Positions 1 to 36,938 of a DNA stretch of 36,938 nt are shown piece by piece; positions within the stretch are counted from its first letter, which is position 1, and each line of letters begins with the position of its first letter. Below the pieces are notes generated by a model. The model had not been told where the DNA came from. It was given only the letters and a program-made list of their open reading frames with translations, and did no database searches. This DNA is from a virus, in the IMG/VR virus record IMGVR_UViG_3300035670_000676, positions 1 through 36,938 of that record. One strand, given 5' to 3'. The position numbers and the translations under genes are program-made.

Positions 1-127
1 AGGTTCGCGGTTTGCGGTGTCGCTGTATCGACAATCTCCAAACCTTGCTCCGCCAGGCGATGGGCGGCCAACTCGCGTGCGTGCGCGAGGCCGCGCCTCC
101 TCTCGGGCGTTTTCTCCGCCCACGCGT
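1..127. repeat. Terminal direct repeat, left copy (circular closure)
   Basis: These 127 bases are identical to 36812-36938. The reading frame of the terminase small subunit runs uninterrupted from 389 through this repeat and on into the sequence left of 36812. This shows that the two ends are joined in nature. The exact length of 127 equals a common maximum k-mer in short-read assembly. I therefore read it as an assembly overlap of a circular or circularly permuted genome rather than a biological terminal repeat, though a true short terminal redundancy cannot be excluded from sequence alone. Confidence 0.95.
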
Positions 128-389
128 AAAATTCAAGCGATGTGATTCCCATGTCACGCGCCAAGTGTGTAATTGGCTTCCCATCCGCGATAAGCGAAAA
201 CACTGTATCCGGTCCGCCAAACTTGTGGACAACTTTGTTGACAATAGCCGCGATGTCACGTTTCTTCTGATTACTCATCTCCACCACCGCGCCTTGCGCT
301 TCGCGCAGAGCGCGCTCTTCCTCGTCAACCTCCGCGCTACCCGCTACAACGCCACCAATCTCCGCATCACGCGCTTTCTCATCACTCAT
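1..389 (-). CDS. terS: Terminase small subunit, N-terminal part (continues at 36811)
   Basis: This is the 5' part of a gene broken by the linearisation. Translation starts at the ATG at 387-389, whose A and T lie in the stop codon of the upstream gene (TGATG), so the two are probably translationally coupled. The frame stays open to base 1 and continues from 36811 down to a stop at 36616, giving 194 residues. The first 50 residues or so are charged and probably disordered. A helix-turn-helix-like region follows (GKPITHLARDMGITSLEFY), then a segment like the Sf6-type small terminase family with residues ending KWNQQAYG. Known role: it binds the packaging site and recruits the large subunit. The family assignment is from motif memory, not a search. 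Confidence 0.8.
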   Translation of the reverse strand, partial: MSDEKARDAEIGGVVAGSAEVDEEERALREAQGAVVEMSNQKKRDIAAIVNKVVHKFGGPDTVFSLIADGKPITHLARDMGITSLEFYAWAEKTPERRRGLAHARELAAHRLAEQGLEIVDTATPQTAN

Positions 390-1060
390 CACTTCTTCCC
401 CTTTGTTCGCATATCCTCAAACACCTTCATCGTCTTATCGCTCAAAGTGTAAGCGTCCTTTGTATCCTTGCCAAATACAGGCTCAACGTCATCCGGCACA
501 ATGATCGACATCACTTCGCAACCAGGTATCTCGCGCTTAAGTCTCACGGCTTGCGTAAACACTGGCGCGGCCAGGATCACCGCCAACTCTTCCAACGTCC
601 ACACGTCAACACTTGGACGCTGCAACGAATACGCCCAAGCCGAGTCAGCGTTAGCCGCCACACCGAAAACACTCCCATCGTCCCGCTGACCCTCCATGAC
701 ATCAACCGTTACCTGTTCCGCGCCAAGCGATTCAGCTTCCTTCTCTAACGCGTCATACGCTCTAATCATCCCGCCACAAGCCGAGCGATACCCTTCAACG
801 TCACGCGCTTGATACGCCAACCGACAACGCGCCAACTGTTTCCAAAACCTTAAGCGCGTTTCCTCACTCACTAATTCCGCCAAACGATCCAATCCCCAGC
901 GCTCATCCGCTTTGCGCTTCCTCGCCATGACGTTCACCGCCACAGCATTCATCGCCAACAGGATCTGATCCTTCTCTTCAAACGGTTGCTTCAATCCGTC
1001 AAACGGTGAGCCGCCATGAAGATCCGTATGAACCTTCCCTCTTCGCTGTTTACCCGCCAT
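389..1060 (-). CDS. Unknown protein coupled to terminase small subunit
   Basis: This encodes 223 residues with no family that I recognise. I chose the ATG at 1060 because a strong ribosome-binding sequence (AAGGAAGGAG) lies 8 bases upstream. The frame stays open further upstream, but only into the repeat-rich non-coding region. The N-terminus is basic (MAGKQRRGK). The middle is rich in Lys, Arg, Glu and Leu and probably helical (around residues 45-115). The C-terminal part has a predicted alpha/beta look and ends in a basic tail (MRTKGKK). The stop overlaps the start of terS, which suggests a packaging or late-control role. That is inference from position only. Confidence 0.75.
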   Translation of the reverse strand: MAGKQRRGKVHTDLHGGSPFDGLKQPFEEKDQILLAMNAVAVNVMARKRKADERWGLDRLAELVSEETRLRFWKQLARCRLAYQARDVEGYRSACGGMIRAYDALEKEAESLGAEQVTVDVMEGQRDDGSVFGVAANADSAWAYSLQRPSVDVWTLEELAVILAAPVFTQAVRLKREIPGCEVMSIIVPDDVEPVFGKDTKDAYTLSDKTMKVFEDMRTKGKK

Positions 1061-1167
1061 AACATCAACTCCTTCCTTTTTCGTTTTCCACTTCCCACTT
1101 CCCGCTTCACACTTTCCGTTGTAGCCGCCATGGGAAAAACATAAAACCCCTAGCATCCTACTTAACC

Positions 1168-1409
1168 GTCCGAAACATTGAAGCGTCCTATGTGTGTGTA
1201 TTTCATATACACACACACATTTAGGACGCGTTCGCTTTTTGTTCGTCATTCATTTCGGACTATTTCGGACGCTATTTCGGACGATTTCGGACGCTTTTTA
1301 CTCATTTCGGACACCGCTATTTCGGACAATTTCGGACGTTTTACCTAATTCGGACGCTTTTCACGCTTTTCGGACGCTAACGCCAATGTTATTTCGGACA
1401 ATTTAGGAC
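1168..1409. repeat. Iteron-like array of TTTCGGAC
   Basis: The non-coding region between the primase-helicase gene and the gene at 389 holds repeated copies of TTTCGGAC. Exact plus-strand copies start at 1253, 1263, 1275, 1285, 1305, 1320, 1330, 1368 and 1392. Variants are TTCGGAC at 1349 and TTTAGGAC at 1220 and 1402. One inverted copy, GTCCGAAA, lies at 1168-1175. Many start-to-start spacings are 10, 12, 18 or 20, close to one or two helical turns, as expected for one protein bound repeatedly on one face of the DNA. An origin of replication or a multi-site operator are the natural readings. Its place beside the helicase gene favours an origin. Confidence 0.8.
1183..1229. other. Long imperfect inverted repeat (hairpin or cruciform)
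   Basis: GCGTCCTA at 1183-1190 pairs with TAGGACGC at 1222-1229. TGTGTGTGTAT at 1191-1201 pairs with ATACACACACA at 1207-1217. This leaves a five-base loop at 1202-1206 and a four-base bulge at 1218-1221, giving about 19 paired bases in all. The outer arm carries the TTTAGGAC variant of the neighbouring iteron. No T-run follows in the direction of transcription, so a simple terminator is unlikely. An origin structure, an mRNA structure in the leader of the gene at 389, or a dyad operator fit better. Confidence 0.75.
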
Positions 1410-1410
1410 G

Positions 1411-3447
1411 CTAAAACTCATTGCTACTGTTTCCTGGCTGAAACGCTATCCAAACCCATTCATCACGCATGGCGGTGTAACCCATGTCGGATAGCGTGTC
1501 GCGCAATTCCTTCCACCGTTTGCGCTTATCGCTTTCCTCAACATCGCTTCCGAGTCGCTTATAAACTTCTTCTCGCCAGGCTTCAATCGTCACGCATCGG
1601 TGCCTTTCGCCTTGCATAATCCGATACTCGCCCTGCGTCTTTACGACATGGCGCAACGCTTCTCTTCCGACCACTTGATGCTTTCCTCGTCCTGCTTTTT
1701 TACCTTTTCCTGATGGCGGCTCAAACGAATCAATGGTTAGTTCGCCACTAAAGTTCTTCACCACAAGCGTTCCAGCGCTCGACGCATCAAATCCCAAACC
1801 TAATAGTTGATCTGATGGCGGCTCCAACGAAACGCTTTCAAGGCTGAAAAGAATTTCAATGCCATCTTGACCATCCTTTTGCTTTGTCAGCTTTAGTTGC
1901 CCTGATAACTGTTCCTGATGGCGGGTAATCTCAATCTGCGTGTCAACGGCACCCAGGAAACTCGAATGCCCTCTGAGTCCTAATGACGCGTCTTTTCCTG
2001 AGTGATGCACAACAAGTAACGCAGCTTGTGTGGCGGCTTGAAGCCTTCCGCATTGCGCGATAAAGGCACCCATATCTTCACTGGCGTTCTCGTTGCCACC
2101 GGCGAACGCCCTGGCCAATGTGTCGATAATGATTAACCGCGGTTTCTCGATCTCGCTCTCCGCGATGGCGAGCAAAAGATCCGTGAAATCAGCTTCCGAT
2201 GATCTCAGGTTCACTTGCGAACGGATGACGCCAACTGGTATGTCGTTAAAGCCATAATCCTTTCGAAGCCCTGCGATACGCGTGCCAATACCACCATGCC
2301 CTTCACCTGCCACATACAACACGCCACCTTGCTGTTGGACCTCATGGCCAAGCCATGCTTGTCCACTTGCAACCATGGCGGCCATGTGCAAGGCAATGAA
2401 TGACTTAAACGTTCCTGGTGGCCCGTATAGCGCCATAAAGCCACCCTCTGGAACGATCTTGTCGATCAACCATTTCACCGGCTCATCTTTGGCGTCACGC
2501 CACATCTCAACGCGAAACCTGCGTGGCGCTTGATCGCTAAACGGTTCCGATTCAGGTGTGACTGACTCCGGTTCCTTTTCGGCTTTCTTCTCGTTAACTA
2601 ATCGCTCTGGCGGCTCAATCGCTTCGCCTTGCCAGACTGGCGTTTCATGTACCAGCGCTTTCAGGTCTTCAAGATCATTTTCTTGATCGAGCCACTCGTA
2701 AGCATCATCACCAATCACATCCATGCCTAAGTCAATGACACGGATCTGCGCTGCCACGCCTTGCAAGGCACTGGCAACTTTGGCGGCATAACGCCAGCCA
2801 GGTAAATCGTGATCCGGTAAGATCACAACGTTTCTGTCTTTGAAATAAGGCGTGATAGCTTCTGGCCAATCCGATGCTCCGGCGTGCGCTGATACCGCCA
2901 CAACGCCAAGAAATGCCGCTAAATGCTCTGCCGCTTTCTCGCCTTCCGTAATAAACACCACTTTGTTTGGATTGGCGGACATCAGCGGCAATTGAAACGG
3001 TATCGGCTCCCAACCTGAAATCGTTGGTATCCGCTGCCCTTCCACGATCCTAAACTGCCTATACGTTTTCCTACCGTCTGGAAGCTCATAACGCACCTTT
3101 TGAGCCGTTATCTCGCCATCGTCAGTTACATAGTCCCAAGCATAGACTTCGCGCAACCTGATCGGTTTTACGTTGTCCAATTGATCGTTCCTTAATGTTC
3201 TTGGCGGCAATGAGTTCCACGCAAGCCTTCCATCGCCAAGCATGGGTTTGACAGCGTTAAACACTGACTCTTGATCGCACCCACCGAAACACCTAAACAG
3301 CAACTTATTATCGCCATCCGTGATGGCAAGCGATGGGTTCTTATCACCGTTCCCACTGCCATGGCCTGGTACAGGGCAAGACGCTAACCACCCGCGCTTA
3401 TAACGCTTGGCGTTACCAAGCATCTTCGCCATTTGTTCTGCGTTCAT
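1411..3447 (-). CDS. Primase-helicase fusion (Toprim plus RepA-like ATPase)
   Basis: This 678-residue protein opens the duplex and probably primes at the fork. A zinc-binding site is formed by C24, H29, C53 and C57. A Toprim domain follows, with E168 in ITEGEKA and the DHD triplet at 212-214. The C-terminal half is a RecA-like hexameric helicase of the RepA/AAA_25 type. It has Walker A GPPGTFKS at 342-349, a GEGHGGIGTR motif at 381-390, Walker B LIIIDTLAR at 438-446, HHSGKD at 481-486 and LRGHSSFLGAVD at 491-502. The last 70 or so residues are basic and resemble a winged helix. The ribosome-binding sequence AAAGGGGAG precedes the ATG. The gene sits just after a strong terminator and just before the iteron array. 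With no DNA polymerase visible in the genome, it likely loads host replisome parts. Confidence 0.93.
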   Translation of the reverse strand: MNAEQMAKMLGNAKRYKRGWLASCPVPGHGSGNGDKNPSLAITDGDNKLLFRCFGGCDQESVFNAVKPMLGDGRLAWNSLPPRTLRNDQLDNVKPIRLREVYAWDYVTDDGEITAQKVRYELPDGRKTYRQFRIVEGQRIPTISGWEPIPFQLPLMSANPNKVVFITEGEKAAEHLAAFLGVVAVSAHAGASDWPEAITPYFKDRNVVILPDHDLPGWRYAAKVASALQGVAAQIRVIDLGMDVIGDDAYEWLDQENDLEDLKALVHETPVWQGEAIEPPERLVNEKKAEKEPESVTPESEPFSDQAPRRFRVEMWRDAKDEPVKWLIDKIVPEGGFMALYGPPGTFKSFIALHMAAMVASGQAWLGHEVQQQGGVLYVAGEGHGGIGTRIAGLRKDYGFNDIPVGVIRSQVNLRSSEADFTDLLLAIAESEIEKPRLIIIDTLARAFAGGNENASEDMGAFIAQCGRLQAATQAALLVVHHSGKDASLGLRGHSSFLGAVDTQIEITRHQEQLSGQLKLTKQKDGQDGIEILFSLESVSLEPPSDQLLGLGFDASSAGTLVVKNFSGELTIDSFEPPSGKGKKAGRGKHQVVGREALRHVVKTQGEYRIMQGERHRCVTIEAWREEVYKRLGSDVEESDKRKRWKELRDTLSDMGYTAMRDEWVWIAFQPGNSSNEF

Positions 3448-3469
3448 TGACTCCCCTTTCTATGGCGTC

Positions 3470-3495
3470 AAAAAACCCCGACTAAAAAGTCGGGG
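3470..3495 (-). terminator. Rho-independent terminator after the SSB-like gene
   Basis: On the minus strand a perfect eight-base stem (CCCCGACT pairing with AGTCGGGG, at 3488-3495 and 3476-3483) with a four-base loop is followed by six Ts (3470-3475). It lies between the stop at 3514 and the start of the primase-helicase at 3447. It should end or attenuate the nuclease/SSB transcript ahead of the replication gene. Confidence 0.92.
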
Positions 3496-3513
3496 CGCGT
3501 TCCGTTGTGACGC

Positions 3514-4038
3514 TTAGAATTCTTCATCCACCTTGGGCGCTGGCGCAATCGGTGCTTCGTCTTCGCCATCCATCGCCGCGGGTCTCGGTATCCATTGCAC
3601 CAATTCCCATTTCGGCTTGCGCGTGTTGCCCTTACCAACTTTCATCAGTTCCGCGCCAACGTATTTCACAACAGGCACCTTACCTTCGTTCACGGCTCGA
3701 TCTTTGGCGCACATCATATAAAGCCCTTCAAGCGCCATGTTTGAGCCGGCACCATTCGATGACCACTCAACCATGCCAAGCGCTTTGCTGTAAAACCGCG
3801 CAACGAATCCGCGCTTGTGCGCTTCGCTTGGCTGCGCACCTTTCCGTCCTAACTCTGGGTCCGGTTGCCAATCACGCACACCCACATCCAAATGCAACCA
3901 ACCCGTTTGTGTGGCGTCAATGTCAAACACCATTTGACCCATTTGGATTTCCTGGCCTTCTTTGTTCGTCCACGCATTTGCTTGTGGCGAGAAACGAATA
4001 TAGGGAAGTCCAGATCCACCACCAGATAGTCCTAACAT
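3514..4038 (-). CDS. Probable single-stranded DNA-binding protein
   Basis: This encodes 174 residues. The N-terminus is Gly-rich and the body has alternating beta-like segments (MGQMVFDIDATQTGWLHL and similar). The C-terminal 20 residues are acidic and proline-rich and end in DEEF, which resembles the acidic tip that SSB proteins use to recruit partners. It lies immediately downstream of the Cas4/RecB-like nuclease and upstream of the primase-helicase, the usual setting for a phage SSB. There is no motif that proves an OB fold, so the call rests on tail and context. An alternative is another replication accessory protein. Confidence 0.55.
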   Translation of the reverse strand: MLGLSGGGSGLPYIRFSPQANAWTNKEGQEIQMGQMVFDIDATQTGWLHLDVGVRDWQPDPELGRKGAQPSEAHKRGFVARFYSKALGMVEWSSNGAGSNMALEGLYMMCAKDRAVNEGKVPVVKYVGAELMKVGKGNTRKPKWELVQWIPRPAAMDGEDEAPIAPAPKVDEEF

Positions 4039-4058
4039 GAGAGTTTCCTTTTGAAGCT

Positions 4059-5120
4059 TTAAGCGGTGAAGTTTGGCGCCTTCTTGCGCCCAAGTGTTAA
4101 GCCACTTGATTCGGATGTCACCAATTCATCCAAATGCTGATAAATCTCTGGAAATTGCTTTTCCATTTGCGCGGGTGTTAAAGGCGTGACCTTATACGCG
4201 CCTTTTGTTTCGCTGACAAATTCCAACACCTGGCGCTCGCTGCGCCACTTGCGCTGCGCGCGCTTGGCGACTAGCTCCCAATCCGCAAGCGCGCGCCCAT
4301 CTTCTAAGGCTTTCGTTGCCCGTTGTTTGATGGCGTTGATCGTTTGCTCGGCATCATCCGCCACGCCAAGAAGGGCATTGATTTCTGTATCACTAAGTGC
4401 ATCAACTTCTTTCGTGTTGGCAATCATGTACACCTTGCCAACCTTTTCAGGACACGCTGAACGCGCAGGGCACCAACGACAGTGCGCACCTTCATTCGTT
4501 GGCGAGTCAGCGCGCATCGTTTCTGCGATGGCAGGATCAAGCACTGACTGCTTCCACGCCATCAGATCATGGCGGCTCATCTCATGCACTTTAATCGCCG
4601 GCTCTTCCCGCGGTTGCACGATGACTAATTTGAAGGTTTCAACCGTTTTGGGTACGGTGTTTAACAAGCCACAAGCATAGATTTTCAATTGTGGCGAGTC
4701 AGGGCTAACGCTGATCATGCCTGTCTTAAGATCCGCCACCACGCAATCCGTGTCACTAAACGCCACACAATCAGCCGTTCCAAAGACATTGGCACCTGAT
4801 AAGTTCGTTACCGTCACGCGCTTTTCGATCAGCGCTGCACCGTAATCGTCTTGCTCCAAGTCCGTCACAAATTGTGTGTACACATGCGCCCAATGCGCCA
4901 TTTCATCCGTGATCGTGATGCCATCAATCTCTTGTCCAATATACCCATTGGGTGAAACGCCAAGCTCTAAAACCATTTGCGATAGAGAATGAACGGCTGT
5001 ACCGATTTGCGCTGCCTCGCCAGCCGGTGAGCGTGGAATGCCGCGCGATAAACGAATGGATGCTGGACATGCAATCCACCTGTCTGCGGCTGATGGCGAC
5101 CATTCAGAATGTTGTGTCAT
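4059..5120 (-). CDS. Cas4/RecB-like nuclease, DUF2800 type, with Fe-S cysteines
   Basis: This 353-residue protein of the PD-(D/E)XK superfamily probably acts as a DNA exonuclease in recombination or replication. Visible motifs are GTAVH (H44), GTADCVAF at 114-121 and VVADLKTG at 127-134 with D130 and K132, the core of the active site. One cysteine near the N-terminus (C19) and three near the C-terminus (C214, C217, C223) fit the split 4Fe-4S site of Cas4/AddB-type nucleases. The ATG at 5120 was chosen because it overlaps the upstream stop as ATGA. An in-frame upstream start would add 11 residues inside the neighbouring gene. It is followed after 20 bases by the SSB-like gene. Confidence 0.85.
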   Translation of the reverse strand: MTQHSEWSPSAADRWIACPASIRLSRGIPRSPAGEAAQIGTAVHSLSQMVLELGVSPNGYIGQEIDGITITDEMAHWAHVYTQFVTDLEQDDYGAALIEKRVTVTNLSGANVFGTADCVAFSDTDCVVADLKTGMISVSPDSPQLKIYACGLLNTVPKTVETFKLVIVQPREEPAIKVHEMSRHDLMAWKQSVLDPAIAETMRADSPTNEGAHCRWCPARSACPEKVGKVYMIANTKEVDALSDTEINALLGVADDAEQTINAIKQRATKALEDGRALADWELVAKRAQRKWRSERQVLEFVSETKGAYKVTPLTPAQMEKQFPEIYQHLDELVTSESSGLTLGRKKAPNFTA

Positions 5121-5437
5121 TGTTTTCCCTTTGCTTTGTAATACCAGGCCCAAGCACCGTGTTTTCCATTAACCCACTTGTACTTTAATTCCCTCTCAAC
5201 CAATCCTCGTGCCATCAGAGTTTTTAGGTGCTTCCTTGCGCCTTCAGTCGTACAGCCGAAATGCTCTGACAACTCGATGAGCGAGTAAGGCTGCGTAAGG
5301 TGAGCAAGGTAAATCTTCTCGGTTTTGGTCAGCGGTTTGTGTTTACGTAGGATCTGTTTGACTAACCATTTGACTTGATCCGTGTGGTGAACAAGTCCGA
5401 GGTTATGCGCCATTCTTTGAATTTCAGCGCCGGTCAT
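5117..5437 (-). CDS. Winged helix-turn-helix protein
   Basis: This encodes 106 residues. The region at about 47-82 reads as a winged helix (YSLIELSEHFGCTTEGARK, then a second helix and RGLVERELKY), like the ArsR/MarR-type fold. The C-terminus is basic. It is coupled by ATGA overlaps to the small gene upstream and to the nuclease gene downstream. It could be a transcriptional regulator of the early genes or a DNA-binding replication accessory. No regulator target is visible. Confidence 0.7.
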   Translation of the reverse strand: MTGAEIQRMAHNLGLVHHTDQVKWLVKQILRKHKPLTKTEKIYLAHLTQPYSLIELSEHFGCTTEGARKHLKTLMARGLVERELKYKWVNGKHGAWAWYYKAKGKQ

Positions 5438-5700
5438 TGCTCACCTCTTGCTCTGTCAACTCCGAAATGTTCTTTAATCGCTACTTCATTATCTACACAC
5501 TTCTCGGCACAGATTTCAAAATTACTGGCAAAGAGTTCATCTTTTTCTTCTGCTGATAATTTATAGAGTCTTTCGGATTCTGCTCTCAATACATTGGCAC
5601 ATTCCCGAACAATCAACTCGGCGAACTTTTCATAGTCGAACGTGTTATATGGACGAGATCCAACACACTGTTCAGCAAGTTCTCGGATTCGTTCGTTCAT
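5434..5700 (-). CDS. Small conserved-type phage protein
   Basis: This encodes 88 residues, acidic and mostly helical. The pattern MNERIRELAEQC, FAELIVRECA and KEHFGV is one I recognise from many small accessory phage proteins of unknown function in proteobacterial phages. It ends in RARGEQ, as does its upstream neighbour. The gene boundary sequences are also shared (see the repeat at 5435). It is coupled by ATGA on both sides. No function can be assigned. Confidence 0.75.
   Translation of the reverse strand: MNERIRELAEQCVGSRPYNTFDYEKFAELIVRECANVLRAESERLYKLSAEEKDELFASNFEICAEKCVDNEVAIKEHFGVDRARGEQ
5435..5454. repeat. Gene-boundary repeat (second copy at 5698-5717)
   Basis: The 20 bases here match 18 of 20 bases at 5698-5717. 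The plus-strand core is CATTGCTCACC, one T/C difference, then CTTGCTC. Each copy encodes the C-terminal RARGEQ, the stop codon and the overlapping ATG of the next gene. The same junction thus occurs at two successive gene borders, which could let small genes be shuffled by homologous recombination. Confidence 0.85.
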
Positions 5701-5942
5701 TGCTCACCCCTTGCTCGTATGGCTTCGGCGCACATCGCTGCAAGACCTTTGGTGTAATACTTTTGAAAAACTTCTTGCCGTTCCTCGCACAACTCCGCAC
5801 ACGCCTCACGCTCTGCTGCTGCGACAAGTGCAGCGAAGCGTTCAAGCTCAGAAACGCCACAGCGATGCGGCTCTGTCCAGCCGTTACTAGCTCGAAGCAG
5901 TCCAGCCTCTTTGGCCATATCAATAATGTCGTCTTTTGTCAT
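5697..5942 (-). CDS. Small conserved-type phage protein
   Basis: This encodes 81 residues. The pattern MTKDDIIDMAKEAGL, LERFAALVAAAEREAC and AEAIRARGEQ is common among small phage genes of unknown function in betaproteobacterial and related phages. It is probably helical, with three cysteines in the second half. Start and stop overlap the neighbouring genes as ATGA. No function can be assigned. Confidence 0.78.
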   Translation of the reverse strand: MTKDDIIDMAKEAGLLRASNGWTEPHRCGVSELERFAALVAAAEREACAELCEERQEVFQKYYTKGLAAMCAEAIRARGEQ

Positions 5943-6196
5943 AAATACCTCCTCGCCAAAAGGCTAAACACAACGCTGATGGCGGCACAAGCAAACCCAG
6001 TAAATATCCACTCTGGAACCTTCAACGGATTCCAGACCCAAGGTGATTTGTTGAACGTCATGATGTCTTGAATCCACACTTGATCGGATTCGACATAATT
6101 GATTTGTGGCGGCTGATACGCGCTACCTATCTTCACGCGTTTTTCTGGTTTCACTTCAATCCATTCAACCGTGTTTCCTCTGATTATCCAAGCCAT
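5939..6196 (-). CDS. Small protein with C-terminal membrane segment
   Basis: This encodes 85 residues. The first 60 are soluble and contain many aromatic residues. A single hydrophobic segment at about 64-80 (FTGFACAAISVVFSLLA) is followed by RRYL, so the topology is probably N-outside with the basic end inside. It overlaps the HNH gene upstream by 32 bases and the next gene by four. The role is unknown. Small membrane proteins of early phage operons often affect the host envelope or superinfection, but nothing here shows that. Confidence 0.6.
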   Translation of the reverse strand: MAWIIRGNTVEWIEVKPEKRVKIGSAYQPPQINYVESDQVWIQDIMTFNKSPWVWNPLKVPEWIFTGFACAAISVVFSLLARRYL

Positions 6197-6557
6197 GCTT
6201 TTTTCCCTTTCGCGCTCTCACGCGTTCCTGTTGATGTACTAACCGATGGCAATTGCTGCATAGCGCAATGCACTTTGTTTTTGCTTCTTCGATTGCTTGC
6301 TTAACTGCGTTGTTTTGCAGCAAGCGTACAATGCGTTTCTTGTCTGTCTTGATGACGTGATGAAAGTCAAGCAACACTGGATTAGAAATACCGCAATGCG
6401 CGCAAGCGTATTGGGACTTGAATTCGTCCCATTCTTTTCTTGCTTTTTGTTTTTGCTCTTTTGCTTTGGCGAGGTAGCTTTCGCGGTTCTTCTCAAAAAA
6501 TCGTTTTGAGTAGACCCGTTGCTTGGCTTTCCTAACCTCTGGATCTTTATAAGGCAA
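6165..6557 (-). CDS. HNH endonuclease (TTG start)
   Basis: This encodes 130 residues. I choose a TTG start at 6557 because it gives an N-terminus MPYKDPEVR like that of many small phage HNH proteins. The only in-frame ATG (6632) lies deep in the upstream gene, and no internal Met exists. The N-terminal 45 residues are basic and helical. The HNH core has zinc ligands C52 and C55, the DFHH motif at 64-67, then C100, C103 and the CHRLVH stretch to H108. The family makes DNA nicks or breaks and occurs as free-standing homing-type nucleases or packaging helpers. Being away from the terminase genes, homing or recombination fits better. Confidence 0.82.
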   Translation of the reverse strand: MPYKDPEVRKAKQRVYSKRFFEKNRESYLAKAKEQKQKARKEWDEFKSQYACAHCGISNPVLLDFHHVIKTDKKRIVRLLQNNAVKQAIEEAKTKCIALCSNCHRLVHQQERVRARKGKKHGLDNQRKHG

Positions 6558-6984
6558 GGTCTCGGCGCCAATAGATCGTGCGCTCCGATCCCCATGGCTT
6601 GCTTGGCTCGAATAACTTGAACCCGCACGCAATAAGCGAATTGGCGGACGCTGGATTGTCCGTTGTATCGCTCACCGCCCAGCGCATACCAATGGACCTG
6701 GCAAACGCTGTGCGTCTTGAGATCAAACGCTTTTGGATACCAAAACCTTGGTGCGACAACATCACGCCAGCACGCGCCAGGTAAACCGTATCCTCCCACT
6801 GACTCGATTGCATCAAGCAACCAAACCCGCAAGCCTCTTCCCCGCGGTACGCTACCCACCACCATCCTTGTGATGGGCATATCACGCGATCCGCTGGCAG
6901 GATCTCGCGTTGCATATAACGCAACAGCACTTCCGTGTTTGGTGTGCTCTCCACTTGCTTGACGTGGTAATTCCTGCGTTTCAT
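6547..6984 (-). CDS. GNAT-family N-acetyltransferase
   Basis: This encodes 145 residues. The acetyl-CoA-binding motif A is visible at 71-88 (RAGVMLSHQGFGIQKRLI), with the Q/R-x-x-G-x-G/A signature as QGFG. NPASANSLIACGFKLFE near residues 111-125 is the usual GNAT motif B ending. The substrate could be a protein, an aminoglycoside-like small molecule, or an amino sugar. The last is attractive given the sugar enzymes just upstream, but this is inference. It overlaps the HNH gene by 11 bases. Confidence 0.85.
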   Translation of the reverse strand: MKRRNYHVKQVESTPNTEVLLRYMQREILPADRVICPSQGWWWVAYRGEEACGFGCLMQSSQWEDTVYLARAGVMLSHQGFGIQKRLISRRTAFARSIGMRWAVSDTTDNPASANSLIACGFKLFEPSKPWGSERTIYWRRDLAL

Positions 6985-7023
6985 GGAGGCAATATTGTGC
7001 CATGATTGATATAACTTTCAATG

Positions 7024-7230
7024 TCAGTCTTGTGTCTTGTCATTTGTCCAGTAACGCGACCAAAGCATTTCTTTTTTGCGTTTGGCGTAACGCTCAACAA
7101 GCCACTTCGTTGATCGCTCCATGCCGCCAGCACAAACCCACCACTCTTTCTTCGAGTAGTGCGGCACGAACATCACATCGCCAAGCATATAAACGGGCTG
7201 TTCAATGACTTCTTGTTTTTCTTCACTCAC
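7024..7230 (-). CDS. Small unknown protein (GTG start)
   Basis: This encodes 68 residues starting with GTG at 7228-7230, which overlaps the stop of the upstream gene and has GAGAGGG about six bases upstream. The alternative ATG at 7263 would place 11 hydrophobic residues inside the upstream gene and lacks this site. The protein is rich in Trp, Lys and Tyr (YSKKEWWVCAGGMER) and ends in a charged tail. I see no known domain. Confidence 0.6.
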   Translation of the reverse strand: MSEEKQEVIEQPVYMLGDVMFVPHYSKKEWWVCAGGMERSTKWLVERYAKRKKEMLWSRYWTNDKTQD

Positions 7231-8407
7231 AACGATCCCTCTCACTAAGAAAATCAGAAACACGCGCTGTCCATGTCAGATGGTCAACGCGACAGGAATA
7301 AATCTTATAAGAAATGTTTTCCCTCAAATCCATCAAGCGCTCAACGCACTGATGGATTTGCTTTTCAAATGACTCGTCACCTTGACCGTGTTCATAATTT
7401 GCAACCGATGGATTGACACTCTCTTCATTCAAATTGCTCATGACGGGTCGATTCATCATGAGCGCTGTACACATGCGATCATGTGGCGATGAATCCCAAT
7501 TCGCATCAAAGTTAACTAAGCCGGCATAATGTTGGACCATCACGCCAAGCGCTGCATGGGGTTGCTGTCCCACATAACGCCAATTGTCCACCTCGCCAAA
7601 ATGTTCAAACCAACCAGTTCCTGCAATATCAACGGGCTTGCCTTTGAGCGCTGACATCACACGCAATCTTCGATGGCGTTTCATCGCCGCATCCAACTTG
7701 CAATAAGCATCAAGCAACAATGGCTCTTCGAGCAATCGTTGATATTCATCATTGATGTTCATTACATGGCTAAGAACGTTCCAATGGCTTTCGCTAAAAC
7801 TTTTCTCTGGGTAAAACAATTCAACGTCATCTTTGAGATCAATCGTTTGGCGAACCTCGGCCACGGTTTCTTTGAGCGTGTCTTTGATCGTTGCAAGCTC
7901 ATTGCCAACACCGCCAAACACCAACAAGCGATCAGGAAACATGGGTTCTTCTTGAATCGGTGGCGCTGCAAACGCTCCAAATCCCATGCCTGGCGCTTTG
8001 ATGTCCATGTAAATCGGCGTGACTTCATCAGCAAACACGATGTTCAGCGCACCCTTTTCGCGTGACTTTTTGATGTACGCTTTGACTTCAGGCACGCGAT
8101 TCAAATCGTTATGAAATGAATCAATGACGTAATACGTCACGCGCTTGCCCATGTCTGCTGCCGCTTCCCAAAGGTAAACATCACCCAACTTCACCTTAAG
8201 CGGCAATGCGCCAACAATGAAAAGCTCATCAATGCTCAATAAAGTTCCTATACCGGCAAATTGCCGGTCTAAATCTTGATTGATATTGACAATGTGTGGC
8301 TCAAATCCGCAAGCCGCAAAACCCACTGCGATTTGGCGAGCAAAGTTTTCTGTTACTCCTGTCGGATGCGCGTTTGTCATCACAACAATGCGTCTTGTCG
8401 TTTTCAT
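7223..8407 (-). CDS. GT-B-like glycosyltransferase
   Basis: This encodes 394 residues. The N-terminal part alternates strands and helices as in Rossmann folds (RRIVVMTNAHPTGVTENFA). The region at about 255-330 resembles the nucleotide-sugar-binding domain of group 1 or CgeB-like glycosyltransferases. It has GKPVDIAGTGWF, then WRYVGQQPHAALGVMVQHY, then a stretch with CTALMMNRPVMSN, in the place where these enzymes have the conserved acidic and loop residues. The catalytic residue cannot be named with confidence. It is coupled by ATGA to the GT-A-like gene upstream and belongs to the four-gene sugar cassette. Confidence 0.65.
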   Translation of the reverse strand: MKTTRRIVVMTNAHPTGVTENFARQIAVGFAACGFEPHIVNINQDLDRQFAGIGTLLSIDELFIVGALPLKVKLGDVYLWEAAADMGKRVTYYVIDSFHNDLNRVPEVKAYIKKSREKGALNIVFADEVTPIYMDIKAPGMGFGAFAAPPIQEEPMFPDRLLVFGGVGNELATIKDTLKETVAEVRQTIDLKDDVELFYPEKSFSESHWNVLSHVMNINDEYQRLLEEPLLLDAYCKLDAAMKRHRRLRVMSALKGKPVDIAGTGWFEHFGEVDNWRYVGQQPHAALGVMVQHYAGLVNFDANWDSSPHDRMCTALMMNRPVMSNLNEESVNPSVANYEHGQGDESFEKQIHQCVERLMDLRENISYKIYSCRVDHLTWTARVSDFLSERDRCE

Positions 8408-9054
8408 GCGCCCACCCTAAACCATTGCTTTGCGTAATGTGGTCTGTTCTCCACAATCCATGGCGCTGCATCGCCAACCAGTTGCTTGACATCCGTTCCA
8501 ACGGTTTGCGATCCAGCGTGATGAACATACGCGCGCGACACGAAATGCTTGTAACCTTTTTCTCGCAAGTCAGCGCAAATCACATCATCGCTAAACCAAT
8601 TGATCGGCGGGAAACGGCACTCGGCAAACGCTTTAGCTGATAAGTAAGCAAAGATCGGGCTGATCACGTCCACGGGTTTGATGGCGTCTTCACTCTTCCA
8701 ACGGCACATCTCAATACCGTCACCCTCGTTGCGCGGCACTCGGATGTTTTGTGGCGGTCTAACGAAATCACTTCTTGCCGCCACGAAACCAAGATTCTTG
8801 CAAACCTTTTTCAGTGCCTGAACGTCATCGAGTATTAACGCCATCGTTGTTGGAGTCAGCACGATGTCATCGTTGGCGACAATAAACCCTTCATCGTCAC
8901 CAGCAAATGCGTCAATCGCTGCGTTGTAGTCATCGCCAAAGTTCCCATGGGCGCCATGGAAGATGCAGATCTGTACGCCTTTGGCGTAATGAAAAACGCT
9001 GCTTTTCATAACGTGAAGTGACTGACTTCCTGTTGTTGAAACAATGATCTTCAT
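8404..9054 (-). CDS. GT-A-like glycosyltransferase
   Basis: This encodes 216 residues beginning at the ATG at 9054. That ATG overlaps the upstream stop as ATGA and gives an N-terminal strand MKIIVSTTG. The short acidic motif VANDDIVL at 59-66 sits where GT-A enzymes hold the DXD metal site. FSDDVICADL at 154-163 matches the acidic catalytic-base region of GT2-like enzymes, and VHHAGSQT follows at 177. It is shorter than typical GT2 enzymes, so it may be a minimal catalytic domain. It is probably soluble, with no membrane segment. Confidence 0.65.
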   Translation of the reverse strand: MKIIVSTTGSQSLHVMKSSVFHYAKGVQICIFHGAHGNFGDDYNAAIDAFAGDDEGFIVANDDIVLTPTTMALILDDVQALKKVCKNLGFVAARSDFVRPPQNIRVPRNEGDGIEMCRWKSEDAIKPVDVISPIFAYLSAKAFAECRFPPINWFSDDVICADLREKGYKHFVSRAYVHHAGSQTVGTDVKQLVGDAAPWIVENRPHYAKQWFRVGA

Positions 9055-9269
9055 GCTGGCCAATGCCCAATGCGTCGCAAGCAATCAATGGCGCGTCTGC
9101 GTACCACGGCATCTTGAAAACGCCCGTATTGCTCCAAACCTTTGAGCGTTTCAATGCAATCGTTCAAATCTTCAAGCGCATGTGAATACTTGCTCTCAAG
9201 ATCACTAACCGTCTTAGCGCGTTTCTTTGGCGCTTCGGGCTGTTGATCGTCAATCGTGAATTCATCCAT
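9051..9269 (-). CDS. Small helical protein within the sugar cassette
   Basis: This encodes 72 residues starting at the ATG at 9269, with AAGGAA upstream. The first 20 residues are acidic and then basic. The remainder (LESKYSHALEDLNDCIETL, then LEQYGRFQDAVVRRRAIDCL) is likely a two-helix bundle. It overlaps the methyltransferase gene by eight bases and the GT-A-like gene by four. The function is unknown. Its fixed place between enzymes suggests a partner or regulator rather than an unrelated insert. Confidence 0.6.
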   Translation of the reverse strand: MDEFTIDDQQPEAPKKRAKTVSDLESKYSHALEDLNDCIETLKGLEQYGRFQDAVVRRRAIDCLRRIGHWPA

Positions 9270-10470
9270 AAAGCGGTTCCTTATAAGTTTGTGGAAACGG
9301 GGTAACAACTGAATCATAATCTTCAAAGTTGCGCAGCATTTGCAACTTTCGTATGAGTTCCGCCTTGAAATTCCATGCGCCAATGATGAATAAACACTTC
9401 TCGCGCAACTGCGCCACGTTGCTTAAGGCAATGATTTGTTGCGTTGAGTTCGGCAGAAACTTGCCAATCTTCATGGGCGATTCATCCACAATGACGTGAG
9501 GATCATCATTAACGGCTTGCATCAACGTCACGGCTTTGGCGGCACACCCAACCATCACCACGATATAGCCATCACGCTTGGCCTGCTTAATGATTGAGCG
9601 CATGGATTGAATATTGCGCGTCACGGCATCCGTGAAACGCGCACCGTCAGCAAATGAATAACGCTTGATGCTTCCTACGTTCCAGCGACCTTCCTCGAAA
9701 CGCTCTGGATCTGGATAAGCATCGCGCTTGCATACCGCGGCAAGCATTGATCCGCCATGCACACTAACGCATTGCGTCCACGCCACACGCATGTTGGCGT
9801 GCGAGCAGGCAATGTTGAATGAAGTGATGGTGAAGAAGGAAAAGTGCTCGTGATAAATCGTGTCATATTCGCCGTTCTCTAGCATGTGCATTTGGCTTAC
9901 TTGAATGAACGCCACACCATCATCTTCAAGCGCATCATGGATGCCTTTTAAGAAGTCAATCGGCTTATCGTTGTGCGCCAACACGTTCATGGCGATGATC
10001 ACGCCGTACTTTTGATTACCTGTGTCGAATGGCCAATAGTCTTGCGTGACATACACACCTTTGGCGGCTGACTGCGCTACCAGGTTCTTGGCAGGCTCTA
10101 CGCCTTCGACGTACTTGCAACCTCGGTCTTTAAGTTTTCTTAATAACGTTCCATCATTCGATGCTATCTCTAAGATAGCTTGATCTTCATAGTGACGCGC
10201 CACGTTGCTAGCGAACCAATCAAAGTATTCGTTAAGCGTGTTGCTCGTGCCGCTGACGTACAAGTATTTGTCAAATAGCGCTTTGGCGTCGTAAGCAACT
10301 TTCTGCATAACGTGCGTACAGTCTTTGCACATTTGCGCTGCCAACTGCGCGCATTGAATGAATGTGTTCGGGTGGTCTTGCAAAGCATTTGCCGGTGGTT
10401 GATCGCCAAGGTCAAAGATGGTTTTCATATCGCGTGACTGGCAGACAAGGCATTCAGTAATTCGTTTCAT
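9262..10470 (-). CDS. Zinc-binding C-methyltransferase of the NDP-sugar type
   Basis: This encodes 402 residues. N-terminal zinc-binding cysteines are at C7, C10, C48 and C51. A class I SAM-binding motif ILEIASNDGTLL lies at 99-110, followed by GVIIAMNVLAH at 156-166. The motif YHEHFSFFT at 206-214 is the signature His-Glu-His region of the family that C-methylates NDP-keto-deoxysugars. The C-terminal third is the extra Rossmann-like domain usual for these proteins. Domain order and length match the roughly 400-residue family. The ATG at 10470 gives this N-terminus; further upstream the frame lies inside the epimerase gene. The nearby SDR and glycosyltransferases support a sugar substrate. 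Confidence 0.85.
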   Translation of the reverse strand: MKRITECLVCQSRDMKTIFDLGDQPPANALQDHPNTFIQCAQLAAQMCKDCTHVMQKVAYDAKALFDKYLYVSGTSNTLNEYFDWFASNVARHYEDQAILEIASNDGTLLRKLKDRGCKYVEGVEPAKNLVAQSAAKGVYVTQDYWPFDTGNQKYGVIIAMNVLAHNDKPIDFLKGIHDALEDDGVAFIQVSQMHMLENGEYDTIYHEHFSFFTITSFNIACSHANMRVAWTQCVSVHGGSMLAAVCKRDAYPDPERFEEGRWNVGSIKRYSFADGARFTDAVTRNIQSMRSIIKQAKRDGYIVVMVGCAAKAVTLMQAVNDDPHVIVDESPMKIGKFLPNSTQQIIALSNVAQLREKCLFIIGAWNFKAELIRKLQMLRNFEDYDSVVTPFPQTYKEPLYG

Positions 10471-11257
10471 AGGCTCGTTTGAAGTGTTCGCATCGCTCTG
10501 CAAGTGAGAACAACTGCGGAATTGTCGGGAGCGAGAACGAATAAGTGCCATCATCCTCGCCAAATGCCACTGGGACTTTGTGAGCATGTGCAACCTCATG
10601 GGCAAGCTCGCCAATGGTGAGCGAATAAGAAGCAACGGGAATTAATCCCTGCACCTGATCGTCATCCATGATTTCTAAGATGCGATCCGCCAAATCATCA
10701 TGGAATAAGATGCTTCGCATGGCGCTTGGATTCGTAACGCGCACAACGCCTTGTTCTATCGCTGAACGGTTCATCGCGTTGAAAATCAAATGCCATCGCA
10801 TCTTTGGCGACCAACCGCTGACCGTTCCCATGCGCAAGCCAACAACGCGCTTTCCCATATACTTAGCCACCAAGTCGAATGACAACTTGGAAGCGTCATA
10901 AGCGTTTTCGCGCTGCTCATCAGCAATCACACTTGGCGATGTGTCGCGTTTTGACAACAACGAACCTGTTGAAGCGTAGATCAAGCGAGTGTGCGGTTTG
11001 ATGCGCTCAAGAAGACTTAGTGGAAACACAACGTTCTCTGCGATGGCGCGCGACGGTTCCATCTTGGCGTCAGCAACGTTTGACGTGCCGGCGAAGAACA
11101 AGATTTCATCAAACGCTGCAAGCACTGACGTTTGCATGTCCAAGTAATCCATGCCCGTCTTCAGATCGCACGCAACAACATTCACTTCGCCGGCAATGTT
11201 GGCAACTAACTGACTGCCAACATAACCTTCCGACCCAATAACTAAAACGCGCTTCAT
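10454..11257 (-). CDS. NAD-dependent epimerase/dehydratase (extended SDR)
   Basis: This encodes 267 residues. The Rossmann motif GSEGYVG is at 8-14, and the SDR active site YDASK is at 120-124 with S96 and T97 before it. It is shorter than full nucleotide-sugar epimerases (about 310-340), with a reduced C-terminal substrate domain. The likely reaction is oxidation, epimerisation or dehydration of an NDP-sugar, with NAD bound at the N-terminus. It is the first gene of the cassette and overlaps the C-methyltransferase by 17 bases, so the two probably act in sequence. Confidence 0.88.
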   Translation of the reverse strand: MKRVLVIGSEGYVGSQLVANIAGEVNVVACDLKTGMDYLDMQTSVLAAFDEILFFAGTSNVADAKMEPSRAIAENVVFPLSLLERIKPHTRLIYASTGSLLSKRDTSPSVIADEQRENAYDASKLSFDLVAKYMGKRVVGLRMGTVSGWSPKMRWHLIFNAMNRSAIEQGVVRVTNPSAMRSILFHDDLADRILEIMDDDQVQGLIPVASYSLTIGELAHEVAHAHKVPVAFGEDDGTYSFSLPTIPQLFSLAERCEHFKRAYETNY

Positions 11258-11445
11258 CGAATCTTATCAAGCGTTGCCAGCGCTGCACGCTTCACTTCAT
11301 CGCTGATGGCGTAACCATAGTCATCAGGACTCGTTAGGTGGCCAATGAATTGACGCGCAACGCGCAACTTGTTATCCGATTCAGCCGCCAATTGGCGTGT
11401 GTATCGCAACAACTCTTTTAGGTTTTCAATCTCTTGTGTGCTCAT
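11254..11445 (-). CDS. Small helical unknown protein
   Basis: This encodes 63 residues from the ATG at 11445, inside the last codons of the RuvC-like gene (20 bases shared). It is charged and mostly helical (STQEIENLKELLRYTRQLA), with no cysteine or membrane segment. It is coupled by ATGA to the epimerase gene. No function can be assigned. The first in-frame ATG at 11466 would lengthen the overlap without gain. Confidence 0.6.
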   Translation of the reverse strand: MSTQEIENLKELLRYTRQLAAESDNKLRVARQFIGHLTSPDDYGYAISDEVKRAALATLDKIR

Positions 11446-11920
11446 CCATAACCCCATAAAGACCAATCAAAGCGGCATCAGCGCGCCCATCATCCTTTTT
11501 GCGCGAGAACGCCGACGCGTGTTGTGGAAACATTTGTTGCGCTAATGCCCTTGCGCCATCCTTGCCGCCTGTAAGGCGCACCTTGCGCTGCCAGGTTAGC
11601 GGCTGCACAAAGTGATAAGGAATCTGCAAAGATGCAAGCACGCCCTCGATGTTTCCAAGCGACCTTCCAAAACTAAACATCGAAACGACACCTTGGCCAG
11701 GCATGGCGGACACTTGTTCAATGTAAGCAGTTACATCATGCTCAATCGTTAGTGCCGCCAAATGTGTGTGTAGCTCGTGTGGCGACACAAAGTTTTTGAC
11801 CGCCTTTCCAACTTGGCGCTGTACCAATGGCATGTCAATCACATCAACAAGTTTTTTACCGTCCAGCGTGGCAATGCCACCGCTGATACCAGGGTCAATA
11901 CCAACAATGAGTTTTTTCAT
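11426..11920 (-). CDS. RuvC-like Holliday junction resolvase
   Basis: This encodes 164 residues. The RNase H-like fold is shown by GIDPGISGG (D9), an acidic residue after a strand in AYIEQV (E68), and the C-terminal KKDDGRADAALIG with D143/D144 and D148, the usual metal-binding set. Phages use such enzymes to clear branched DNA before packaging. It is the first gene after a strong terminator, so a promoter is expected. The best candidate upstream is TGGACA at 11952-11957 with a weak GATAAG 16 bases on. This leaves almost no leader, so I do not call it. Confidence 0.9.
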   Translation of the reverse strand: MKKLIVGIDPGISGGIATLDGKKLVDVIDMPLVQRQVGKAVKNFVSPHELHTHLAALTIEHDVTAYIEQVSAMPGQGVVSMFSFGRSLGNIEGVLASLQIPYHFVQPLTWQRKVRLTGGKDGARALAQQMFPQHASAFSRKKDDGRADAALIGLYGVMDEHTRD

Positions 11921-11976
11921 AACTTTCCACTTATCACCTTAAAACGGAAAGTGTCCATCTTTTTCCGACGAACGGC

Positions 11977-12003
11977 AAAAAAAAGACCCGCAAGCGGCGG
12001 GTC
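11977..12003 (-). terminator. Rho-independent terminator ending the virion operon
   Basis: On the minus strand GACCCGC and GCGGGTC (11997-12003 and 11985-11991) form a seven-base stem with a five-base loop, followed by eight Ts (11977-11984). It lies 30 bases after the stop of the last internal virion-type gene and separates late genes from the RuvC-led early genes. Confidence 0.93.
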
Positions 12004-12032
12004 GAATAACCAACAGGAGGGAGTTCCGGTTT

Positions 12033-13907
12033 CTACTCTACACCAATACCAAGGTATGGCGCAAGACCAATTTCACGCGCTTTTCTGCGCAATTGCGTTG
12101 CAACGGGCTTGATGCTCATCGTGGTGGCTTTCTGCATCATTTGAGCCGCCAACTTTGGATCAAGCATGGCTTCAACCATCAAGCGTGAAATTTGCTCATC
12201 AGGTAGTTTGTAAAGAAAATCAAGTGGACGCGCCAGCGTGCGAAGCGTTGTGTTGGACGCCAACGCGTCAGAGAAAACAGCGCCAATCAAGTTGGCGGTT
12301 GAAAAGTTTTTGAATGTATCGCTTCCAGGTCTTTGCGCCACTGCTGATGTGATGGATGCTGAACGATCAAGATCGCGCATCAAATCGTCAACTTGCCTTG
12401 CCTGTGACTCTGAGAGCGTCTTGTTAAGCTCTTCTGCGCGTGATCTTAACTGTTGGCGTAACTTGGCCTGGCTGAATATATCCATGCCTGTCGTTGCATC
12501 TGGAGCCGCCATAGTTGAGCGCGCTTTAACTTCTTGCAACACACGCATTTGGTCAATGGGCCTACTCATCTTTGAGTATTGCGACAAGTAATCCTTAAAT
12601 CCTGGCGATGCTGACTCAAGCACATCATCCAAAACATCACGCACTGCAATCAATTCGCGTGACGCCAAACGCAAGCCAGGGTCAGACTTTTCAAGCGCAC
12701 CTGATATGGCGTCATTAATGTCCTTGCGGACGTTGTAAATGCGCTCTGGCGTATCGCCAGCGTTCTCAATGCGTCCGCGTAACCACGTCATGGCTTTTTC
12801 AACGGGTTGGCGATTACCTGTTGCGCCAGACAGTACATTCTCAACGGCAGCAGTGATGGGTGTCGTTGCAACGGGTCCAAATTCGTTCAGTGATTTGGCG
12901 AATGCCGCTTCACGCATGGGAGCTGTAACCGCTGAACGTTTGGCTTCCGCCGCGGCGATTGCCTCCGGCCCGCCGCCAGATAAACGGTTTAGCAACTGCA
13001 TTCTTGCTGCATTGCTTTCCGATATGCGTTGACCAATTAAGTTTTGGACATCAAGCGTTTTTGCTAATGGGTTTTGCAGCGCCATCAAGCCAGGGTCCAT
13101 GGACGCTTCAGCAGTCATGGGGCGTGAGCCAGGCACATACTCTTGTGCACGCAATAGCGCTTGTTGTGCGCGCTCAGGATTCGTGGCGGAACGTTGCAAC
13201 ACTTGACCGGCAATCACTTCTCTACCTTCTTGCGTGAATGGCGATACAACCTGCCTTGCACGCTGCGCAACGTTTCTTCCAACGATTGGCGCTGTACCTG
13301 GTGCAACGGAACCAATAACGCCAAGACCGAGTTGCGCCAAAGGTCCAAGCCCTTCTTCGCGCCCTAGACTGGCGGCAGTGGCGCCTGTGCCAGCGGCAAT
13401 GGCTTGCGTTCGCGGATCTGTTGCAAGCGTCCTTAATACTTCTCTTAAAACGGGTGATGTCACGGCTTGCGATGCCAAGCGAGCGCCACCGGCAAGCGCG
13501 CCTGTGCCAGTAAGTGCTTGCGCAACGTCTTGCGATATGCGCTCTTGCGGCGTTTCTGCCTCCGGCAGTCCTGCCGCTGTAAGCAATCCTTGAAGTGATT
13601 GCGATGGCGGCGTGGCAATTTGGCGCCCTGCCGCTGCATTCATTAACGCCACCAAAGGATCTGCAAACATGGTTGGCAGTGATGCGGCACCCGTGATGGC
13701 GGCTCTTGCTGTAAGTCCTAACTGCCTTCCAATGCCGCCAGCCGATGGTGGTGATACTTGTTGCGCTTGCCTAGATTGCTGAAGTGCTTGTTGTACTGGA
13801 GAGCGATCAACGATTATTTGGCGAATGGCCTTTTCAATGTCTTGATTGGCCATGTCATCAGGAAAATCAACCGATCCAATGTTTGGTATTTCAACGGTTT
13901 TTGCCAT
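12033..13907 (-). CDS. Large internal or ejection-type virion protein
   Basis: This encodes 624 residues from the ATG at 13907, with GGTGGAG upstream. The N-terminus MAKTVEIPNIGSVDFPDD is a short motif I recognise from the starts of many phage virion proteins of the internal or ejection class. The rest is Ala- and Gln-rich and largely helical, with hydrophobic stretches near residues 75-110 and 165-210 that could insert into membranes during DNA ejection. Its place at the end of the late operon, after the tail genes and next to another Gln/Ala-rich large protein, is where short-tailed phages keep ejection proteins. There is no catalytic motif. Confidence 0.6.
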   Translation of the reverse strand: MAKTVEIPNIGSVDFPDDMANQDIEKAIRQIIVDRSPVQQALQQSRQAQQVSPPSAGGIGRQLGLTARAAITGAASLPTMFADPLVALMNAAAGRQIATPPSQSLQGLLTAAGLPEAETPQERISQDVAQALTGTGALAGGARLASQAVTSPVLREVLRTLATDPRTQAIAAGTGATAASLGREEGLGPLAQLGLGVIGSVAPGTAPIVGRNVAQRARQVVSPFTQEGREVIAGQVLQRSATNPERAQQALLRAQEYVPGSRPMTAEASMDPGLMALQNPLAKTLDVQNLIGQRISESNAARMQLLNRLSGGGPEAIAAAEAKRSAVTAPMREAAFAKSLNEFGPVATTPITAAVENVLSGATGNRQPVEKAMTWLRGRIENAGDTPERIYNVRKDINDAISGALEKSDPGLRLASRELIAVRDVLDDVLESASPGFKDYLSQYSKMSRPIDQMRVLQEVKARSTMAAPDATTGMDIFSQAKLRQQLRSRAEELNKTLSESQARQVDDLMRDLDRSASITSAVAQRPGSDTFKNFSTANLIGAVFSDALASNTTLRTLARPLDFLYKLPDEQISRLMVEAMLDPKLAAQMMQKATTMSIKPVATQLRRKAREIGLAPYLGIGVE

Positions 13908-13909
13908 GA

Positions 13910-15352
13910 TCAATACTCCACCAAACGCCCGTTCTCCCACTTATAGCGCTTTCCTGATGACGGTGGCGCTTGTGGCGGAACGGCTTGAACCTGTGACATA
14001 GCATTGCCAGCGGATGTTTTCATGGCGTTAATTGCAATCTGTCTTGAGCGTGACTTTTGAGCAATCACTTCTGGCGAATCACCGATTTGCGGGAAATAAG
14101 TTTTTATTTCACGCGCCATCTCTTCATCGCCAATCACGGCGCCTGATTCCTTACGAAGTTTTGAGCGCACCCAGTCTTCTTGCGCCTGGCGCACTTGTTG
14201 CTGCGCTGGCGTCATCAATGATCGCTCTGCAACGCCACCAACAAGCGGAATTGCGCCAACCGCGGTTGCAATAGTTCCTGCGCGCTGCGCTTGCGATGGC
14301 GCTTGGCCGATAATGCTTTCGGCTTCAATCATGCGGCTTGCGTAACCAGCAGCGTTCAACTGTCCTTCAGTGGGTTTTGTTCCGCCGCCCTTGACAACTT
14401 CTCCAGTTGGCGTTGTAACGGGTAGCGCTGCCCCACCAGGCGTAACAGGTACATACTGCAAACCTTGATCTGTTTCTTTGATCTGATAATTACCGCGGTT
14501 AAATTCTTGCTGGCGAAGACCAAGTCCTGCGCGCTCAAGGCCAACGCGTTGATTTTCAAGTCTAACGCGCTCTTCTTCAAACCCAAGTCGTTTAAGGTCA
14601 GCAGGTCCAATGGCTTTGGGTATCCGCTGAACAATGGTTCCTGTGCCTTTATCCATGATCAAGATTTCCGCGCCTGTATCAACTTGCGTTTGATCTGGAT
14701 TTGGCTTGACGTCAAGAACGCGAATGTTGCCGCGCTCACTCACAATGTAAGTTGAAGGTTGGCCGCCAATAATGCCAGACTGTGGCGCTCCAAACTTTTC
14801 TTCGGCTAGCTTGGCGGCATACTCCACGCCCTTTTCATAAGGCATTGAAGCAATCAAAGCGCGTTGCTCTTTTGTTAGATTCGCAAAAGGTTGTTGCGCC
14901 ATCGCTGATTCTTGCGCCGCTGCCGCGGCTTGCGTTGGTCCGCCACCCTGTGCAAGCGCTTGTTGACCAGCGGCAAATTGTTGCGCCTGTGTTGGACCTT
15001 GGATAGCTTGGCGGAATGCTTGCTCTTGTTGCTGGTTGCGCTGCATTTGTTGAAACTGCGCACCAAGAATCTGTTGTTGCAACGCTTGCTGTCTTGCCTG
15101 TTGCAACCCTTCAGCGGCAGTGCCGCCACGCGCTAACGAAGATCCAATATTTGCAAGCGTCATCCAGCGTTGGCGCATACGCTCTTCTTCATCCATTGCT
15201 GGCGTGGGCAATCCTGGTATCGTTGAAATGCGATCAAGTCCAGCGCCAAAACGTTGCAGGACATTTGGCGATGCACCTTGCATAGGTGATTCTGGCGAAT
15301 TCGGCAGCGTGCTATACGATGGTCCGCCAAAAAGAAAGTCTAAAAGCGCCAT
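13910..15352 (-). CDS. Gln/Ala-rich internal virion-type protein
   Basis: This encodes 480 residues. Residues about 80-165 are strongly Gln/Ala-rich (LQQARQQALQQQILGAQFQQ) and probably form long helices or coiled coil. A middle beta-like part with ILIMDKGTGTIVQRIPK follows, then a charged helical stretch. The C-terminus ends KRYKWENGRLVEY, a tail motif typical of phage structural proteins of this kind. It is an inferred ejection or core protein, since it sits next to the 624-residue gene with a two-base gap. No enzymatic motif is visible. Confidence 0.6.
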   Translation of the reverse strand: MALLDFLFGGPSYSTLPNSPESPMQGASPNVLQRFGAGLDRISTIPGLPTPAMDEEERMRQRWMTLANIGSSLARGGTAAEGLQQARQQALQQQILGAQFQQMQRNQQQEQAFRQAIQGPTQAQQFAAGQQALAQGGGPTQAAAAAQESAMAQQPFANLTKEQRALIASMPYEKGVEYAAKLAEEKFGAPQSGIIGGQPSTYIVSERGNIRVLDVKPNPDQTQVDTGAEILIMDKGTGTIVQRIPKAIGPADLKRLGFEEERVRLENQRVGLERAGLGLRQQEFNRGNYQIKETDQGLQYVPVTPGGAALPVTTPTGEVVKGGGTKPTEGQLNAAGYASRMIEAESIIGQAPSQAQRAGTIATAVGAIPLVGGVAERSLMTPAQQQVRQAQEDWVRSKLRKESGAVIGDEEMAREIKTYFPQIGDSPEVIAQKSRSRQIAINAMKTSAGNAMSQVQAVPPQAPPSSGKRYKWENGRLVEY

Positions 15353-15354
15353 AT

Positions 15355-16326
15355 TTAACCCCTTGTGCGGCGATCAAGCTCTTTGACCGCTTCAACCAGC
15401 AAACCAGTGACTTCAGGATAATTAACCATCTTCATGCCGTTGCCGCCATAAGCCACGGCGTTTGGCATCACACGTTCAACTTCTTGCGCCATCACGCCGC
15501 CCGTTGGCATGTCGCTTCCTTTGTATTCGTATTCGTAACCGTTCATGCCGCCAAGCGCAGCAAGTGGTGACTTCATCTTTGAAATGTTTTCCTTCATGCG
15601 CTTATCGGAAGAAAACAGATAAGCAAGCGCCGCAACGTTGCTCAATCCTTGCCCAAACTGTTGTGCGCCGGAAAGGTTTTGCGTTGTTTGCTGTGTTCCA
15701 CCCGATGGCATTTGCGTAAAACCCTGTTGAAGGATTTGCAATTGCTGAAGTGGATATTGCTGTTGGCGCATAAAGTCTTGATACGCCAAATCCAAATTAG
15801 CTTGATTCATGGCTTGCTGTTGAGCGCCAACACCTTGCAGTCCTGCTGCGGCTTGTTGGCGCAAACCAATGTCTTGCGCACCGAGCGCAGCCGCCTGGCC
15901 AAATCCTTGCTGCGCTAATTGCGCCGCGGCCTGAGCGCCAGTTTGCAGCGCCGCTTGTTGTTGCAACGCTTCTTGCACTGCTTGGCGCGTTCCGCCGTAT
16001 GCGCCAGCTTTGGCGGCTTGCGCGCGGGTTTGCTGCTGTTGCATCAATCGTTGATTCTCGATGTTTTGCAGCGTATTCTTGATCACTTGCTCGTTGTACG
16101 GGTTATAAAATTGCTGCATAGATTCGCCGAGGCTTAATGGTGACTGGCGGATCGCTGCCATAGCTTCTTGCTGCGGTTGTGTAAATCCTGCAATCCTTGG
16201 TCCGCCATAAGCCTGATAAGGTTGCTGTGCAACCTGTTGAGCAAACGCATAGTTTTGAAGCGCTGCTTGTTTGAATTCAGGATCAGGTTGGTAAGTTGAT
16301 GTTGATCCGCCGCCGCCTTTACTCAT
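15355..16326 (-). CDS. Gln-rich virion protein with C-terminal S74 chaperone
   Basis: This encodes 323 residues from the ATG at 16326 (ATGA with the upstream stop). Residues about 15-225 are Gln/Ala-rich and likely helical. The C-terminal 85 residues carry the intramolecular chaperone/self-cleaving peptidase S74 pattern: SSDKRMKENI at 239-248, GVMAQEVERVMPNAV at 277-291 and VNYPEVTGLLVEAVKEL near the end. In known proteins the Ser-Lys pair cuts the chaperone off after trimer folding. S74 is usually attached to beta-rich fibres. Here it follows a Gln-rich helical protein, so the trimeric part may be a coiled coil. Confidence 0.8.
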   Translation of the reverse strand: MSKGGGGSTSTYQPDPEFKQAALQNYAFAQQVAQQPYQAYGGPRIAGFTQPQQEAMAAIRQSPLSLGESMQQFYNPYNEQVIKNTLQNIENQRLMQQQQTRAQAAKAGAYGGTRQAVQEALQQQAALQTGAQAAAQLAQQGFGQAAALGAQDIGLRQQAAAGLQGVGAQQQAMNQANLDLAYQDFMRQQQYPLQQLQILQQGFTQMPSGGTQQTTQNLSGAQQFGQGLSNVAALAYLFSSDKRMKENISKMKSPLAALGGMNGYEYEYKGSDMPTGGVMAQEVERVMPNAVAYGGNGMKMVNYPEVTGLLVEAVKELDRRTRG

Positions 16327-16703
16327 TTCTTCAACTCCTTGGACATGACTGTCCATTTCTCTTGATAACCTTCATCCGCCAAAAACGAACGAATCCAACC
16401 TCGTCTTCCGGCTAACGTGACTCGTTGACATCCGATTGATTCGGCCCAATGCTCAATGATTGGGCGCATACGCGCGAGTTCTTCGAGGTTCCCGCCAGCA
16501 AGAAAATAGTGCAGCGCTTTGAGGCGAGGGTAAACCTGAATCTCTGTGATGACTGCTGACTGCGCACCTGGCCAAAACTGCATCGTTTTGGCGGTAATTG
16601 CTCGTTCAATATCGTCGATATTATGCGTGCCGCCGCTGTATTGCAATGCGGATTCAATGATCGGTATGCACCGTTTCCAATTGGCGGCATCAAAGGCATT
16701 CAT
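16323..16703 (-). CDS. Small virion-region protein, possibly GNAT-like fold
   Basis: This encodes 126 residues with many aromatic residues. The layout of strands and helices (AVITEIQVYPRLKALHYF, AESIGCQRVTLAGRRGWIRSF) resembles a degenerate GNAT fold, with LAGGNLEEL in place of the acetyl-CoA loop. It is therefore perhaps an inactive or structural relative. It lies between the DUF4214-repeat gene and the S74 gene, coupled by ATGA on both sides, which suggests a role in virion assembly. Confidence 0.65.
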   Translation of the reverse strand: MNAFDAANWKRCIPIIESALQYSGGTHNIDDIERAITAKTMQFWPGAQSAVITEIQVYPRLKALHYFLAGGNLEELARMRPIIEHWAESIGCQRVTLAGRRGWIRSFLADEGYQEKWTVMSKELKK

Positions 16704-17989
16704 GATGTCGCCAGCAGTCCATTGTTGACAAACTGAGGTTGATTGATCGTTGACAATAAACCTTGCACTGGCGCGCCACCCGTTAACTGATTCAAGTAAA
16801 AGTCATACGGTTGAAGTTGAACGTTTTGCGCTGCCGTGTTGTAACCAGAAAATAGTTGCGCTTCAGGTGATGATCTGATTGCTTGGCGTATGTCACCGAT
16901 TGATGTGCCTTGGCCATACACATCACCAAGCCAATAGTTGTAATCTGCTTGCGTTGGCGTGCGACCCAGTGACATGCGATATTCACGATTCAGCAAGGCT
17001 TCGGGTGATGTTGCAATGCTTTCCTGAATCGCGCCAGCGTCAATGCCTTTGGCTAATTCGCCACCCCAATAATTTAAGTCGGCTTGCGTTGGCGCGCGTC
17101 CTAGCAAACCTTGATACCAACTCGTGACTTGTTGGTTGTATGCAGCTCGATCATCTTCTGGATAATCGCCAATTGAATCATTACCAGATCCAATCAAATC
17201 GACCAAAGCATCAAGACCTTCTGTGTTTTGGTTGTTTGTGTAATCTGTATCAACCGTATCCTGGCCTTCAATGACAATATTTTCTTGCTGACTGCCGCCA
17301 GGTTTGATCGTTGCCGATCCTTTTTTGTCATCAACCACTGTATCGTCAAGCAAGCCACCACCGCCACCAACAGGCGCACCACCTCCAGCGCCACCACCGG
17401 TAACATTGTCATCAACGGTGTCATCCGTGTCCGCATCATCACCGGCTGTTGTGTCTTCGCCAGTGATCGTGTCAATATTTCCACCTCCGGCAGGCGGCTC
17501 ACCTGAATAAGTCCGCCACGTATCGCCAGAAACAATCTGGATTGGCTTTATTTGACCAGTGTTGGTAAATAGCAACGATTCAGGGCCAAAGCCATAACGT
17601 GTGTAATCGCCAGCGTATGGCGTATAAGTGCGACCCGCTAAACCTTTTTCCGTGATGCCTTGCATTTGCCTGTTGGCGGTAGCTTGCTTTGCAGCGTTAA
17701 TCGCTATTTCGGGTTGCGCTGAACGCATAAACTCGGTACGCAATGCAGTGGGTGATGCCAACTCGCCTTGCGCCCATTGCCAATACGCCACTTCATCAGG
17801 ATTCGGTGAACGTCCAAGCGTTGACGTGTAAAGCTCTGGAATGGCATCGCGCAAAAACGCTCCGCGCAACTGCGCCGGTGTCCACTTTTCGTTGTTGGCG
17901 GACATAAGCCACCAGTTCACCTCATCGTCACGCGGCGCTCTGTTGAGTGCTTGCTGGTACAAAGTTTGTATGTCTTGTTTCGTTGCCAT
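16700..17989 (-). CDS. Tail-associated protein with DUF4214-like repeats
   Basis: This encodes 429 residues. Four DUF4214-like units are visible, each with a pattern of a tyrosine, L-G/N-R-x-P and a YW or WW pair. They start near residues 11, 53, 290 and 336 (for example LGRAPTQADLNYWGGEL). Between them, residues 165-265 form a Gly- and Asp-rich linker (DDADTDDTVDD, GGGAGGGAPVGGGGG). DUF4214 is known from bacterial surface-layer and adhesive proteins and occurs in phage virions. It is probably a receptor-binding or attachment component. The Asp/Gly linker could bind calcium, but this is inference. Confidence 0.78.
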   Translation of the reverse strand: MATKQDIQTLYQQALNRAPRDDEVNWWLMSANNEKWTPAQLRGAFLRDAIPELYTSTLGRSPNPDEVAYWQWAQGELASPTALRTEFMRSAQPEIAINAAKQATANRQMQGITEKGLAGRTYTPYAGDYTRYGFGPESLLFTNTGQIKPIQIVSGDTWRTYSGEPPAGGGNIDTITGEDTTAGDDADTDDTVDDNVTGGGAGGGAPVGGGGGLLDDTVVDDKKGSATIKPGGSQQENIVIEGQDTVDTDYTNNQNTEGLDALVDLIGSGNDSIGDYPEDDRAAYNQQVTSWYQGLLGRAPTQADLNYWGGELAKGIDAGAIQESIATSPEALLNREYRMSLGRTPTQADYNYWLGDVYGQGTSIGDIRQAIRSSPEAQLFSGYNTAAQNVQLQPYDFYLNQLTGGAPVQGLLSTINQPQFVNNGLLATS

Positions 17990-17997
17990 GTCTACCT

Positions 17998-18207
17998 CTA
18001 AATCGACGTTGCACTGATGACGCCAAGATTGCTAACTGTGATGCTGTATCGCGTTCCGTTTGGCGATCGAAGGATCAACCGCATACCCTCCACAAACTCA
18101 ACGTCTTGTAACTTCTTTAAGTTCAACGCATCAGCACTTTCCAAAGCACGGTTGCGTTCACGCTCAAGCGTTGATGAATATTGCGGAAGCGGTGCGGGTA
18201 ACTTCAT
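17998..18207 (-). CDS. Small virion-region protein
   Basis: This encodes 69 residues: a charged helix (residues 11-35) followed by beta-like segments (MRLILRSPNGTRYSITVSNLG). It is coupled by ATGA to the upstream 492-residue tail protein, and the next gene begins after eight bases. A similar small protein is often seen next to tail hub genes in such phages. No function is assigned. Confidence 0.7.
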   Translation of the reverse strand: MKLPAPLPQYSSTLERERNRALESADALNLKKLQDVEFVEGMRLILRSPNGTRYSITVSNLGVISATSI

Positions 18208-19682
18208 CGCCCGCTACCCGGTACAGCGTCCAAGCGGATCGTTCCAACACGCCAATCAGCGTCAGCATTTCCGACAACGCGCATCGCTACCTGGCGACCC
18301 GTGAACCTTACATTTGTGTAAGGTTGCATCGAGTAAGGGCCATACGTTGTGGAAGAAGACTCTGGTGTTGACTGCGTGTAAAACGTCAACTTCACTTGGC
18401 CTTGTGACTTTTCATCCGGCAATATTTGCCGCACTGCCATGAACCGATCACCCGTTGACAGTTCAACCGGGCCTGATTCCGCGTAACGCGTGGACGTTAA
18501 CGGTGATCCGTTATCTGTCCATCCTGATTCATGTTCGTAAAGATAACCATCTGTTCCGACCGCCAACGGGTATTGGAAAACGCCTGCATCCGTCCAGCAT
18601 GTTCGCGTTAATGCGCCAATTGACCAATGATTTTCTCGGTAATTCCAAATGACGTACCGATCAACCTCGTCTGATGACGCTGAAGGATAGAACCACCACA
18701 CTTCGCCAAAAGCCGAGTTTTGCCCTGCATACACCTTGGCAATTTGCGTGACATTTATATCGCTAAATACATAATCGCCTACCGAACAAGACAATGGTTG
18801 CAGCTGGCCGTTAAATAAGAAAAACGATTTGTCGCTCATCCATACCGCACCACCCTCGATCACGGCAACGGCTTGCGGGCCAATCAAACCGCAAAACGAA
18901 CCCACTTTTTCCTGACCATATACCAATGGCGGCCCAAGGTAATTCATCACATGAGCGTCAGTTTCAGTAAGTATTAGCACCTGGCCGCGAATTCTTCTTG
19001 CCGCTAATATCCTTCCGCTCGTTTGCAGCTCTAACGACCCCGCGGTATTCGTTCCTGATGGCGTCCAAACCGTGTTGTCCTCTTGATCTGACCATTGCAC
19101 TAAACGCGGGTTACCGCCAGCGCCAAGTGCAAACAAATAACGCTCTGGTGTAACGATTAGTGCCGTGTTGTCGGTTGGCGCGTTTGTGATGGCGGCGGCG
19201 TCCGACCCTGTGTTAAGCGCCCACTCGTAAAGTTTTCCATCTGAGTTGGCACATGCTACAAGGTTTTCGCCCCAGTTATCGAGCGACCAGGTTGTTGCAT
19301 CTAACTCAGACCCTACAGACCTTTTTGTTCCCCACGCTGAAGCCCCGTAACCTCCAGCACCATAACCAAATCCAGCAACAGAAGATGGCCTTCCAATGTT
19401 GTATCCAGTTGGCGTAATATCATGAAAATTCCCGCTGTTCCAAACATAAAGTTTGCTATGCGTGCCAATTGCAAGCCACTTATCGTAATCATTGTCACGC
19501 CATGAAAACATGCCACGCGCCGAACCTGATAGCGTGTCAGTGGTAGCGCGCTGCCATCCACCAATTGGCCGCATGGTTCCCTCGTACCACCTAACCAGAT
19601 TGGCGTCCCAATACCTACCCGCGGCCTGGTAATTGGTGCCGTTCCTATATACGCCTGGTGGTAACTTGAGCGGTGCAAGCAT
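18204..19682 (-). CDS. Tail hub or nozzle protein, P22 gp10-like
   Basis: This encodes 492 residues, beta-rich, with repeated blade-like patterns containing Trp and Gly (MFSWRDNDYDKWLAIGTH, YRENHWSIGALTRTCW). The pattern is that of the P22 gp10-type DNA-stabilisation or nozzle proteins that close the tail tube in short-tailed phages. Its place between the lysis genes and the tail attachment genes is consistent. There is no sign of a signal sequence or enzyme motif. The assignment is by overall sequence style and context, so moderately sure. Confidence 0.65.
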   Translation of the reverse strand: MLAPLKLPPGVYRNGTNYQAAGRYWDANLVRWYEGTMRPIGGWQRATTDTLSGSARGMFSWRDNDYDKWLAIGTHSKLYVWNSGNFHDITPTGYNIGRPSSVAGFGYGAGGYGASAWGTKRSVGSELDATTWSLDNWGENLVACANSDGKLYEWALNTGSDAAAITNAPTDNTALIVTPERYLFALGAGGNPRLVQWSDQEDNTVWTPSGTNTAGSLELQTSGRILAARRIRGQVLILTETDAHVMNYLGPPLVYGQEKVGSFCGLIGPQAVAVIEGGAVWMSDKSFFLFNGQLQPLSCSVGDYVFSDINVTQIAKVYAGQNSAFGEVWWFYPSASSDEVDRYVIWNYRENHWSIGALTRTCWTDAGVFQYPLAVGTDGYLYEHESGWTDNGSPLTSTRYAESGPVELSTGDRFMAVRQILPDEKSQGQVKLTFYTQSTPESSSTTYGPYSMQPYTNVRFTGRQVAMRVVGNADADWRVGTIRLDAVPGSGR

Positions 19683-19684
19683 GT

Positions 19685-20152
19685 TTATCTCATCATAAGT
19701 GCTTCAGCTTCACGCCTACGCGTTAAACCACGCATCACACGTCCGCGTGCTTTGTTCCACTTCACGCACTCCTCGCGCGCCCCTGCCCAATCGCCTGCGT
19801 CGATGCGTCGCTTAAACGTTGAGATCCGATAGTTTCCTAACCCGCAATTGTATGCCCACGACAGGACAGCTGCGAATCGGCGTGGCGCGGCGGAAACAAG
19901 CCTCGGTGATAGTTTGATAAGTCCTGTGGCAAAGTGAATCAGGTGAGCCTCTAAGCGTTTCTCGCATTCCGCCATCGACCAAACGGTTGTTGGCGTTACG
20001 TCCGGGCCTGTTGTCCCAAACCCTATTGTGTAAGGATCGCCATTGGAACCGGGATCGGGATACGCGGCAACCATACCGTTTGGCAATACCTTAGCGCAGC
20101 CCTCGAACGGAACCACCAATAAGTCTTTGGCGATCTTGATGGCTTCTTTCAT
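19685..20152 (-). CDS. Endolysin, GH24 lysozyme
   Basis: This encodes 155 residues. It has the T4-lysozyme-like layout: catalytic E17 in PFEGCAK, D33 in AYPDPGSNGD and T42 in YTIGFGTT. The downstream helical part includes SWAYNCGLG and RRIDAGDWAGA, usual for the family. It cleaves the glycan strands of peptidoglycan. No signal peptide or N-terminal signal anchor is seen, so release should need the holin, whose gene is directly upstream with an ATGA overlap. Confidence 0.92.
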   Translation of the reverse strand: MKEAIKIAKDLLVVPFEGCAKVLPNGMVAAYPDPGSNGDPYTIGFGTTGPDVTPTTVWSMAECEKRLEAHLIHFATGLIKLSPRLVSAAPRRFAAVLSWAYNCGLGNYRISTFKRRIDAGDWAGAREECVKWNKARGRVMRGLTRRREAEALMMR

Positions 20153-20634
20153 TGTTTCTGGTACTTCTCAATGGATCGGCCAACAAACCAAAATGACACG
20201 CACATGGTGAAAAGGCCAAAGTCATCCGAGTCCCATGATTGGTTTAGCACATCCTGCCAACTCGCTTGCGATTCAAACGCTAGATAGATGGCGGCAACCT
20301 TCACGGCTGCGTACATAAAGAAAAGCGACCAGGTGATCCCGGGACGCACTAGCGCGGATATGGCCGCCACGAACCAACCAGCGGATTTGGCGGTTTCGGC
20401 TTGCTCTTCAAATGCGGCTTTGATCGTATCGAGTTGCGCAATGGAATGGTCAACGTACTTCTCTTCCATCTTGAATTGGCCGCGCATTTTCTCCAAATCG
20501 GTTTGGAGTTGAAACATATTCAACTCATGCTGCCGTTCGTTCTTTTTATCCATGAACTTTAAGATCTCTGGCGCGAGCCTGAATAGGCCGCCAAAGATCG
20601 AACCAAGAAGTCCACCGGATAACAGGTCAAACAT
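20149..20634 (-). CDS. Holin of the 3-TM gene-transfer-release type
   Basis: This encodes 161 residues. The N-terminus holds a glycine-rich hydrophobic segment (LLSGGLLGSIFGGLF), then a long charged coiled-coil-like helix (about 28-80). Membrane segments follow at about 86-100, 101-118 and near the end (LFTMCVSFWFVGRSI), with KYQKQ last. This is the layout of the holin family described for gene transfer agents. It makes the inner membrane permeable to the endolysin. One base separates it from the small membrane protein upstream. Confidence 0.85.
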   Translation of the reverse strand: MFDLLSGGLLGSIFGGLFRLAPEILKFMDKKNERQHELNMFQLQTDLEKMRGQFKMEEKYVDHSIAQLDTIKAAFEEQAETAKSAGWFVAAISALVRPGITWSLFFMYAAVKVAAIYLAFESQASWQDVLNQSWDSDDFGLFTMCVSFWFVGRSIEKYQKQ

Positions 20635-20635
20635 A

Positions 20636-20812
20636 TCAGTGCAACTTGAACGTTGTATTGATAAGCAACAGGATAATGGCTCCTGCGCTTGCGATAAGGA
20701 TTTGCTCCAAACGCTTTAAGCGGGCGTTGATGCCTGCGTAACGTTCAGCGCAGACTGCTTCATGCGTTGACAATTTAGCCTCCACGTCTTTAGCGTTTGT
20801 GTTTGAATCCAA
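20636..20812 (-). CDS. Small lysis-cassette membrane protein (XhlA-like, TTG start)
   Basis: This 58-residue gene starts with TTG at 20810-20812. A GGAGG ribosome-binding site lies six bases upstream, and the TTG begins one base after the previous stop codon. The stop lies one base before the holin ATG. The N-terminal half is a charged helix (KLSTHEAVCAERYAGI, NARLKRLEQI). The C-terminal half is one membrane segment (LIASAGAIILLLINTTF) ending KLH. The pattern resembles XhlA-type hemolysin/holin partners. It probably acts with the holin. Confidence 0.82.
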   Translation of the reverse strand: MDSNTNAKDVEAKLSTHEAVCAERYAGINARLKRLEQILIASAGAIILLLINTTFKLH

Positions 20813-20813
20813 T

Positions 20814-21416
20814 CTATGCCTCCAGCTTCAAACCAGTTAAATCCATTTCCTCGCCAACTGTGCCAACGGGAAACGTGTTAAACGATAGCGATATGCGTGT
20901 CTGCTCACCCTGAACCGTAGGCACCATGTGCGTTAAGGATGAGGGAAAAAGAATCAACCGGCCAATGAATGCCTCAAACCACCATGACTCTGAGTTGTAC
21001 GCATTCCAGTTGTCGGTGGGAAACTTGATCTGCTGCCAACCGTCTTTGTAGAAGTAAATCCTGTCATCAGGATTGGTCTGCAAGTAAAACACGCCTGAGA
21101 TGTAGCTATTCGGGTGGGCATGTTTGTGGTGATACTGACCCTGCTCAGAGTAATTGCACCAGCTTTGTGTGATGCGTAGGGATACGTTGTGCTTGGGATC
21201 GACCGTGGCTTTGAAGTATTCAGCCACGCTGTCCTCAATGAATGATCTGAGACTTGTCATAGCCGGATTGCGAAGCACGAAGTTATCCGTGCTTGTTGTG
21301 TTGCCCATGTTAGGCCGAGTCTCAAGCTCACGCACAAAGAACATCTCCTCGTCCGTGAGTTCACGGCCAAGGTCTGCAAAACCTACAGCAGTTGGGAATA
21401 AGTTATGTAGGTTCAT
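20814..21416 (-). CDS. 2OG-Fe(II) oxygenase family protein
   Basis: This encodes 200 residues. Iron ligands fit H99 and/or H101 in the KHAHPNS stretch and H163 in FPSSLTHMV, and R174 in GEQTRISLSFN would hold 2-oxoglutarate. The pattern SYISGVFYLQ followed by GRLILFPS is that of the small putative 2OG oxygenases common in aquatic phages. The substrate is unknown; proteins, sugars and nucleic acids are possible. It lies between tail fibre genes and the lysis genes, so a tail or surface substrate, such as proline or sugar hydroxylation, is worth testing. Confidence 0.82.
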   Translation of the reverse strand: MNLHNLFPTAVGFADLGRELTDEEMFFVRELETRPNMGNTTSTDNFVLRNPAMTSLRSFIEDSVAEYFKATVDPKHNVSLRITQSWCNYSEQGQYHHKHAHPNSYISGVFYLQTNPDDRIYFYKDGWQQIKFPTDNWNAYNSESWWFEAFIGRLILFPSSLTHMVPTVQGEQTRISLSFNTFPVGTVGEEMDLTGLKLEA

Positions 21417-21419
21417 AAC

Positions 21420-21680
21420 CTATTTAATAGTATCTGCATTTATTAATAAATTAGCCAAGAAATCAATCTGACTTGGAACCTCCCATGCGCCTGTTTGTTC
21501 ATTAAATATTGCATTTTCACCGGGCTTTGGAGGAATAAATTTGCCATTTATGTAAAGCCCTCCAATATAAGCGGGATTTGATTCGGTATATTCAACAAAT
21601 CCATTGGTATCCCAATCATCATTTGCAACAATGATGTTTTGAACTACGCCATTCTCATCTAATTTAGCAAGCGTTTTCAT
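21420..21680 (-). CDS. Tail fibre-associated small protein
   Basis: This encodes 86 residues. The pattern LDENGVVQNIIVANDDW, NPAYIGGLYINGKFIPPKPG and TGAWEVP is one I recognise from small phage proteins encoded next to tail fibre genes, of unknown exact role. It may be a fibre assembly or capping protein. It is coupled by ATGA to the Gly-rich fibre gene. Confidence 0.78.
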   Translation of the reverse strand: MKTLAKLDENGVVQNIIVANDDWDTNGFVEYTESNPAYIGGLYINGKFIPPKPGENAIFNEQTGAWEVPSQIDFLANLLINADTIK

Positions 21681-22603
21681 GCCAAATACCTCACAACAAC
21701 CAAACCGTTATACCCATCACCTCCCGCCCCATTTGCTGGAGTTCCGGCCCCCCATCCACCACCGCCCCCACCGCTTCCATAAGATGTTGCACCAGTGGTA
21801 AACCTTGCGTGTGAAGTATTATTGCTTAACCCACCAGACCCTGCGCCAGTCCCGCCAACACCACCTCCTGCACCGCTTCCGCTTAAAACAAGGCATCCGC
21901 CGCCGCCGCCCGAACAAATGTAAGTCATTCCGCTAAATGATGTGAAATTCGCTGAAGTAAAGTTTGAATCAATACTTGTTAATTGATACCCTTGGCCTCC
22001 AGCACCACCAGTTCTGGGGCCAGTTGCACCGTTCCCACCACTTTGCCCAGATCCAGCGCCACCGCCACCGCCGCCTGCATAAGTATTCGCATCATTAGAT
22101 CCACTTCCACCTGCATTTGTATTTGACCCAGACGCACCACCCCCTGACCTATTGCCAGCACCCCCTCCGCCTCCAGACCCTCCGGTAGATCCGTTTACGC
22201 TTTCGCTTCCTCCGCCACCTCCGCCAAGAGCGGAAACATAAGTTGTCCCTCCAAGCGAAAAAGATGACGCTCCGCCACTTGCTCCAGCGCCTCCTGTCCC
22301 TTTTGCGCCGATAGTGACAGTGTAATTTCCCGAACCTACCGATACAGTCGTAAATAAATCAAGTTCTGCTCCACCACTACCGCCAGCAACGTTGTTACCT
22401 CCGGCACCTCCAGCTCCGCAAGCCATAACAGAAACGTTACCGCTTCCAGTAACAACAAGAGTTCCTGAAGTGGTAAAGACATGATATTTATAAATGCCAA
22501 TAGTTTTTACTTCGTCCCCTCCGGTTGCTGATAATTTCCCACCGCCGGACAAAAGGCCAAAATTTTTTGCAGACGCGGCACCGCTTGTACTTAATAAAGG
22601 CAT
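21677..22603 (-). CDS. Glycine-rich tail fibre or adhesin
   Basis: This encodes 308 residues from the ATG at 22603, which has GAGGGG six bases upstream; the ATG at 22639 lies inside the previous gene. From about residue 60 to the end it is extremely glycine-rich, with runs such as GGGGGAGSGQSGGNG, like the polyglycine-II sandwich tips of phage adhesins. The end NGLVVVRYLA is usual for Gly-rich fibre proteins. It probably recognises the host surface. Such repeated glycine codons are prone to recombination and host-range change. Confidence 0.85.
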   Translation of the reverse strand: MPLLSTSGAASAKNFGLLSGGGKLSATGGDEVKTIGIYKYHVFTTSGTLVVTGSGNVSVMACGAGGAGGNNVAGGSGGAELDLFTTVSVGSGNYTVTIGAKGTGGAGASGGASSFSLGGTTYVSALGGGGGGSESVNGSTGGSGGGGGAGNRSGGGASGSNTNAGGSGSNDANTYAGGGGGGAGSGQSGGNGATGPRTGGAGGQGYQLTSIDSNFTSANFTSFSGMTYICSGGGGGCLVLSGSGAGGGVGGTGAGSGGLSNNTSHARFTTGATSYGSGGGGGGWGAGTPANGAGGDGYNGLVVVRYLA

Positions 22604-22613
22604 AAAGTACCCC

Positions 22614-23339
22614 TCAAGCAAATTTTGATTGCGAAGCAAGAATTGTGTATGAACTTGCGGCCGTCTTTATGATGCTAAAAGAATAAGCATCAATAGATGT
22701 TGTATTACCTGCTGATGGGGCCGTTCCACCTTGCCACTTAACCGTAACGTTAGTCGTTGTGCTATCAACTTGAAACCCGGTTGGGTAGTACGCAGTTGGG
22801 CCATTCGTTACGAGAAACGCGCAAGTAATGGATTGACCCGTGGTGATGAAGTTGTTAAGCGTTGTCGCCGCATCGCCGCGGAAGTTAAACGTCCAGTTGG
22901 CGGAAGCGTTTGACGTGTAATAGTTAACAGCGCGCTCGGTAAGGTCAACGTTAACCGTTCCGGTTGCCGCGGTTGCAGAAACGTTTGCCGTTTCAACCAC
23001 GGGTTTGATAACCATCTTCCCTGACGCTGTTATGGCGTCCGTTGTTGAATCGCCAAGCGTTACATTGCCTGATGCGGTAAGCGTTGTGAATGCACCGGCA
23101 CCAGCAACGGTTTGACCAATTGATACACCGTTGATCGTTCCTGCGCCCGTCATGTTCCCGCCAAGCGTAAGCGTCTTACCTGATCCAACGTTTAAACCAA
23201 CGCTTGTACCGCTGCCCGCTGCCGCGAACAACGCATCGAGCGTATCCATATTCGTGTTGAGTTTGTAACCCCATGTGTCGGTTGATGCGCCAACTTCAGG
23301 CTTGGTAAGTGAAAGGTTACTGGTTGTTGTATCGGCCAT
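22614..23339 (-). CDS. Tail fibre protein
   Basis: This encodes 241 residues. The N-terminus [18 protein letters not shown] followed by [19 protein letters not shown] is a well-known start of tail fibre proteins in aquatic phages and probably attaches to the tail. The rest is Thr/Ser/Gly-rich and beta-like, with [17 protein letters not shown] and ITASGKMVI. It overlaps nothing and ends ten bases before the next fibre gene. Confidence 0.85.
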
Positions 23340-23350
23340 GATTTACCTCG

Positions 23351-24475
23351 TTATGCGGCATCCCGCCATGGTGAATTGATTGGCGTCCATGTGTTGGACG
23401 GATCTGTGATGTTTGTCCAGGTGGTGGTAACAGGTGCAACGGGATTCCATTTCAAACCGCCATCGGCTGACATGGATGAACCAACTTGAGCAAATGCTGA
23501 ATCCTCAAGCGTCGTACCGGCATTAGCCGTTGCATTTGATTCAGCGACGGCATGTGCTTGCGGACTTGCATCAACGTTTGCATCAGCCGTTGCATTTGAT
23601 ACAGCGCTGGCAATGGCTTGTGATCCTGTATCGGTTTCTGCGTTTGCCGTAACTGTTGATTCAGAAGCGGCAAGCGCAATGCCGCCACGAACCGCAATCC
23701 CTGTTGCAGACTGTTCACTAGTGCTGGCGGCCTGCGCGGTGCCATCTCTGACAAATTCTCCTGATGCGCTTGCCGTGGTTGTGCTGGTTGCGGTTGCAGT
23801 TCCTGATTGAAGGAATGCACCGTTTGCCGTTGCGTTTGTTTCAGATGCTGCACTAGCGGTTGCGCTAAACCGTATACCACCAAGCGCAGTTTGTGTTGAA
23901 TCGCTTGCAGCGGCAGCTGTTCCCGAGAACAGAATGCCGCCTGTTGCAGTTGCTTCGCTTGTGCTTGTGGCAAATGCCGATTGACCAGAAACAACTTCAG
24001 CACTTGCGCTAACCGTTGATGTTGATGCGGCAGTTGCCGTGCCATCGGCAACCATTTGCCCGGTTGCTGTTGCACTGGTATCGCTTGATGCTGGCGCATC
24101 ACTTTGGCGTATAGCCGTTCCGCTAGCCGTTTGCGTTGATTCGCTTGCTGCTGCGGCTGCGCCATCTTGAATGATGGTGCCAGTTGCCGTAACCGTTGAA
24201 ACTGAATTTGCTTCAGCGGTTGCGCTAATAACGCCAGCGCCCGCCGAATACGACCCTGAACCGTAGGCATAGAATCCGTAATTAGCCAATCCGCCCGATA
24301 TTTTTTCGCCATCCGCGGCTGCGCTTGATACGGCGGTGCTAACGGCTTCGGCTTCAATACCGCCTGGCGCAGAATATTTACTGACGCCATAGGCACCGCC
24401 GCCGTAATTACTAACAGCTGCATCGGTTCCCCATTTGCCGCTGCCGTAAGCACCATTGCCATAGTTAAGGGCCAT
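23351..24475 (-). CDS. Repeat-built tail fibre protein
   Basis: This encodes 374 residues. Residues 1-77 hold three NYGxxAYG-type units rich in Tyr and Gly (around positions 4, 23 and 65). Residues 78-317 are twelve tandem 20-residue repeats, rich in Ala, Ser and Thr, with a loose pattern G-x5-GTA-x-AAS-x-S-x3-A. The C-terminal 57 residues are different (WNPVAPVTTTWTN, NTWTPINSPWRDAA) and Trp-rich. Such a regular array suggests a rigid beta-helical or coiled shaft with a C-terminal tip. No family is recognised. Confidence 0.8.
   Translation of the reverse strand: MALNYGNGAYGSGKWGTDAAVSNYGGGAYGVSKYSAPGGIEAEAVSTAVSSAAADGEKISGGLANYGFYAYGSGSYSAGAGVISATAEANSVSTVTATGTIIQDGAAAAASESTQTASGTAIRQSDAPASSDTSATATGQMVADGTATAASTSTVSASAEVVSGQSAFATSTSEATATGGILFSGTAAAASDSTQTALGGIRFSATASAASETNATANGAFLQSGTATATSTTTASASGEFVRDGTAQAASTSEQSATGIAVRGGIALAASESTVTANAETDTGSQAIASAVSNATADANVDASPQAHAVAESNATANAGTTLEDSAFAQVGSSMSADGGLKWNPVAPVTTTWTNITDPSNTWTPINSPWRDAA
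23525..24244 (-). repeat. Twelve tandem 60-bp (20-residue) repeats
   Basis: Within the fibre gene the protein repeat length is exactly 20 residues for twelve units (residues 78-317), with no insertion or deletion. The first unit is degenerate. At DNA level the copies have diverged, so this is an old array kept by selection on structure. An example unit is TGGILFSGTAAAASDSTQTA. Confidence 0.85.
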
Positions 24476-24479
24476 TCAC

Positions 24480-24875
24480 TTACGCCAAAGTGACTGACAG
24501 ATTTCCAGTTGCAAAACGGAATACATCACCACTTCCAACAGCTTTGCTTGCCGTTAGATCAGCCCATGACAGCATATTGCCTGATGTGCTGGCGTCGAAA
24601 ATGGCAGCCGCCACAACCGTACCCCATGAACCGGATGCCGTTGGAAATTCAACGTTAGCCGAATTGGATGCTGTTGTTGGCGATGTACCTGTCACACTGA
24701 ACGTTGCCGCGGTGCGTGCGTAGCTGTTGCCCGATACTTCCGTACCGCCGCCAGCATCCGTAGGTGCAACGGTGAAAAGACCAACGTAAAGCGAAGATGG
24801 TGATGTGTAAGCCGTGTTAGTAAACACATGCTTCATCACTTTATCTTCAAGATAATCTGAAAATGAACCTGCCAT
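24480..24875 (-). CDS. Tail fibre-type protein, TLA pattern
   Basis: This encodes 131 residues. It has the pattern of a common phage protein: SDYLEDKVMKHVF, SLYVGLFTVAPTDAGGGTE, then a variable beta part, AAIFDASTSGNML and a C-terminal VTLA. Such proteins lie next to head-tail adaptors and are annotated as tail fibre or neck proteins. One base separates it from the adaptor gene upstream. It is probably structural. Confidence 0.8.
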   Translation of the reverse strand: MAGSFSDYLEDKVMKHVFTNTAYTSPSSLYVGLFTVAPTDAGGGTEVSGNSYARTAATFSVTGTSPTTASNSANVEFPTASGSWGTVVAAAIFDASTSGNMLSWADLTASKAVGSGDVFRFATGNLSVTLA

Positions 24876-24876
24876 G

Positions 24877-25497
24877 TTAGTAGCTCCTTGCTCTCATGCG
24901 CGGCGTTGTGCCGCTAAAGTTTGACCTTTGCTCTTCAAGCATCAGATCGTTGAAGGCTTCCTTATATAGAGTGCCCCAAGTGGTAATGCGATCATCATCG
25001 CGCAAGTAAGGTGCGCTTTGAACCAATGCGCCATATAGATACATGGCTGGCGATTTCGCAAGCAACCAGTTGCTTGTATTGCTATCCGAAAGCGCCGGAA
25101 TCTTTTTGTAGTACGACATTTCAACCGTGTATTCGCCACCAGGCGTTGGGATCACTTCAAACGTTTGACCGACAATTGAGTAATACTTGGGTTCGTTGGC
25201 GGCTGCAAAGTAAGTGGATCGCAAATCGTCGGCTTGCTCGTTGCTCACAAATGACAGCTTCATAGGCGTTGCTGTGTTCAACTGTATGTTGATCATTTGC
25301 AGGAAATCGGCAGGCAACTCGGTGTACTGCGTATCAAGTGATGCCGTTGCGCGCTGCACCATATCGCGCGTTCTCACATTGCGATTGAACGTTGCTTCCG
25401 CCAACTCGATGAATGTCGGAATGACGGACGTCAAGTCATCGCGGTTCAACCAATCCGCAATACTTGTTTTCAATCCGCTGTAAGTATTCAGTGCCAT
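24877..25497 (-). CDS. Head-tail adaptor protein
   Basis: This encodes 206 residues from the ATG at 25497, which overlaps the glycosyltransferase stop as ATGA. It is helical in the first half (SGLKTSIADWLNR, FIELAEATFNRNVRTRDM), then beta-like (YTELPADFLQMINIQL, GQTFEVIPTPGGEYTVEMSY), then helical (AMYLYGALVQSAPYLRDDDR). This is the pattern of SU10-type adaptor or gp4-like connector proteins that bind under the portal. The context agrees. Confidence 0.82.
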   Translation of the reverse strand: MALNTYSGLKTSIADWLNRDDLTSVIPTFIELAEATFNRNVRTRDMVQRATASLDTQYTELPADFLQMINIQLNTATPMKLSFVSNEQADDLRSTYFAAANEPKYYSIVGQTFEVIPTPGGEYTVEMSYYKKIPALSDSNTSNWLLAKSPAMYLYGALVQSAPYLRDDDRITTWGTLYKEAFNDLMLEEQRSNFSGTTPRMRARSY

Positions 25498-26201
25498 CAA
25501 GCCACCTTTTGAGATTCTTCGACCGGCGCGCCAGCTTGTTTTCTGCGCTCATCTTCCATCGGTCGGAGTGCCCAGGTATGCTCGTGCTTATACTCAAAGG
25601 TTCCGATGTGTCCAATTTGCTTGGACAGGTCATGATCAATATACAACGGAATGCCGTTCTCCCGCAACAGCTTGCAGAAATAGACATCTTCGCCCATGTA
25701 ACCTTTTGCCGCGGTATCCCATGGCGTTGCAAACCATGGCATGTCAATGACTTTGAAAACGTTGATGTCCACCAGCATCACGCCAGTGCCAACCATATCA
25801 ACTTGCTCCAAACCCGTGTCTTCGGGCATCGAGTAACGCAATACTTTTCTTCCTGTTGCTTTATCGTAGTTGCCAGCCGTGGGGCCGGTTGGCATTCTGC
25901 GCCTGGCGCAGTTTGCCGCCACAACGCACTCGCCATGGGCCAGTAGGCGCGCGATGGTGTCAGCCGGAAAGCGCATGTCGCTATCAAGAAACAGCAGATA
26001 GTCTGCATTGGCGTGGATAGCGTTCATGACTAATTCGGTGCGCTGCGAGCAAAGCAATGTACCTTGGCTCATCAGCAAATTCACAATGTCACCCGTGTTG
26101 CCAATGTGGTGGCTAACAGCATTCACCAAGTCAAAGGTGAACATCGTATGTACTTCATCGCGTGCCGGCACGCAAACAGAAATAATCCGTTTATCAGTCA
26201 T
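25497..26201 (-). CDS. GT-A glycosyltransferase in the head module
   Basis: This encodes 234 residues. It begins with RIISVCVPARDEVH (GT2-like) and has the metal site LDSDM at 72-76 and the acidic base pair ED at 171-172 in YMGEDVYFCKLL. There is no membrane segment. It lies between an accessory head gene and the head-tail adaptor, coupled by one- to four-base overlaps, so it is made with virion proteins. Glycosylation of the capsid or of tail proteins, or of a host glycan, is possible. The acceptor cannot be read from sequence. Confidence 0.82.
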   Translation of the reverse strand: MTDKRIISVCVPARDEVHTMFTFDLVNAVSHHIGNTGDIVNLLMSQGTLLCSQRTELVMNAIHANADYLLFLDSDMRFPADTIARLLAHGECVVAANCARRRMPTGPTAGNYDKATGRKVLRYSMPEDTGLEQVDMVGTGVMLVDINVFKVIDMPWFATPWDTAAKGYMGEDVYFCKLLRENGIPLYIDHDLSKQIGHIGTFEYKHEHTWALRPMEDERRKQAGAPVEESQKVA

Positions 26202-26521
26202 TAAACCCTCCCAGGTCTTGTGCGAAAGTGTCGATTGTCTGGATCATTAAGCCAGCGCTTAAAGTCCGTTTGATTGCGCGTGATGCCTTTACCTACCAGT
26301 TCCATAAATAAATTCATAGGAATGGAAGCGACCTTCACGCCATGACCATCACCTGACCATCTTGCACGTTCATCGACCTGGTTGAATTCAGTCTTATTGG
26401 TTTCAACAATGGGTTGGACGTTTTGGATTGTCTCGATGACAGCCGTATCGGTATCCTCATCAAAATGCCAGATTCGGGTGATACCTAGAAGCTCGTCTTG
26501 TTCAAAGATCCGTTTTTCCAT
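26201..26521 (-). CDS. Head-region accessory protein
   Basis: This encodes 106 residues. The pattern of DEDTDTAVIETIQNVQPI, NKTEFNQVDERARWSG and a C-terminal LNDPDNRHFRTRPGRV is one I recognise from genes near phage capsids. The function is unknown. It is coupled to the glycosyltransferase by a single shared base (TAATG). Its ATG is only 40 bases after the capsid stop, with a terminator between. Confidence 0.78.
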   Translation of the reverse strand: MEKRIFEQDELLGITRIWHFDEDTDTAVIETIQNVQPIVETNKTEFNQVDERARWSGDGHGVKVASIPMNLFMELVGKGITRNQTDFKRWLNDPDNRHFRTRPGRV

Positions 26522-26523
26522 GT

Positions 26524-26548
26524 AAAAAAGGGCGGGTTTCCCCGCCCC
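26524..26548 (-). terminator. Rho-independent terminator after the capsid gene
   Basis: On the minus strand GGGCGGG (26541-26547) pairs with CCCGCCC (26530-26536) across a four-base loop, followed by six Ts (26524-26529). It lies between the capsid stop at 26563 and the next start at 26521. Partial readthrough would give much capsid mRNA and less of the downstream genes, as in other phages. Confidence 0.92.
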
Positions 26549-26562
26549 TTCCTAAGTCAAGA

Positions 26563-27525
26563 TTACGACGTGAGTAGGTCAGCGGCAATGCCGTGTGCCT
26601 TCTCGTTGTATACGGCAAGACCGTATTCCGCCAAAAGCAAGCGCTTCTCAGCGTCACCCGTGGTTGCAAGTTCAACTTGCTGGAATGGGCGCAGGAAATG
26701 CACGCCAGCGTAGTCGGGCGACAATACAAACGCATCGCGCTCACGCTGGAAGCGGTTGGGAACAATGTTGACTTGGCCAAAGTCTCCGACGTAGATGTCA
26801 GCCGCGCCAATGATCTGCGCCTGCTTTCCAGCCGGCACATCGCGGTAACGCGTTGCAATACCGTTGAAACCGCTAACGGTTTGCTTGTTGACTGGACCAG
26901 TCATCACAATTGAAGGCTCGCCGCCACTCGTCCACACTTGCTGAAGGACGCTCTTAAGGATCGTCTCAGTAAACGTGCGAACCGTTCCATCCGAACGCGT
27001 TGCTGTGGGAAGCGTGGTGTACGAAGGATTGCCGCCACCTGAACCAACGGATGTGTTGGTCTTGATGAACGCCAACAACGAACCAGTCTTTTGTGCGGTT
27101 GTGGAGTCACCAGCAGTTGCGCCTTGGTTGGCCAACAGGATGGTTTCCATGTCACGCTTTAACTCGGCAGCTTTCTTCGCCAACTGGTAAGCCAGTTCGC
27201 TCTTACGACCTGCTTTGTTAACGGCTTCCATGGTGCCGGAAATCACAACAGTCTTGCGGCTAATCTGTGTGTAGTTGCCCAACTGAACGGTTGGCGATAC
27301 GGCTTCATAAGTAGTGAGATCATCACCCTGAAGCGCTGCGTTGCTAGTTGTTGCATCAGCAAGTGCGTCGGTCTGCCACTGGAACAGCGTATTGGAAGCG
27401 GTACCGCGACCAATATTGTTCATGAAAGGCGTGGTTTCGGGAGAAATGTTGTAAATCTGATTGCTTAGATCCTCACGGATACCCTTTGCAGAGTAGGTGA
27501 GGAAGGTGTTTGATGCGATTGTCAT
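26563..27525 (-). CDS. Major capsid protein, SU10/DUF5309 family
   Basis: This encodes 320 residues. The start MTIASNTFLTYSAKGIREDL and the region SPETTPFMNNIGRGTASN match the SU10-type major capsid family (HK97 fold). The following parts (LGNYTQISRKTVVISGTME; KRDMETILLANQG) and the C-terminal GDAEKRLLLAEYGLAVYNEK also agree. It forms the shell. There is no protease gene and the N-terminus looks unprocessed, so a separate scaffold is expected and present upstream. AGGAAC precedes the ATG. A terminator follows. Confidence 0.95.
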   Translation of the reverse strand: MTIASNTFLTYSAKGIREDLSNQIYNISPETTPFMNNIGRGTASNTLFQWQTDALADATTSNAALQGDDLTTYEAVSPTVQLGNYTQISRKTVVISGTMEAVNKAGRKSELAYQLAKKAAELKRDMETILLANQGATAGDSTTAQKTGSLLAFIKTNTSVGSGGGNPSYTTLPTATRSDGTVRTFTETILKSVLQQVWTSGGEPSIVMTGPVNKQTVSGFNGIATRYRDVPAGKQAQIIGAADIYVGDFGQVNIVPNRFQRERDAFVLSPDYAGVHFLRPFQQVELATTGDAEKRLLLAEYGLAVYNEKAHGIAADLLTS

Positions 27526-27533
27526 GATAGTTC

Positions 27534-28544
27534 CTAAAGAAGATGTTCAAAAAGTTTGGCTGCGTCACGGACGTTGCCCGTTTTTGCAAGGCGCTGTCTG
27601 GCGCGTGTTACCTCATTCACTTGAACCTTCGCGGCTTGTGGATTACCTGGCGCAACAGTCTTTGTCTTTGGCGCTTCAACCTTAGCTTTCACCGTTTGTT
27701 GCTTCGCCATAATCTGATCAAACATCATGGCTTTGCGTAAAACCTTTACGACACGATGATCAACAACGCCCTTCAAATCATCGGGTGAAAAGCCTTCTTT
27801 GACGCCAAAATCAATCAATGCAGCTTTTTCGGATTTAGCCGTGTCTGGATTCTTCCATTCCGGTATGGCAGAAACCAACAAATTCGCTTCTTCCTTCAAC
27901 TTAGCCTGCATTGCGCGATGATATTCCTGCTGTTGCAACTGATTCAAGCGCTGGAGTTCGGCCTGTGATGCCGCCAATTTCTCTGAACGCTGACGCTGCA
28001 ACTCGGTTTGCCGCACCCACTCAATTGGATCTTCCCTATAAAGTTTTTCCATATCGACGGGTGATTCTTGCTGCTGCTGCAATTGTTGTTGCAATGCAGT
28101 AAGCAACTGTGCATAAGTGGCACGCTCTTCACGGACTGCACCAAGCTCTGCTTCAGCGGCTTTGCGCTGTTCTGCAAGTGCTTGTGTTTTCCGTGTGTAA
28201 TCCGCGGTGCGCTGATAGCCTTTGAGCAATTCGTCAAGCGGAACCTTCTCTTCCTTACCATCAACTTTAACGGTGAAAGTGGGTGGCTCTTCGGGTTGCT
28301 TGCTTTCTTCGCTTTCCTCGGACTCGCTGGACGCTTCAACGTCATCAGACTCTTCGCCTTGCTCGTCTGAATCGGCTGCATCATCCCCTGACGCCTCAAC
28401 GTCGCCCTGTGGCTCCGTTTCGGCTTGCGCCTCTGTCGCTGCCTGTTCTCCGTCTTCTTCGGCAAGCAATGCTTCAAAGGCTTGTGCGGCTTCACGCACA
28501 CTCATGGCGGCATTATCCGCCAAAACAACTGATTCGTCACTCAT
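27534..28544 (-). CDS. Scaffolding protein
   Basis: This encodes 336 residues. The N-terminal 85 residues are very acidic (EDGEQAATEAQAETEPQGD). A short ordered part follows with FTVKVDGKEEKVPLDELLKG, a motif often seen in phage scaffolds. Residues 115-215 are a long Gln/Glu-rich coiled coil. The C-terminus is basic (ARQRLAKTGNVRDAAKLF), as expected for capsid binding. It lies directly before the capsid gene. It assembles the procapsid and is then released. Confidence 0.9.
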   Translation of the reverse strand: MSDESVVLADNAAMSVREAAQAFEALLAEEDGEQAATEAQAETEPQGDVEASGDDAADSDEQGEESDDVEASSESEESEESKQPEEPPTFTVKVDGKEEKVPLDELLKGYQRTADYTRKTQALAEQRKAAEAELGAVREERATYAQLLTALQQQLQQQQESPVDMEKLYREDPIEWVRQTELQRQRSEKLAASQAELQRLNQLQQQEYHRAMQAKLKEEANLLVSAIPEWKNPDTAKSEKAALIDFGVKEGFSPDDLKGVVDHRVVKVLRKAMMFDQIMAKQQTVKAKVEAPKTKTVAPGNPQAAKVQVNEVTRARQRLAKTGNVRDAAKLFEHLL

Positions 28545-28816
28545 AAGATTCCCTGTTTCGATTCGGACCGCTTGCGCATACGATCAATCGTGGCGCGCGT
28601 GAGCGTTCCATCTGCCAAGACACTGCTGAAAAACTGTTGCACACGTTCAAGTGCTTTGAATTCGGAAAAGATTTTCTCTCTAACGTCAACCGATTCACTC
28701 ATTGCCCAATCGTCAAGCAATTGTTGCCTAACGGCTGACCACGATTCTTGGTAAAGCGTGCTTTCTAAAATGCGCCTTGCTTCATTGCTGCGCTGGATAC
28801 GTTCTTCGTTAGTCAT
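28541..28816 (-). CDS. Small helical protein between portal and scaffold
   Basis: This encodes 91 residues, charged and helical (ERIQRSNEARRILESTLYQE, EKIFSEFKALERVQQFFSS), with a basic C-terminus. It is coupled by ATGA at both ends. Small helical proteins at this place are common in SU10-type head modules and may help assembly, but the function is not known. Confidence 0.75.
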   Translation of the reverse strand: MTNEERIQRSNEARRILESTLYQESWSAVRQQLLDDWAMSESVDVREKIFSEFKALERVQQFFSSVLADGTLTRATIDRMRKRSESKQGIL

Positions 28817-30936
28817 TGCATGGGTTGCATGGGTTGCTGTGCTTCCATTTGCATACGCTCACGATCAACGGCCATCTTGGCGTTGATTTCGGCTTGCGTT
28901 TGCGCCAGGCTCACACCGTATTTCAATTCCATTTCTTGGCGGCGCAATATGCCATCTTGTTCAATCCTGTCGCGCTCACGATCATCAGCGCGAAGCATTT
29001 TCTCACGTTCCAGTGCCAACTCTGCTGCTTTCTTTTCAATATCGGCTTGGATTGCCTGAACCTGTACTTGCGTCAATGCTTCAGAAGGATCAGGACGTGG
29101 TTGCGGTTGCGGTGGCGCGTAGTCCATGGGCAATTGATTGATAAATTGCGTTGTGTCCTTGTATCCCGCCATCTCGATCAGCTTGCCTAGCGTGTTGGCG
29201 TATTGACCAATTGTCACCAACGGATTATTAGGGCCAAGCGATTGAAGGATTTGTTCTTGCTTGGCGGTAATCGCTTGCAAGAATTGGATCTTCTCGTCAG
29301 CGCCACCCGTTCCAAGACCAACGTTAACGCTTACATCCATCGTTGCATCCCAGGCGCGTGGATCAACTTCCACCCACTGGTTGCGCAAACGCACAACGCG
29401 CGGCTTGTCTTGATGGCGCGTGATCAGGCGCAGCAATCCTTTGAACAAACGCTTCATGCCGATTTCGGCAAAGATGCGTGCAATCAACTCGATATGCTGT
29501 TGGGCGGCTTGAACAGTCGCTTGGACCGCCAAACGTGTTGTGGACTGCAATGCGTCTGCATTCAAGCCCATCGACGCTTTCGACATGCCAGTGCGCGCTT
29601 CTTTAACCTGATCCATGTACTCGATCATGCCAAAGGCTTGTTGGCCAACAAATGGCGTATTGAATGGCTGCACCATGCCTGGCGCTCTGGCGCGAATAAT
29701 GGCGCCGTTCTCATTGTTCAACACATCATCAAGATTGACTTGACCTTCAACGACAACGGTGCGCGGGTGAATGGATTGCGCCAACGAATCAAGCATGTTG
29801 CGAAGAATCACGGACTTGATGCGCTGGATGTCCATCGTGACATCAGCCGTTGACATGCCAAAAAACGTATGCGGTTCAGGATCAGGCACAAAGTAGGTGA
29901 ACGGTATATCGTCAGCCGGCTCGTTGGCAACGATCTTATATGACGGACCCATGGTGCAAATCTTGCGCAACTCGGCAATGCCATCGCCATCAACATCAAG
30001 GCGAATATATGATTCAAGATATAAGACGCGGCGCTGCGCAGGGTTGTTATCACTTTCACCAAACATCATTTGTGCAGGATTGCGCGCAATGCGTTCAATG
30101 TTAGTGTCTAGCTCATCTTCACCCGTGTTGGATTCAACCTCTTCTTGGTCGTAACCCATGGCCACCAACTCAGAAACAGTGGCAAGTTTGCGATGAGCAA
30201 CAATATCGGCGTCTTCAAAACTGCGAGCGCGTCTGTCAATGATGAATTCTTCGGGCGCCAATGATTCAACACGCACTTTCTTGATCGTTGTCTTGCGGCG
30301 GATCTTGACTTCGTGAACCATCACGGTTGGCGTTAGTTGCTGACCAGTGACTGGATCAATAACGGGTGGTGGCGCGTTGTTGTCGATCTCGCTTTGAAGA
30401 TCAACCATTTCAACGCCATCTTGGCTCAACAGTAACGTTAGCTGCGCATCATCCATGCCGCTATACGTTTCGTTTTTTTGGTAGACCTTTTCATCAATCC
30501 ACCACTTAATTACACCCGTTTTCCGCACCAAAGCATCTTTGAAAGCGGCGTGAAGCGTCACAAAGAAATTATTGTCTTCGTTCAGAATGTATCGGACATA
30601 GTCGGTGGCTTGCTCTGCCATCGGCACATCTTCTTTGGAACGCGGCACATACTGCACAACGTTCTCGCTGGAAAAGAAAATGCGCATAAGGCTTGGCAAA
30701 ATGGCTTGTACGGTGTCGCGCACATCCATTGAAACAACTTGGCTGCGACCCTCTTCTTCATCGCCAAACGCATCGCCAAAATAATACTCGGTGGCTTTGG
30801 CGCGAAGATTGCCAATCTCTAAGTCAATGAAATTGACAGCGTCATAAAGTTCAGCGGCAACAACGGCTTGAATCTCCGTGTCATCCATCTTTTGGCCGGA
30901 TTTGATGCCCGTTGCAAGTTCCGCTTCAATGTCCAT
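28813..30936 (-). CDS. Portal protein, P22/SU10-like
   Basis: This encodes 707 residues, the size of P22-like portals. The N-terminus has LYDAVNFIDLEIGNLRAKA, followed by GRSQVVSMDVRDTVQAILPS and DPEPHTFFGMSTADVTMDIQ, patterns typical of these portals. The C-terminal 130 residues are a Gln/Glu-rich helix (barrel or clip region), ending in Met/Gln/Pro repeats. It forms the dodecameric DNA gate where terminase docks and the tail attaches. It is followed by the small helical gene and the scaffold. Confidence 0.93.
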   Translation of the reverse strand: MDIEAELATGIKSGQKMDDTEIQAVVAAELYDAVNFIDLEIGNLRAKATEYYFGDAFGDEEEGRSQVVSMDVRDTVQAILPSLMRIFFSSENVVQYVPRSKEDVPMAEQATDYVRYILNEDNNFFVTLHAAFKDALVRKTGVIKWWIDEKVYQKNETYSGMDDAQLTLLLSQDGVEMVDLQSEIDNNAPPPVIDPVTGQQLTPTVMVHEVKIRRKTTIKKVRVESLAPEEFIIDRRARSFEDADIVAHRKLATVSELVAMGYDQEEVESNTGEDELDTNIERIARNPAQMMFGESDNNPAQRRVLYLESYIRLDVDGDGIAELRKICTMGPSYKIVANEPADDIPFTYFVPDPEPHTFFGMSTADVTMDIQRIKSVILRNMLDSLAQSIHPRTVVVEGQVNLDDVLNNENGAIIRARAPGMVQPFNTPFVGQQAFGMIEYMDQVKEARTGMSKASMGLNADALQSTTRLAVQATVQAAQQHIELIARIFAEIGMKRLFKGLLRLITRHQDKPRVVRLRNQWVEVDPRAWDATMDVSVNVGLGTGGADEKIQFLQAITAKQEQILQSLGPNNPLVTIGQYANTLGKLIEMAGYKDTTQFINQLPMDYAPPQPQPRPDPSEALTQVQVQAIQADIEKKAAELALEREKMLRADDRERDRIEQDGILRRQEMELKYGVSLAQTQAEINAKMAVDRERMQMEAQQPMQPMQ

Positions 30937-30939
30937 GTG

Positions 30940-31200
30940 TCACCATTTCACCTTGTTGGCCCAATAAGCAGCGCTCATTTTACCTTTAGCGATGTTCGCC
31001 GCATGGCGTGCTTTGAAAGCCTCGTTTCGTTTGGATCCTTCAGGACTTCCGCTGACGCCTTGCTGGCCAAAGCGAATCAGCTTGACTTCGTCACCCGATT
31101 TCGCCAAGACAGCGTGAGATTTCGTTGGGTGGCTTGGCGTTTTCTTTGGCTTGTTGTAACCGGAAAACGTCTCTGATCCGCGCTTAATCACGCCATTCAC
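30940..31200 (-). CDS. Small basic head-region protein
   Basis: This encodes 86 residues, basic. The pattern ETFSGYNKPKKTPSHPTKSH, KLIRFGQQGVSG and a C-terminal IAKGKMSAAYWANKVKW is one I recognise from a conserved small phage protein next to portal genes. The function is unknown. Strong conservation of the C-terminal end suggests binding to the portal or DNA. It is coupled by ATGA to the gene upstream. Confidence 0.82.
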   Translation of the reverse strand: MNGVIKRGSETFSGYNKPKKTPSHPTKSHAVLAKSGDEVKLIRFGQQGVSGSPEGSKRNEAFKARHAANIAKGKMSAAYWANKVKW

Positions 31201-31700
31201 TCCTGGCCTGGGAAGTTTGACCTGTAAAAACGCATAACTTGCATTGTGCGTCGATTATCTTGATCTCTGGTGATGGGGCCGCCAACAAGCCATGCGTCAC
31301 ATGTCCTTGATGCTGCGCATTTGAAGTGGAACAATTCGCAATACCCAAGATTTGCAGCGTCTTGGACCATAGCTTCAAGATCAACGCTTTCATCGTCATC
31401 ATTTTCTTCGCCTTCCGCGGCGGCGTTTTCAACATCGCCTTCGTAATCGTCACCTTCTTCGCTGTGCATACCTTCGGTGATGCACTCGATCATGCCTGGC
31501 GTTTGAATGAATGCTGCGCAATTACCGCAGCGCATACTCATGGCTTGCTCTAAGTCAGTGTTCCAAGTCTTTGATTTTGCACGCCAAAAGTCATCGTTTG
31601 GTAATTCAGGATTAGCTGGACCGTAGCCAACATTAGCAAAAGCCCAATTGCGATTCTTAAGATTCGCAAGCGGATCTTTTGTTTCAATCGGACATTCCAT
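31197..31700 (-). CDS. Cysteine-rich head-region protein
   Basis: This encodes 167 residues from the ATG at 31700, which overlaps the upstream stop (TGATG); a GTG one codon earlier is possible. It has CGNCAAF near residue 59 and YCELFHFKCAASRTCDAW near 125. The four to six cysteines look like a metal or iron-sulfur site reminiscent of HiPIP-like proteins. An acidic insert of about 35 residues (EEGDDYEGDVENAAAEGEE) separates the two Cys groups. It lies in the portal module. The role is unknown. Confidence 0.72.
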   Translation of the reverse strand: MECPIETKDPLANLKNRNWAFANVGYGPANPELPNDDFWRAKSKTWNTDLEQAMSMRCGNCAAFIQTPGMIECITEGMHSEEGDDYEGDVENAAAEGEENDDDESVDLEAMVQDAANLGYCELFHFKCAASRTCDAWLVGGPITRDQDNRRTMQVMRFYRSNFPGQE

Positions 31701-31858
31701 CACATGGGCTTTCGTGTGATGCCGGCTTCAGATAACGCAATGGCCACGGCTTGCTTGGGATTCTTGACCTTCGGGCCTTCCTTGCTACCCGAATGCAATT
31801 TCCCTGCTTTGTATTCCTTCATGACTTTGCTGATCTTTTTCTCGGCTTTGGTTTTCAT
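31700..31858 (-). CDS. Small basic protein, DUF6496-like
   Basis: This short gene encodes 52 residues. The pattern KVMKEYKAGKLHSGSKEG, then KQAVAIALSEAG, is that of the DUF6496-type small phage proteins. It is basic and helical. It is coupled by ATGA to the upstream gene and by TGATG to the cysteine-rich gene. The function is unknown, and it may be a minor head protein binding DNA. Confidence 0.82.
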   Translation of the reverse strand: MKTKAEKKISKVMKEYKAGKLHSGSKEGPKVKNPKQAVAIALSEAGITRKPM

Positions 31859-32184
31859 GGAATGATGTCCGTGATGGTGACGTGAAACGAATGATTATGG
31901 CCAGAAATGATTGCCACTTTATCGCCAGGCTGAACAGCAACGTATTCGTTGGTGTAAGCAGGAATAATCGGGTGATCGGTGGTTGCCGTGGGATTGGCGC
32001 CGGTATTGAAGTGCAAATGCTTGCCATCATCCGAACCATTGGAGATTCGCATGAGCGTCACGCCGGTGCCGGCTGCGTGCGATTGCTGGCTTACGTCTGA
32101 CGTGGTGAGCATCGTGGTTGTGCCAAATTTGCCCACCATCGCCGGAAGCAACTGACCTTGTGAGTCACGAACGATTTTGCTCAT
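31855..32184 (-). CDS. Small beta-rich head-region protein
   Basis: This encodes 109 residues with beta-like pattern and several histidines (GKHLHFNTGANPT, AIISGHNHSFHVTI). It could be a head decoration or neck protein, since the size and style fit, but I know no specific family. Overlaps of four bases link it to the small genes on both sides. Confidence 0.7.
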   Translation of the reverse strand: MSKIVRDSQGQLLPAMVGKFGTTTMLTTSDVSQQSHAAGTGVTLMRISNGSDDGKHLHFNTGANPTATTDHPIIPAYTNEYVAVQPGDKVAIISGHNHSFHVTITDIIP

Positions 32185-32342
32185 TTGGATCTCGCAGCGC
32201 GCATGTTGTCAACAAGATTCGGATAAGGCCGACCTGCTGACTTCGCCATGGCTTTGGCGGATGCTTTCTCTTTCTTGGATAGCCTGTCGGGCTTTCCAAG
32301 GCTTTTTGGACGTGGCTTGTCCCAAACGGGTTTGGCTTTCAT
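32181..32342 (-). CDS. Small basic protein
   Basis: This short gene encodes 53 residues, highly basic. The pattern WDKPRPKSLGKPDRLSKKEK followed by AGRPYPNLVDNMRAARSK is one I recognise from small phage genes ahead of portal modules. It is preceded by a 43-base gap with a possible promoter on the minus strand (TTGATT, 15 bases, TATAGG), too short in spacing to be sure. It may start the head operon transcript. The function is unknown. Confidence 0.78.
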   Translation of the reverse strand: MKAKPVWDKPRPKSLGKPDRLSKKEKASAKAMAKSAGRPYPNLVDNMRAARSK

Positions 32343-32385
32343 GCACAAACCCTATACGAAGACTTGAAAAAAATCAAGATGCGTG

Positions 32386-32556
32386 TTAATCGCCCCTGAT
32401 CTTCTTGATCAACTCAATGCACTCATCAAGCAATTTGTCGGACTCTTCGAGCAACTCTTTGGCTATTTCGTTGCACACTTCCATTCTGACTTCAATCGGA
32501 ATGTTCTCGACTAAGTTATTGACTGTGGCTTTTACCGCCAATTGATTGAGATTCAT
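32386..32556 (-). CDS. Small acidic helical protein
   Basis: This encodes 56 residues from the ATG at 32556, which overlaps the upstream stop as ATGA and has a GGAAAAGGGAAAG stretch upstream. Residues 18-52 form an acidic amphipathic helix (VRMEVCNEIAKELLEESDKL). It may be a small antirepressor or binding partner, but nothing proves this. Confidence 0.62.
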   Translation of the reverse strand: MNLNQLAVKATVNNLVENIPIEVRMEVCNEIAKELLEESDKLLDECIELIKKIRGD

Positions 32557-32798
32557 GGCTTTCCCTTTTCCTGTAACGCCAAACAGCACTGTTGGATGAC
32601 ATCGCAAGCATCAAAGTCTTGCTCAGCGGCATACTTTCTGTACAACGCTTCAAGCCTTTCCTCGCAACGTTGTGTGACTTCATTTTCAACGTGATTCGCC
32701 AAAGCAATCAGCTTGTCAGCCCACATAATCTTATTCGTCATTAAGTTATGTGGCATCTTCAATTGCCTGGCGAATTCCAGCACTTCTTCATCCGTCAT
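32553..32798 (-). CDS. Small helical protein
   Basis: This encodes 81 residues, mostly helical (EEVLEFARQLKMP, ENEVTQRCEERLEALYRKYA), with three cysteines at residues 65-72 region and before. It belongs to the style of small early phage proteins similar to those at 5434 and 5697, but I see no direct relation. It overlaps the next gene upstream by 11 bases. Confidence 0.65.
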   Translation of the reverse strand: MTDEEVLEFARQLKMPHNLMTNKIMWADKLIALANHVENEVTQRCEERLEALYRKYAAEQDFDACDVIQQCCLALQEKGKP

Positions 32799-32991
32799 GA
32801 TTTCCCCTCGTTAACTGTTGTTTGATGGCATCGCTCATCTTCGGCAATGGCGACCAAGCAATCGCCCAATCGCTCCATGTACCTATGACGCACACACCGC
32901 CAGGATTCAATAACAACATTTTCACGCCTAGCGGTGGCGGCTCATCGCTTACGGTGCGCCAAGTGGCTTGCCCTGCAACGTAATCTCTCAC
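32788..32991 (-). CDS. DUF551-like small protein
   Basis: This encodes 67 residues. The core WRTVSDEPPPLGVKMLLLN, then GGVCVIGTW and AWSPLPKM, resembles DUF551, a small beta-rich domain common in phage accessory genes. The function is unknown. It is coupled by ATGA to the winged-helix gene upstream. Confidence 0.72.
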   Translation of the reverse strand: MRDYVAGQATWRTVSDEPPPLGVKMLLLNPGGVCVIGTWSDWAIAWSPLPKMSDAIKQQLTRGNHDG

Positions 32992-33314
32992 GCCGCTGGA
33001 CCGCCAAGATTGAACGGATTATTCCAAGCCAACTTCCTGTTTCTCGTTTGTGGCTTGTGATCAATGGCGTTGTAACCGTAAGACCATGCCGGCTTTTTCG
33101 CCAAGGATGACTGAACCCTGATTAAGGTTCGCGTCACTTTACCCTCGTCAAGCAAAACATCAAAAACGTTTTGCACAAGCCGCGGGTTGATCTTTAACTT
33201 ATCGGCCATTTCTTTAACCGTGACGGGCGTTGATCTTTTTTGTATGTAACTCAAGCACGCATCACCGCGATCAGTTTTGGCTTTCGATCTGATCCTGTAA
33301 GCAGACATCGACAT
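32988..33314 (-). CDS. Winged-helix protein with NNPFNL tail
   Basis: This encodes 108 residues from the ATG at 33314 (TGATG with the upstream stop). Residues 20-62 read as a winged helix (VKEMADKLKINPRLVQNVFD, then VLLDEGKVTRTLIRVQ). It ends in WNNPFNLGGPAA, sharing NNPFNL with its neighbour at 33314-33808. It is probably a DNA-binding regulator that uses the shared tail to contact a common partner. Confidence 0.75.
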   Translation of the reverse strand: MSMSAYRIRSKAKTDRGDACLSYIQKRSTPVTVKEMADKLKINPRLVQNVFDVLLDEGKVTRTLIRVQSSLAKKPAWSYGYNAIDHKPQTRNRKLAWNNPFNLGGPAA

Positions 33315-33808
33315 CACGCCACCCTCAGGTTGAATGGATTATTAAAGTTAATCACTTGCTTTTGATTAGCCAGTTTATAGCGGCGCTTTTTGCCGCCAAA
33401 ACGATGCGTGGTATCAACAGCAACAACAACACCGTCGGTCATCATTTGAAGCATGTAGCGATACGTTGTTGTCATGGATAGCTTGCAAGCCTTGGCAATT
33501 TCTTCGCACGTCAACAAACCATCTTCTTGCTTGCCAAGTAACGTTTCAATCATTTCCAGCGGCGGTCTTTCTTTAAGCAGAGAATCGCTTACGCCAGGCA
33601 AAGCAAAGTAAGACCTCCAGCGATTGTTCTTGTAAACATGCTTTCGCTTAATCAATTTGCGCTCTAGCAAATGCCTCAACAAACGATGAACGCCATAAGT
33701 CTGAACATTGAATTGATCAGCAATATCGTTTGCTGATACCCAACCATTGGCCTCGATCGTTTCGTAGTAAGCCTTTTCCGATGTCGAAATAAATTTACCG
33801 TCAATCAC
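33314..33808 (-). CDS. Protein with two winged-helix domains and NNPFNL tail
   Basis: This encodes 164 residues. A first winged helix lies at about 22-70 (VSANDIADQFNVQTYGVHRL) and a second at about 97-142 (LTCEEIAKACKLSMTTTYRY), ending in a wing with GGKKRRYKL. The C-terminus FNNPFNLRVA repeats the tail of the next gene. It is probably a DNA-binding regulator of late genes or a packaging accessory, since it directly follows the large terminase gene (12 bases between). Confidence 0.78.
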   Translation of the reverse strand: MIDGKFISTSEKAYYETIEANGWVSANDIADQFNVQTYGVHRLLRHLLERKLIKRKHVYKNNRWRSYFALPGVSDSLLKERPPLEMIETLLGKQEDGLLTCEEIAKACKLSMTTTYRYMLQMMTDGVVVAVDTTHRFGGKKRRYKLANQKQVINFNNPFNLRVA

Positions 33809-33820
33809 TTTTCTCTCCTG

Positions 33821-35245
33821 TTAAACAACTGCCTTCAAATTTCTTTTCAATGGTTTGTTCCATTTCGATGTGTAGGACTTGCCGTAAAGCGCAATGCCTG
33901 CGTCGCTAGCAAAGGTCAACGCCAACGCATCGGCCATATCAGGCGAACCAATCCCGCGCTTGCGCATCTCGTCTTTGCTCTCTAGCTTCATCTTGCCGCT
34001 CGAGTTGAACGTGTAACGCGGTGCGACAAGTTCCGCCAATAACGAATCGTCCTTGGGTAACTTGCAATCGCGCTTTTCAAGCCATGCTTTCATCTTGCCC
34101 CATAGCTCGGCGCGCAAGTTAACGTAAATCGTACCCATGGCAGGGGACTCTGCAACGTTGATGCCGCGCGCTGGCAAACCCAATTCCCTGAGTCGATCAA
34201 CAACACCGGCACCCAACCCAATCGAATCGACCAGGATTTCAATGGGCCTATCTTCCAATTTCACGGCTTCGTATTCAGCAACCACGGCACCCGTTGTCTG
34301 CATCAAATCCAAATTCTTCCACTTGCGAATCTCGTTGACAGCGTTTCCTTTCCTTTTCGCCAATGCCGTGGCGTCAGTACCAAATCGCGCCACATCCAAT
34401 CCCCACACGATAGGCGCATCTTCCGATGTTGATACATCACGATGGAAAGCGCTATCCACCAAATCAAACCCAATCAACGTATCGTCATCCGTTTTTGGAA
34501 ACTCACCCAAAACGCGAATCCGAAATGCGTTGGATTCCTCGCCATAGCGCGACGCCATATCAGCGATGTAGTCCTTCGACACGCGCCTTGAGTCATAGCA
34601 AGACACGCGACGCGTCCACCATTCATCCTTCAAACGATTGTGCGTGTCAAAGAAAAACCCACTCGATTTCGTTGGGTTGCCAAGCAGAATCGTCACGGCG
34701 CTGTGACCCGACATGGAACCCGCGGCGGCTTCAAACACGGCTTCAGGAACACCCGACGCTTCATCCGCCACAAGCATCACATGATCGCTATGCACACCTT
34801 GCAAGGCTTCAGGTTGCTCGGCACGCGACGTCCTGGCCGATATAAACGCTTCCGTGGGTGATGCCTTAAGTTCAATGCGATCCGTTTTGGCTTCTAACAA
34901 CTCACGCCACGCATCAGGCAATTCCTTGTGCCAACGCTTCAACTCGGCAAACAGTGCGTCATACAACTGCGCTGACGTTGGCGCTGTCACCACCACTTTC
35001 GATGGGTAGCGCGTCAACACAAACCAAAGCATCGCCCACGATGCCGCTGTTGACTTACCAACGCCATGACCTGATCGCACGCTGATCTTCCTCTCACCGC
35101 TCGATATGGCATCAAGAAATTCTCCTTGCCACACATCAGGCTCAACACCAATCACTTCGCGCACAAAAAGCCTAGCGTTGGGTCTGTATTTCGCCAACGC
35201 ATCCCGAAATAACTTCACTAAATCATTACCGGCATCCACGATCAA
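33821..35245 (-). CDS. terL: Terminase large subunit
   Basis: This encodes 474 residues. The ATPase has Walker A SGHGVGKST at 58-66, Walker B VMLVADEA at 156-163 with the catalytic E162, and a coupling motif LLGNPTK at 187-193. The RNase H-like nuclease has D284 in WGLDVARFG, D340 in ILVDSIGLG and D436 with D439 in SPDMADAL. It pumps DNA into the procapsid and cuts concatemers. It overlaps the upstream recombinase gene by 20 bases. In contrast to most phages, terS is not adjacent: about 1.4 kb with three genes and the GC-rich region lie between. Confidence 0.95.
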   Translation of the reverse strand: MIVDAGNDLVKLFRDALAKYRPNARLFVREVIGVEPDVWQGEFLDAISSGERKISVRSGHGVGKSTAASWAMLWFVLTRYPSKVVVTAPTSAQLYDALFAELKRWHKELPDAWRELLEAKTDRIELKASPTEAFISARTSRAEQPEALQGVHSDHVMLVADEASGVPEAVFEAAAGSMSGHSAVTILLGNPTKSSGFFFDTHNRLKDEWWTRRVSCYDSRRVSKDYIADMASRYGEESNAFRIRVLGEFPKTDDDTLIGFDLVDSAFHRDVSTSEDAPIVWGLDVARFGTDATALAKRKGNAVNEIRKWKNLDLMQTTGAVVAEYEAVKLEDRPIEILVDSIGLGAGVVDRLRELGLPARGINVAESPAMGTIYVNLRAELWGKMKAWLEKRDCKLPKDDSLLAELVAPRYTFNSSGKMKLESKDEMRKRGIGSPDMADALALTFASDAGIALYGKSYTSKWNKPLKRNLKAVV

Positions 35246-35891
35246 TCACCTTTTTGATAGCCGTATGCGAAACCTTCACGTTATGACGCCTTCCCACTTC
35301 CCACGCAATGATGCGCAGCGAGTACCTACCCGATAAAGCCTTGATCGTTTTCAATGCTTCTTGCTGATCATCAATCGGCACCAGGCGCGCATCTTTGCCG
35401 CTACCCTCTACGCCATAACCAAACGGCGGTTTGCCGCCAATATGACCGCCGGATGCCTTCTTCGCTGACTGCCCTGTGCGCTGTCGATCTTTGATCACTC
35501 GGCGCTCGTGGGTGGCAAATGCCGCCATGATCTCAAGCATCAACTGGCCATAAATATTCTTTTCATCCGTGACATCGCCATGGCCATTGATGATTAAACG
35601 AATACCGTCACGCTTAAACGCGTGAACAACGTTCAACGTATCCATCGAGTTGCGGCTAAACCTGTCTAGCTTTGACACGATCACCGTGTCACCACGCTCA
35701 AGCGTCACACCGTTTGCCGCCAAACGATCCATGAACCCAAGATGCCCTGATACGCCAGCATCTTCAATGAACCTATCAATGGCAACGTTGTGCGTCAGCG
35801 CATTACCCTCTACCTCTCTGCGCTGCGTGTTCAAGCTCGTCCCGTTGACCTGCTCATCCGTTGACACGCGCAAATAAGCGTAAACGCTCAT
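35226..35891 (-). CDS. Serine recombinase (resolvase/invertase type)
   Basis: This encodes 221 residues from the ATG at 35891, which overlaps the upstream stop as ATGA. The catalytic serine S10 lies in YLRVSTDEQ, and KLDRFSR at 74-80 holds the conserved arginines. A long helix (LMLEIMAAFATHERRVIKDR) links to a short C-terminal helix-turn-helix-like part (LRIIAWEVGRRHNVKVSHTA). It is the small resolvase/invertase type, not a large serine integrase. It lies between the two terminase genes. The role could be dimer or concatemer resolution, DNA inversion or a mobile insert; no invertible repeats were found by eye. Confidence 0.9.
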   Translation of the reverse strand: MSVYAYLRVSTDEQVNGTSLNTQRREVEGNALTHNVAIDRFIEDAGVSGHLGFMDRLAANGVTLERGDTVIVSKLDRFSRNSMDTLNVVHAFKRDGIRLIINGHGDVTDEKNIYGQLMLEIMAAFATHERRVIKDRQRTGQSAKKASGGHIGGKPPFGYGVEGSGKDARLVPIDDQQEALKTIKALSGRYSLRIIAWEVGRRHNVKVSHTAIKKVIDRGCR

Positions 35892-35971
35892 AACGCCAAC
35901 CAAATCATGATGGCGTACAACGCACCAAACATAGCGCCGCCAATGACCAAAGTAATGTTTGAAGATTTCAT
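35888..35971 (-). CDS. Very small membrane peptide
   Basis: This encodes 27 residues, starting with the ATG at 35971 preceded by AAGAGGG. After MKSSN it is one hydrophobic segment (ITLVIGGAMFGALYAIMIWL). It is coupled by ATGA to the recombinase. The site preceding it repeats the leader of the gene at 36021. It may be a translated leader for the recombinase or a small membrane effector. The length makes the call uncertain. Confidence 0.55.
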   Translation of the reverse strand: MKSSNITLVIGGAMFGALYAIMIWLAL

Positions 35972-35997
35972 GCGTTCCCTCTTGTTGTGTTTGAAAT

Positions 35998-36011
35998 GGG
36001 GCTTGCGCCCC
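35998..36011. other. Short GC hairpin between small genes
   Basis: GGGGC and GCCCC enclose the four-base loop TTGC between the stop at 36021 and the start at 35971. No T-run follows in transcription direction, so I do not call it a terminator. It may protect or pause the mRNA. Confidence 0.4.
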
Positions 36012-36020
36012 TGTTGTGAT

Positions 36021-36293
36021 TTATATCTCTTTGATAGCAAGCCACCACATTGCGTGGTCAATTGCCTCCTTCCAGTTGGGCGTGTAACGAAATGACTTTT
36101 TTTTCCTTTCATGCGCTTTAAGCTCATCAATGTAACCAAAAGCGAAAGTAAAGTCGTTGTCTCTTGTGATTTTTACCCAATAGTTTTTGGTGCGGATGTA
36201 ACGAACATTGCGCTGAATTTTGCACTTTGAAACGGTAAACGTTTCCTTGACTTCATTGATCCTCTGATCAAATGTTTTTGTCGCTGTTTCCAT
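36021..36293 (-). CDS. Small unknown protein
   Basis: This encodes 90 residues with mixed charge, basic in the middle. It has beta-like strands (YIRTKNYWVKITRDNDF, TFAFGYIDELKAH) and a C-terminal helix with WWLAIKEI. AAGAGGGGCG lies before the ATG. It is the first gene after the GC-rich non-coding region, so a promoter is expected just upstream. No family is recognised. Confidence 0.65.
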   Translation of the reverse strand: METATKTFDQRINEVKETFTVSKCKIQRNVRYIRTKNYWVKITRDNDFTFAFGYIDELKAHERKKKSFRYTPNWKEAIDHAMWWLAIKEI

Positions 36294-36615
36294 GTAACGC
36301 CCCTCTTGTTGTGTTGATGAATGAATTACACCACGTTTACAGTCTGACGTGTGGCGCTATTGGAAATTTTTTTTTTCGCTAGCCGACGAACGGTAGGCGT
36401 GGGGGCGTGGGGGGTGGGCGTTGGCGCTGAACGCGTAAGCGCGGAACGCGTAATCGAATGGCGTGTAAGCGGAAAGCGAGTTGCGGGAATGACACACTGC
36501 CCAATTGCGCAAAGCGCAGATGGGCGCGTGTTTGGTCCCGCGCCAACGCCGCCCCGCCGAAAGCGAGAAAGGGGGGGGGCCGAGCGCGCGCCGCGGCGGC
36601 GCGACCCGCTGCTCG
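36294..36615. other. GC-rich structured non-coding region after terS
   Basis: This 322-base region has no supportable gene. On the plus strand it holds G-rich stretches (GGGGGCGTGGGGGG near 36400), two direct repeats GAACGCGTAA at 36429 and 36444 and a partial third near 36461. A two-part hairpin spans 36499-36525: outer stem GCCCA/TGGGC, inner stem TGCGC/GCGCA and a loop of three As. A nine-base G-run lies at 36571-36579, and a pure GC seven-base hairpin at 36587-36603 (CGCGCCG/CGGCGCG) lies 13 bases after the terS stop. Composition differs from the rest of the genome. A packaging site or transcript end is possible. Confidence 0.6.
36325..36333 (-). promoter_or_regulatory. Candidate extended -10 promoter
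   Basis: On the minus strand the sequence reads TGGTGTAAT, fitting an extended -10 (TG, one base, then TGTAAT, five of six with TATAAT). Transcription would begin about 25 bases before the ATG at 36293, which suits the Shine-Dalgarno site there. There is no good -35, but a run of As lies about 40 bases upstream (36366-36375). It could drive the recombinase and terL group after the non-coding region. Confidence 0.4.
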
Positions 36616-36938
36616 TCAGCCGTTGTGCGGTGCAGCATCCACCGTGTTGTTCTCGTCGTTTACGGCGTGAACATGATCGACAACACGCGACGCCATCAGG
36701 TGCGCCTGGTTCATGTTGACCTGTACTGCTATCTGTTGCTTTTGCTCGCCATAGGCTTGCTGGTTCCACTTCCCTGCTAACCATTGGCGGTACTTTGATT
36801 GAATGTTCGCTAGGTTCGCGGTTTGCGGTGTCGCTGTATCGACAATCTCCAAACCTTGCTCCGCCAGGCGATGGGCGGCCAACTCGCGTGCGTGCGCGAG
36901 GCCGCGCCTCCTCTCGGGCGTTTTCTCCGCCCACGCGT
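36616..36938 (-). CDS. terS: Terminase small subunit, C-terminal part (continues to 389)
   Basis: This is the 3' part of the gene that starts at 389. Through the shared 127-base end the frame continues without change, so the whole protein has 194 residues. This part holds ARELAAHRLAEQGLEIVDTA, a spacer, and IQSKYRQWLAGKWNQQAYGE, the pattern of the Sf6-like small terminase core. A short variable tail ends AAPHNG. It should not be read as a separate gene with its own start (the TTG at 36882 is only an internal codon). The stop at 36616-36618 is followed by a GC hairpin. Confidence 0.8.
   Translation of the reverse strand, partial: AWAEKTPERRRGLAHARELAAHRLAEQGLEIVDTATPQTANLANIQSKYRQWLAGKWNQQAYGEQKQQIAVQVNMNQAHLMASRVVDHVHAVNDENNTVDAAPHNG
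36812..36938. repeat. Terminal direct repeat, right copy
   Basis: These bases are identical to bases 1-127. Together they mark the join of the circular genome. Deleting one copy gives the unit length of about 36,811 bp. Confidence 0.95.

Follow-up and report, generated by a model that had tools for sequence, protein, structure and literature searches.

Which process is served by the array of short repeated words that lies beside the primase-helicase gene of this phage, and which protein reads it? The window, that is, the whole stretch of 36,938 nucleotides analysed here, is a circular-mapping contig of a tailed phage with a 127-bp end repeat. The array is flanked by the primase-helicase gene (1411-3447, − strand) and by p389 (389-1060, − strand), which codes for an unknown protein. 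This downstream gene starts with the ATG at 1060 and has a ribosome-binding site, GGAAGGAG, ahead of it. The list of open reading frames also contains a longer in-frame version of p389, reaching 1249, and a + strand frame of 70 amino acids, both of which we have taken as mechanical. On the basis of this placement, the list and the relatives described below, the whole of 1061-1410 (no strand assigned) is considered the intergenic region that contains the proposed origin.

The word TTTCGGAC occurs in ten exact copies, nine on the + strand and one inverted, all of them within 1168-1399 and with no other exact copy elsewhere in the 36.9 kb. By comparison, 100 dinucleotide shuffles gave a mean of 1.3 copies and a maximum of 6. 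The main run of iterons (1253-1409, + strand) has exact copies starting at 1253, 1263, 1275, 1285, 1305, 1320, 1330, 1368 and 1392, together with the variants ATTCGGAC at 1348 and TTTAGGAC at 1402 (the latter being GTCCGAAA on the coding strand); with a further one-mismatch copy at 1220, the cluster totals 13. A previous sequence-only reading had described at least ten copies or near copies in non-coding DNA, many of them 10 or 20 bp apart, and this description stands, as successive copies in the main run start 10, 12, 10, 20, 15, 10, 18, 20, 24 and 10 bp apart. The inverted copy that it regarded as outlying is indeed present (1168-1175, − strand), but it belongs to a set of copies on the p389 side of a hairpin and is retained in most close relatives. 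This hairpin (1183-1229, no strand assigned), which had been overlooked, has arms of 17 nt (1183-1199 and 1213-1229) in which inverted copies of the word are found, the iteron-like inverted arms GCGTCCTA / TTTAGGACGC being placed around TGTGTGTGTAT / ATACACACA.

Some characteristics of the region speak against an origin. Its AT content exceeds that of the genome only mildly (56% versus 50%), and the detrended cumulative GC skew has no turning point at the array, where a minimum had been suggested as a check; the minimum falls at 8946 and the maximum at 32335, although this test is weak because nearly all the likely genes of the window are on the − strand. No intrinsic terminator was found at the array.

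Relatives were collected by protein-guided scans of IMG/VR in which the order primase-helicase, array, p389 is kept. Conservation of the slot between the two genes extends to 79 distinct IMG/VR regions, and cultured Roseobacter phages have it as well; as in the window, the array of these relatives lies directly 3′ of the primase-helicase stop codon. Thus, the slot and its layout are conserved, but the word varies, with at least 12 classes occupying the same place. Relatives at 59-94% primase identity carry the same word family (GTCCGAAA, GTCCTAAA, GTCCGGAA) and a near-constant hairpin. More distant ones carry GGTTACA, GGAGACA, CTTACAA, GGGAACA, GGTAACA, GGACAAA, GTCTACA, GGTCAAA, GACGAATCG, GATCGGAA or CACYACAA, and additional words, such as GGTTATAT, are found outside the set of 85 loci. 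The earlier statement that no phage origin is known with this unit holds for the literal word, but many phages have the same layout built from other words. Exact words of a locus's own class are concentrated in the slot, with 312 in 25.5 kb of slot sequence compared with 62 in 665 kb of flanking sequence. Additionally, in 70 of the 79 distinct regions a hairpin (dG below -8) is flanked by two mutually inverted copies of the own word; the words of other classes gave this arrangement in 23 of 869 tests, all of them between look-alike words.

The hairpin itself behaves differently from the word. Its core GAGAGTCT..GACTC is found with six different words, and core type, assigned from patterns set by eye that three loci did not match, changes 7 times, the fewest possible, on the primase, helicase and p389 trees and 8 times on the domain tree; therefore, the core follows the backbone and not the word. 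Paired changes in the stem are observed among relatives (GCGTCCGA/TCGGACGC versus GCGTCCTA/TAGGACGC, and TCT/AGA versus TAT/ATA), but the first of these is no proof of base pairing because two binding sites changing alike would produce the same pattern.

If the words are recognized by a protein encoded in these genomes, that protein should vary with them. A group of phages at 42% identity is especially informative, since flanking DNA is about 77-94% identical between members with different words. Among 20 loci of this group, 29 alignment columns of the primase-helicase segregate GGAGACA from GGTTACA, and all of them are in residues 593-698 of 699. No such column was found in seven other open reading frames of these loci (a small helix-turn-helix protein, a RuvC-like protein, an untyped small frame, an exonuclease, an SSB-like protein, p389 and terS), each compared over 7 to 16 GGAGACA and GGTTACA loci, the frame chosen for the untyped one having internal stops. 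The same result is obtained with all 85 loci. In pairs with a helicase identity of at least 0.9, the C-terminal identity averages 0.88 when the word is the same (212 pairs) and 0.50, with a maximum of 0.69, when it differs (66 pairs), whereas the first 100 residues of p389 give 0.77 and 0.82, respectively, in the same sets; these pairs are not mutually independent, and their counts are not to be read as probabilities. On trees, the 12 word classes, defined by similarity clustering followed by hand merging and splitting before the counts were made, require 12 changes with the domain, 17 with the end of the helicase, 21 with the rest of the primase-helicase and 21-22 with p389, the minimum being 11 and shuffled labels needing 43 or more. 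A rank correlation that uses every pair gives the domain just a modest lead (0.605 versus 0.50-0.58) and is less informative than the restricted-pair and tree tests. Comparison of these loci thus shows a near-exclusive association in which the word is tracked by the last ~95 residues of the primase-helicase.

Other candidates did not show this behavior. The protein encoded by p389, proposed before as an initiator, flanks the array and yet does not track the word, having no segregating columns and differing freely between phages with the same word. The winged-helix proteins encoded at 5117 and 33314, also named before, and a third one at 32988 were found in the GTCCGAA class only, and not in all of its members. 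A variable gene lies between the primase gene and the SSB-like one and was suspected first because the alignment breaks there, but one of its types occurs with different words. In fact, no neighboring protein that tracks the word, such as a separate RepC-like binder, was found, distant genes being compared by presence only.

Two other variable slots were observed in these phages. Upstream of the primase, otherwise near-identical members of the 42%-identity group carry differing DNA methyltransferase genes (L022 3154-4089, L024 2811-4200, L036 3012-3890 and L042 2130-2737, the last of these coding for an unassigned protein), in what constitutes a second exchange slot with no link to the iteron word. 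The proteins of the winged-helix slot (33314-33808 and 32988-33317 in the window, and after terL in L008 and L017) also differ between close relatives and share a C-terminal NPF motif (NNPFNLRVA, NNPFNLGGPAA, HNPFGIRAA).

The association between domain and word is also evident at the DNA level. In pairs with different words (L022/L036, L029/L030, L040/L037, L131/L146 and, likewise, the cultured CRP-821/CRP-823), identity is mostly 85-98% until about 360 nt before the primase stop codon, drops to ~25-80%, with most values around 50-65%, as far as 120-180 nt past this codon and then returns to about 90%. In the five pairs, the dip sets in some 300-360 nt ahead of the stop codon, close to where the domain begins. 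No clear edges were observed in the more diverged pair L143/L114, and there was no strong dip in L022/L038, whose words differ little (GGTTACA and CTTACAA). In the cultured Roseobacter pair CRP-821 and CRP-823, identity is 97% over primase residues 1-640 and 69% at the C-terminus; TGTATAAA is replaced by ACTACAAA in ten iterons that keep near-identical positions, and the hairpin core, AAACCCTTTAGGGTTT, is unchanged. By contrast, CRP-821/CRP-831 and CRP-823/CRP-811, which share a word, are 98-99% identical at the C-terminus and 89-91% elsewhere in the protein. The text of the paper on the CRP phages was searched for iterons, repeats and the primase, and none of these is mentioned. Comparison of such otherwise near-identical phages shows that domain and array are exchanged as a single cassette, and origin specificity would therefore change in one step.

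The body of the primase-helicase resembles Toprim primases, T7 gp4/Twinkle and RSF1010 RepA in structure matches (RSF1010 RepA matches the helicase with Z 9.6, 2.8 A and 26% identity over 139 residues), and it has a Pfam AAA_25 match (E 3e-41). It is thus a Toprim primase joined to a RepA/T7 gp4-like SF4 helicase. The full-length AlphaFold2 model was poor (mean pLDDT 55) and was used for the well-matched primase and helicase cores only, the C-terminal domain (residues 583-678; 1414-1701, − strand) being remodelled by itself. From 62 aligned domains, AlphaFold2 predicted a helix, two strands, two helices and two strands, with a mean pLDDT of 78 (76-88 in the core blocks). The best structural matches are the winged helices of MukF, Hel308, CAP, Cdc6 and ORC1 (Z 8-9); these matches are generic, and the model shows the predicted fold only. 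None of them points specifically to a phage origin-binding domain, and the P4 alpha domain is absent from the fold matches listed. A Pfam search with the domain gave no convincing family, and a profile search of solved structures gave apparent artefacts (designed repeat proteins). This predicted winged helix, which also tracks the word, is our candidate for the iteron binder.

Taking these observations together, we consider it probable (roughly 80%) that the array is the replication origin of the phage and that the primase-helicase is its own initiator. The earlier proposal of an origin with an initiator coded in the same genome is, thus, well supported by sequence comparison, although not in the initiators that it named. 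We infer binding, helicase loading, melting, priming and origin function itself from the sequences. In our model, the C-terminal winged-helix domain would bind the iterons, as their exclusive co-variation and joint exchange suggest. Several copies bound along the array would then bring the ring-forming SF4 helicase, and the hairpin region would be opened. Finally, the hairpin, once exposed, may start DNA synthesis together with the fused Toprim primase, as the ssi stem-loops of RSF1010 do; we infer this priming step because it is the backbone, and not the iteron word, that the hairpin core goes with.

Several known systems resemble this arrangement in part. As in P4 alpha, whose helicase belongs to SF3, the primase, the helicase and a predicted C-terminal winged helix are found here in one polypeptide, but the helicase is AAA_25/RepA-like and of the SF4 type, and the array lies just 3′ of the gene, with a conserved hairpin that carries inverted words. 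In P4 alpha, a Toprim-type primase, a helicase and a C-terminal winged helix form one polypeptide, of which the winged helix binds short origin repeats (PMC4234260). In SaPI/PICI Rep, the C-terminal domain of the initiator helicase recognizes iterons directly 3′ of its own gene (PMC7581432), and the same is true of SCCmec Cch2 (PMC6092414). The putative origin described here is, likewise, immediately 3′ of the proposed initiator gene. However, PICI/SaPI origins have two iteron sets flanking an AT-rich region, whereas the iterons here surround a hairpin in DNA of the composition given above; moreover, the window is not a satellite but a tailed phage with virion genes (portal, major head, scaffold and large terminase) and an SF4 primase-helicase. 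The RSF1010 oriV (RepC on iterons, RepA helicase, ssi hairpins and RepB′ primase) is similar in its combination of iterons and stem-loops with a RepA-like SF4 helicase. RSF1010 divides recognition, helicase and primase among three polypeptides (PMC4234260), while here no separate RepC-type binder was found among the neighboring proteins and the three functions appear joined in one protein. ORF904 of pRN1 is a primase-helicase with a C-terminal winged helix and a stem-loop 3′ of its gene, the structure of which is kept while its sequence varies (PMC4234260). The window shares the stem-loop and the predicted winged helix, but the primase of pRN1 is archaeo-eukaryotic, its helicase belongs to SF3 and iterons are absent, in contrast to the Toprim-type primase and iteron array found here. 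By analogy, the precedents of P4 alpha, SaPI/PICI Rep, Cch2 and pRN1 support the proposed origin and initiator.

The array could, alternatively, be an operator on which the C-terminal domain or a host factor controls transcription of the p389-terminase operon and not replication. Its position upstream of p389 and the packaging genes, in both the window and its relatives, would fit this role, and all that co-variation shows is a link between domain and array. We nevertheless consider this explanation unlikely, as the recognizing domain is fused to a primase-helicase, the array and hairpin also follow the primase gene in Roseobacter phages that have other genes past p389, and no sigma-70-like promoter was found at 950-1500 (a weak test). 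Still less probable is that domain and array were exchanged merely as neighbors and that something else reads the array. The domain is coded beside the array, joint exchange of neighbors is expected and physical linkage does contribute to their co-segregation; however, p389, about equally close on the other side, is neither co-exchanged nor co-segregating, the exchange begins near the start of the domain, and the limit of 0.69 in domain identity holds for every pair with different words and a helicase identity of at least 0.9. It is very improbable that the array is a packaging site (cos or pac) to which the small terminase subunit binds: the array lies between replication and packaging genes and close to the small terminase gene, but this protein shows no segregation with the word (its helix-turn-helix is identical in L035, with GGAGACA, and L022, with GGTTACA), and a second type of small terminase is also found with more than one word. 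Finally, a recombination site (res/att) of the serine recombinase (35226-35903) coded nearby in the GTCCGAA group is hardly credible, as the loci of other word classes, many of them extending to the large terminase, yielded no homologue and still have the array. In that group, the recombinase gene sits between the small and large terminase genes.

If the array is indeed an origin read by the primase-helicase, it offers a testable origin and initiator for tailed phages without a described origin in the papers searched, and it suggests that a T7/RepA-type replicative helicase can carry its own origin-recognition domain. The layout varies a known theme, the self-recruiting initiator with an adjacent origin. 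Within the papers searched, what appears new is the SF4 helicase, together with how widely words are exchanged in nature; no paper on iterons beside phage SF4 primase-helicase genes was found in a literature search carried out mostly without subscription journals. More tentatively, with somewhat less than even odds, we propose that an SF4 primase-helicase (of the T7 gp4/RSF1010 type) acts as its own origin-binding initiator and that phages branch into mutually exclusive specificities by swapping a winged-helix and array cassette around a constant hairpin, perhaps avoiding cross-replication by co-infecting relatives or satellites. With at least 12 natural word classes and near-identical phages that differ mainly in the cassette, specificity could be tested by domain and array swaps. 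CRP-821 and CRP-823 are the cleanest cultured pair for this purpose; sortkaff and sortsyn, from E. coli, are similar but less regular.

Similar layouts in other named phages and in bacterial genomes are, for now, leads rather than results. Repeats and a hairpin follow the homologous gene in Rhizobium phage 16-3 (GCGTGACA) and, less regularly, in Burkholderia BcepGomr, Escherichia KMB41, sortkaff, sortsyn and Sortsne, and Salmonella Lumpael. They were not found after this gene in Caulobacter GB2A, and Vibrio 1.210 and mycobacteriophage Hashim76 gave no clear case. Among bacterial-genome loci with a primase match, 14 of 80 have post-gene repeats that exceed every mononucleotide shuffle; some of these repeats are not iteron-like. 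At four bacterial-genome loci (L199, L208, L223 and L194), TGCAAACT-type repeats and then a hairpin are found downstream of the primase match, possibly representing the same layout in integrated elements.

The annotation of some of these proteins is also irregular. In phage IME_EC2 (KF591601; L254 589-2276), the primase/helicase is annotated as two open reading frames, split inside the C-terminal region, while the very similar protein of sortsyn is annotated as one. In phage KMB41 (OR539216; L246 1185-2840), the replicative helicase is annotated, apparently by mistake, as a cobalt-zinc-cadmium resistance protein.

Follow-up and report, generated by a model that had tools for sequence, protein, structure and literature searches.

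Which sugar would the genes at positions 7223 to 11257 of this phage genome produce, and which molecule would receive it? Phage glycosyltransferases are common, whereas their donors and targets are seldom known. The window (the whole stretch of DNA that was analysed, 36,938 nucleotides; IMG/VR record IMGVR_UViG_3300035670_000676) represents a complete genome, as indicated by an exact 127-base direct repeat at the contig ends. The first-pass annotation had proposed a sugar-gene cassette that takes up more than one-tenth of the genome, and all of its genes were indeed found at this location, on the minus strand, covering 4035 of 36811 unique bases (11%).

The genes and the terminator given below with coordinate ranges all lie on the minus strand. 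Reading from 11257 to 7223, the cassette consists of genes for a short-chain-type enzyme (SDR; 10454..11257, 267 aa), a C-methyltransferase (CMT; 9262..10470, 402 aa), a 72-aa protein (9051..9269), a GT-A fold glycosyltransferase (8404..9054, 216 aa) and a probable GT-B glycosyltransferase (7223..8407, 394 aa), with consecutive overlaps of 17, 8, 4 and 4 nt. A longer, TTG-started ORF for CMT, reaching 10635, was rejected as spurious, the CMT start being an ATG (MKRITE). Upstream, a small conserved protein (11254..11466; phrog_30070, E 3e-4), also conserved in the complete sister genomes L193 and L194, is encoded between SDR and a RuvC-like Holliday junction resolvase (11426..11920; phrog_1770, E 8.7e-36), which represents the first gene of the transcription unit. 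The likely start of the small protein is the ATG at 11445, giving 63 aa. An intrinsic terminator (GACCCGC-cgctt-GCGGGTC-T8; 11985..12003) separates the virion genes from the RuvC/cassette unit and is kept in relatives, where both arms of the stem carry changes; given this conservation, the cassette is placed in the RuvC/replication transcription unit. This separate unit had been overlooked in the first-pass annotation.

Downstream of the cassette, a conserved 79-aa protein (7024..7263), matched in L193 and L194 by an identically placed homologous ORF of 80 aa, is followed by a GNAT acetyltransferase (6547..6984; PF00583, E 1.7e-5). The latter had been linked to the cassette, yet it is separated from GT-B by the small intervening gene and keeps its place where SDR and CMT are absent; it was therefore dropped as a pathway member and probably lies outside the pathway.

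The gene order of the cassette, which was to be sought in other phages, is shared by 21 other viral contigs, and all five genes exhibit dN/dS values of 0.08-0.16, representing strong purifying selection. Together, the conserved order and these values indicate that the cassette is not a chance assembly, consistent with its proposed unity. The 72-aa protein, which showed no match in a family search of Pfam and PHROG, directly precedes GT-A throughout the phage group (dN/dS ~0.1). Two features had escaped the first-pass annotation. Firstly, two cassette alleles replace each other as a block within near-identical backbones. Secondly, L193 and L194 lack both SDR and CMT while retaining GT-A and the 72-aa gene; in both, a different glycosyltransferase stands in for GT-B. 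Relatives of the major capsid protein were identified in 9 of 289 sampled alphaproteobacteria (best 61%) and in 1 of 369 in the class of a betaproteobacterial genome (42%); the commoner relatives in the former hint at an alphaproteobacterial host for this uncultured phage-host pair. A search for GT-A in eight of the nine alphaproteobacterial genomes with capsid protein relatives returned no match.

CMT was shown to contain three domains in chain order, PF08421 (34.7 bits; Pfam cut-off 31.3), PF13489 (58.9; cut-off 27) and PF08484 (55.9; cut-off 23.5), and matched D-mycarose 3-C-methyltransferase (4rv9; E 1.6e-30) and TcaB9 (E 1.2e-21). The zinc cysteines C7, C10, C48 and C51 are invariant within its own group, while H166, Y206, E208 and H209, which align to MtmC and TcaB9, are invariant even when distant phages are included. 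By homology, CMT is thus an NDP-sugar C-methyltransferase of the TylCIII/TcaB9/MtmC type, and its initial description as a zinc-binding enzyme of this class agrees with the three domains and the conserved cysteine and catalytic residues. Cellular relatives are widespread across bacteria and archaea, as judged from a genome scan with a broad profile, at only 25-31% identity, and no recent donor was found among them; a narrow CMT profile, used in the same kind of scan, gave no match.

SDR matched PF01370 (E 2.9e-16) and the nucleotide-sugar epimerase family phrog_540 (E 3.5e-22), and contains the cofactor motif GSEGYVGS (GxxGxxG) and the catalytic set YASTGS...YDASK (S/T...YxxxK), its core residues being invariant in seven sequences that cover the alleles and distant phages. 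It had been described as an epimerase/dehydratase, of which the epimerase part is consistent with PF01370 and the motifs, but the dehydratase part is not, as the 4,6-dehydratase motif ST[DE]E of RmlB and Gmd is absent (STGS here; SSAS or STLA/STCA in other phages). Its sequence assigns the enzyme to the class of reductases/epimerases of the extended NDP-sugar type. SDR directly precedes CMT, in the same order and at ~30% identity, in the unrelated viral contigs L077, L079-L082, L086, L088 and L089. In L086 and L088 the pair is located within large surface-glycan-like clusters, with a gene of the dTDP-4-dehydrorhamnose-epimerase type nearby in L086 (PF00908, E 1.9e-38) and a near-identical gene in L088. 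These occurrences suggest that the pair travels as a unit in a 6-deoxysugar context.

GT-A has no family match in Pfam or PHROG, so that a phage sequence family missing from both collections has been identified. Its AlphaFold2 model (pLDDT 86.8) matched GnT-I in Foldseek (E 2.7e-7), and VIA gave Z 16.2 with majastridin (191 residues) and 15.7 with GnT-I (177 residues). Residues N61-D62-D63, D156, D157 and H179 are invariant in 21 sequences. As modelled, the protein has a GT-A fold with an acidic (NDD) metal motif, as first suggested. Of the GT-B family, 11 of 12 members weakly match PF13524 (best E 0.062, below the Pfam cut-off; residues 243-346 in one member checked), and with a bacterial PF13524 profile the family outranks all reversed decoys, this phage's allele being absent among the top matches listed. 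The AlphaFold2 model from 12 sequences is unusable (pLDDT 40); neither a profile search against solved structures nor hhalign comparison of the GT-B alignment with mixed bacterial alignments gave a match. The protein is, on its sequence, probably a glycosyltransferase of the CgeB/Glyco_trans_1_2 type.

A third glycosyltransferase, Anp1/GT62-like and unmentioned in the first-pass annotation, is encoded at 25497..26201 (PF03452, E 7.5e-7, above cut-off; phrog_1574, E 2e-15), between the major capsid protein and tail tube genes. A phrog_1574 transferase occupies the same place in MW202711, and this family adjoins GT-A in other phages. Among annotated phages, searches at the DNA and protein level revealed no homologues of GT-A or GT-B, but only distant CMT matches and one SDR match. 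No publication describing a C-methyl-sugar cassette in a phage emerged from a literature search.

Based on these assignments, the cassette is proposed to make and transfer a methyl-branched deoxysugar, with a phage virion protein as the most probable single acceptor (probability roughly 0.45). The following substrates and order of reactions are those we infer. The host would supply an NDP-4-keto-6-deoxyhexose (dTDP type via RmlB or GDP type via Gmd), since a phage dehydratase was not found. CMT would then transfer a methyl group from SAM to a ring carbon adjoining the keto group, after which SDR may reduce the 4-keto group (or epimerise) to yield a stable NDP-C-methyl-6-deoxyhexose. GT-A and GT-B, probably with the 25497..26201 transferase, would attach this sugar and a neighbouring sugar to the acceptor. 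The CMT and SDR families and the GT-A fold are thereby in accordance with the C-methylation of an NDP-sugar and the transfer of a methyl-branched sugar that had been envisaged.

Among acceptors, a virion protein (head, tail tube or fibre) is considered most likely, slightly ahead of a host envelope glycan as a close second, with DNA least likely. In favour of the virion, phrog_1574, the recurrent partner of GT-A, is positioned among virion genes here, and in L031 and L042 GT-A relatives adjoin tail fibre genes, while in L039 they lie between terminase and portal. No transmembrane segment is expected in the five cassette proteins, the best 19-residue hydropathy (1.74) falling inside the CMT domain. 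Conversely, the terminator sets the cassette apart from the virion genes and groups it with RuvC and replication genes, and GT-A is also found among replication genes in L043-type phages, so that an early role fits at least equally well.

Such an early role also suits the somewhat unlikely alternative that the same enzymology serves a host envelope glycan (LPS, O-antigen or a cytoplasmic-side lipid-linked precursor), where a changed surface would keep competing phages from adsorbing or progeny from binding to debris: expression with RuvC and replication genes would allow action before lysis. C-methylated deoxysugars occur in LPS (virenose, PMC3539893), CMT has cellular relatives in many bacteria and archaea, the SDR-CMT pair resides in the surface-glycan-like clusters of L086 and L088, and phage O-antigen sugar-nucleotide genes have been reported in metagenomes (PMC12911398). 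However, the cassette lacks a flippase, a polyprenyl-phosphate transferase or any other membrane protein, which disfavours serotype conversion of the Gtr type; no integrase or repressor was recognised in the genome, perhaps leaving a single lytic cycle for any effect, and the partners of GT-A are located among virion genes.

Placement of the sugar on phage DNA for nuclease protection, as with arabinose in RB69, is improbable. The location beside RuvC and replication genes parallels the candidate RB69 sugar-nucleotide module, which lies between DNA polymerase and UvsX (PMC6024577), and phage glycosyltransferases that hypermodify DNA are known from work cited in PMC12619734. However, Tet/JBP (PF12851) and thymidylate-synthase/hydroxymethylase (PF00303) enzymes, which would supply hydroxylated bases, are absent from the complete genome and its relatives, although a hydroxylase of some unrecognised type might take their place, and the 2OG oxygenase at 20814, in the tail region, belongs to PF13759/TIGR02466 rather than Tet/JBP; DNA, one of the targets first considered, is thus disfavoured. 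A general metabolic add-on acting on a polysaccharide, a small-molecule glycoside or a host protein, with no surface or virion decoration, would fit the use of the CMT family in antibiotic sugar pathways, but is hardly likely given the 11% of a small genome devoted to the cassette and a block-wise allele exchange that resembles variation in an exposed feature.

If virion proteins are the acceptor, small tailed phages might coat their particles with a self-made C-methyl-branched deoxysugar via GT-A, block exchange giving rise to serotype-like particle glycan types, although this wider scenario is itself rather unlikely. The system couples a two-gene donor module (CMT and reductase) to transferases, and the existence of complete natural genomes that have or lack the donor genes, or in which transferases are swapped, renders the link between gene set and glycan directly testable.

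Among known systems, GtrABC represents the serotype-converting cassettes of temperate phages, with a GtrA flippase and a membrane-bound GtrB. Its glycosyltransferase set likewise varies between relatives, whereas the present cassette has neither a flippase nor a membrane-anchored transferase and combines soluble enzymes with sugar synthesis genes. CMT resembles TylCIII, TcaB9 and MtmC in its three-domain layout, in its zinc cysteines, and in having the catalytic His and the YxEH motif, but is only ~25-36% identical to other phage and cellular relatives, and the cassette lacks 4,6-dehydratase, nucleotidyltransferase and 2-deoxygenation genes. A C-methyltransferase and a 4-ketoreductase also act in the noviose route (NovU/NovS). 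For virenose in Coxiella LPS, a CMT and 4-ketoreductase route from an NDP-4-keto-6-deoxyhexose has been proposed (PMC3539893); the same two-step logic would apply to the phage cassette, which would need precursor steps from the host. RB69, which makes arabinosyl-hmC, likewise appears to encode a sugar-nucleotide module and transferase near replication genes (PMC6024577), but its sugar chemistry differs, and no base-hydroxylating enzyme was found in the present genome. Virion glycosylation is known in the mycobacteriophage Che8 and its relatives (Freeman 2023, cited by PMC12619734 and PMC11256854), where phage transferases are likewise involved; here, they only possibly act on virion proteins, and the cassette, as read from its genes, adds a dedicated sugar-nucleotide pair.

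An exact direct repeat of 127 bases at the ends of the window (1-127 = 36812-36938) marks it as a complete, circularly assembled genome with 36,811 unique bases. Nearly all of its genes are located on the minus strand, and its major capsid protein is a member of the SU10_MCP family. Among annotated genomes, it is closest to those of environmental Caudoviricetes and of Sinorhizobium phage phiM5. Five overlapping minus-strand genes at 11257-7223, encoding an SDR (10454-11257), a C-methyltransferase (CMT; 9262-10470), a 72-aa protein (9051-9269), GT-A (8404-9054) and GT-B (7223-8407), with successive overlaps of 17, 8, 4 and 4 nt, bear out the sugar or glycan cassette noticed in the first-pass annotation. 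The cassette is preceded by RuvC (11426-11920) and a small protein, and followed by a 79-aa protein (7024-7263), a GNAT (6547-6984) and an HNH-like protein.

All five genes were found in identical order in 21 other viral contigs. Two cassette alleles were distinguished, the proteins being either near-identical or 59-78% identical, with dN/dS values for the five genes of 0.08-0.16 between alleles and 0.02-0.06 within an allele. At the DNA level, the source contig of L176 and the window share 95-98% identity in and around RuvC, 63-82% over the cassette and 97% again below ~6690; L020 follows the same pattern with a different left border. L174 carries window-type SDR, CMT and 72-aa genes, with an allele switch at ~8.9 kb that falls inside GT-A or immediately before it. 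These shifting identity profiles show that close relatives exchange whole cassettes, or the transferase half alone. A second variable region (12033-15352, minus strand), made up of two long genes of 635 and 480 aa on the virion side, is occupied by non-homologous DNA in L171 and L176, between flanks of 95-98% identity.

The CMT has the complete three-domain layout of an NDP-sugar C-methyltransferase, and its matches to D-mycarose 3-C-methyltransferase (4rv9; E 1.6e-30) and to TcaB9 (E 1.2e-21) span almost the entire chain. Its two Cys pairs are invariant within its own group, and its His and Tyr-x-Glu-His residues down to phage relatives of 26-36% identity. The SDR possesses the cofactor motif and YxxxK, and is read as a putative reductase or epimerase because STGS replaces the ST[DE]E of 4,6-dehydratases. 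No Pfam or PHROG family matched GT-A; the top Foldseek and VIA-align matches of its AlphaFold model (21 homologues; pLDDT 86.8) were nucleotide-sugar enzymes (GnT-I E 2.7e-7; Z 15.7-16.2), and a search against the viral library again returned glycosyltransferases. For GT-B, 11 of 12 homologues weakly matched Glyco_trans_1_2 (best E 0.062), across the C-terminal 243-346 in the one homologue checked. A profile from 29 bacterial members ranked GT-B homologues of the other allele 3-11 among 846 viral ORFs and reversed decoys, above every decoy, which supports, without proving, a Glyco_trans_1_2-like glycosyltransferase. Most of the enzymology originally proposed was thus upheld, the families of the SDR, CMT and GT-A being established. 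The original list of transferases lacked a third, Anp1/GT62-like enzyme (25497-26201, minus strand; Anp1 above cut-off; phrog_1574), which lies between the genes for major capsid protein and tail tube in both the window and phage genome MW202711, and whose family directly adjoins GT-A in the L043 group of contigs and, by sequence, in L031.

SDR-then-CMT adjacency recurs at ~30% identity in unrelated viral contigs (L077, L079-L082, L086, L088 and L089). In L086 and L088, the pair lies within long, O-antigen-like clusters that also contain glycosyltransferase-like genes, a dTDP-sugar epimerase (RmlC-type), transketolase-like halves and an aminotransferase-like gene. Conversely, L193 and L194, whose source genomes are complete (with 127- and 93-base terminal repeats; RuvC 74% identical to that of the window), retain the small proteins and GT-A at the cassette site without SDR and CMT; a PF08484 search found no CMT anywhere in these genomes, and a PF13712 glycosyltransferase (E 9.5e-15) replaces GT-B. 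The donor-making pair and the transferase part are thus separate modules, joined in the window. Between RuvC and GT-A, L193/L194 encode a small protein that likely has a membrane segment (L193 8674-8925); its apparent homologue in the window (KIGSAY.PP motif) is a moved gene downstream of HNH (5939-6196, minus strand).

Three strong minus-strand intrinsic terminators, with perfect 7-8-pair stems and T runs, are located directly after the capsid gene (26530-26547), in the gap separating RuvC from the last virion-side gene (11985-12003) and before the primase/helicase gene (3476-3495). In relatives, the stem at 12003-11985 changes on both sides with pairing kept (GACCCGC/GCGGGTC, TGCCCGC/GCGGGCA, TGCCGCC/GGCGGCA), always followed by T7-8. 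This conserved terminator suggests that the cassette is read with RuvC, the nuclease and other replication-region genes to 3476-3495, apart from the virion genes. A promoter consensus scan gave no more matches than chance.

Regarding substrate and product, we infer a route matching the logic proposed for family members, in which an NDP-4-keto-6-deoxyhexose is C-methylated and its 4-keto group then reduced (PMC3539893): the CMT would methylate this precursor, and 4-keto reduction would follow. The host would supply the precursor, since neither a dehydratase nor a nucleotidyltransferase was found among the proteins scanned. As acceptor, we slightly prefer the virion, because the cassette lacks any membrane component, the partner transferase that recurs beside GT-A in other phages is encoded among virion genes, and GT-A relatives adjoin tail fibre genes (L031, L042) or lie between terminase and portal (L039). 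Transcription with RuvC and replication-region genes, however, argues the other way. RB69 shows that a phage may bring its own sugar module for modifying DNA (PMC6024577), but a DNA acceptor is disfavoured here by the absence of Tet/JBP and thymidylate-synthase-type enzymes. A 2OG-Fe(II) oxygenase (PF13759, phrog_81; 20814-21416, minus strand) follows the tail-fibre-like genes of the window; in L042, a member of this oxygenase family is flanked by a collagen-like tail fibre on one side and a GT-A::GT2::TPR fusion on the other, which suggests a possible link between the hydroxylation and the glycosylation of a fibre protein.

Phage glycosylation genes are already known as a kind; what is new is a phage-encoded module for a probable C-methyl-sugar donor, combined with GT-A enzymes of an unclassified family and exchanged as a block.
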